Positions 1 to 31,659 of a stretch of 31,659 nucleotides of DNA are shown in pieces (the stretch's first letter is position 1; each line of letters begins with the position of its first letter). The stretch is from IMG/VR virus record IMGVR_UViG_3300025133_000411, positions 1 to 31,659 of that record; one strand, written 5' to 3'. The DNA comes from a virus. A model generated the notes under the pieces. It was not told where the DNA came from, did no database searches, and was given only the letters and a program-made list of their open reading frames with translations. Position numbers and translations under genes: made by a program.

Positions 1-171
1 CTAAAAGACTTTACTCCAGATGATTATCTTTTATTATCAGGCGACCCTGCAATCATAGGTGTAGTATGTTCAATAGTTTCAGATACAACTAATGGTAGTT
101 ACAAACTTTTAAAATGGGATCGTCAAGAAAAAACATATTATCCAATAGAAATAAATATTTTTCAAAAATAG
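1..171 (+). CDS. Hypothetical phage protein, 3' fragment
   Basis: The window opens inside this gene; the last 56 codons are visible in frame 1 and end with TAG at 169-171. The visible tail contains the segments DDYLLLSGDP and YKLLKWDRQE, which read like a small conserved protein found at the start of replication modules in marine phages. No catalytic motif or membrane segment is visible and I assign no function. The start lies upstream of the window. A good sigma-70 promoter begins at the base after the stop codon, so this gene belongs to a separate transcription unit from what follows. Confidence 0.75.
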   Translation, partial: LKDFTPDDYLLLSGDPAIIGVVCSIVSDTTNGSYKLLKWDRQEKTYYPIEINIFQK

Positions 172-201
172 TTGACAACTAAAAATTCTTCTCTATATAA
201 G
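172..201 (+). promoter_or_regulatory. Sigma-70-type promoter for the replication block
   Basis: A perfect -35 TTGACA (172-177) is followed by TATATA (194-199, 16-bp spacer) or TATAAG (196-201, 18-bp spacer). It sits between the stop of the previous gene and the start codon at 247, leaving a leader of about 40 bases with a strong Shine-Dalgarno (AAGGAGA). It probably drives the long plus-strand block starting at 247. Confidence 0.7.
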
Positions 202-246
202 ATAGTGCGATTATAAATTAAACTATTAAAACATTAAGGAGACATT

Positions 247-795
247 ATGAAAGATATCGATCTAAGACAAGATGCACCTAGTCAGGTGACGCAAGTAAAC
301 CCCGAACAATTATCAAACGAAATTAAAACTCTACAAGAAATACTTCAAGAGATTTCTAATCAAGAGGAAAAGTTAAAAGAATTAAAAGAGAGAGAAAAAT
401 ATTATTCTGGAATTGTAATTCCAGATTTAATGAATCAACTTAATCTTAAGACCATGAAACTAAAAGATGGTTCACAGATAGAAGTTAAAAATATTTTTGG
501 TGCTTCAATCATTGCAGATAAAAAGCAAGAAGCACATAGCTGGCTTCGAGATAACGGACTGGGGGCGATTGTGAAAAATGAAATCACAGTTAAGTTTGGT
601 CTGAACGAAGATAACAAGGCGGAGCAATATGCGACCCTTGCAAGAGGACAAGGTTATGATCCCGATCGAAAGGTTGCGGTTCATGCTTCTACTCTTAGAA
701 CAACTCTGGAGGATTTCCAAACACGTGGTGGAAAAATTCCTTCAGAGTTCTTCAGAACGTTTGAAGGAAATCAAACAAAAATAAAAACCAAGTAA
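247..795 (+). CDS. Hypothetical phage protein with N-terminal coiled coil
   Basis: This 182-residue soluble protein has a heptad-rich helical N-terminal half (roughly residues 20-55, many Glu, Lys and Leu) and a mixed C-terminal half with the segment KVAVHASTLR followed by a short tail. It resembles a conserved phage protein with a 'VHPSTLK' segment that tends to lie near primase or SSB genes in T7-like and marine phages. That resemblance is from memory and its function is not established. The start is chosen from the AAGGAGA just upstream. It is first in the block driven by the promoter at 172, 34 bases ahead of the next gene, so a role in early replication is plausible but unproven. Confidence 0.8.
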   Translation: MKDIDLRQDAPSQVTQVNPEQLSNEIKTLQEILQEISNQEEKLKELKEREKYYSGIVIPDLMNQLNLKTMKLKDGSQIEVKNIFGASIIADKKQEAHSWLRDNGLGAIVKNEITVKFGLNEDNKAEQYATLARGQGYDPDRKVAVHASTLRTTLEDFQTRGGKIPSEFFRTFEGNQTKIKTK

Positions 796-829
796 ACTAC
801 TAAACTAACAAACTAACAAAGGAGTAAAA

Positions 830-1600
830 ATGGATAAAGAAGTAGTTAAAAAAAATAGTGCAGGTGCACTAGCTAACATCAATCTCAGAGCAGACGCAGG
901 TAAAGGTGCGGAAGAAATTAAGGCGGACGATGTATCGACTCCGATCTTAAAGATTCTACACCAACTTTCACCTGAATGTAATGAGAGAGACGCTAAACAT
1001 GTAGCAGGTTCAAAACCGGGAATGATCTATGCATCAGGCTTCGGGGAACTTATTGCAGGTGATAAAGGTCTTGATGTAGTTGTGGCTCATGCACAAACGA
1101 GATATCCTGAATGGCAAGAGAGAGGCGATAGTGCTTCTGCTCCAGTGGGAACTCACTTAGAGATTCCAACGGATGCTGTTGAGGAGAGAAACGGAAGATA
1201 TAGATTACCAAATGGTAACTATGTTGAGAAGACTGCATACTTTTATGTACTAGCAATGGTAGGTAATGAGTTGAAACCAGCGGTTATTCCGATGAGATCA
1301 TCCAATCTTACACCAGCAAGAGAACTTAATAATCTGATTAAGAATCTTAGATTCTCAGATTCAGAAGGTTCTTTTAATCCAGCGGTTTATTCAGCGGTCT
1401 ATAATTTAAAGACATTTGGAAAAACAGCGGGAAGTAAAAGCTGGCATGTCTATAAACCATCAAGAGTTAGAAACCTTGATGTAGGGGATAAAAAGGACGC
1501 TGAGATTTATGAAGTTGCACAACAACTTCAGAAAACTGTTTCGAAAGGATCAGCTAAACCTCAGTATGAGAAACCTAAAGTCCAACAGGGCATAGTCTAA
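830..1600 (+). CDS. Hypothetical phage protein, possible ssDNA-associated factor
   Basis: This 256-residue soluble protein has a core region (about residues 35-165) with segments such as LHQLSPECNERD and GMIYASGFGEL. These match a family that I recall as common in phages beside recombination or single-strand-binding genes. The C-terminal 40 residues are Lys/Gln-rich and probably disordered. An AAAGGAG precedes the ATG. The gene is followed at once by two hairpins (1600-1616 and 1627-1654), suggesting it ends a strongly transcribed two-gene unit. A role as DNA-binding or annealing protein is inferred from position only; no OB-fold motif can be verified by eye. Confidence 0.75.
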   Translation: MDKEVVKKNSAGALANINLRADAGKGAEEIKADDVSTPILKILHQLSPECNERDAKHVAGSKPGMIYASGFGELIAGDKGLDVVVAHAQTRYPEWQERGDSASAPVGTHLEIPTDAVEERNGRYRLPNGNYVEKTAYFYVLAMVGNELKPAVIPMRSSNLTPARELNNLIKNLRFSDSEGSFNPAVYSAVYNLKTFGKTAGSKSWHVYKPSRVRNLDVGDKKDAEIYEVAQQLQKTVSKGSAKPQYEKPKVQQGIV

Positions 1601-1616
1601 TTTCCCGATGGGAAAT
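1600..1616 (+). terminator. Tight hairpin directly after the stop codon
   Basis: ATTTCCC (1600-1606) pairs perfectly with GGGAAAT (1610-1616) around a 3-base loop, beginning on the last base of the TAA. No long T-run follows, so it may protect the mRNA 3' end or act together with the second hairpin at 1627-1654 rather than terminate alone. Confidence 0.5.
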
Positions 1617-1626
1617 GTTGCAACAG

Positions 1627-1654
1627 GGGCGCTGAAGCGAGAGTGGAGGCGCCC
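1627..1654 (+). terminator. GC hairpin, probable attenuator or terminator
   Basis: GGGCGC (1627-1632) pairs with GCGCCC (1649-1654) around a 16-base loop and is followed by only a short T/A-rich stretch. It lies in the 94-base gap before the primase gene and is the most GC-rich patch nearby, which suggests a structural role in separating the early pair of genes from the primase operon. Confidence 0.45.
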
Positions 1655-1694
1655 TTAATCTTGCCATATTTCAGATATAAGGAATTCAAAAATT

Positions 1695-3323
1695 ATGAAA
1701 GAATTTGCAAAATATTTTAGTGGACTAGAAAGAGACTATGGTTTCTGTAATGTTCAAAATGGATATATCGAACCAGAAAGTGGAAAATTAAAATTTGATT
1801 CAGGGGATTATGGATGGTCTAAGCGACCTATAACCGAACAAGATTACGAAGCTCATCTGACAGGGAAAAAGGCTATAGGAATTCAACCTTGTGATGATCA
1901 TTCTCAAGCCAGCTTTGGAGCAATAGATGTCGATCCTAAAGATTATAAAACTTTTAATCTACAAAAATATTTAAAGGTTATTGAAGAAAAAAATTTACCT
2001 GTCATTCCAATTGAATCTAAAAGTGGTGGGCTTCACATTTATATTTTTACTAAAGAAAAAGTACCCGCTACTTTAATCAGAGAATTTTTATCAAACTTAT
2101 TATTTCTATTTAAACTTCCACACAATACAGAAATTTTTCCTAAACAAACTCAATTAGGAACTAACCAGAATAATGAAAAGACATCGGGGAGTTTTATTAA
2201 TCTACCATATTATAAAAGTAGCGAACGGAGAGCATACAAATTGGATGGCACCAAAATGGAACTTGATGAATTTATTAAAGTCGTAGGTTTAAACTTACAG
2301 ACTAAAGAAACATTAAAAGATATTGGAAGTAAAAAAATAAATGAGATTATAACTGGTGGACCAGAAGAATTTAATGATGGCCCTCCATGTTTACAAATGA
2401 TTTGTAAAGAAATAGATGATAGTGGTAAGAAACTTAAAGATGAAAGAGATCGATTCTTATACAATTACATGGTCTTTGCTAAAAAGAAATTTGCTGAAGT
2501 GTGGGAAAAGAAAGTATTAGAAGCTGCCCGAAACTATATACAGTATGATGATATATGGGGAGATGAAAAAGTAAAAGAAAAAATTAAATATTGGAAGAAT
2601 GAAACTAAAGGATTTAAATGTAGTGATTTACCAATCTCTGCGTATTGCGCCAAAGGAACCTGTTTAAAAAGAAAATTTGGTATAGGGAGTCATAGAAATA
2701 CCACATGGCCTGAATTATCTGGACTTATAAGAATAAATTATAAACCAGAGCCAGAGTTTATGTTTGATGTTAATTTAGAAAGTGGAAAAGTAAAACAAAT
2801 TCATGCTAAACATATTAAAAAAATTTCAGAGATGAAAGAAATGAGAGCCCTCATAGCAGAACAAACTGCTGTGTTTCCCCCTATTATAAAGAACGCTGAA
2901 TACCAAGTAATCTTAGATGGACTTTGGGCGAGACTGGAAAACTTAAAACCTGTAGCTGGAACTAGTCCAATCGATATGCTTAAAAAATATATCATTGATT
3001 ATGTAAATATGGCTAAAGCTACAACATTTGCTGCATTTAAAAGTGGAACCGTACACCAAGAGGAAGAGTTTTATTATTTTGATTATGATAAGTTCTACGA
3101 ATATTTAAGAACAAATGAATGGAATAAAGATAGATCACGAACGGGTACAATGATTAAACAATTTTTTAAAGGAGACTTTGATTGTCAAAAAAGATTTCCT
3201 AAAAAAGAAAACAAAGATTCATTTCCACCATTAAGAGTTTTAAAACTGCCTATAGCAGATTTAGAAAAAGAAGAAATACCAGATGAAAAAATAACAATAG
3301 AAGATAAGGAGCACATAGTATGA
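1695..3323 (+). CDS. Archaeo-eukaryotic-type (AEP) DNA primase with Cys-rich C-terminal module
   Basis: This 542-residue protein should synthesise primers for phage replication. The N-terminal domain has AEP hallmarks: the acidic pair D78-x-D80 in FGAIDVD for metal binding, the His motif SGGLHIYIF (H114), and the FPKQ...FINLPYY stretch (148-173) typical of primases like those in TOTE systems. A second region has spaced cysteines at C232, C237, C309, C318 and C323, with an arrangement recalling the PriL/PriCT-type module that binds iron-sulfur or zinc. This suggests a fused catalytic plus regulatory primase. No helicase domain is fused. The gene heads a tightly overlapping operon; its stop overlaps the next start (ATGA). 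The AEP assignment is firm; the metal cluster is inferred. Confidence 0.85.
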   Translation: MKEFAKYFSGLERDYGFCNVQNGYIEPESGKLKFDSGDYGWSKRPITEQDYEAHLTGKKAIGIQPCDDHSQASFGAIDVDPKDYKTFNLQKYLKVIEEKNLPVIPIESKSGGLHIYIFTKEKVPATLIREFLSNLLFLFKLPHNTEIFPKQTQLGTNQNNEKTSGSFINLPYYKSSERRAYKLDGTKMELDEFIKVVGLNLQTKETLKDIGSKKINEIITGGPEEFNDGPPCLQMICKEIDDSGKKLKDERDRFLYNYMVFAKKKFAEVWEKKVLEAARNYIQYDDIWGDEKVKEKIKYWKNETKGFKCSDLPISAYCAKGTCLKRKFGIGSHRNTTWPELSGLIRINYKPEPEFMFDVNLESGKVKQIHAKHIKKISEMKEMRALIAEQTAVFPPIIKNAEYQVILDGLWARLENLKPVAGTSPIDMLKKYIIDYVNMAKATTFAAFKSGTVHQEEEFYYFDYDKFYEYLRTNEWNKDRSRTGTMIKQFFKGDFDCQKRFPKKENKDSFPPLRVLKLPIADLEKEEIPDEKITIEDKEHIV

Positions 3324-4024
3324 CGACACCAGTACCAAGTGTATCTGTATGCATGCCTGCATATGATACCATGCAAGTGGCAACATGTTTATCATTAGTT
3401 AAATTAATGGATAAATTTACAGCCGCTAAAATTAAATCCACACTCAACACTTTTAAATGTCCATATGTTGGATATGGCAGAAATGTATTAACAGCAATGT
3501 TTTTAGAATCAGGGATGGACTATCAATTATTTATTGATGCCGATATGGAATTTGAGCCCTCGGTTGTAGGAAGAATGATTGTAGCACAGAAAGATGTAAT
3601 GTGTGTTCCATACAGAAAAAAGACTCAAGATCAGTCTGTAAAATTTTCTGTAGATTTTAAAGATCATCAGAACATTAATATTGATAATAAAGGCTTAGTT
3701 GAATTGACTAAAGGCCCTGCAGGGCTCACTTTGATTCACAGAAGAGTCTATGAAAAGTTAATGAAAGATCTCCCACATTTAAAAATAAAACAAAAAGAAA
3801 TAATATCCGAAGAAGCCAATAATTATTTTTATAACTTCTGGGATACAACGTTTGATAAAGACGGCAACTGGTGGGGAGAAGATGTACATTTCTGTAATTT
3901 AATTAAGGGAGCTGGTTTTAAATTATACGCAGTTGCTGATGGGGAAACAACCCACATTGGGAATTTTGGATGGAAGGGTAAATTAGTAGATTCATTTAAA
4001 AGAGCCAATGGAAAAGATTCATAA
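3320..4024 (+). CDS. Glycosyltransferase-like protein (GT-A fold)
   Basis: This 234-residue protein starts with a beta-strand SVSVCMPAYD and carries a classic DxD metal/nucleotide-sugar motif (D73-A74-D75 in LFIDADMEF). It also has a later WWGEDVHFC segment where GT-A enzymes place a catalytic acid, and a GETTHIG tail segment. It would transfer a sugar from a nucleotide donor; the acceptor is unknown. It overlaps the primase stop by four bases and the helicase start by 17 bases, so it is made together with replication enzymes. That location makes DNA-base or replication-protein modification an idea worth testing, but virion or host-surface glycosylation is equally possible. Confidence 0.75.
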   Translation: MTTPVPSVSVCMPAYDTMQVATCLSLVKLMDKFTAAKIKSTLNTFKCPYVGYGRNVLTAMFLESGMDYQLFIDADMEFEPSVVGRMIVAQKDVMCVPYRKKTQDQSVKFSVDFKDHQNINIDNKGLVELTKGPAGLTLIHRRVYEKLMKDLPHLKIKQKEIISEEANNYFYNFWDTTFDKDGNWWGEDVHFCNLIKGAGFKLYAVADGETTHIGNFGWKGKLVDSFKRANGKDS

Positions 4025-5441
4025 AATTTACGGTCCACCAGGGACAGGTAAAACTTTTAGATTAATACGTAGAGTCAAAGCGTATGTAAGAACAGGTACA
4101 CCTTATCACAAGATAGGTTACTTTGCCTTTACCAAGAAAGCTGCGGGGGAAGCAAGAAAGAGAATAGGTGTGTCGGAGAAAAAAGTTCCATACTTTCAAA
4201 CGCTACACGCCTTCTGTTTTCATCTGCTTGGATTAACCGAAGATAAAGTTATGCAGCCCTATCATTACGAAGAGTTAGGTAAAATATTAAATATTCGTGT
4301 AAACTTTTCTGACAAATATAATGAAGAAGAGACTCATTTTCTCACCTGTAATAATCCCTACTTCCAATTAATTGGAAGAGCTCTTAATAGAAGAACCACC
4401 ATACGAGAAGAGTTTGATAGAAACGAACATGATAAAAAAGAAATTGATTGGTATACTTTAAAACACATAGCTATAAATCTTAAAGAATTTAAAGAGAAGA
4501 ATCACATCTTAGATTTTAATGATATGATTGAAATGATTTTAGATTTGCCTCCAGAGAAGATGCCCACTTTTAAAGCTGTCTTTATTGATGAAGCCCAAGA
4601 CTTATCTCCTTTGCAATGGAAACTATATGATAAATTAAAAGATCATTGTGATCAAATATACTTAGCGGGTGATGACGATCAAGCTATCTTTGCGTGGGCG
4701 GGCGCTGATGTAAATAGATTTATAAATGAACCTGCAAAGGAAAGGGTACTTAGATACTCGCGTAGAATCTCTAGAGCCGTGCAACAGGAATCACAAATAC
4801 CAGTGAGTCGTATAGCAGGCATCAGGAAACATAAAGAATACCTACCTAGAGCGCAAGAGGGTCTTGCGTCTACAATTAGTAATCTAGGTCAAGTTGATTT
4901 AACTAAAGGAAAGTGGCTTATTCTTACTAGAACTAAAAGTAATCTCTTGGAGATTATGAAAGAATTAAAAAAGAAAAATTTATATTATCAAAGTAATAAA
5001 GGAAAAAGTTTTAAAGTAGGTTTATATAATGCAGCCGTAGCTTATACTAAGTGGACTATTGAAGGAGCATTAGAACCTAAAGAAATAAATGAAGTAAGAG
5101 AATTTATTCCAGATGTAAAATGGAATAAAAAAATTCCGTGGTATGATATATTTAATGCGGATCAAAAAGAAATTTTATACATAAGAAATTTAATAGCTAG
5201 TAATGAAAGATTAAACGAACGTGCCCGAATATGGTTGTCAACTATTCATGCGGCAAAAGGAGGTGAAGAAGATAATGTAATTTTATCTTTACATCAAGGA
5301 AGTAAAGTTCAAAAAGGAATTAGATTAAGTATTGACAAACAGGATGAGGAGAATAGAGTGTGGTATGTTGGCATCACGAGAGCAAGAAATAATCTATATA
5401 AACTAAAAGCAAAAAAGAAAATAAAGGAGTATCAACTATGA
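4008..5441 (+). CDS. UvrD/Rep-like superfamily 1 DNA helicase
   Basis: This 477-residue SF1A helicase has all core motifs. They are Walker A GPPGTGKT (9-16), motif Ia around YFAFTKKAA, motif II VFIDEAQD (191-198), motif III GDDDQAIFAWAGA (221-233), motif V STIHAAKGGEEDNV (411-424) and motif VI RVWYVGITRAR (450-460). It is shorter than cellular UvrD (about 720 residues), with reduced 1B/2B subdomains. It should unwind DNA 3' to 5' using ATP. Since no DnaB-like helicase is visible in the window, it may be the working replication helicase or may assist recombination. It overlaps the glycosyltransferase by 17 bases and DUF3310 by 4. Confidence 0.92.
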   Translation: MEKIHKIYGPPGTGKTFRLIRRVKAYVRTGTPYHKIGYFAFTKKAAGEARKRIGVSEKKVPYFQTLHAFCFHLLGLTEDKVMQPYHYEELGKILNIRVNFSDKYNEEETHFLTCNNPYFQLIGRALNRRTTIREEFDRNEHDKKEIDWYTLKHIAINLKEFKEKNHILDFNDMIEMILDLPPEKMPTFKAVFIDEAQDLSPLQWKLYDKLKDHCDQIYLAGDDDQAIFAWAGADVNRFINEPAKERVLRYSRRISRAVQQESQIPVSRIAGIRKHKEYLPRAQEGLASTISNLGQVDLTKGKWLILTRTKSNLLEIMKELKKKNLYYQSNKGKSFKVGLYNAAVAYTKWTIEGALEPKEINEVREFIPDVKWNKKIPWYDIFNADQKEILYIRNLIASNERLNERARIWLSTIHAAKGGEEDNVILSLHQGSKVQKGIRLSIDKQDEENRVWYVGITRARNNLYKLKAKKKIKEYQL

Positions 5442-5677
5442 CACATAAAGATATATTTGATGACGCATTTCCCCAGGATAAACAGGTTGGAGGATCTCAT
5501 TATAAAAAATTTACCATTCAACCTTATGAATTTATTTCAAAAAATGATCTCTCATTCTTTCAAGGCAACGTGGTGAAATATGTTTGTCGTTATAAAAACA
5601 AAAACGGTATACAGGATCTAGAAAAAATAATTCATTACTGTGAATTAGAAATTAAAAAATTAAAAGATGATAAGTAA
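5438..5677 (+). CDS. DUF3310 family protein
   Basis: This 79-residue protein matches the DUF3310 (SaV-like) pattern: VGGSHYK near residue 17, then IQPYEFI, then FFQGNVVKYVCRYK, and a C-terminal DLEKIIHYCELEI helix. The family is widespread in phages and sometimes annotated as nucleotide-kinase-like without firm biochemical proof. The conserved GGSHY and GN.vKY.cRy motifs are intact. It overlaps the helicase stop by four bases and runs 11 bases into the next gene, keeping it in the replication operon; a role in nucleotide supply is inferred. Confidence 0.85.
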   Translation: MTHKDIFDDAFPQDKQVGGSHYKKFTIQPYEFISKNDLSFFQGNVVKYVCRYKNKNGIQDLEKIIHYCELEIKKLKDDK

Positions 5678-6260
5678 TATTTTTAAAAATATTAAAGAAA
5701 TAAGTAAATATATTTTAAAACATAAAGTACCTAATTTAATATTTAAAGAATTAAAAAACTGTAAGAAGCATACAGATAAAATAAGAAAACATAAATTATC
5801 TTATTTACTTGAGCATCATAATGCAGGTCAAAACTCATACCAAGTGTCCGTGCCATTTAATTTAATTGAAGGGTCTTTTTTACAGAGTTATTTAATTTAT
5901 TTAGGAGAACATTATAGATGTAAATATGAAAAACTTTTATTAAATGACACAAGACGCACTGTGTTCATGCGTAGAAACGAAAATCATTTTGATTCATACG
6001 ATCTATGGATTAATTACACAGAAAAAAATTCTCGGAATATTTTACATAATCATCAAGGTAATTTATCAGGGGTGATTTATTTTACAGATTGTGAGGGCTC
6101 ACCTATAATTTTTGAAAATAATTTTTCTTATGATGGTAAAAAAGGTGATGTTTTAATTTTTCCAAGTGCTTTTAAACATGAAGTAGAAAGACATAATAGT
6201 AAAAAAACAAGAATTAGTTTTTCATTTAATTTAGAAATCAAAGGAGTTATTAAAGAATGA
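5667..6260 (+). CDS. Putative 2OG-Fe(II) oxygenase (PF13759-like)
   Basis: This 197-residue protein has a basic helical N-terminus followed by a double-stranded beta-helix signature. The parts visible are ILHNHQGNLSGVIYF (H129), ENNFSYDGKKGDVLIFPSAFKH (distal H171) and KTRISFSFN with R182, the usual 2-oxoglutarate-binding Arg. This order (H...SGvIYF...GdvliFPs...H...RiSfsfN) is typical of the phage-rich 2OG-FeII_Oxy_5 group. It would hydroxylate an unknown substrate using Fe(II), O2 and 2-oxoglutarate. It overlaps DUF3310 by 11 bases and the polymerase start by 4. It is one of four such proteins in the window, the other three lying together at 11297-12869. Confidence 0.75.
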   Translation: MISNIFKNIKEISKYILKHKVPNLIFKELKNCKKHTDKIRKHKLSYLLEHHNAGQNSYQVSVPFNLIEGSFLQSYLIYLGEHYRCKYEKLLLNDTRRTVFMRRNENHFDSYDLWINYTEKNSRNILHNHQGNLSGVIYFTDCEGSPIIFENNFSYDGKKGDVLIFPSAFKHEVERHNSKKTRISFSFNLEIKGVIKE

Positions 6261-8209
6261 TATTACCACAAACTGAATGGGTACAGAAAACAGAATATCC
6301 AGATTTAAGATCGCATGATGAAATTGCAATTGACTTAGAAACAAGAGATCCAGATTTAAAAAAGAAGGGTTCAGGTGCTGTTATTGGTAATGGTGAAGTT
6401 GTGGGAATTGCTGTTGCCACATATAATGACAAATGGTATTTTCCTATTGCTCATGGTGAAGGACCTAACTGTGATAGAAAAAAAACTTTAGAATGGTTTA
6501 AAGATATTTGCGCATGCCCTGCTACAAAAATCTTTCACAACGCCATGTATGACGTTTGCTGGATACGCAATTTAGGTATAAAAATCAATGGTTTAATCGT
6601 TGATACTATGATTGCTTCATCTTTGTTAGATGAAAATAGATTTTCTTACACACTTAATACTTTGTCATGGCATTTTTTAAACGAAGGTAAAAGTGAGAAA
6701 GCTTTAACTGAAGCTGCAAAGGCAAGAGGATTAGATCCTAAAGCAGATATGTGGAGATTACCTGCGCATGAAGTAGGAGCATATGCAGAAAAAGATGCTG
6801 AGTTAACTTTTAAACTTTGGCAACATGTAAAAAAATTATTAATGGAACCAGATACAGATGGAAAAGATTTACAAAATATTTTTAATTTAGAGACTGATCT
6901 TTTTCCTTGCCTGGTTGACATGAGATTCCTAGGCGTTCGAGTAGATTCTCAACGAGCTCATACACTGAAGAAAGAATTAACAAGAAAAGAAGAAAGATTA
7001 ATCCACCAAATAAAATTAGATACAGGAGTAGAAACTCAAATATGGGCTGCAAGATCGATTGAAAAAGTTTTTCAAAAGCTAAAGTTGCCTTACGAACGAA
7101 CTGAGAAAACTGACTCTCCATCATTTACCAAAAACTTTCTCTCTAATCATAATCATCCTACAATTAAGATGATAGCAGAAGCTAGAAAAATAAACAAGGT
7201 CAATACAACTTTTATAGATACTATTTTAACCCATGAGCATAGAGGAAGAATTCATGCAGAGATAAATCAGATAAGATCTGATGATGGTGGAACAGTAACT
7301 GGAAGATTTTCTTACCAGAATCCAAACCTCCAGCAAATTCCTGCAAGAGATCCTGATACAGGTCCTTTAATTAGAAGTTTATTTATACCTGAAGAAGGAT
7401 GCAAGTGGGGTTGTTTTGATTACTCGCAACAGGAACCAAGACTTGTTGCACACTATGCATTACAATTTGGATTACCTTCCGTCAATCAGATAGCTGATGC
7501 ATATGATACAGATTCTTCTACGGACTTTCATAAGATCGTAGCTGAAATGGCACACATTCCCAGATCCCAAGCTAAGACAATTAATCTAGGTTTATTCTAT
7601 GGAATGGGTAAAGCTAAACTTCAAGCAGAACTAGGAGTAAGCAAAGATAAAGCTGTAGAATTATTTGATAGGTACCATACCAAAGTTTCGTTTGTAAAAC
7701 AGTTGATGAATAAAATTATGAGCGCTGCCTCCACTAAAGGACAGATTAGAACTTTATTAGGTAGACGTTGTAGGTTTCCTAAATACGAACCTATTCTTCG
7801 AGGAAGTGATTGGGGTAAATATGTGCCAGCTGAAGATCATGAGAGAATGATTGAACTTCAAGAAATGGGGCCATATTTAAAAGATGAAGAAGATAAAATA
7901 TTAAAAGACAAAGAAGGCAACCCTAAGAAAAATTATTGGCATGGCAATCCTGCACGTAGAGCATTTACTTACAAAGCTTTAAATAAATTAATTCAAGGGT
8001 CGGCGGCGGACATGACTAAAAAAGCTATGTTAGAATTACACAAAGAGGGTATTACCCCGCATATACAAGTACATGATGAACTTGATATATCTGTTATAAA
8101 CGAATTAGAAGCGGCAAAGATAAAAGACATAATGGAATCTGCAGTTGACTTAGCCCTACCAAATAAAGTAGACTGCGAGACCGGACCAAATTGGGGTTCA
8201 ATTAAATAG
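6257..8209 (+). CDS. polA: DNA polymerase I family A with 3'-5' exonuclease
   Basis: This 650-residue replicative polymerase carries proofreading motifs Exo I (D26-L-E28), Exo II (HNAMYD, D99) and Exo III (YAEKD, D180). Polymerase motifs are A (FDYSQQEPR, D388), B (K440 TINLGLFY448) and C (VHDEL, H606-D607-E608). There is no 5'-3' exonuclease domain. The position equivalent to E. coli Phe762 is Leu444, a variant discussed in marine phage PolA studies as linked to slower or temperate replication. The start overlaps the oxygenase stop (ATGA). All catalytic residues are present, so it should be active and is the main replicase of this phage. Confidence 0.97.
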   Translation: MILPQTEWVQKTEYPDLRSHDEIAIDLETRDPDLKKKGSGAVIGNGEVVGIAVATYNDKWYFPIAHGEGPNCDRKKTLEWFKDICACPATKIFHNAMYDVCWIRNLGIKINGLIVDTMIASSLLDENRFSYTLNTLSWHFLNEGKSEKALTEAAKARGLDPKADMWRLPAHEVGAYAEKDAELTFKLWQHVKKLLMEPDTDGKDLQNIFNLETDLFPCLVDMRFLGVRVDSQRAHTLKKELTRKEERLIHQIKLDTGVETQIWAARSIEKVFQKLKLPYERTEKTDSPSFTKNFLSNHNHPTIKMIAEARKINKVNTTFIDTILTHEHRGRIHAEINQIRSDDGGTVTGRFSYQNPNLQQIPARDPDTGPLIRSLFIPEEGCKWGCFDYSQQEPRLVAHYALQFGLPSVNQIADAYDTDSSTDFHKIVAEMAHIPRSQAKTINLGLFYGMGKAKLQAELGVSKDKAVELFDRYHTKVSFVKQLMNKIMSAASTKGQIRTLLGRRCRFPKYEPILRGSDWGKYVPAEDHERMIELQEMGPYLKDEEDKILKDKEGNPKKNYWHGNPARRAFTYKALNKLIQGSAADMTKKAMLELHKEGITPHIQVHDELDISVINELEAAKIKDIMESAVDLALPNKVDCETGPNWGSIK

Positions 8210-8217
8210 GAGGAACT

Positions 8218-8319
8218 ATGGACAAAGTAAAAGAAGTATGGGCACTAGCGGTAGCTCATAAAAAAATAACTATCGGTTTAGTTATTGGAATTATTATATT
8301 AATTAATTTAGTAAACTAA
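8218..8319 (+). CDS. 33-residue single-pass membrane peptide
   Basis: A small gene behind a perfect AGGAGG encodes a short basic/amphipathic N-terminus (MDKVKEVWALAVAHKK) and a hydrophobic helix of about 15 residues rich in Ile, ending LINLVN. It therefore looks like a single-span inner-membrane peptide. It sits 8 bases after polA and 7 before the next gene. Similar tiny membrane peptides occur at this place in marine phages as far as I recall, but no function is known. Tethering, holin-like or superinfection roles are all speculative. Confidence 0.75.
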   Translation: MDKVKEVWALAVAHKKITIGLVIGIIILINLVN

Positions 8320-8326
8320 TTTATGA

Positions 8327-8980
8327 ATGGCATATCTGAATGCAAATATACCTGTGACGTATGCACAGATCAGGAGAGAATATCTCTATGATCTTAAAGA
8401 TCATCATGGCGAAGTTGAAGATTGTATTATCTTCGGGCTGGCTTCGATTACTGGTCGTCCGATTCTGTTCCACGCAATTATGGAAAATGGTGCAGTCTTC
8501 TACCGTCTACCAATCTCTGCGTTCATACAAAGAGAGTTTGAAGCAAAAGAAGTTCCTAGATCGAGACTGGATGAGCTTCAGCTATGGAACTGTTTTAGTT
8601 ATTATCCTGCTGTTACTTCTTATGACATTTTAGATGGCCAAGCAGGGAAATACTTTGGAAAAGATAAACAATTACATCCAGGGAAATATTTATTTACTGT
8701 TGACTGGGCGCACCCAGAGAGTAATATAGTAGACACTGATCATTCAGAAATACCGCACGAACATAAGTGCGCTCACATATTGGCGTTAGATGATGGCAAT
8801 TATGCAGCACAACCAAACAATCGAATATTGTGGGATATCCCTTCATTTACAGTTAAGGATGAAATTCCAGATTGGAAAGTGCAAACGAGTGATTGGAATG
8901 TAGAAGATAGTAGTAAGTGGAGAACAGAAAATACTGATAACTTCTTTTACGAGATTGAGGAGAAAAAAAATGAAGTGTGA
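8327..8980 (+). CDS. Conserved marine-phage hypothetical protein
   Basis: This 217-residue soluble acidic protein has no membrane segment. Segments such as DLKDHHGEVEDC, LDELQLWNCFSYYP, GKYLFTVDWAHPE and EHKCAHILALDDGNYAAQPNNR are strongly reminiscent of a highly conserved protein I recall from uncultured marine phages. A cluster of His, Asp and Cys residues (HSEIPHEHKCAH) could bind metal. The ATG at 8327 has a weak ribosome site and may be translated by coupling to the peptide gene 7 bases upstream. Function is unknown. Its location between polA and the small membrane proteins suggests early or middle expression. Confidence 0.85.
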   Translation: MAYLNANIPVTYAQIRREYLYDLKDHHGEVEDCIIFGLASITGRPILFHAIMENGAVFYRLPISAFIQREFEAKEVPRSRLDELQLWNCFSYYPAVTSYDILDGQAGKYFGKDKQLHPGKYLFTVDWAHPESNIVDTDHSEIPHEHKCAHILALDDGNYAAQPNNRILWDIPSFTVKDEIPDWKVQTSDWNVEDSSKWRTENTDNFFYEIEEKKNEV

Positions 8981-9170
8981 AAATTGTGGAATGGGCTTTG
9001 TGGTAGCAGAATATAATGTGGGAAGAGAATGCCCGCATTGCGGACATATTCATGAAGCACTAATTCTTAAGGAGGAGAATAGTATGATTAAAAAAATTTG
9101 GAAATTCATATGTTGGCCTTTTGTAGCAGTTTTAGATTGGTTAAAAAGCTGTTTGCCTAAAGGAAAATAA
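8970..9170 (+). CDS. Small zinc-finger protein with amphipathic C-terminus
   Basis: This 66-residue protein starts with a four-cysteine zinc ribbon (C3-x2-C6 and C21-x2-C24) and ends with an aromatic/basic amphipathic helix (KKIWKFICWPFVAVLDWL) that could lie on a membrane. I chose ATG 8970 because GAGGAG precedes it; an in-frame ATG at 8955 lies inside the preceding gene. A second in-frame ATG at 9084 has its own very strong GGAGGA and may give a separate 28-residue product. The gene overlaps its upstream neighbour by 11 bases and its downstream neighbour by one. Function unknown. Confidence 0.7.
   Translation: MKCENCGMGFVVAEYNVGRECPHCGHIHEALILKEENSMIKKIWKFICWPFVAVLDWLKSCLPKGK
9084..9170 (+). 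CDS. Possible nested 28-residue amphipathic peptide (internal start)
   Basis: Within the previous gene, GGAGGA (9071-9076) sits 7 bases before an in-frame ATG at 9084. Translation from it would give 28 residues beginning MIKKIWKF, almost entirely a cationic, Trp/Phe-rich amphipathic segment. This is the type of peptide that could perturb a membrane. The strength of this internal ribosome site is greater than that of the upstream start, which is why I list it, but only protein data can show which start is used. Confidence 0.4.
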   Translation: MIKKIWKFICWPFVAVLDWLKSCLPKGK

Positions 9171-9421
9171 TGTTAGAAAAAGTAATGACGATGTTGGTGG
9201 GTATCTTACTTGCATTAGCAGGTTGGAATCTATCTCGTACCTTCGAACTGTCTACAACTCAAGCAGTACTTGAAAATCAAATTGATCAATTAGAATTTAG
9301 AGTACAGATGTTAGATGAGAAGATGGATAAGATGATGGACTCCGATGAAGAAATCATGGACCAACATAAAAAACTATTCGAGAAACTTGAATCAGGAAAC
9401 ACGGGGTATAGTTATAACTAA
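9170..9421 (+). CDS. Membrane-anchored coiled-coil protein (spanin- or holin-like shape)
   Basis: This 83-residue protein has one N-terminal hydrophobic helix (about residues 6-22, MLVGILLALAGW) followed by a Met/Glu/Asp/Lys-rich coiled coil (about 30-72). The topology is like an inner-membrane anchor with a periplasmic or cytoplasmic rod, the general form of i-spanins, but no lipoprotein partner is recognisable. It starts on the last base of the preceding gene and its stop overlaps the next ATG, so it belongs to a compact cassette upstream of the endolysin. A lysis role is inferred from topology and position. Confidence 0.7.
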   Translation: MLEKVMTMLVGILLALAGWNLSRTFELSTTQAVLENQIDQLEFRVQMLDEKMDKMMDSDEEIMDQHKKLFEKLESGNTGYSYN

Positions 9422-9837
9422 TGGCACTTAAAATTTCAGAAGAAGCAGCAGTACAAATGCCGATGAAGACGGTAGCCTCGTTGATCGCCCTCGTCGCGAT
9501 CGGAACCTGGGCTTACTTCGGTGTTATTGAAACCCAAAATAAACTTTCCACACAAGTAGAGTTAATGCAAAAAGATTTAATTGAGAATACAGATTTTAGA
9601 ATCAAATGGCCACGTGGACAACTAGGTTCATTGCCCGCGGATTCTGAGCAATTTATGATGATCGAGGATTTGTATAAGTCCACGGATAAGTTAAATGCAC
9701 ATATCGAGAATATGGCTTTAAATAAAGTAAACATAGAATTTTTAAGAAAACAAATGGATAAAGTTTTAGAAGATATAGAAAAATTAAAAGATGCGAATAG
9801 AGATATGCATTATAAAACTAATGGAGGTACACATTGA
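9421..9837 (+). CDS. Conserved marine-phage membrane/coiled-coil protein
   Basis: The 138-residue product begins with a short polar head, then one transmembrane helix (about residues 16-36, TVASLIALVAIGTWAYFGVI), then an extramembrane helical domain containing FRIKWPRGQLGSLPADSEQFMMIE. That signature I recall from many uncultured marine phages. The C-terminal third is coiled coil. It pairs with the preceding membrane coiled-coil protein, start and stop overlapping by one base, and lies two genes before the endolysin. Its exact role is not established; a part in the lysis machinery or a membrane complex is plausible. Confidence 0.8.
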   Translation: MALKISEEAAVQMPMKTVASLIALVAIGTWAYFGVIETQNKLSTQVELMQKDLIENTDFRIKWPRGQLGSLPADSEQFMMIEDLYKSTDKLNAHIENMALNKVNIEFLRKQMDKVLEDIEKLKDANRDMHYKTNGGTH

Positions 9838-10046
9838 TCGAGACAGTAGTCGCCCTTCTTATGTTCATAGGGGCAGAAATTAAGGAACACAGAATACAGC
9901 CAGATGGAATGGCCCAATGCTTACGCGGGAAAAGACACGCAGAGAGACAATACACTCCAAATGTAACTTACAAATGCATTAAGAGTAAGGCTGAGACCGA
10001 GATATACATGGGTGAAAAGTCTATTAAAAAATTAATCCTTGAATAA
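9834..10046 (+). CDS. Small conserved phage protein, TTG start
   Basis: This 70-residue protein has a short hydrophobic N-terminus (ETVVALLMFIGAEI) resembling a signal anchor, two cysteines and a Lys/Glu-rich body with repeated strands. I use the TTG at 9834 because GGAGGT lies 6 bases upstream and the hydrophobic N-terminus would be lost with any later ATG. It overlaps the previous stop by four bases. Proteins of this shape occur beside the endolysin in marine phages as I recall them. A small periplasmic or membrane-associated lysis accessory is possible; no enzymatic motif is visible. Confidence 0.75.
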   Translation: MIETVVALLMFIGAEIKEHRIQPDGMAQCLRGKRHAERQYTPNVTYKCIKSKAETEIYMGEKSIKKLILE

Positions 10047-10213
10047 TGAACAAGAAAGCTTATGCTTTTTTCCTAAAGAAAAATAGACCCAGAACTAAAC
10101 AAAATCCCATCGCACTTGAACTAAATGATCCTAAATATAAAATGCGTGTAATTAAAAATAAAAAGAAGTATAATAGGAAGGGTAATAAAAATGAAATTAA
10201 GCAAGAACTTTAG
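10046..10213 (+). CDS. Small basic protein (55 residues)
   Basis: Starting on the last base of the preceding stop (TAATG), this ORF encodes 55 residues with about one third Lys/Arg and the motif DPKYKMRVIKNKKKYNRKG. That motif resembles a small basic protein recurrent in marine phage genomes. It overlaps the endolysin start by 23 bases in another frame. The strong positive charge suggests nucleic acid binding. No folded domain is recognisable and function is unknown. Confidence 0.65.
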   Translation: MNKKAYAFFLKKNRPRTKQNPIALELNDPKYKMRVIKNKKKYNRKGNKNEIKQEL

Positions 10214-10685
10214 TTTAGCAGAACTTACTAAGTCTCAGACAGCAGAACGTATGGGCCTTAACAATAGTCCTAACGAAGATCAAACAGAAAATCTCCGCTT
10301 ACTTTGTGAACGTGTCCTTCAACCGGTGCGTGATCACTTCGATGATGTAGTAACTATCTCGTCGGGATTCCGCGATCCCATTCTGTCGCAAAAAATAGGT
10401 AGCTCAAGCAAATCGCAACACTGTAAGGGGCAGGCGGCGGATTTTGAAATCTTTGGTGAAGAAAATAATAAGGTTAGTGATTGGATCAAAGAGAACCTAA
10501 TGTTTGATCAATTGATTCTCGAGTATTACAAACCAGGTGAACCAAACTCGGGGTGGATTCACTGTAGTTATAATCCAGAAATTAATTTAAATAGAAAAGA
10601 ATACTTAATAGCTTTTAAAAATGATTCAGGTAAAACAGAATATAAACCTATACTTGGGCTCAGTACAGATCGTTATGTCAAATAA
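10191..10685 (+). CDS. Peptidase M15A-type endolysin
   Basis: This 164-residue protein is a zinc D-Ala-D-Ala carboxypeptidase/endopeptidase of the M15A type and should cut peptidoglycan peptide cross-links at lysis. Zinc ligands are visible as H77 and D84 in SQHCKGQAADFEI and H124 in GWIHCSY, with SSGFRDP (58-63) the usual strand before the first ligand. There is no signal peptide, so release would need a holin. The best holin candidate is the far-off gene at 30373, or one of the small membrane proteins just upstream. It overlaps its neighbours by 23 and 11 bases. Confidence 0.9.
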   Translation: MKLSKNFSLAELTKSQTAERMGLNNSPNEDQTENLRLLCERVLQPVRDHFDDVVTISSGFRDPILSQKIGSSSKSQHCKGQAADFEIFGEENNKVSDWIKENLMFDQLILEYYKPGEPNSGWIHCSYNPEINLNRKEYLIAFKNDSGKTEYKPILGLSTDRYVK

Positions 10686-10905
10686 GAAAGAGATATTTGA
10701 TAGATTTAGTTTTTCTAAAATAGATACTGTCCATGGGGTGTGTGAAAATTGTAAAGCTCATACGATATTGGTTGCAATTGTTTCTGAATTCTATAGATGT
10801 ACTAATTGTGGTTATGACACTAAACAACATGTTAATGGAAGTATCAGGTACCTGCAAATATCTGAAGAACAAAAAGAATGGCTAAAAAAGCACAGTTCGG
10901 TGTAA
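10675..10905 (+). CDS. Small zinc-ribbon protein
   Basis: The 76-residue product has a four-cysteine zinc ribbon, VCENCKAHTILV and YRCTNCGYDT, followed by a short basic helical tail. I place the start at ATG 10675, overlapping the endolysin stop by 11 bases; an in-frame start 54 bases earlier lies deep within the endolysin. The spacing between CxxC pairs and the words AIVSEFYRC match a protein I recall from marine phages. Such ribbons often bind nucleic acid or partner with polymerase, but the function here is unknown. Confidence 0.8.
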   Translation: MSNKKEIFDRFSFSKIDTVHGVCENCKAHTILVAIVSEFYRCTNCGYDTKQHVNGSIRYLQISEEQKEWLKKHSSV

Positions 10906-11003
10906 ACTTATATCACAAACAAACGCCTAGGAAACGTCCTGGCAGGCACACCAAGAGTCTAAATAAAAATAGGAAAAGACAATTAAAACACGGAGGAAGA
11001 TGA
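10878..11003 (+). CDS. Very basic 41-residue protein
   Basis: This gene encodes 41 residues of which nearly half are Lys, Arg or His, with the core KQTPRKRPGRHTKSLNKNRK. The same core is familiar from small ORFs in marine phages. It overlaps the zinc ribbon gene by 28 bases and the next start by four, arguing for coupled translation. The likely property is nucleic-acid binding through an unfolded basic chain; no further role can be read. Confidence 0.7.
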   Translation: MAKKAQFGVNLYHKQTPRKRPGRHTKSLNKNRKRQLKHGGR

Positions 11004-11224
11004 AATTTTTTAAAAACATTATTTGTAAAATTTTTGGCATAAATCAATGTAAATGCCCACCTGAGACAAAAGCAGTTCCCAATTCCTGGGGAATTACTGC
11101 TCCAGTGAAAAACAAAGGTTATTGGGACAACATTGGTCACTGTAAAAAACACAGTAGCTATAAAGTTAGTTGTTTAGACTGTAACAGGGCTATGAAAAAT
11201 AAAAGATGGAGTAAGAAAAAATAG
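11000..11224 (+). CDS. Small Cys-containing hypothetical protein
   Basis: Seventy-four residues with an amphipathic N-terminus (MKFFKNIICKIFGI), a CKC motif, and later HCKKH and CLDC motifs that could form one zinc site (C17/C19 with C58/C61-type spacing). GGAGG sits 4 bases before the ATG. The gene overlaps its upstream neighbour by four bases and is last of this unit; a 72-base gap with promoter-like sequence follows. Function unknown; a zinc-stabilised membrane-proximal or RNA-binding protein is possible. Confidence 0.65.
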   Translation: MKFFKNIICKIFGINQCKCPPETKAVPNSWGITAPVKNKGYWDNIGHCKKHSSYKVSCLDCNRAMKNKRWSKKK

Positions 11225-11240
11225 CCTCTGGACTATAATC

Positions 11241-11268
11241 TTGCAATAAGAACAAAATAATGTAAAAT
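11241..11268 (+). promoter_or_regulatory. Probable promoter of the oxygenase trio
   Basis: TTGCAA (11241-11246), a 16-bp spacer and TAAAAT (11263-11268) lie 28 bases before the start of the first oxygenase gene at 11297. The gap is one of the few non-overlapping junctions in this part of the window. The match to consensus is moderate, so this is a likely but not certain promoter. Confidence 0.45.
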
Positions 11269-11296
11269 ATTTAACAGTGATAGAAAGTAACAAAGC

Positions 11297-11785
11297 ATGA
11301 ACAATAAACTGGTTGTTGTAGATTCTTTTTTTACTAAAAAAGAATTTGCTATTATAAACGCAAACTTGGATAAAATTAAATTTGTACCTCTTAGTAACCC
11401 AGTGGGGGATAAATATGGGTTTGGTCATCAGATTGAAAATAGCCAAGATAACAAATGGGTATTTAAAAAAATAAAAGATGAATTTTTTCCTAAGAAAAAG
11501 TTAAAAGTAGTAGATAGTTCTTTCAGATTAAGACACAATACTAACAAAGTATTAGTCCATTTAGATAACTTTGCCACATATAATTTTATATGTTATTTAA
11601 AAGGAAAAGAATTACTGTATAATGGCACTGGCTTTTATAATGATAAGAATCAATTAGATAGGTATGTTGGCTTTGTACACAACCGAGCTATATTTTTTAA
11701 AGGAGACTCAACATATCATGCTGATCTTCAAGCTTTAGGAGAAAGCTCACCACGATATACATTAAGTATATTTTATAAAGAATAA
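11297..11785 (+). CDS. 2OG-Fe(II) oxygenase-like protein (DUF6445-like)
   Basis: This 162-residue protein carries VHLD (H88-x-D90), then the strand-loop pattern YNFICYLKGKELLYNGTGFY, VHNRAIFFKGDSTYH with distal H141, and PRYTLSIFY with R153. These are the Fe ligands and the 2-oxoglutarate Arg of a compact double-stranded beta-helix. The pattern is close to the DUF6445 type as I know it. It probably oxidises a small molecule, protein or nucleic acid; the substrate is not evident. Its stop overlaps the next oxygenase's ATG by one base, making an operon of three related but divergent enzymes. Confidence 0.72.
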   Translation: MNNKLVVVDSFFTKKEFAIINANLDKIKFVPLSNPVGDKYGFGHQIENSQDNKWVFKKIKDEFFPKKKLKVVDSSFRLRHNTNKVLVHLDNFATYNFICYLKGKELLYNGTGFYNDKNQLDRYVGFVHNRAIFFKGDSTYHADLQALGESSPRYTLSIFYKE

Positions 11786-12330
11786 TGGAAATTACAGAAG
11801 CAATTGTTGAATTAAAAAATATAATAGATCCTTCTTTTTGTGAAAGAATAATCCCTCTAATAGATAAGAAAGCAACAAAACATCTTACAGTGAGGGGAGG
11901 TTTAGATACAAATATACGCAGGGTAAAAGGATATTCTTTAGATTTTACAACACCCACCAATTTATTCTACTGGAACTTTGTGAAACAAGAAATAAACAGA
12001 TTGTATTTCCACTACAAATATAAATTTCCTCTAATGATGAGTAATAAAATAAATCAAATTGATTTATTAAAATATAAACGCGGTGGTAACTATCAAGTAC
12101 ATACGGATCATTTTACTACATCACCAAGGGTGTTAAGTATTATCATGAATTTAAATAGTGATTACGAGGGAGGGGATTTAGTTTTTACAGATCAAAAAGA
12201 AAAAGAAATAAAGAGATGTAAGTTAGAAAAGGGATCCATGTTATTTTTTCCAAGTAATTTTTTATTTCCACATACTGTAAAACCTATAACGAAAGGAACA
12301 AGGTATAATATAGTAGCATGGCTGCAGTAG
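11785..12330 (+). CDS. 2OG-Fe(II) oxygenase, prolyl 4-hydroxylase-like
   Basis: This 181-residue enzyme is the clearest of the oxygenases. The HxD pair is H106-D108 in YQVHTDHF, followed by LSIIMNLNSDYEGGDLVF, GSMLFFPSNFLFPH with distal H163, and KGTRYNIVAWLQ with R173 for the 2-oxoglutarate carboxylate. The order and spacing match the P4Hc/PF13640 type, which hydroxylates prolyl or other side chains. It overlaps the preceding gene by one base and the following by 13. Phage targets for this family are mostly unknown; ribosomal, host or virion proteins or DNA are candidates. Confidence 0.87.
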   Translation: MEITEAIVELKNIIDPSFCERIIPLIDKKATKHLTVRGGLDTNIRRVKGYSLDFTTPTNLFYWNFVKQEINRLYFHYKYKFPLMMSNKINQIDLLKYKRGGNYQVHTDHFTTSPRVLSIIMNLNSDYEGGDLVFTDQKEKEIKRCKLEKGSMLFFPSNFLFPHTVKPITKGTRYNIVAWLQ

Positions 12331-12869
12331 ATTTTAAATTAATAAAAGGTTTTTTTTCAAAAGAAGAATTAAATATTCTTCAAAAGTATTGTTATAACAA
12401 ATTAGATATGAATAGAGATTATCAATTAGATGGGCAATCCTTTTCGCCCGCATGGTATCATGACCCTCTAATGACTGGTCTACTAGATACTAAATTATCT
12501 CTTGTGGAAAAAGAATCAAATTTAAAATTGTTTCCGACTTATGCATATTGGAGATATTATATATTTGGTGGGAAGTTAAAGAAACATAAAGATAGAGCTT
12601 CATGTGAGATATCAATTACAGCATGTATAAAAAAATATGACAAGTGGCCTATTGTAGTAGAGGACACTTCTTTTGAATTAGAAGAAGGGGATGGGGTGTT
12701 GTACGCCGGTTGTGATCAGTGGCATTGGAGACCTGGTACGTATAAAGGAGAAGGGATGGCACAAGTATTTTTACATTATGTAAATCAAGTTGGACCCAAT
12801 GCAGAGCACGCCTACGATCTGGTTCACCGAGCTAAAGACTATGGGGATCCCAAGAGGTGGAACCAATAA
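12318..12869 (+). CDS. 2OG-Fe(II) oxygenase-like protein
   Basis: The 183-residue product has H90-x-D92 in LKKHKDRASCEISI, the GDGVLYAGC strand, and QWHWRPG with distal H136 and R138. It thus has a complete metal triad in a double-stranded beta-helix arrangement. The core HkDRaScEISit...GDgvlYaGC...HWR recurs in phage and bacterial genes annotated as 2OG oxygenases. It overlaps the preceding gene by 13 bases and ends 7 bases before the end of a convergent minus-strand gene. It is the third consecutive oxygenase in this operon. Confidence 0.75.
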   Translation: MAAVDFKLIKGFFSKEELNILQKYCYNKLDMNRDYQLDGQSFSPAWYHDPLMTGLLDTKLSLVEKESNLKLFPTYAYWRYYIFGGKLKKHKDRASCEISITACIKKYDKWPIVVEDTSFELEEGDGVLYAGCDQWHWRPGTYKGEGMAQVFLHYVNQVGPNAEHAYDLVHRAKDYGDPKRWNQ

Positions 12870-12876
12870 AGGATTG

Positions 12877-13116
12877 TTAACTAAAGGTTTTAGGGGTGGT
12901 GATCTTCGGCCCCGGAATACATAGAAATTTAGTAGTCAGCTTTAATTTATTCACATCTTCCCTACCAAAATCCCTTAATAATCGTGCCGATTGGCTATAT
13001 CCATATACCAGGCAGTCAAAAGGCTCAGTAAAATACACCCTTTCCGTTTTAATTTGTTTGCAATTAAGGGTTGCAGTGGCCGTACATAGCCACATCAAAA
13101 TAATAATTTTTTCCAT
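12877..13116 (-). CDS. Secreted or periplasmic small Cys protein on the opposite strand
   Basis: This minus-strand gene encodes 79 residues: an N-terminal hydrophobic signal-like segment (MEKIIILMWLCTATATL) and a mature part with cysteines near positions 19, 34 and 66 and the segment FDCLVYGYSQSARLL. Its pattern (signal peptide, CLVYGY, charged helix, late Cys) matches small proteins I recall from marine phages, which supports it over chance. It is the only minus-strand gene in the first 16 kb and sits tail-to-tail with the oxygenase trio. No strong ribosome site is visible. Possibly a periplasmic superinfection or lysis-control protein; function unknown. Confidence 0.7.
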   Translation of the reverse strand: MEKIIILMWLCTATATLNCKQIKTERVYFTEPFDCLVYGYSQSARLLRDFGREDVNKLKLTTKFLCIPGPKITTPKTFS

Positions 13117-13144
13117 TGACAGCTCTTGTAAAAAGATATAAATA
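13116..13144 (+). promoter_or_regulatory. Promoter of the RHH regulator gene
   Basis: A perfect -35 TTGACA (13116-13121) is followed by TAAATA (13139-13144, 17-bp spacer) or TATAAA (13137-13142, 15-bp spacer). It points at the RHH gene at 13182 and starts on the first coding base of the divergent minus-strand gene. The -10 runs straight into the TATCCTATA element. Confidence 0.65.
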
Positions 13145-13177
13145 TCCTATATGTTTATATATCAAATGAAAGGATAT
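13142..13177. promoter_or_regulatory. Candidate operator: inverted ATATCCT/AGGATAT
   Basis: ATATCCT (13142-13148) and its exact reverse complement AGGATAT (13171-13177) bracket the predicted transcription start and the ribosome site of the RHH gene. The left arm includes the nonamer TATCCTATA (13143-13151) that recurs across the -10 regions of other promoters in this window. It could be an autoregulatory site for the RHH protein. Confidence 0.5.
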
Positions 13178-13181
13178 ACTA

Positions 13182-13367
13182 ATGACAGATATAAGTAAAT
13201 ACAAAAGTCTAGCAGTCGATCATCGTTGTTATGACAAAATAGATAAGTTGGCAAAGATTCTTGCACCAGGAGTCACTCTAAGTAGAGCTCAGGTTATAAG
13301 AATGTTAGTTGAAGAGAAAGCACAGAAATACAATGGCAAAATCAGATCTCTTTCCAAAAAGTCTTAA
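13182..13367 (+). CDS. Ribbon-helix-helix DNA-binding regulator (CopG/Arc-like)
   Basis: This 61-residue protein has the RHH layout: a short N-terminal strand with alternating polar residues (KYKSLAVD), helix A (YDKIDKLAKIL), a Pro/Gly turn, and helix B (LSRAQVIRMLVEEKAQKY). It would bind operator DNA as a dimer through the strand. AAAGG lies 9 bases upstream of the ATG. The promoter and inverted AGGATAT repeats before it suggest self-control, and the same element at other promoters makes it a candidate phage-wide regulator. It overlaps the next gene by 35 bases. Confidence 0.8.
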   Translation: MTDISKYKSLAVDHRCYDKIDKLAKILAPGVTLSRAQVIRMLVEEKAQKYNGKIRSLSKKS

Positions 13368-13641
13368 CCTTATAGGTGAAAGAAAAGATCCCGTAAGAAA
13401 TCTCTGGCGCAATGTTTTAATTGTTGCATTAGAAGATGCGCTTGGGAAACATTGGAAAAATAAAAACTATGGTATTGCCAAAGGACACTACGCAGAATCT
13501 GCACGAGCATGGTTCTTAGAACCTAATCGAGATTTTCTGACAGTGTGTGAATACGCTGGGTTTGATCATCGATACATTAGGATGAAAGCCCATAAATTTT
13601 TTGAAAGGAAATATGGTGAAGAAAATTTGCGACAAATGTAA
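13333..13641 (+). CDS. Conserved marine-phage hypothetical protein
   Basis: From ATG 13333 this is a 102-residue soluble, helical protein with NLWRNVLIVALEDALGK, ARAWFLEPNRDF and VCEYAGFDHRYIR, words I recall from a family common in uncultured marine phages. The last part (CEYAGFDHRYIRMKAHKFF) looks like a helix-turn-helix-type stretch and could bind DNA. An in-frame TTG at 13309 is a less likely start. The gene overlaps the RHH gene by 35 bases, so both may be expressed together; a regulatory partner role is conjecture. Confidence 0.75.
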   Translation: MAKSDLFPKSLNLIGERKDPVRNLWRNVLIVALEDALGKHWKNKNYGIAKGHYAESARAWFLEPNRDFLTVCEYAGFDHRYIRMKAHKFFERKYGEENLRQM

Positions 13642-13783
13642 AGGTAACGGGTTTCTTCGTATACCTTATGAAGAAGCAAGAGAAGAAGCATGGGTAGATT
13701 GTAAAGCATGTAACAACCAAGGAGAAATAGAAGTGGAGGGAAATGGAACATCGCGGGAGACTGGATCTGACCAAAAGAATTGA
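13613..13783 (+). CDS. Small DnaJ-type zinc-finger-like protein
   Basis: The 56-residue product contains CDKCKGNGF and CKACNNQGE, a CxxCxGxG-like pair as in the zinc region of DnaJ, with about 24 residues between. The ATG at 13613 follows AAAGGA and overlaps the upstream gene by 29 bases. Such single-module proteins are common in marine phages and likely bind zinc; whether they bind RNA, DNA or a chaperone client is unknown. Confidence 0.75.
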   Translation: MVKKICDKCKGNGFLRIPYEEAREEAWVDCKACNNQGEIEVEGNGTSRETGSDQKN

Positions 13784-13910
13784 AGCGTTAGAAGGACAAA
13801 AAAAATTCCTGCAGGAAACCTGCAGGAGAGCGGGTGAAGAAATAAAATTATTAAAAGAAACTATTACTAAATTAGAAAATTTATTAGAAGTTATCAGAGG
13901 GAGAAGATGA
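13743..13910 (+). CDS. Small coiled-coil protein
   Basis: This 55-residue product is almost fully helical with heptads of Leu/Ile (TKRIEALEGQKKFL and IKLLKETITKLENLLEVI). It should form a dimeric or trimeric coiled coil. GTGGAGGG is the ribosome site. It overlaps its neighbours by 41 and 4 bases. An exact palindrome CCTGCAGG occurs twice within 20 bases of its coding region (near 13810 and 13820). Function is unknown; an assembly or scaffold role would fit its shape. Confidence 0.7.
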   Translation: MEHRGRLDLTKRIEALEGQKKFLQETCRRAGEEIKLLKETITKLENLLEVIRGRR

Positions 13911-14053
13911 AAAAAAGAATTATAAGTGCGTTAGTAGGCGTCCAAGTTCAGCAGTATTGCGTTCCACTGTACGTCAGCGATGATGGGCAACCTAGCGACA
14001 AAAGCGCCGCCAGCTACGTGAGTACATGCATGGAAAGCGTAGGGGCCGAATGA
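13907..14053 (+). CDS. Small hypothetical protein (48 residues)
   Basis: Starting in the ATGA overlap with the previous gene and ending in an ATGA overlap with the next, this 48-residue ORF has a short basic and hydrophobic N-terminus (KKRIISALVGVQVQ) and a Ser/Asp-rich tail with two Cys. The perfect overlaps at both ends and the GAGGGAG upstream support translation. I do not recognise a family. The base composition is visibly more GC-rich (GCGCCGCC near 14002) than its surroundings. Confidence 0.5.
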   Translation: MKKRIISALVGVQVQQYCVPLYVSDDGQPSDKSAASYVSTCMESVGAE

Positions 14054-14556
14054 GAAAAAATAGAAAAGTAATCGAACTCAATGGAGACAAAAGTCCTGTT
14101 ATATACATAAGATTGTGTAAAGATAAAATTATATATATTGGAGAAACTTCCGACTCTAGAAAAGGTCGCCACGTTAGAGAAGACAATAGTTGGGAGATTG
14201 ATAAAGTTATTCCATTAAAAGCATGTAAAAATAAGGAAAGGAGAATGTATTGGGAAGCTTATCTCATCTGTAAATTTAAACCTCTTGCAATGAATCTAGG
14301 GAAATACAACATATATCTTCTTAAAAGAAATAATAAAAAACCTAACAATGAATTAAAACAAGAGATAATAAAATTTAAAAATCAATGGACAGAAAATGCC
14401 GTAGAAAATCTAGAGAAGATGAGAGATATAAATAATAAACACAGAAGTTTATACTGGAAGCACCAAGCAATCTATGCTTTAGAGCACATGCATGAGTCTA
14501 TGAAAATGTATAGACATTTTAAAGAAGATAATGAAAGACAGGTTCAGGGAAAATGA
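14050..14556 (+). CDS. GIY-YIG endonuclease-like protein
   Basis: The 168-residue protein has the GIY-YIG fold signature: VIYI (17-20) then IIYIGET (27-33), the catalytic Arg in GRH (R40), and the metal-binding Glu in MYWEAYL (E69). The C-terminal half is helical and Lys/Asn-rich and may recognise DNA. I choose ATG 14050, which overlaps the previous stop by four bases, over the ATG at 14026. It may be a free-standing homing endonuclease or a host-DNA nicking enzyme; it lies 0.6 kb before a LAGLIDADG gene, which favours homing. Confidence 0.75.
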   Translation: MRKNRKVIELNGDKSPVIYIRLCKDKIIYIGETSDSRKGRHVREDNSWEIDKVIPLKACKNKERRMYWEAYLICKFKPLAMNLGKYNIYLLKRNNKKPNNELKQEIIKFKNQWTENAVENLEKMRDINNKHRSLYWKHQAIYALEHMHESMKMYRHFKEDNERQVQGK

Positions 14557-15215
14557 TTAAAGGAGACAGCAGCGAATATAATTTTTTAGCTAGATGGACT
14601 AAAGAATTAAGACCTCAAGACTTTTATCTTACTGTAGAGATAGGTGTTCGTGAAGGTTACAGTAGTAATATTATCATGGAGATGTTGAAAGATAGAAATC
14701 ATTTTCACATTGGTATCGATCCTTATGGAGATTTACTTTACAAACATCTGGATAAGCAAGGCGTTGTTGATGCAAAAGGACAAATGCCATTTTGGACAGA
14801 CTTTAAAGGTAAACGGTTAGTGAATGAAGATGGTACTCCAAAGATTCCCACATATCCTAATTCCATGAAACAAAACTTTTTTAGTGAGTTTAAATATCAT
14901 GAAAACTTTACATTGTTTCAATTAGAAGACACAGAATATTTTAATGCGTTTGGGGGAGGCGTTCCAATTTATAAAAATGGTAAGAAAAAAATAATTAATA
15001 CTTATGATTTAATATTTTTTGATGGTCCTCACACTACAGAAAAAGTTATGGAAGAAACTGTCTTTTTTGGACCAAGATCTAGAATAGGCACTCGATTTAT
15101 ATTTGATGACATCCACGCTTATGACATGAGTATTATTGCGTATTGTCTAGAAACATTTGGATTTAAAACAATAGAAGTAGGAGGCAAAAAAATATGCTTA
15201 GAGAAACAGACGTAG
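14553..15215 (+). CDS. SAM-dependent methyltransferase-like protein (class I)
   Basis: This 220-residue protein shows a Rossmann methyltransferase pattern. VEIGVREGYSS (28-38) is the glycine-rich SAM loop, FHIGIDPYG (51-59) the motif II acidic end, and TYDLIFFDGPHTTEKV the motif IV region, followed by FIFDDIHAYDM. The style matches the Methyltransf_24 class that modifies small molecules, sugars or peptides rather than typical DNA methylases (no DPPY or PC motif). It overlaps the GIY-YIG gene by four bases and the LAGLIDADG gene by 22. Substrate unknown. Confidence 0.75.
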   Translation: MIKGDSSEYNFLARWTKELRPQDFYLTVEIGVREGYSSNIIMEMLKDRNHFHIGIDPYGDLLYKHLDKQGVVDAKGQMPFWTDFKGKRLVNEDGTPKIPTYPNSMKQNFFSEFKYHENFTLFQLEDTEYFNAFGGGVPIYKNGKKKIINTYDLIFFDGPHTTEKVMEETVFFGPRSRIGTRFIFDDIHAYDMSIIAYCLETFGFKTIEVGGKKICLEKQT

Positions 15216-15619
15216 CTTACTTGGCAGGACTCTTTGATGGGGAGGGGTCGGTTTACTATAAACAAACTAAACAAGTTAGACACAATAGAAAAGGAAAACC
15301 CACACATAATATCTGGGTAATTAGAATGGAGATTGCCATGACTGATGAGTCTATCATTCGCTGGGTACATGAGTTTACTGGCTGCGGATCGTCTGGCGAA
15401 AGGAAAGTTCCAAAAGGAAGGAAGAAACAATGGCGCTGGCGTTGTGCCCACAGAGATGCTTATTACGTCGCCCGCTTAATTTGGCCATATGTGCATGTTA
15501 AACTACCAAAAATAAATCAAATAATAGCTCATTACTCGAGAGAGAAATTAAAAGAAAATAACATTGTCAACCTAAAGGAGTACAGACATGCCAATATGGA
15601 ACGGAAAGTCAAAATTTAA
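15194..15619 (+). CDS. LAGLIDADG homing endonuclease, free-standing
   Basis: A 141-residue protein with a single LAGLIDADG motif, YLAGLFDGEGSV (9-20), followed by alternating basic strands and a helical C-terminus (VHVKLPKINQIIAHY). One motif means it would act as a homodimer cutting a near-palindromic site of about 20 bp. It is not inside an intron: it overlaps the methyltransferase by 22 bases and the exonuclease by 32. The tail of the gene overlaps the start of the exonuclease, which suggests insertion between the two followed by fusion to the existing junction. Confidence 0.85.
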   Translation: MLRETDVAYLAGLFDGEGSVYYKQTKQVRHNRKGKPTHNIWVIRMEIAMTDESIIRWVHEFTGCGSSGERKVPKGRKKQWRWRCAHRDAYYVARLIWPYVHVKLPKINQIIAHYSREKLKENNIVNLKEYRHANMERKVKI

Positions 15620-16301
15620 TTATCAACCTATTAAACGAGAAACTCTACCCACTGGTCGAGTGTATGATATTAACGGTGAAAAGCTGCCTTCGGTTACAAC
15701 TATTCTAGGCGCTACACGATCTGCTGAGAGTGAGGCAAAGTTGGCGGAATGGAGGCAGAAATTAGGCGAAAAAAAGGCAGACCAAGTACGTGATGACGCA
15801 GCCGCTAGAGGTACTATTATGCATAGAATTCTAGAAGGATATATTAAGGGTGAGAATCATATGGATATAAGTGATTTGGGTAAAGAAGCAGGCATCATGG
15901 CCCAAAACATCATCGATGCTGGGCATTTTAGGCCTCTGACAGAGGTATGGGGCTTAGAAATGCCTCTATACTACCCGGGTTTGTATGCGGGCGCCTCTGA
16001 TGTCATTGGAATCTATAATGGTCAGCCTTCTATAATAGATTTTAAGCAAAGCAACAAGTTTAAGAAGAAAGAATGGATTGATGACTACTTCATCCAATGC
16101 GCGGCCTATGCAATGGCTCACAACTATGTTTATAAGACTAACATACAATGTGGAGTGATTCTAATTAGCGTTAAGGGTGGCCAAGTCTTGAAGTATAGTG
16201 CTGAAGGTGATGAATTTAAGGCTTTTAGGTACCAATGGCTAGAAAGAGTGGGTAAATATGGAAGAATCAAGCATCAGGCACCAGGACCCATAGTAGCTTG
16301 A
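15588..16301 (+). CDS. RecB-like PD-(D/E)XK exonuclease
   Basis: This 237-residue nuclease has the RecB/Cas4-type series RGTIMHRILEG (G75, H79), EVWGLEMPL (E124), GASDVIG (D138), IIDFKQ (D151-x-K153) and the QCAAYAMAH helix with the Q-x3-Y motif (Q170, Y174). It should degrade DNA ends for phage recombination or host genome breakdown. AAAGGAG lies before the ATG. It ends the left plus-strand block; a 205-base gap with a promoter follows. The whole catalytic set is present. Confidence 0.87.
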   Translation: MPIWNGKSKFNYQPIKRETLPTGRVYDINGEKLPSVTTILGATRSAESEAKLAEWRQKLGEKKADQVRDDAAARGTIMHRILEGYIKGENHMDISDLGKEAGIMAQNIIDAGHFRPLTEVWGLEMPLYYPGLYAGASDVIGIYNGQPSIIDFKQSNKFKKKEWIDDYFIQCAAYAMAHNYVYKTNIQCGVILISVKGGQVLKYSAEGDEFKAFRYQWLERVGKYGRIKHQAPGPIVA

Positions 16302-16440
16302 AATACTTTTTTAGAAAAATAAAAATAAAAAAGTTGGAGAATGTTGATACAATGGGACAATGGACTAAAAGTGTTGGTACTAGTGAATAATCATCTGCTA
16401 CAATGCTGCTACAAGCTGCTTCACGCTGTGACAAAGTCCC

Positions 16441-16454
16441 TACGCGCGCGCGTA
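16441..16454. repeat. Alternating CG palindrome
   Basis: TACGCGCGCGCGTA is a 14-bp perfect palindrome of alternating purine and pyrimidine in an AT-rich gap (16302-16506). Such a tract can adopt Z-DNA or cruciform form. It lies just before the promoter at 16464. No gene is supported in this gap. Confidence 0.6.
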
Positions 16455-16463
16455 AAATGGTTT

Positions 16464-16492
16464 TTGAAAAAACCCTGTTTAGGTAATATAAA
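16464..16492 (+). promoter_or_regulatory. Promoter with almost no leader, for the gene at 16507
   Basis: TTGAAA (16464-16469), an exact 17-bp spacer and TATAAA (16487-16492) place the likely start of transcription near 16499, only about eight bases before the ATG at 16507. There is no Shine-Dalgarno sequence. Confidence 0.65.
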
Positions 16493-16506
16493 ACCTATGG
16501 ATAATT

Positions 16507-16794
16507 ATGTTTAGAAATAAGAAATCAAAATACCGACACGTCAAGATTGGGAAGAAGACTTATTATTTTTATAAGATTTCTTGGGTCGATATAACGGGGG
16601 ACGCAGGCCATGCGACACTAGAAGAATTTGATAAGTTCGAATGCAGCAGAATGACAACACATGCATACATTTACAAACGAACTTCCAAATTTGTTTGGAC
16701 ATTTGCTTCATATGAAGAAAAAGATGTTTCATTCTCCGATAGGAACATATTTCCTGTAGGATGTATAGTTAAAACCGAGAGAATTTTAGTGTGA
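16507..16794 (+). CDS. Conserved marine-phage hypothetical protein
   Basis: A 95-residue soluble protein rich in aromatic residues, with YKISWVDITGDAGHA, EEFDKFECSRMTTHAYI and FSDRNIFPVG. I recall these words from a conserved family in uncultured marine phages. It appears to be a compact beta/alpha fold with two Cys. It has its own promoter with a very short leader and no ribosome site. Its 3' end overlaps by nine bases the 3' end of the minus-strand small terminase. Function unknown. Confidence 0.8.
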   Translation: MFRNKKSKYRHVKIGKKTYYFYKISWVDITGDAGHATLEEFDKFECSRMTTHAYIYKRTSKFVWTFASYEEKDVSFSDRNIFPVGCIVKTERILV

Positions 16795-17322
16795 ATTCTT
16801 TTTACTTGGTACCGGGCAGTGATCTTGTAATTCTGGTTTGTCTTTTACTTTCTGTTTCAGTTCTTCAACTGATATACCTTCTAGAATTGGGGAGTAATCG
16901 TCTATTATGGTTTTCATTCTTGATTCTAGTTCTTCTGTTGTTAGGTCTTCGAGTTTGCCAGTCCGTATTATCTTCTGTTCAATATACAAACCCGCCGCTT
17001 TCCCTCTTGCAACTTCCGCATTAACCGCGGCTGACCAAGCTCCCTTCTTAAGAGCTTCTTGTCTAATTTTACCTAACTCTGAAATATGCCTGTCAAAAGT
17101 AACTTCATATTTTTTCTGCCACTCTTCTCTAAGCTCTCCAATGTATTTAACTACAAGCGGGTAGAGTTTTGGATTCTGTAATTTGCTGGCGTATTGTCTA
17201 GCAGAGTCTTTGCTAAACCCTGCATCGATTGCACACTCAGTCGCTGTCTTTCTGCCTTCGTTCGTTATCAGTTCGTAGGCAAACCTCATCTGCTGATCGG
17301 TCAGCTTCTTTGGTAGTCCCAT
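16786..17322 (-). CDS. terS: Terminase small subunit (Terminase_2 type)
   Basis: This 178-residue protein begins with the terminase small-subunit helix-turn-helix: KLTDQQMRFAYELI, ATECAIDAGFSKDSARQYASKL (tri-helical DNA-recognition part, about 25-48), then LYPLVVKYI and a helical oligomerisation region with AARGK...GLYIEQKI. It should recognise the packaging start and recruit TerL. It is on the minus strand, about 5.8 kb from terL on the plus strand, which is unusual. It overlaps a small upstream ORF by 86 bases, and an ATAGGATA-like element lies just before its ATG. The C-terminus is acidic and then basic. Confidence 0.87.
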   Translation of the reverse strand: MGLPKKLTDQQMRFAYELITNEGRKTATECAIDAGFSKDSARQYASKLQNPKLYPLVVKYIGELREEWQKKYEVTFDRHISELGKIRQEALKKGAWSAAVNAEVARGKAAGLYIEQKIIRTGKLEDLTTEELESRMKTIIDDYSPILEGISVEELKQKVKDKPELQDHCPVPSKKNSH

Positions 17323-17404
17323 TTTTAAATATCCTATCGTAATTTTCTTTGTATTGTTTAGTGGGAATTCTTGATCGTCCGTCCCATTTTTCCTTTTTAA
17401 TCAT
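17237..17404 (-). CDS. Small protein overlapping the terS start
   Basis: On the minus strand, 55 residues start at 17404 with MIKKEKWDGRSRIPTKQYKENY and continue through the first 86 bases of terS in another frame. The N-terminal segment KWDGRSRIP...YKENYDRIF resembles a conserved small ORF I recall upstream of small terminases in marine phages, and the remainder is charged. Its start codon falls almost exactly at the transcription start predicted for the minus-strand promoter at 17411-17439, so it would be a leaderless message. Role unknown; coupling to terS translation is likely. Confidence 0.6.
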   Translation of the reverse strand: MIKKEKWDGRSRIPTKQYKENYDRIFKNGTTKEADRSADEVCLRTDNERRQKDSD

Positions 17405-17406
17405 AC

Positions 17407-17435
17407 TTGAAATATACTACAACTTAGGTTATATT
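17407..17435 (+). promoter_or_regulatory. Plus-strand half of an overlapping divergent promoter
   Basis: TTGAAA (17407-17412), a 17-bp spacer and TATATT (17430-17435) predict a transcript starting at about 17442, next to the ATG at 17443. It interlocks with the minus-strand promoter at 17411-17439 so that only one polymerase could bind at a time. Confidence 0.65.
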
Positions 17436-17439
17436 GCAA
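17411..17439 (-). promoter_or_regulatory. Minus-strand half of an overlapping divergent promoter
   Basis: Read on the minus strand, TTGCAA (17439-17434), a 17-bp spacer and TATATT (17416-17411) predict a start near 17404, the first base of the small ORF preceding terS. Each -10 lies next to or over the -35 of the other promoter. Confidence 0.65.
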
Positions 17440-17442
17440 CTT

Positions 17443-17670
17443 ATGTTTACTGGAAAGTTATTAAGACAAGCATTAGATAAATTTTTAAAAGGTGAGGTAG
17501 CAGGAAACGCTAGAGTTCAAGTGGTGCTGCCGAATGGTGAATTTTATGACATCGTTGGAATTGATTTGATGGAGAATAAGATTATAGGAACTCGTGAGAC
17601 TCATAGATTAATTTTAAAAATTGATAAAGAAAAATGGAAAATGGGTCAGGTTATTAAAAAACTTTCTTGA
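17443..17670 (+). CDS. Small conserved hypothetical protein
   Basis: Seventy-five residues: a helical N-terminus (KLLRQALDKFLKG) followed by beta strands (ARVQVVLPNGEFYDIVGIDL, HRLILKI). It resembles small phage proteins that set a helix then a sheet with a P-N-G turn. I take ATG 17443 instead of the TTG at 17434, because the latter overlaps the -10 of its promoter. Transcription should begin at the ATG, so no leader and no ribosome site would be present. The stop overlaps TTGACA (17667-17672) ahead of the next gene. Function unknown. Confidence 0.7.
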   Translation: MFTGKLLRQALDKFLKGEVAGNARVQVVLPNGEFYDIVGIDLMENKIIGTRETHRLILKIDKEKWKMGQVIKKLS

Positions 17671-17690
17671 CAATCTAAGGGGGTGTTGTA

Positions 17691-18056
17691 GTGAAACCAG
17701 AACGTAAACTCTGGTATGATCTTAAGAAAAATTCGACAACAATTAGCTGGACAAGGCTTGAAAATAGTGCTGCATTTGGCACTCCTGACTTATTGGGTTA
17801 TAATTGTGGCGGCCACTTTTTTACCGTAGAGCTTAAGGTCACTAGAGGAAACACAGTTAGCTTCTCTCCGCATCAAATCGCGTTTCACGTGAAACATCCA
17901 AACAACTCATTTATTATGGTTAAGGCCCTCAGCCTTAACCTTGTAAAACTTTATGAAGGAAAGTTTATCAAGGAGCTTGATGCTTGTGGCTTGAAGCTTG
18001 AGCCTTGCAGCTTGGGGCTTGAAGCTTGCGTCAGGACTTTTGAGAACCTGAACTAG
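17691..18056 (+). CDS. VRR-NUC/PD-(D/E)XK nuclease-like protein, GTG start
   Basis: This 121-residue protein has the compact VRR-NUC order: SWTRLENSAAFGTPDLLGY (the G-x-PDL motif), GGHFFTVELKV (E-x-K catalytic pair), then SFSPHQIAFHVKH. It would cut branched or double-stranded DNA, probably during recombination or replication. A GTG start follows AAGGGGG. Two features are odd. The codons for FHVKH contain a parS-like palindrome (17881-17896), and the last 25-30 residues are encoded by an NNGCTTG tandem array with period 7 (17973-18028), so the C-terminus is repeat-derived and Leu/Cys-rich. Confidence 0.8.
   Translation: MKPERKLWYDLKKNSTTISWTRLENSAAFGTPDLLGYNCGGHFFTVELKVTRGNTVSFSPHQIAFHVKHPNNSFIMVKALSLNLVKLYEGKFIKELDACGLKLEPCSLGLEACVRTFENLN
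17881..17896. promoter_or_regulatory. parS-like ParB-binding palindrome
   Basis: CGTTTCACGTGAAACA contains the perfect 14-bp palindrome GTTTCACGTGAAAC (17882-17895) and differs from the canonical bacterial parS (TGTTTCACGTGAAACA) only in the first base. Alphaproteobacterial and Bacillus ParB recognise this core. It lies within the VRR-NUC coding sequence, in the codons for FHVKH. Confidence 0.6.
17918..17940. repeat. Perfect 9-bp inverted repeat inside the nuclease gene
   Basis: GGTTAAGGC (17918-17926) and GCCTTAACC (17932-17940) are exact reverse complements around CCTCA, forming a stable hairpin 22 bases beyond the parS-like site. It may act in the mRNA or in DNA of the switch region. Confidence 0.6.
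17973..18028 (+). repeat. NNGCTTG heptamer array, first block
   Basis: Eight consecutive 7-base units of the form NNGCTTG (gagcttg, atgcttg, tggcttg, aagcttg, agccttg, cagcttg, gggcttg, aagcttg) run without gaps. Only one unit deviates in the core (ccttg). The block encodes the C-terminal part of the VRR-NUC-like protein. Confidence 0.85.
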
Positions 18057-18061
18057 GTTCT
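18043..18061 (+). terminator. Hairpin at the end of the nuclease gene
   Basis: AGAACCT (18043-18049) pairs with AGGTTCT (18055-18061) around a five-base loop; the TAG stop (18054-18056) lies at the loop edge. A short GGTTT follows. It separates the first and second heptamer blocks. Confidence 0.45.
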
Positions 18062-18066
18062 GGTTT

Positions 18067-18153
18067 ACGCTTGTCGCTTGAAGCTTGTCGCTTCCGCTTG
18101 TGGCTTGAAGCTTGACGCTTCTGCTTGTTGCTTGCAGCTGCTTGTCGCTTCAT
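18067..18153 (+). repeat. NNGCTTG heptamer array, second block
   Basis: About twelve units with GCTTG/GCTTC cores, mostly with period 7 (acgcttg, tcgcttg, aagcttg, tcgcttc, tggcttg, aagcttg, acgcttc, ttgcttg, tcgcttc) and a few 6- or 10-base steps. It fills most of the 153-base gap between the VRR-NUC gene and the minus-strand GP88-like gene. No gene is supported here. Confidence 0.8.
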
Positions 18154-18209
18154 CTCTTCAAACTCTTTGAGCCACTGGGGCGTTAAAAAATTTTTAATCC
18201 TGGCCATTG

Positions 18210-18809
18210 TTAGTGTTTACCATATGCAATGTTTTTTACTTCAGGATTCCAGCATGCCCGGCAATCACCGCAAGCGTTGTCTTGTTCAGGGGCTGGACAA
18301 GTCCGGCCGCTGGTAACTACCGTTGAAGTGTTGTCCCATCCTCCAGCTGCCGCCTGGTCAACCATTGGCATGCTAAATCTAATTACTAAATTGTCTGGAC
18401 ATTCTGGCAGGAAGTGCTTGACCCACGCTTCTCGCGTTGGCATCCAATGCTTAACTGTAGGTGTCAATTTACATACAGCAAAAATTTTTAATAGGTGTTC
18501 TTCGTCTTGAACATCGCCTGAATCATGCCATCTAAATTCTTTTGATTTTTTTGAATTGATCAACAGCGCCATAGCTCCAACCCAGAGCGGGCTCTTAGTA
18601 CTGGCCAGGCGTTTGTATTGAGCGTCCTGAACAACTTTAAAAACATAACAACCTTTGAGTGCATAACAATTGTAACAAACTGAGTCTTTAACCTGCCGGA
18701 GCTTGGATCCTGTTTTACATTCTTTCGCTGGTAGACCATAGGCCCATCCAGGCATCTTAGAAGGCTTGCTCAGGCCTCCAACCAGTTTCAATGCTTCACT
18801 TGTTTTCAT
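18210..18809 (-). CDS. GP88-like conserved phage protein
   Basis: This 199-residue minus-strand protein has PGWAYGLPAKECKTGSKL, then SVCYNCYALKGCY (three Cys), FRWHDSGDVQ, KHWMPTREAW, RFSMPMVDQ and a Cys-rich tail (CPAPEQDNACGDCRACW). This order matches the GP88 family of mycobacteriophages and its marine-phage relatives. Conserved Cys, His and Asp suggest one or two metal centres. The biochemical function is not known. It has its own promoter with two palindromes, a leader of only about eight bases and no Shine-Dalgarno. Heptamer arrays flank it on both sides. Confidence 0.82.
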   Translation of the reverse strand: MKTSEALKLVGGLSKPSKMPGWAYGLPAKECKTGSKLRQVKDSVCYNCYALKGCYVFKVVQDAQYKRLASTKSPLWVGAMALLINSKKSKEFRWHDSGDVQDEEHLLKIFAVCKLTPTVKHWMPTREAWVKHFLPECPDNLVIRFSMPMVDQAAAGGWDNTSTVVTSGRTCPAPEQDNACGDCRACWNPEVKNIAYGKH

Positions 18810-18811
18810 AT

Positions 18812-18852
18812 TAGGATAATCCTATAATAGAATTGTGGCAACAATTAGACAA
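18812..18852 (-). promoter_or_regulatory. Promoter and two palindromes of the GP88-like gene
   Basis: On the minus strand, TTGTCT (18852-18847), 17 bases and TATTAT (18829-18824) predict a start near 18817. The initial transcribed region is the palindrome TAGGATAATCCTA (18812-18824). The spacer holds a second palindrome, AATTGT (18831-18836) with ACAATT (18841-18846). Both look like protein-binding sites for switching the promoter. Confidence 0.65.
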
Positions 18853-18870
18853 AATAAATAAATTTTTTTC

Positions 18871-18899
18871 TTGACATCTCCTAAATTATCCTATATAAT
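18871..18899 (+). promoter_or_regulatory. Perfect consensus promoter with no coding sequence behind it
   Basis: TTGACA (18871-18876), 17 bp, TATAAT (18894-18899) is an exact sigma-70 consensus. The -10 is embedded in CCTATATAATAGG and overlaps the nonamer TATCCTATA (18887-18895). It is nearly identical to the promoter at 20390-20418 from the spacer through to the -10. The next plus-strand reading frame of credible length is 1.6 kb away. Confidence 0.85.
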
Positions 18900-18935
18900 A
18901 GGGGCGGGCGGCCGGGGAATATATATTCATTAAAT

Positions 18936-18950
18936 ACAACCTCAGGTTGT
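18936..18950. repeat. 15-bp palindromic unit, copy 1
   Basis: ACAACCTCAGGTTGT is a perfect 7-1-7 palindrome. Variants recur at 19040, 19055, 20453 and 22928. Confidence 0.75.
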
Positions 18951-19007
18951 GCTTGTAGCTTGGAGCTTGGCGCTGCTTGGGGCTTGGGGCTTGAAGCTTG
19001 TAGCTTA
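18951..19007 (+). repeat. NNGCTTG heptamer array, third block
   Basis: About eight units (tagcttg, gagcttg, gcgctgcttg, gggcttg, gggcttg, aagcttg, tagctta) continue the family seen at 17973 and 18067, on the same strand and 0.8 kb away, on the other side of the GP88-like gene. It lies in a stretch without a gene. Confidence 0.8.
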
Positions 19008-19031
19008 GAATCATTCTAAAGAAAAATTTTT

Positions 19032-19069
19032 CAGGTTGTACAACCTGAAGTTGTACAACCTATAGTTGT
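19032..19069. repeat. Tandem 15-bp palindromic units, copies 2 and 3 plus a half unit
   Basis: CAGGTTGTACAACCTG (19032-19047) is a 16-bp perfect palindrome. Its right part starts two head-to-tail 15-base units, ACAACCTGAAGTTGT (19040-19054) and ACAACCTATAGTTGT (19055-19069). The layout resembles replication iterons or an operator array. Confidence 0.75.
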
Positions 19070-19163
19070 CCTGTGTAGGCGGGGCTTTATTCTGCAGAAG
19101 TACTTACCCATGCTCCAGAGCATCGCGACCTAAACTATAGCGGTTAAAATCCCGCAGTTACAA

Positions 19164-19334
19164 CTAATTCTCTTCTTCATCTGCATATGCTGTGATGTAA
19201 TCTCCCAGATTCATTTTAACCTGCATCATTGCTTCATTGCAGGCTTCTTCTTCATCCTCTGCATCAAAAACTAAATCAAAGTTTTCAACCCATTTCTCAT
19301 CTACTTCTAATGATACTCTGTATTTTTTAGTCAT
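19164..19334 (-). CDS. Small acidic protein
   Basis: Fifty-six residues on the minus strand, with a start overlapping the stop of the preceding gene (TAATG). The N-terminal strand (TKKYRVSLEVDEKW) is followed by a very acidic stretch (DAEDEEEACNEAMMQVK) and an acidic end (YADEEEN). Strongly negative charge is typical of phage DNA mimics or partners of basic proteins, but no family is recognised. It must be translated by coupling to the gene at 19334-19897. Confidence 0.7.
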   Translation of the reverse strand: MTKKYRVSLEVDEKWVENFDLVFDAEDEEEACNEAMMQVKMNLGDYITAYADEEEN

Positions 19335-19897
19335 TAGTTTGCTTTCTTTGCATTTCCACCTTGGACTACAACATCATCTTTTGAGAACTTTTTCATTAAT
19401 AGATCTCCAATTTGTGAGATCATCTTAACCTCTGCATGTTTTTCGTGTTTGTCTTTGTATTTTATATATTCCTTGTTCAGCGTTACAGGCTCAAATTTAG
19501 AGTGGTACCAAATACCACCATCATAAGAGTTTTTTAGTTTTTCTGTAGGAATATATTGAGAAGTTGAAACATGCCATTTATTATTTTTGAATATATAAAT
19601 ATATTCAATATGACAGTCACCTCTCATATTATACATATACATCCATTCATCTCTATAGGTTCTGGCTTTGTCCTCTTCTCTATTCCAATCACGACCATAA
19701 AAACTACACTCATCAATGGTATCACCTAAATAAGATGCATCTCCATGTTCAAATAATAGTTTTGCAAGTTCACGATTGTTGTAATGATCAACCAGGCATT
19801 TACCAACACCATAAGGATAACCATCACTATGGACATAGATAACTTTCACCTTCTTTGTCTTTGGGTCTTCTATTGCTATATTACTTCTTGTACTCAT
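19334..19897 (-). CDS. Conserved phage hypothetical protein (STRSNIA start)
   Basis: This 187-residue minus-strand protein starts with MSTRSNIAI and has IYVHSDGYPYGVGKCLVDHYNN, a pattern that recurs in phage proteins of unknown function with the same first words. It looks globular, rich in Tyr, Trp and charged residues, without membrane segments. The start is set by AAGGAG about 7 bases upstream; an in-frame ATG 33 bases earlier is less credible. The gene runs into the small acidic gene at 19164. Function unknown. Confidence 0.82.
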   Translation of the reverse strand: MSTRSNIAIEDPKTKKVKVIYVHSDGYPYGVGKCLVDHYNNRELAKLLFEHGDASYLGDTIDECSFYGRDWNREEDKARTYRDEWMYMYNMRGDCHIEYIYIFKNNKWHVSTSQYIPTEKLKNSYDGGIWYHSKFEPVTLNKEYIKYKDKHEKHAEVKMISQIGDLLMKKFSKDDVVVQGGNAKKAN

Positions 19898-19919
19898 TTT
19901 TTTCTCCTTGGTTAAGTTT

Positions 19920-19980
19920 CGGGAACACACTCTTTACAAACTAATTGCATATGCTTTAGTCCACTAATAATGTGTTCCCG
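19920..19980. repeat. 10-bp inverted repeat with 41-base centre
   Basis: CGGGAACACA (19920-19929) and TGTGTTCCCG (19971-19980) are exact complements in the gap between two minus-strand genes. The transcript of the upstream gene could form a large stem-loop before the ribosome site of the gene ending at 19897. Confidence 0.65.
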
Positions 19981-19984
19981 CAAC

Positions 19985-20019
19985 TTTTGGCGGGCATCTA
20001 AACAAGTAGCCCGCCAAAA
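19985..20019. repeat. 11-bp inverted repeat TTTTGGCGGGC/GCCCGCCAAAA
   Basis: TTTTGGCGGGC (19985-19995) and GCCCGCCAAAA (20009-20019) pair perfectly around a 13-base loop, just after the stop of the 90-residue minus-strand gene. It is a very stable hairpin and may stop or process that transcript, though no U-run follows it in either direction. Confidence 0.6.
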
Positions 20020-20026
20020 ATATTAT

Positions 20027-20299
20027 TTAAAATGGAATTTCTTCATCAACTCCATTTTCTTTTTTAACTTCTTCTTTAAGTTCTAAAGGTCTTCCGTTAG
20101 CATTTTGAAGAAAATAAATAATTTCTTTATTATCATTTAATTGTTCCAGCGCTAATAAGTCTCTAGTAGCCGAAGTTAAATCAGAATATAGTCTGTCTTT
20201 ATAAATTGAAAAAGATTTTGGAGAATTGTACCATTTTCTTTGTTCAACTATAAAAAAACCATCTTCTAAGTTTATTTCAGTTTTTATTTTTTCACTCAT
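20027..20299 (-). CDS. 90-residue protein with an SSB-like acidic tail
   Basis: The minus-strand product begins with strands (KIKTEINLEDGFFIVEQRKWYNSPKSFSIYKD), then a helix (LTSATRDLLALEQL), and ends with ENGVDEEIPF. That last part closely imitates the C-terminal tip of bacterial SSB (DDDIPF), which docks polymerase, exonuclease and RecG/RecQ partners. The body is too short for a standard SSB OB-fold (about 110 residues), so it might be a reduced SSB or an SSB-tail mimic. It has its own promoter (20311-20339), a leader of about five bases and no ribosome site. Confidence 0.72.
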   Translation of the reverse strand: MSEKIKTEINLEDGFFIVEQRKWYNSPKSFSIYKDRLYSDLTSATRDLLALEQLNDNKEIIYFLQNANGRPLELKEEVKKENGVDEEIPF

Positions 20300-20310
20300 G
20301 CCATTAGGAT

Positions 20311-20339
20311 ACTATAGGACTATGGCATAACTAAGGCAA
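20311..20339 (-). promoter_or_regulatory. Promoter of the 90-residue gene
   Basis: On the minus strand, TTGCCT (20339-20334), 17 bp and TATAGT (20316-20311) predict a start close to 20304, about five bases before the ATG. AGGATA and CCTATA elements overlap the -10, as in the other promoters of this region. Confidence 0.6.
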
Positions 20340-20389
20340 ATACAAAAATATTTTCTACCTGCAGTTGAGCGCCTGCGACAAAATAGTTC

Positions 20390-20418
20390 TTGACTTATCC
20401 TAAATTATCCTATATAAT
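20390..20418 (+). promoter_or_regulatory. Near-consensus promoter, twin of the one at 18871
   Basis: TTGACT (20390-20395), 17 bp, TATAAT (20413-20418), with nonamer TATCCTATA (20406-20414). From CCTAAATTATCC to TATAAT it is identical to the promoter at 18871-18899. It points into a G-rich stretch with no credible gene before the separate promoter at 20487. Confidence 0.8.
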
Positions 20419-20478
20419 ATAAGGGTGGAGTGGGCGGGCTAGTAAGGGCTATACAACTATAGGTTGAATTTTTTTTAA
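20419..20478 (+). ncRNA. Candidate short RNA with G-quadruplex motif and T-run
   Basis: Right behind the twin promoter, four GGG tracts (20423-20425, 20432-20434, 20436-20438, 20446-20448) with loops of 6, 1 and 7 bases form a canonical G-quadruplex pattern. The 15-bp element ACAACTATAGGTTGA (20453-20467) follows, then a run of eight T (20469-20476). A short stem plus T-run is a terminator-like end, so the unit could release an RNA of about 50 bases. Confidence 0.4.
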
Positions 20479-20486
20479 ATAAAGAT

Positions 20487-20515
20487 TTGACAATATACAT
20501 AAAATAGTATAGGAT
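20487..20515 (+). promoter_or_regulatory. Promoter of the leaderless gene at 20524
   Basis: TTGACA (20487-20492), 17 bp, TAGGAT (20510-20515) within the nonamer TATAGGATA (20508-20516). The predicted start is near 20522, two bases before the ATG. Confidence 0.55.
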
Positions 20516-20523
20516 ATTTATAT

Positions 20524-20658
20524 ATGCAAAACAAAAATAATAACCTAACTTATTGGTGGAACTTACCGATTGATGAGTTAGAAGAAATGGCAGACGAAAA
20601 TGGTAAGATAAAAAAACAAGAACAAGAAAAAGAAAGCGAGGAAGAAAACAATGAGTAA
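20524..20658 (+). CDS. Small acidic protein, apparently leaderless
   Basis: Forty-four residues: a Trp-rich head (NNNLTYWWNLPIDELEEMA) and a Lys/Glu-rich helical tail. The predicted transcript begins only a couple of bases before the ATG and no ribosome site is visible. Its 3' end carries the ribosome site GAAAGCGAGGAA of the following gene and overlaps it by eight bases. I do not recognise a family. Confidence 0.6.
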   Translation: MQNKNNNLTYWWNLPIDELEEMADENGKIKKQEQEKESEEENNE

Positions 20659-21640
20659 AATAAGAATGAATACTGAATTCAGAAATAAAATTTTGAATAG
20701 GTATATTGAAAGTGCAGAAACAGAAACAACACAAGAGCAACAAGCTTTTCTTCAAGCTAGAGAAAAGGTTGATGAAATATACCCACAGGCTTTTGAACTT
20801 GCAACAAGAGTTGTTGAAAGAGCATATCCAGAAGAAGATGTTGATACTTGCAAAAGTTTAAAACAAAAATATGGACAACCTTTAGATGTTGTAGCAAAAG
20901 ATAAATGCTTTTATTTCTCTTATGCAAAAGACCAATTAGAAGAAGATGAAGATGAAAGAGATAGAAATATATCTGAACATTTTGATTTTGGTTTATTTGG
21001 TAGTACAGGCACAAGCGAATATAGTGATGATACAGGAAAACAATTTGCTTATGCTTATAAAAGAGAAGAACTAAAAGCAAAAGACTGTAATCCAGATATA
21101 CTTGCACAACAAAATGGCAAGGAAGATAATCCACATAAAACTAAACACATTGACGCAAACGACAAGGCACTAGGGTATTCAAGATATTCTAGTTATAATT
21201 CTGATAATGATAATTCAGTTGGAATGACAAGAGAGTTTGATAGTCAATTTTATTTAGATATTATTGGAACATCACATTGTCGTTCAAGAACTATTGCTTG
21301 TAATAAACAAGAGTTTCAAGTTTTCCAAATGTTGAAACAAGCAAAAGCAAATGTCATTACTTGTCATCAAAAATGGATTGATAGTATCGAGAAACAAAAA
21401 CAAGCTATGAAAACAGGATTGAAAGCTTATAGATATTTAAGCGAGGGTGTTGAGTTGATGAAAGAACTAGGCATTGAACTTGATGAGGCAGAACTTGTTA
21501 GATGTAATTCAACAGGACTGACAATCTATAACCCACAAAATCTTGCTAGTATGATTAAAGGTATGAAGAATACTACAATGACAAGAGAGCAGAAAATAGC
21601 AATCAGAAAGGAATATGAAAAACAAAATAACTTAAATTAA
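20651..21640 (+). CDS. Hypothetical phage protein, possibly Nmad5-like
   Basis: This 329-residue protein is the largest of the 20-23 kb region. The N-terminal 90 residues are helical (FRNKILNRYIESA..., then ARTRVVERAYPEE-like helix and KSLKQKYG), the middle (100-200) is acidic and probably flexible, and the C-terminal 120 residues are helical with QKWIDSIEKQKQAM and LRKEYEKQ-like ends. The N-terminal layout slightly recalls phage Nmad5 (nucleotide-modification associated) proteins, but I cannot verify it. GAAAGCGAGGAA precedes its ATG. Codon use is rich in gaa/aaa, like its neighbours. Confidence 0.7.
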   Translation: MSKIRMNTEFRNKILNRYIESAETETTQEQQAFLQAREKVDEIYPQAFELATRVVERAYPEEDVDTCKSLKQKYGQPLDVVAKDKCFYFSYAKDQLEEDEDERDRNISEHFDFGLFGSTGTSEYSDDTGKQFAYAYKREELKAKDCNPDILAQQNGKEDNPHKTKHIDANDKALGYSRYSSYNSDNDNSVGMTREFDSQFYLDIIGTSHCRSRTIACNKQEFQVFQMLKQAKANVITCHQKWIDSIEKQKQAMKTGLKAYRYLSEGVELMKELGIELDEAELVRCNSTGLTIYNPQNLASMIKGMKNTTMTREQKIAIRKEYEKQNNLN

Positions 21641-21643
21641 CTA

Positions 21644-21672
21644 TTGACAATATTGGGATTATGTTATATAAT
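21644..21672 (+). promoter_or_regulatory. Perfect consensus promoter
   Basis: TTGACA (21644-21649), exact 17-bp spacer, TATAAT (21667-21672), 37 bases upstream of the ATG at 21709. It is embedded in the large palindrome 21650-21680. Confidence 0.88.
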
Positions 21673-21680
21673 CCCAATAT
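21650..21680. promoter_or_regulatory. Palindromic operator over the -10
   Basis: ATATTGGGATTAT (21650-21662) and ATAATCCCAATAT (21668-21680) are perfect 13-bp arms around GTTAT. The right arm contains most of the -10, so a bound protein would block the promoter at 21644. Confidence 0.75.
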
Positions 21681-21708
21681 AAAAACAAACAAAAGAAAGC
21701 GAGAAATA

Positions 21709-21972
21709 ATGAAAATAGAAAACACACTTCAAGTTGGTACTAAGTTTATTATTACATATAGACCAATGACACATAAAGGCGAGTTAAGAAAAAAATTAAA
21801 AGACGATAAGAGAACTCGTTCAATAACTAGAAAAGCGCGTTGGAATGAAAAATGCAAAGTAGTGAGAGATAAAATAACTGATAAGATTAGATATATTACT
21901 TATTGGGATTTAGAGGCAAATAATTATAGGTGTGCAGTCGGTCAAGCTTTTATTACAAGTGAGGTCGCATAA
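21709..21972 (+). CDS. Small basic hypothetical protein
   Basis: Eighty-seven residues, strongly basic in the centre (RKKLKDDKRTRSITRKARWNEK) with beta-strand segments (TKFIITYRPM, IRYITYWDLE) and a short C-terminus. It might form a small basic fold binding nucleic acid. The start at ATG 21709 follows GAAAGCGAG; a longer in-frame start would lie within the promoter and is rejected. It overlaps the next gene by one base. Function unknown. Confidence 0.75.
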   Translation: MKIENTLQVGTKFIITYRPMTHKGELRKKLKDDKRTRSITRKARWNEKCKVVRDKITDKIRYITYWDLEANNYRCAVGQAFITSEVA

Positions 21973-22316
21973 TGCCCAATAAACATTTTTGCCAAGGTCC
22001 GAATTGTCATACAAATCCAACTACAGATAGATTTCTAAAATCTAAAGGCATAATTCGTGGGCGCTATGCATATGCTAAAATAGATGATACTGAAAATAGA
22101 TATGGTTGGAGATATCCAGACTCAGATAAATACTTTTGTAGCCAAGGCTGTAAGAATGAATGGTTGAATACTCATATGGAAAGTATTGCAAGAAGAACAT
22201 TGCCACCATTTATTGAGCATAGAAGAATAACCGAGGGATATGAAAAAGCAACTGAACAACATTATGGACGTAATTATTCAACCATTAAAAAAATACAGGG
22301 GGGTGCGACAGAATAG
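21972..22316 (+). CDS. Zinc-finger protein (TRASH/MYM-like)
   Basis: A 114-residue protein with CQGPNCHTN near the N-terminus and KYFCSQGCKNEWLNTH about 45 residues later, giving a four-Cys zinc site followed by an amphipathic helix, similar to TRASH or MYM-type fingers. The CQGPNC word recurs in marine phage proteins as I recall. The remaining part is charged and helical. It starts on the last base of the preceding gene, so the two are co-expressed from the promoter at 21644. It probably binds nucleic acid or a host regulatory protein. Confidence 0.78.
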   Translation: MPNKHFCQGPNCHTNPTTDRFLKSKGIIRGRYAYAKIDDTENRYGWRYPDSDKYFCSQGCKNEWLNTHMESIARRTLPPFIEHRRITEGYEKATEQHYGRNYSTIKKIQGGATE

Positions 22317-22319
22317 CTA

Positions 22320-22348
22320 TTGACATTTAGGAGATAATAGGATATAAT
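22320..22348 (+). promoter_or_regulatory. Perfect consensus promoter
   Basis: TTGACA (22320-22325), 17 bp, TATAAT (22343-22348), preceded by CTA as in the promoters at 21644 and 22589. AATAGGATATAAT carries a one-base variant of the shared nonamer. The ATG at 22376 is about 20 bases after the predicted start, with AAAGGAG as ribosome site. Confidence 0.88.
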
Positions 22349-22375
22349 GGGAGCATAAATTAACAAAGGAGCGAC

Positions 22376-22585
22376 ATGACTAAAACACTTAAAAAAGAAT
22401 ATCAACCAGGCGGATCTAAAAGACAACAACTTTTAGAACAGGCAGTTGACTACTTAAGAAAACCAGGACAACTTCAAGGTGATAAACATCATTTTTGTTT
22501 GACTAATTTAATGATGACTGAGACAGAATATCTGGAAGCATTAAACAAGGCAACTAACGGAGGATTAGAAGCCTGGGCAAATTAA
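22376..22585 (+). CDS. Small hypothetical protein
   Basis: Sixty-nine residues, basic at the N-terminus (TKTLKKEYQPGGSKRQQ) and helical after it (LLEQAVDYLRKPGQL, TETEYLEALNKATNGG). AAAGGAG lies at a good distance. It has its own consensus promoter and a further consensus promoter starts right after its stop, so it is a single-gene unit. No family is recognised. Confidence 0.72.
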   Translation: MTKTLKKEYQPGGSKRQQLLEQAVDYLRKPGQLQGDKHHFCLTNLMMTETEYLEALNKATNGGLEAWAN

Positions 22586-22588
22586 CTA

Positions 22589-22617
22589 TTGACTTTACTC
22601 CCATTATAGGATATAAT
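22589..22617 (+). promoter_or_regulatory. Near-consensus promoter
   Basis: TTGACT (22589-22594), 17 bp, TATAAT (22612-22617), nonamer TATAGGATA (22605-22613). It starts four bases after the previous stop codon and drives the gene at 22642. Confidence 0.87.
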
Positions 22618-22623
22618 GGGAGT
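22597..22623. promoter_or_regulatory. Palindromic operator over the -10
   Basis: ACTCCCATTAT (22597-22607) and ATAATGGGAGT (22613-22623) are perfect 11-bp arms around AGGAT. As at 21650, the right arm includes most of TATAAT, so occupancy would exclude the polymerase. Confidence 0.75.
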
Positions 22624-22641
22624 ATTGAAAGCGAGGAAAAT

Positions 22642-22893
22642 ATGAAAACAATTAACTACAATAACAAGGAATACAAACTTCCTTTTGATGTTGCACTACC
22701 AGAAGATGCAACAGCAGAGGACACAGTAAGAAATAGATTTGGCGGTGAGTCATGCACATTGCCAGCGTTTGCAATCGCTGTCTATGATGTAATCATAGGC
22801 GCTGAGATGTTGCAAGATTATAAAACAGTAAGACAAGGTTTAGATTGGTTTAGTAGAAATTTTACTAAACAATATATGGTACTCTTAGACTAA
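22642..22893 (+). CDS. Conserved marine-phage hypothetical protein
   Basis: Eighty-three residues. The segments RNRFGGESCTLPAFAIAVYDVIIGAEM and LDWFSRNFTKQYMVLLD strongly recall a small protein widespread in marine phages, there usually beside other early genes. It should be a compact alpha-helical fold, soluble, with one Cys. GAAAGCGAGGAAAAT serves as ribosome site, the third occurrence of this leader in the region. Function not established. Confidence 0.82.
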   Translation: MKTINYNNKEYKLPFDVALPEDATAEDTVRNRFGGESCTLPAFAIAVYDVIIGAEMLQDYKTVRQGLDWFSRNFTKQYMVLLD

Positions 22894-22906
22894 AGAGTCT
22901 CGCTCC

Positions 22907-22933
22907 GGTTGTATGCATAAACTGCATACAACC
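22907..22933. terminator. 11-bp hairpin ending the accessory cluster
   Basis: GGTTGTATGCA (22907-22917) pairs with TGCATACAACC (22923-22933) around TAAAC, 14 bases after the stop of the gene at 22642. Copy 5 of the 15-bp unit (22928-22942) overlaps its right arm. Confidence 0.6.
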
Positions 22934-22942
22934 ACAGGTTGT
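22928..22942. repeat. 15-bp palindromic unit, copy 5
   Basis: ACAACCACAGGTTGT differs by one base from the copy at 18936. Copy 4 (ACAACTATAGGTTGA) is at 20453-20467 inside the candidate short RNA. Confidence 0.7.
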
Positions 22943-22959
22943 GCGCCGCTTCGCGGCGC
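22943..22959. terminator. Strong GC hairpin
   Basis: GCGCCGC (22943-22949) pairs perfectly with GCGGCGC (22953-22959) around TTC, followed by GCATCTTTCAT. Together with the previous hairpin it should isolate the early region from the structural arm. The rest of the gap to 23140 holds long T and A runs and no gene. Confidence 0.6.
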
Positions 22960-23140
22960 GCATCTTTCATAGAGGTACCAGACCCTCCATCAATTTTGAA
23001 ATTTTTTTAAAAACCTTTTTCTTTTTTTTAAAAAAGGGGTCCCAAAGTTTTACCTTTAGGGCTTGATTTACAGGTTTAAAGCCTTAAAATACCTTCTAAG
23101 GTTTCAAAATAACCCTGAAAAAATTTTGCAAAAAAATTTT

Positions 23141-24616
23141 ATGAATGAAAAATTTATACAGAACCTAGACAAATTACCTGCTGACGTAAGAAGACAATTC
23201 TCTTTATTGATGAATCAGTACGGGGAAAAGAAAAAACAATCATCAATTCAAAATGATTTCCTGACATTTGTTAAACATGTTTGGCCAGACTTTATTGAAG
23301 GCTCCCACCATAAAAAAATTGCTGCCAAGTTTAATGCTCTAGCTGAAGGCAAAATAAAAAGATTAATTATTAACATGCCACCAAGACATACTAAGTCTGA
23401 GTTTGGTTCTTATCTTTTGCCCGCCTGGATGGTTGGAAGAAATCCTAAATTAAAAATTATTCAATCCACTAATACCACTGAGTTATCAGTTAGGTTTGGT
23501 CGTAAAGCAAAAGGACTAATGGACTCCGCGGAATATAAAGAAATTTTTAATACTAGACTTAATCCAGATTCTCAAGCCGCAGGTAAATGGGAAACGGCTC
23601 AAGGTGGAGAGTATTATGCAGCGGGTGTAGGATCGGCAATCACTGGAAGGGGTGCCGATTTATTAATCATTGATGATCCACATTCTGAACAAGATGCCAT
23701 GAACTCACAAGCTTTGGATCGAACTTATGAATGGTATACATCCGGCCCAAGGCAGCGTCTTCAACCCGGTGGTTCTATTATTGTAATCATGACTCGTTGG
23801 AATGAAAAAGATTTAACGGGAAGATTATTAAATGCACAGAAAGAAGTTAAAGCCGATCAATGGGAGTTGATTGAGTTCCCTGCAATTCTTCCCTCAGGAA
23901 AACCTGTTTGGCCAGAGTACTGGAACATAAAAGATTTAGAAGGAGTAAAAGCTTCGATCCCTGGAAGTAAATGGAATGCTCAGTATATGCAGAATCCAAC
24001 TTCAGAAGAAGGAGCTTTAATAAAACGTGAATGGTGGAAGTCATGGGAGTCCGATGATTTGCCTCCTCTTCAACATGTTATTCAAAGTTATGACACCGCA
24101 TTTATGAAAAAAGAAACTGCTGACTTTTCTGCTATTACAACGTGGGGAGTTTTTCGTCCCTCTGAAGATGAACCACCTAATTTAATTTTAGTAGATTCTC
24201 TAAAAGGTAGATACGAGTTTCCTGAATTAAGAAGAATTGCTTTAGAGCAATATGGATATTGGAATCCTGAAACCGTTATAATCGAGAGTAAGGCATCAGG
24301 GCTTCCTCTAACTTATGAGTTGCGTAAAATGGGAATCCCTGTTATAAATTTTACACCTAGTAAAGGCAACGATAAGCACACTAGAGTAAACTCGGTATCA
24401 CCTCTGTTCGAGAGTGGCCGAATATGGGCGCCCAAAGAAATGGAGTTTGCTCAAGAAGTAATTGAAGAATGCGCTGCTTTTCCTTATGGGGATCATGATG
24501 ACTTGGTTGATAGTATGACTCAAGCAGTGATGAGATTTAGACAGGGTGGTTTGATTCAACACCCTGAAGATTATAAGGAGGAAAAAATTCCTCCAACACA
24601 AAGGACATATTATTAA
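23141..24616 (+). CDS. terL: Terminase large subunit
   Basis: From ATG 23141 this 491-residue motor has an adenine-binding FIEGSHHK segment, a Walker A-like MPPRHTKSE (79-87), Walker B LLIIDDP (174-180) with catalytic acid, and coupling motif MTRW (217-220). Its RNaseH-like nuclease has D318 (SYDTAF), D328, E382 (IIESK) and DHDDLVD (451-457). It pumps DNA into the prohead and cuts it. An in-frame TTG at 23063 would add 26 residues, but no ribosome site supports either start well. It ends on the first base of the next gene. The family resembles the P22/T7-like marine podophage TerL group. Confidence 0.93.
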   Translation: MNEKFIQNLDKLPADVRRQFSLLMNQYGEKKKQSSIQNDFLTFVKHVWPDFIEGSHHKKIAAKFNALAEGKIKRLIINMPPRHTKSEFGSYLLPAWMVGRNPKLKIIQSTNTTELSVRFGRKAKGLMDSAEYKEIFNTRLNPDSQAAGKWETAQGGEYYAAGVGSAITGRGADLLIIDDPHSEQDAMNSQALDRTYEWYTSGPRQRLQPGGSIIVIMTRWNEKDLTGRLLNAQKEVKADQWELIEFPAILPSGKPVWPEYWNIKDLEGVKASIPGSKWNAQYMQNPTSEEGALIKREWWKSWESDDLPPLQHVIQSYDTAFMKKETADFSAITTWGVFRPSEDEPPNLILVDSLKGRYEFPELRRIALEQYGYWNPETVIIESKASGLPLTYELRKMGIPVINFTPSKGNDKHTRVNSVSPLFESGRIWAPKEMEFAQEVIEECAAFPYGDHDDLVDSMTQAVMRFRQGGLIQHPEDYKEEKIPPTQRTYY

Positions 24617-25251
24617 TGGAAACTTACGCAGATGTAATTGACTCTTGGGAGATAAGTGAGGATAAAAAACAAGGAGTTAGCTTGACGGATTATATAAATA
24701 AGCATAATATAGAAATAGCCTACCCCAAAAAAAGGGCCCATGGAGGAATGATGAGAACTAATTATGCTTACGGAACAGATGATGAAGACTTCGGTGAAGA
24801 AGAGTTAGATACAATTGAATTAATGAAAGATCAAAACATTCCTTATGGCGAACAAGTCAAGGGTCAGGATTCAGGCATCATGCAAATGGCTTACGAGCCA
24901 GGAAACTATGATCCAGAATTAGTGGAAGCATACGAACAGTATAAGTATGACATGAACGAACAGAAACCTGGAATGCCTATCATGGAAATAGATGATTTTA
25001 TTAGAGTGTATGTAGGAGAGGGTTCAGCAAAAATTGATCCAACGATTAGAATCGAAGAAGTCGTAAAAGAATTCATTAGAGAAAGAGGTCGTAAACCAAA
25101 TTCTCTACAAGAGTTAAAAGAATTTTATGAAATGAGAATCGGTACCGCTAGAGGATCTGGTGAAACTGATACGGTAAGAGAATTAATCGAAGAAGACAAA
25201 ACTAAAATTACATTAGCTTCAGGTGGGTTAGCCAATATCCTAGGAGTGTAA
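24616..25251 (+). CDS. Hypothetical protein of the packaging module
   Basis: A 211-residue acidic protein, start overlapping the TerL stop by one base. The N-terminal region has KKRAHGGMMRTNYAYGTDDEDF, a His/Gly/Tyr segment seen in marine phage proteins between terminase and portal. The middle is very acidic (EEELDTIELM), and the C-terminus contains helix-rich VVKEFIRERGRKPNSLQELKEFYE and ends with a short Gly-rich TLASGGLANILGV. It may be an internal or chaperone-like structural protein. No catalytic motif is seen. Confidence 0.75.
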   Translation: METYADVIDSWEISEDKKQGVSLTDYINKHNIEIAYPKKRAHGGMMRTNYAYGTDDEDFGEEELDTIELMKDQNIPYGEQVKGQDSGIMQMAYEPGNYDPELVEAYEQYKYDMNEQKPGMPIMEIDDFIRVYVGEGSAKIDPTIRIEEVVKEFIRERGRKPNSLQELKEFYEMRIGTARGSGETDTVRELIEEDKTKITLASGGLANILGV

Positions 25252-25252
25252 A

Positions 25253-27403
25253 TTGAAAATTCATGAATATAATGAAATGATGGCGTATCTGACGCGCCCG
25301 CGTCAGAGATACGAAAACGGTGGACCTGTTATCCCTGAAGCCAAACCTTCCCCAGAAGAAATTAAAAAAATTCAATGGAACAATAAATTAAAGCTTTTAA
25401 AAAAAGCAAGAGATGGAATGGGTCGAAGAGATTGGCTTAATTTAGTAAGTGAACATTTAGATGATGGTGTTGAAGAAGACATTATTACACGAGAAGAATT
25501 TAATGCAGCTATTTCTCCTTTGTTCGGTCAAGCAGGGGAAGGACAAACAAGAGCTTTAGAGCAAGACGACTCAATCCCTGTAAAAGATTTATTAGAAATA
25601 CAAGGAGAGACGAGAGAAGATTATCCGCCTTATCTTTTAGCTGAAGGAGGTCGTGCAGGTTTTAGTGGGGGCTCTCTGGAAGAAGAATATTATGGACCAC
25701 AAAAATTAGATTGGAAAGCAAACTATCCTGATTTAACTTGGGAAGAATATTTAAGATTTAAAAGCTCTGGTTCTTTTGCTGAGGGTGGAAGAATAGTACC
25801 TCAGTTAGTTAAGCCCACTATTGATGGATCGAGACCGGGCTATGCTGGAAGACCAAAAGGGTTTGATATAGAAGCTGTTGAGACAGTGGTTAACAACGCT
25901 AATAAAAGCCTTAAATATATGAGTTTAGATGATGTAGCTAAACAGATTGATGGGGTAAAGAATGGAGTCCATCTACAAGGAATTATTAAAAAAAATAATA
26001 TTAGTAAATTAGATTCTTTTGGCACAAAAGTTGAAAAAGCTTGGATAGAGTTATTCCAAGATTCAAGTAGAAATGCGGATGAAGTATTAAAACCTCTTTA
26101 TAAAATAGCTGAAATGATTGGTAGTAAGAGTAGTAAAACACCAGGTCGTGTTAGAGTAGATAATATAAGTCTTGCATTAAAAAATTCTAAAAACTTAGAT
26201 TACGCAAATGAGGTAAAACCTTTAATCAATAAATTAAGTAGTGCTAATTTTATTAGAAAAATAGGAGGTAAAGATTGGAGAATTTCTGATGTGGAGTCTA
26301 GCATTTACACTAAAAGTATGTTGAGAGCTCCTAAAACTGATGCAGAGCATTTAATGAATTACGTTGTTCGGCACCAAGATCAAGCTGGTGGAGATGCTAT
26401 CTTTAATATTTTTGATGAAAAATCAGGTAAAAGAATCACAAACATGGCAGATGTTGATTCTTACCACGATATTATTTTTAAAGATTCTACCGGTAAAACG
26501 TATGACATGGATTATTTGCTTCGAAACAGTAAAACTGATCCAATGTTTAAAGAATATTATGATCTTCAAGATCAATTAAAAGTAATGAGAGATAAATCAT
26601 ATTGGCCAGATGGCTCTAAAATTATTGATCCTAAAACTGGTAAACATGTTACCTTTGGAAATTATTCTGCATCTATGTATAAGCATGGGTATGGTTACAC
26701 TAAAGCTTATAACAGATTTCCTTATGAAACAGATCATTTAGATCTTAAAAAACATCCTTTTAAAAATTTAACAATACTTCCTCAAAGAATTAATATTGCA
26801 TTAGGAGCTGCTGATAGACTTAACAGACCCGATGTAAAATATAAAATAGGAGGAGAACATTTTCGTAATTTAAATGTTGACGACCTTATGATGCAAGAAA
26901 AAGATTTAGGAACAAAAATTTTAATATTTGATAAACAAGGAGATCATATAGGTAAAAAATTAAACACTCCTTATAGAGCTGCTAAAATTAAAGTTGATAA
27001 ACCAGTACAAGGTGACTTTAAAACTCAGGCAACTAGTCTTTTAAAAAAAGCTAAACCGGTGATCAAAGGAGCTGTAAAAGGAGCATTAAAACAAATTCCC
27101 GTGGCAGGAACTGTATGGGGAGTGAGTGATGCTGCGGAGGCTGCAGAGAGGGGTTTAACTAAACCTGATGAATCATTTGTTGCTTACCATGGAGGACCTG
27201 ATCTTGCACAGTGGTGGTCGGATTATAAAGCTAAACAAAAAGATAAAGCACCTACTTGGGCTAGTTCTTCCTTAATTAATCCCTTTAAAAACTCTCCACC
27301 AGATGAGGGTGAAGAAGTAATAAGTGAGGAAGTAGAAAAAACAGAAGCTAAACCTTTATTCGGAAAATATGCAAACCAAATCAAAGACATCAAAATACCC
27401 TAA
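25253..27403 (+). CDS. Large accessory protein with EGGR repeats and HNH-like segment, TTG start
   Basis: This 716-residue protein lies between terminase genes and the portal. TTG 25253 follows AGGAG at good distance. The N-terminal 200 residues carry several Gly-rich motifs (YENGGPV, LAEGGRAGF, FAEGGRIV, RPGYAGRP) typical of virion-associated marine phage proteins. The middle is helical. Around residues 490-525, ETDHLDLKKHPFKNLTILPQ resembles an HNH-like or related nuclease loop. Around 605-630 a Gly/Ala-rich, partly hydrophobic segment (KGAVKGALKQIPVAGTVWG) could enter membranes. It may be an ejected internal protein with nuclease or peptidase activity; this is inference. Confidence 0.75.
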   Translation: MKIHEYNEMMAYLTRPRQRYENGGPVIPEAKPSPEEIKKIQWNNKLKLLKKARDGMGRRDWLNLVSEHLDDGVEEDIITREEFNAAISPLFGQAGEGQTRALEQDDSIPVKDLLEIQGETREDYPPYLLAEGGRAGFSGGSLEEEYYGPQKLDWKANYPDLTWEEYLRFKSSGSFAEGGRIVPQLVKPTIDGSRPGYAGRPKGFDIEAVETVVNNANKSLKYMSLDDVAKQIDGVKNGVHLQGIIKKNNISKLDSFGTKVEKAWIELFQDSSRNADEVLKPLYKIAEMIGSKSSKTPGRVRVDNISLALKNSKNLDYANEVKPLINKLSSANFIRKIGGKDWRISDVESSIYTKSMLRAPKTDAEHLMNYVVRHQDQAGGDAIFNIFDEKSGKRITNMADVDSYHDIIFKDSTGKTYDMDYLLRNSKTDPMFKEYYDLQDQLKVMRDKSYWPDGSKIIDPKTGKHVTFGNYSASMYKHGYGYTKAYNRFPYETDHLDLKKHPFKNLTILPQRINIALGAADRLNRPDVKYKIGGEHFRNLNVDDLMMQEKDLGTKILIFDKQGDHIGKKLNTPYRAAKIKVDKPVQGDFKTQATSLLKKAKPVIKGAVKGALKQIPVAGTVWGVSDAAEAAERGLTKPDESFVAYHGGPDLAQWWSDYKAKQKDKAPTWASSSLINPFKNSPPDEGEEVISEEVEKTEAKPLFGKYANQIKDIKIP
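25285..25312 (+). repeat. Strong hairpin in the start region of the 716-residue gene
   Basis: CTGACGCG (25289-25296) pairs exactly with CGCGTCAG (25299-25306) around CC, and the flanks continue pairing apart from a two-base bulge, from 25285 to 25312. It lies about ten codons after the TTG start and might slow translation or be an RNA processing site. Confidence 0.55.
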
Positions 27404-27492
27404 GACCTGGCTCCTGGCGCCTGAATCAGGACCCACGCCTCAGGGGTTGAATATTAATTATAATACTGTTAAAACAACGCAGGAGAAAAGTA

Positions 27493-29997
27493 ATGGTAGA
27501 CAAAATAGACAAGGCCTTGACACAAGGTCCAAGAGGGTCCGTAACTATACCGGGTGACGAACAGATTCAAGAAACTGTTGAAGAAGTTTCAGTAGAAGAG
27601 CAACAGGCACCAGGGCCCATAGAAACAACAGAAAATGAAGATGGATCAGTTGAAATTAATTTTGATCCCAATGCAGTTTCCCCAGAAGGTGGCGATGAAC
27701 ACTACGCTAACTTAGCAGAATTTTTACCAGACAATGTGTTATCAGAAATGGGATCAGACCTTTCTCAAAAATACATGGACTACCAAATGGGTAGAAAAGA
27801 TTGGGAGAAAACTTATACAACAGGTTTAGATTTATTAGGTTTCAAATACGATATGAGAACGGAACCATTCCAAGGAGCGAGTGGTGCAACTCACCCAGTA
27901 CTTGCTGAAGCTGTAACTCAGTTTCAAGCTTTAGCTTATAAAGAATTATTGCCAGCAGATGGCCCAGTTAGAACAGCTGTGATTGGTGCTCCAACACCAG
28001 AAAAACAACAGCAGTCTCAACGTGTAAAAGATTATATGAATTACGAGCTCATGGAGAAAATGAAAGATTATGAGCCAGACTTTGATCAAATGCTATTTTA
28101 TTTACCACTAGCGGGATCAGCTTTTAAAAAAGTTTATTATGATGAACTTGAACAAGCGCCCTCATCAAAGTTTGTACCTGCAGATGATTTGATTGTACCG
28201 TACACTGCTACCTCATTAGAAGATGCGGAAGCAATCATCCATCGGGTAAAAGTATCTAAAAACGAATTAAGAAAACAACAAGTTGCTGGCTTTTATAGAG
28301 ATATAGAATTAGGCACACCTAGAAATGTTGAAAACGATGTAGAGAAAAAAGAAAGAGAATTAGAAGGACAAAGAAAAACTCAAGATGATGATGTTTATAC
28401 TTTGTTAGAGTGTCATATTAATTTAGACCTAGAAGGTTTTGAAGATCAAGATCAATCAGGTGAACCTTCTGGAATTAAAATTCCTTACATTGTGACAATT
28501 GAAGAAGCGTCAAGAAATGTTTTATCAATTAAAAGAAACTATGAAATTGGTGATCCACAGAAAAAGAAAATAGATTACTTTGTACACTTTAAATTTTTAC
28601 CGGGTTTAGGTTTTTATGGTTTTGGTTTAATTCACATGATTGGTGGATTGTCTAGAACTGCAACAGCTGCATTAAGACAATTATTAGATGCTGGAACTTT
28701 ATCAAACTTACCAGCTGGTTTTAAAATGCGTGGGATTAGAATTAGAGACGACGCACAATCTATTCAACCTGGAGAGTTTAGAGACGTAGATGCTCCTGGT
28801 GGAAACTTAAAAGATTCATTTATGATGTTGCCATTTAAAGAACCATCGGCAACGTTATTAAACTTAATGGGTATTGTTGTTCAAGCTGGCCAGAGATTTG
28901 CATCGATTGCCGATTTACAAGTTGGTGATGGCAATCAACAAGCCGCTGTTGGTACAACAGTTGCATTACTAGAACGTGGATCAAGAACAATGTCCGCTGT
29001 TCATAAAAGAATTTACTCTTCATTAAAGCAAGAATTCAAACTTCTTGCGAGAGTATTCAAGTTATATTTACCTCCGGAATATCCGTACGACATAGTTGGG
29101 GGTCAAAGGATGATTAAACAAGCAGACTTTGATGATCGGGTAGATATATTGCCAGTTGCTGACCCTAACATCTTTTCTCAAACTCAGCGTATTTCCCTCG
29201 CGCAAACAGAGTTGCAGCTGGCAACTTCTAATCCGCAAATGCATAACTTGTATCAAGCGTATAGAAATATGTACGAAGCGTTAGGCGTAAAAGATATTGA
29301 TACGTTATTAGTTAAACCACAACAACCACAACCTTTGGATCCAAGTTTAGAAAACATCATGGCTCTTTCAGGAAAACCTTTTCAAGCTTTCCCTGGTCAA
29401 GATCATAGAGCTCATATAACTTCACACTTAAATTTCATGGCAACTAACATTGCTAGAAATAATCCGATGGTTATGGCAGCGATGGAGAAAAATGTTTTTG
29501 AACATATTAGTTTAATGTCTCAAGAACAGATAGAATTAGAGTTTCCACAAGAATTAGCGCAGATTGCACAGATGAGTCAGATGGCTCAACAGAATCCACA
29601 GCTTCAACAACAGGTAATGCAGATGTCTCAGAAGATAGAAGCAAGAAAAGCTGTGTTGATTGCAGAAATGATGGAGGAATTTTTAAAAGAAGAGAAATCA
29701 ATTACCTCTCAATTTGATAATGATCCAATTGCGAAGCTAAGAGCGAGAGAGTTAGACCTTAGAGCGATGGATAATGAGCGTAAAAAAGTCGAAGGACAGG
29801 AAAAAATAAATTTAGATCGTATGAAAGCGGTAATGAACCGTCAAGAACACGAAGACAAGCTTCAACAAAACGATAAATTAGCTAATTTAAGAGCTGATAC
29901 ATCAATTGAGAAGACAATACTAGGGAAGACTATGCCAAATGTTGACAAAATGATACCAAGTGTTGAAATTGAGAAATACAAAGGAGAAAACAGATGA
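27493..29997 (+). CDS. Portal protein (P22-like head-tail connector)
   Basis: This 834-residue protein has the P22 portal pattern. A disordered acidic N-terminus (1-70) is followed by the clip/stem region with QMGRKDWEKTY, the wing with EPFQGASGATHPVLAEA, PGLGFYGFGLIHMIG, LSRTATAALRQLLDAG, and the crown and tail barrel with long helices. The C-terminal 150 residues are Gln/Met-rich coiled coil (MAQQNPQLQQQ..., KAVMNRQEHEDK). Twelve copies form the DNA gate of the capsid. CAGGAG is the ribosome site. An 89-base gap with a TATAAT (27459-27464) but no clear -35 precedes it. Confidence 0.92.
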   Translation: MVDKIDKALTQGPRGSVTIPGDEQIQETVEEVSVEEQQAPGPIETTENEDGSVEINFDPNAVSPEGGDEHYANLAEFLPDNVLSEMGSDLSQKYMDYQMGRKDWEKTYTTGLDLLGFKYDMRTEPFQGASGATHPVLAEAVTQFQALAYKELLPADGPVRTAVIGAPTPEKQQQSQRVKDYMNYELMEKMKDYEPDFDQMLFYLPLAGSAFKKVYYDELEQAPSSKFVPADDLIVPYTATSLEDAEAIIHRVKVSKNELRKQQVAGFYRDIELGTPRNVENDVEKKERELEGQRKTQDDDVYTLLECHINLDLEGFEDQDQSGEPSGIKIPYIVTIEEASRNVLSIKRNYEIGDPQKKKIDYFVHFKFLPGLGFYGFGLIHMIGGLSRTATAALRQLLDAGTLSNLPAGFKMRGIRIRDDAQSIQPGEFRDVDAPGGNLKDSFMMLPFKEPSATLLNLMGIVVQAGQRFASIADLQVGDGNQQAAVGTTVALLERGSRTMSAVHKRIYSSLKQEFKLLARVFKLYLPPEYPYDIVGGQRMIKQADFDDRVDILPVADPNIFSQTQRISLAQTELQLATSNPQMHNLYQAYRNMYEALGVKDIDTLLVKPQQPQPLDPSLENIMALSGKPFQAFPGQDHRAHITSHLNFMATNIARNNPMVMAAMEKNVFEHISLMSQEQIELEFPQELAQIAQMSQMAQQNPQLQQQVMQMSQKIEARKAVLIAEMMEEFLKEEKSITSQFDNDPIAKLRARELDLRAMDNERKKVEGQEKINLDRMKAVMNRQEHEDKLQQNDKLANLRADTSIEKTILGKTMPNVDKMIPSVEIEKYKGENR

Positions 29998-30170
29998 CAT
30001 TAAACATCAAAAAAGCGATAAAAAAACCTGGAGCATTAAGAAAATCTCTAGGGGTCAAAAAAGGTAAAACAATACCCGCTTCAAAGTTAAAAGCAGCTGC
30101 TAAAAAACCAGGAAAGCTTGGACAAAGAGCAAGATTTGCTATAACATTGAAAAAGTTACGAAAAAAATAA
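29994..30170 (+). CDS. Very basic small protein (58 residues)
   Basis: Starts in ATGA overlap with the portal gene. The sequence is repetitive in Lys, Gly, Ala and Leu: KKPGALRKSLGVKKGK, then LKAAAKKPGKLGQRARF. It resembles a small histone-like or structural basic protein common directly after portal genes in marine phages as I recall. It may bind packaged DNA or decorate the capsid; no proof in the sequence. Good AAGGAG before ATG. Confidence 0.75.
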   Translation: MTLNIKKAIKKPGALRKSLGVKKGKTIPASKLKAAAKKPGKLGQRARFAITLKKLRKK

Positions 30171-30179
30171 GGAGAAACA

Positions 30180-30371
30180 ATGGCTAAAAAAGAAGAATCT
30201 TTTAAACAGTCTGATCTTAACATTCCTTCTCAAAATGTAGAGTGGGATCCGAGATCTGAAACTAACGCTGATGGAATACAAAGAAACGTAATTCCAACTG
30301 GTGATAAAGTTGAGGTAAAAGGAACTAAAAGAATGTTAAAATCTAAAAATAAAACTGCTACTTGGTACTAG
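30180..30371 (+). CDS. Small structural-module hypothetical protein
   Basis: Sixty-three residues with a Lys/Glu/Ser-rich N-terminus, the segment EWDPRSETNADGIQRNVIPTG, and a C-terminal VKGTKRMLKSKNKTATWY. The ending KSKNKTATWY is familiar from marine phage small proteins. Strong AAGGAG lies 7 bases upstream. It ends one base before the next ATG. Possibly an adaptor or capsid-associated peptide; function unknown. Confidence 0.72.
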   Translation: MAKKEESFKQSDLNIPSQNVEWDPRSETNADGIQRNVIPTGDKVEVKGTKRMLKSKNKTATWY

Positions 30372-30372
30372 T

Positions 30373-30765
30373 ATGGCATTCCCAATTTTAGGAGCCCTTA
30401 AACTAGCATTAAACGCTGGTTCGCACATTTATAAAAAACGTCAAGAGACAAAAATGGCTATGGCGGATGCTCAACACATGGCAGCCACTAAGATGGCCCG
30501 AGGCGAGAGCGAATACCAGGGCAAACTTTTAGAAGCCCGACAAAACGACTACAAGGACGAGGTCGTTTTATTGATTCTCACGTTGCCCATTTTGGTGCTC
30601 GCATATGGGGTCTGGTCGGACGATCCGCTGGCTATGGAGAAGATAAAAATCTTCTTCGAGCATTTCCAGGCACTGCCGAGCTGGTTTACAAATTTATGGA
30701 TTCTTGTCTGCGCGAGTATTTTTGGTATAAAGGGCACACAAATCTTTAGGAACGGTAAAAAATAA
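30373..30765 (+). CDS. Holin-like membrane protein (GTA holin 3TM-like)
   Basis: This 130-residue protein has an N-terminal amphipathic helix (FPILGALKLALNAGSHI), a charged helical region with ARQNDYKDEVVLLILTLPILVLAYGVW (first TM, about 64-82) and a second TM near WFTNLWILVCASIFGI (about 102-120). It resembles marine-phage proteins in the 3TM holin group. It would release the M15A endolysin encoded at 10191. The codon use is visibly GC-richer around 30480-30700 than in neighbours. It lies in the late arm, away from the endolysin. Confidence 0.78.
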   Translation: MAFPILGALKLALNAGSHIYKKRQETKMAMADAQHMAATKMARGESEYQGKLLEARQNDYKDEVVLLILTLPILVLAYGVWSDDPLAMEKIKIFFEHFQALPSWFTNLWILVCASIFGIKGTQIFRNGKK

Positions 30766-30816
30766 GCTAGACAACTATAATTAAAAACAATATAAATAGA
30801 ACAAGGAGAAAAACTT

Positions 30817-31044
30817 ATGAGACAAAATGGTGTTAGATCAAATGTTAGATTCCCATACAAAAAAGGTGGATCTGCCAAAAAGAAAAAACAAGGTTACGCA
30901 GCTAGAGAAGATGAGTCTTTAGGAATGAGACGTGGAAAAGAATCTGGTAAGAAACAATCTATGAAAGCGCGTAGAGACGAATCTTACGGAGCTTGGGGAA
31001 AAAGAAAACCTAAGTTCGGTCGTAAAAACAAAGTTAATAAATAG
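30817..31044 (+). CDS. Small basic protein of the structural arm
   Basis: Seventy-five residues, very Lys/Arg/Gly-rich and low in hydrophobics, with two similar words (YAAREDESLGMRRGKE and MKARRDESYGAWGKRK), i.e. an internal repeat with a R-x-DES core. ACAAGGAG precedes the ATG. Likely flexible and nucleic-acid or capsid binding. No recognised family. Confidence 0.72.
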   Translation: MRQNGVRSNVRFPYKKGGSAKKKKQGYAAREDESLGMRRGKESGKKQSMKARRDESYGAWGKRKPKFGRKNKVNK

Positions 31045-31052
31045 GAGATAAT

Positions 31053-31415
31053 ATGTCTTTTAAAAATACACAACAAAAAGGAAATATTGTTAAGGGAAAA
31101 CTTAAATCCCAAAAAGAACTTAAGGATATTACTGATAGCGACGAATACAAAGCAGCTGGCTACCACGAAAAAACTGAAATGTTAAATCGTGCGACTCATA
31201 GAAGAGGTGGAAAAGCTAAGAAGAGAAGAAACACTAGAAGAGAAAACAGATTAGAAGAACTTGGAAGAGTAGATGCTGAGAGAGCTTACTCAAGAAAAGG
31301 TAAAAGAAATTTAAGAGACGAGAAGAAAAGAATCGTTAGAGAATTAAAATCTTCTGGTGGAGGCGTTAAATCAAGAGGCGCAGCTAAAAGAGGTTTTGGT
31401 CAGGAGATCAGATAA
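31053..31415 (+). CDS. Basic helical protein of the structural arm
   Basis: This 120-residue protein has a helical region (LKSQKELKDITDSDEYKAAGYHEKTEMLNRA) followed by a very basic stretch (RRGGKAKKRRNTRRENRLEEL) and a Gly/Lys tail. It overlaps the next gene by one base and follows a TAGGAG site. It may be a scaffolding or internal DNA-binding protein; nothing more can be said. Confidence 0.72.
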   Translation: MSFKNTQQKGNIVKGKLKSQKELKDITDSDEYKAAGYHEKTEMLNRATHRRGGKAKKRRNTRRENRLEELGRVDAERAYSRKGKRNLRDEKKRIVRELKSSGGGVKSRGAAKRGFGQEIR

Positions 31416-31636
31416 TGAATAGAAGAGGAATCAATACTTCTATCTTAATTAAAAACGGACCTACAAGCGCAGGTAATGGAAGAGGAATAACTCCTCCAAC
31501 ACCAGCGAGTTCAGGTTTATCTCCAACTGGTTCTGCTCATGCAGTTCCAATCAATGTAACTAAGGGTAGAAAGTCTACTAACTTTGATGGTTCAACTAAG
31601 AATATCACTTTAGTTGGTGCACGATCTAAAGTTTAA
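31415..31636 (+). CDS. Small Gly/Ser/Pro-rich protein
   Basis: Seventy-three residues with PTSAGNGRGITPPTPASSGLSPTG and a basic end, without Cys or a membrane segment. Its composition is that of a flexible linker or a capsid decoration. Starts on the last base of the previous gene and overlaps the next ATG by one base, so the four small genes from 30817 are one operon. Confidence 0.7.
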   Translation: MNRRGINTSILIKNGPTSAGNGRGITPPTPASSGLSPTGSAHAVPINVTKGRKSTNFDGSTKNITLVGARSKV

Positions 31637-31659
31637 TGGCTAGAAAAAATATCCAAAAA
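31636..31659 (+). CDS. Start of next gene, truncated by the window
   Basis: Only MARKNIQK is visible, starting on the last base of the preceding stop (TAATG). It continues the structural operon, but nothing can be said of its function. Confidence 0.5.

Follow-up and report, generated by a model that had tools for sequence, protein, structure and literature searches.

Two of the single-gene promoters in the viral DNA analysed here lie within perfect palindromes that are probably RNA hairpins of the sense strand, each forming a 3′-end element of the upstream mRNA that has merged with the sigma70 promoter of the next gene. Comparison with related sequences describes a strand-specific, covarying hairpin that overlaps the −10 hexamer, depends on the upstream gene, lacks a U-tract, leaves the ribosome-binding site free and accompanies the turnover of gene cassettes.

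The window, by which is meant the whole stretch of DNA analysed, comprises the 31,659 nt of IMG/VR virus record IMGVR_UViG_3300025133_000411. Among named phages it is closest to Pelagibacter phages HTVC027P and HTVC033P, hence not to T4-type myoviruses. HTVC027P, the closest, has 69.8% nucleotide identity to part of 20300-23000; its gp35 is 59% identical to the product of the gene at 20651-21640 (F0), and terminase genes are found in the same neighbourhood in both. Between gp35 and gp36, at about 19220-19265 of its record, it carries a unit of the same architecture that includes two G·U pairs. This phage has no RNA polymerase of its own and relies on the host enzyme from beginning to end, and no function is known for any of its early genes (PMC12753301). 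Use of the host polymerase is consistent with the consensus host-type promoters in the window. The relatives studied were about 200 SAR11-phage-like viral contigs with homologues of F0, including many close kin, so that the hairpin and gene counts given below are not independent events.

The cluster of interest lies on the + strand and is opened by a sigma70-type promoter, TTGACA-17-TAGGAT (20487..20515), which serves the genes at 20524-20658 and 20651-21640 and has no palindrome over its −10 (dyad score 5). F0 (20651..21640; 329 aa), the homologue of gp35, of unknown function, precedes the first hairpin-promoter, a 12/12 consensus TTGACA-17-TATAAT (21644..21672) that starts 3 nt past the F0 stop codon. 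The first cassette, F1 (21709..21972; 87 aa), has a weak, sub-threshold WYL_2 match; it overlaps the Cys-rich F3 (21972..22316; 114 aa), and the two are probably co-transcribed. A second promoter with the same 12/12 match (22320..22348) is without a hairpin (−2.1 kcal/mol) and lies ahead of the second cassette, F7 (22376..22585; 69 aa). Three nucleotides past the F7 stop codon is the third, TTGACT-17-TATAAT (11/12; 22589..22617), followed by the last cassette of the cluster, F4 (22642..22893; 83 aa). The sequence-only reading had described these three promoters as consensus or one base off and all preceded by CTA, and both points are borne out: CTATTGAC occurs at 21641, 22317 and 22586, with no other copy in the window on either strand.

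The same reading placed two of the three within perfect palindromes, which is correct for 21644 and 22589. The first inverted repeat, ATATTGGGATTAT-gttat-ATAATCCCAATAT (21650..21680, +; 13+5+13 = 31 bp), spans the spacer, the −10 and the start region and is predicted to fold as a sense-strand RNA hairpin of −15.5 kcal/mol. The second, TACTCCCATTATA-gga-TATAATGGGAGTA (22596..22624, +; 13+3+13 = 29 bp), is predicted to do so at −17.5 kcal/mol. The 5-base centre ascribed to both holds for the first; in the second, pairing of ATTATA with TATAAT leaves a centre of 3 bases. As had also been claimed, the arms differ beyond this core (GGGATTAT vs CCCATTAT). First-order Markov simulations of the window gave an expectation of 0.02 repeats with arms of at least 13 per window, against the 2 observed. 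A back-to-back bidirectional promoter was considered and rejected, as no −35 was seen by eye on the far side of the stems. At the end of the cluster a stop-proximal hairpin without a promoter and without a U-tract, GGTTGTATGCA-taaac-TGCATACAACC, is found at 22907..22933 (+), and a second, terminator-like stem-loop at 22940..22962 (+). HTVC027P (L005, L401, L402) has U-less, promoter-less stop-proximal hairpins elsewhere too, for example TGTGGGGC-TTCG-GCCCCACA.

Several other elements were seen in and around this region. Strong + promoters at 18871 and 20390 form, with the cluster-opening promoter at 20487, context that the sequence-only reading omitted. The first two are consensus promoters on the strand opposite the neighbouring genes, and in the elements that they begin (18871-18990 and 20390-20478, +) each has a G-rich tract (aggggcgggcggccggggaa; ataagggtggagtgggcggg) behind it, together with a short ACAACC..GGTTGT hairpin; the latter element also contains a U-tract, at about 20468-20476. 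About 20 relatives share these elements (e.g. GGACGGTGGCTGGGGATGGTGG), which have no Rfam match and are candidate small RNAs that possibly form G-quadruplexes. TTGACA..TGTCAA palindromes, possibly face-to-face −35 elements, lie over cluster-opening −35 hexamers or at divergent junctions, e.g. TACTTGACACACTATCTAGTGTGTCAAGTA (L046:5140-5169, L321:3933, L304:1391, L329:2326, and upstream of gp35 in HTVC027P, L005 about 5180-5200). Dense degenerate GCTTGNNGCTTG repeats occupy 17960-18140 and 18930-19010, within and between genes, and similar repeats occur in HTVC027P and other relatives. Farther upstream, 13928-14047 (+) matches Rfam RF02976, ‘Flavobacterium-1 RNA’, at 62 bits, above the gathering score, and overlaps small ORFs; an ORF resembling a LAGLIDADG endonuclease, near the Pfam cut-off (15194-15619, +), lies right before a PD-(D/E)XK nuclease-like gene.

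The co-variation of the palindrome arms, whose absence from relatives would have gone against the sequence-only reading, proved to be strong. In 27 ungapped units with a 12-pair stem, 96.3% of the pairs are standard and 9 of the 12 show changes in both arms. Their covariation score of 0.499 compares with 0.157 for shuffles and at most 0.141 for slid controls, and four other dyad-centre classes agree. Variation in the −10 itself is compensated in the left arm (TATACT/AGTATA, TAAAAT/ATTTTA, TAGGAT/ATCCTA), and the further −10 variants TATTAT, TAATAT and TAAACT also have a matching left arm.

The mismatches in the arms indicate which strand folds. G·T accounts for 29 of them, in 12 distinct contexts, and A·C for 2. 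Both of the latter lie in L037, in chance hits whose promoters are poor, which leaves the contexts in genuine units at 12:0 (sign test p = 0.0005). Transitions in a Watson-Crick pair produce the two kinds of mismatch at equal frequency. The bias therefore implies that the sense strand folds, as RNA or as single-stranded DNA; single-stranded DNA, too, accommodates G-T more readily than A-C, which counts against reading the bias as RNA only. Imperfect units are predicted to fold at −16.2 kcal/mol on the sense strand and −11.8 kcal/mol on the other.

Taken together, the relatives fetched contain about 150 distinct promoter-palindrome units, whose left arms comprise 111 different sequences. TTGAC and a TANNNT −10 are conserved across about 140 units, the dyad centre lying mostly 0.5-2 bases ahead of the −10 hexamer. 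After the F0 stop codon nearly all of the closer relatives have TTGAC, a palindrome and an A-rich Shine-Dalgarno (SD) leader. That extended palindromes might be a general trait of phage promoters with a palindromic −10 was rejected, since in an unselected viral scan for TTGACA-N8-ATTATA-N3-TATAAT the palindrome extended by 0-3 pairs, as by chance, at 100 of 108 sites. The 8 that extend further comprise 6 in SAR11-phage-like contigs and one each in L235 and L190, other AT-rich phages, where the units likewise adjoin a stop codon. In L091, an unrelated phage, TTGACA-18-TAAAAT/TACAAT units on the minus strand at 11045, 8933 and 7259, apparently in non-coding stretches, have −10 changes matched in the left arm (CCAAAATTTTA / CCAAAATTGTA). 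A host origin of the units was rejected, none being present in 400 kb of SAR11 host genomes, which had been located with a SAR11 16S probe; a 2OG-oxygenase query for host relatives found nothing.

Whether a promoter has the hairpin depends on the gene before it. The F0 promoter has one in 7/7 cases when F0 follows F6, in L011-type genomes, and in 0/32 when F0 is first in its cluster. F1 has one in 98/99 cases after F0, F2 or F12, and in 0/6 when it comes first, as in the L011 type. For F2, F4 and F7 the hairpin is present in 3/44 cases after F3 and in 25/31 after other genes (p = 3e-11). Per-gene counts are given here; about a dozen of the 39 promoters scored as having no upstream gene overlap the coding end of F3. 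As the same downstream gene occurs with or without the hairpin according to its neighbour, the hairpin tracks the upstream gene and the position. F3 is an exception: it is an upstream gene, and yet the promoters following it usually have no hairpin. The −35 and the spacer fall within the end of the F3 coding sequence in many relatives, but not in the window. Several cluster-opening promoters retain the same right half with the left arm absent and lie just behind the hairpin and U-tract of a candidate small RNA. Homologues of F4 have a stop-proximal U-less stem (score 8 or more) in most of 30 distinct 3′ flanks; these hairpins are without a promoter, highly variable yet complementary, and their loops are often UAAC or UUC. 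Taken with the hairpins at F4 ends, the dependence on the upstream gene assigns the hairpin to the 3′ end of RNA running out of that gene, with the next promoter superimposed on it.

The cassettes themselves turn over. Nine families follow F0 in one relative or another (F1, F2, F5, F11, F12, F13, F18, F31, F32), with the hairpin in all but one case; a subset of relatives has F2 or F12, with its promoter, as an insertion separating F0 from F1, and F1 has moved to the front in L011-type genomes. The proposal of the sequence-only reading that these are modular accessory genes, each separately controlled, is thus supported at the level of the gene unit by insertion, loss and reordering of whole promoter-gene units.

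These features suggest how the element may work. Transcripts from the local promoter would start no earlier than the right arm, and since the left arm would be absent from them the hairpin would exist only in read-through RNA coming out of the upstream gene. We infer that such RNA exists and that the hairpin acts on its 3′ end, where it may be an exonuclease barrier, a processing site or a weak or assisted terminator for the upstream mRNA. A few bases past each stop codon would then serve as the combined end of one mRNA and start of the next, and repeated modules of promoter, hairpin and ribosome-binding site would amount to single-gene cassettes open to insertion, loss and reordering. Modules would presumably recombine through the hairpin.

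That the units are true terminators fused to promoters, the hairpin releasing host RNA polymerase before the next gene in the way reported for PeSL (promoter early stem-loop) hairpins of T4-type phages, is improbable. Their stop-proximal position, stems of about −16 kcal/mol and the absence of the hairpin where a hairpin and U-tract already precede the promoter would suit this role, and SAR11 genomes have Rho, which is compatible with assisted termination. However, in none of 143 units do the 8 nt that follow the stem contain as many as 5 T (mean 0.93 T), the flank there being A-rich, and the stem bases are AT-rich, whereas hairpins at SAR11 host gene ends often have U-tracts. The lack of a U-tract, unlike many host gene ends, makes simple intrinsic termination unlikely.

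Classical operators, with a dimeric phage or host repressor bound to the palindrome over the −10 and each gene controlled separately, were what the sequence-only reading proposed. Perfect dyads over the −10 are what such sites would look like, and TGGGAT/ATCCCA is common to many arms, but within one genome some units have this core in inverted form or another sequence in its place. An operator should be associated with the gene that it controls; these palindromes follow the upstream gene and not the regulated one, and cluster-opening promoters, where control would naturally be exerted, lack them. Arms such as GGGATTAT and CCCATTAT differ within one genome while their outer bases still covary, and a shared DNA-binding protein does not demand arms that are self-complementary yet differ. 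Mismatches that in genuine units are only G-T on the sense strand also speak against operators, as does the failure of the ribbon-helix-helix (RHH) regulator invoked by that reading to appear in Pfam scans of 40 window ORFs outside the structural genes after 23063. On these grounds operators are very unlikely.

Single-stranded DNA hairpins, acting as structure-recognised sites of recombination or exchange by an attC-like logic, or arising as an effect of DNA replication, are given equally little weight. A structure kept while its sequence varies, at the borders of cassettes that turn over, is in their favour, and G-T is tolerable in DNA. Against them, the first cassette has no hairpin on its upstream side and F3 none behind it, although both places would require a site, the orientation of the hairpin follows transcription even in the minus-strand unit of L039, and no recombinase-like partner was found.

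A translational lock of the T4 gene e type, in which the ribosome-binding site would be hidden in read-through RNA and free in local transcripts, shares the promoter within a hairpin (PMC3014915), but it is hardly credible when the SD is inside the stem in 1/143 units and otherwise lies outside it, SD and ATG beginning at medians of 7 and 19 nt beyond the stem, and when hairpins also end clusters with no cassette following. As remote is a functionless mutational by-product of template-switching quasi-palindrome correction, which would yield perfect arms of changing sequence but gives no reason for G-T over A-C (12:0), would not spare first promoters, and is at odds with the chance rate of extension at promoters elsewhere in viral contigs with the same inner palindrome. 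Such a process should also make hairpins equally frequent at promoters away from gene junctions, whereas they are concentrated at the junctions.

For a 3′-end element of the upstream mRNA, the results on the U-tract and the SD would leave 3′-end protection or processing, or termination helped by a factor. It is conceivable, and we put it forward tentatively, that U-less stop-proximal hairpins are general early-gene 3′-end-forming signals in these abundant SAR11 phages; termination or processing would then proceed via a host or phage factor, unlike U-tract intrinsic termination, and would be missed by terminator predictors. Although SAR11 phages rank with the most abundant marine viruses, their transcription signals are almost undescribed. 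Such promoter-hairpin units are described in none of the papers searched on this phage group, one of which reports no terminators in a SAR11 phage (PMC10504331). The unit offers a recognisable mark for the beginning and end of single-gene accessory cassettes, and it would illustrate how a sequence that looks like an operator can be an RNA element belonging to the preceding gene. It extends the idea of promoter/stem-loop cassettes beyond T4-type phages, and both cassette exchange and the insulation of transcripts can be tested with it in the cultured pair HTVC027P and HTCC1062.

Known systems share parts of this arrangement. In T7, intercistronic RNase III sites are hairpins between genes that define and protect individual mRNA 3′ ends beside promoters; those RNase III substrates have greater length, are related to one another in sequence and lie near T7-RNAP promoters, whereas here short perfect stems lie over host-type promoters. 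Promoters of the N4 virion RNA polymerase are short template-strand DNA hairpins read by the phage polymerase, and resemble these units in that a DNA inverted repeat centred near −12 belongs to the promoter. Here, in contrast, the hexamers are consensus sigma70 and the stems long and on the sense strand, and HTVC027P lacks an RNA polymerase (PMC12753301). The leader hairpins of T4 genes e, soc, 49 and I-TevI sequester the SD or AUG, and in gene e late promoters lie in the 5′ strand of the RNA hairpin (PMC3014915). Gene e is alike in that, with the promoter in the 5′ strand, read-through RNA alone can fold the hairpin; in the present units the stem ends before the SD, directly behind the upstream stop codon. 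The PeSL cassettes found in T4-type phages have reportedly been described by Arbiol in 2010 and Comeau in 2014. The PeSL is cited elsewhere as a composite promoter-terminator motif that mediates shuffling (PMC4503421), and the title of the 2014 paper speaks of ‘composite conserved promoter-terminator motifs’ (reference list of PMC5931544). As cited, the PeSL resembles the present units in joining a host-sigma70 promoter to a stem-loop, a pair repeated among small, functionally uncharacterised genes of a plastic region in which genes are shuffled between relatives. The corresponding features here are a strong sigma70-like promoter (11-12/12 with 17-bp spacers at three window sites), a stem-loop supported by covariation and G-T bias, and a position between small accessory genes whose shuffling it accompanies. 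From the PeSL so described the present units differ in overlapping the −10 itself, in having no U-tract, in arms that diverge freely with compensation, in their absence from cluster-opening promoters, and in belonging to SAR11 rather than T4-type phages. They may thus be regarded as analogues of the T4 PeSL cassettes, without a U-tract and with the stem laid over the −10.
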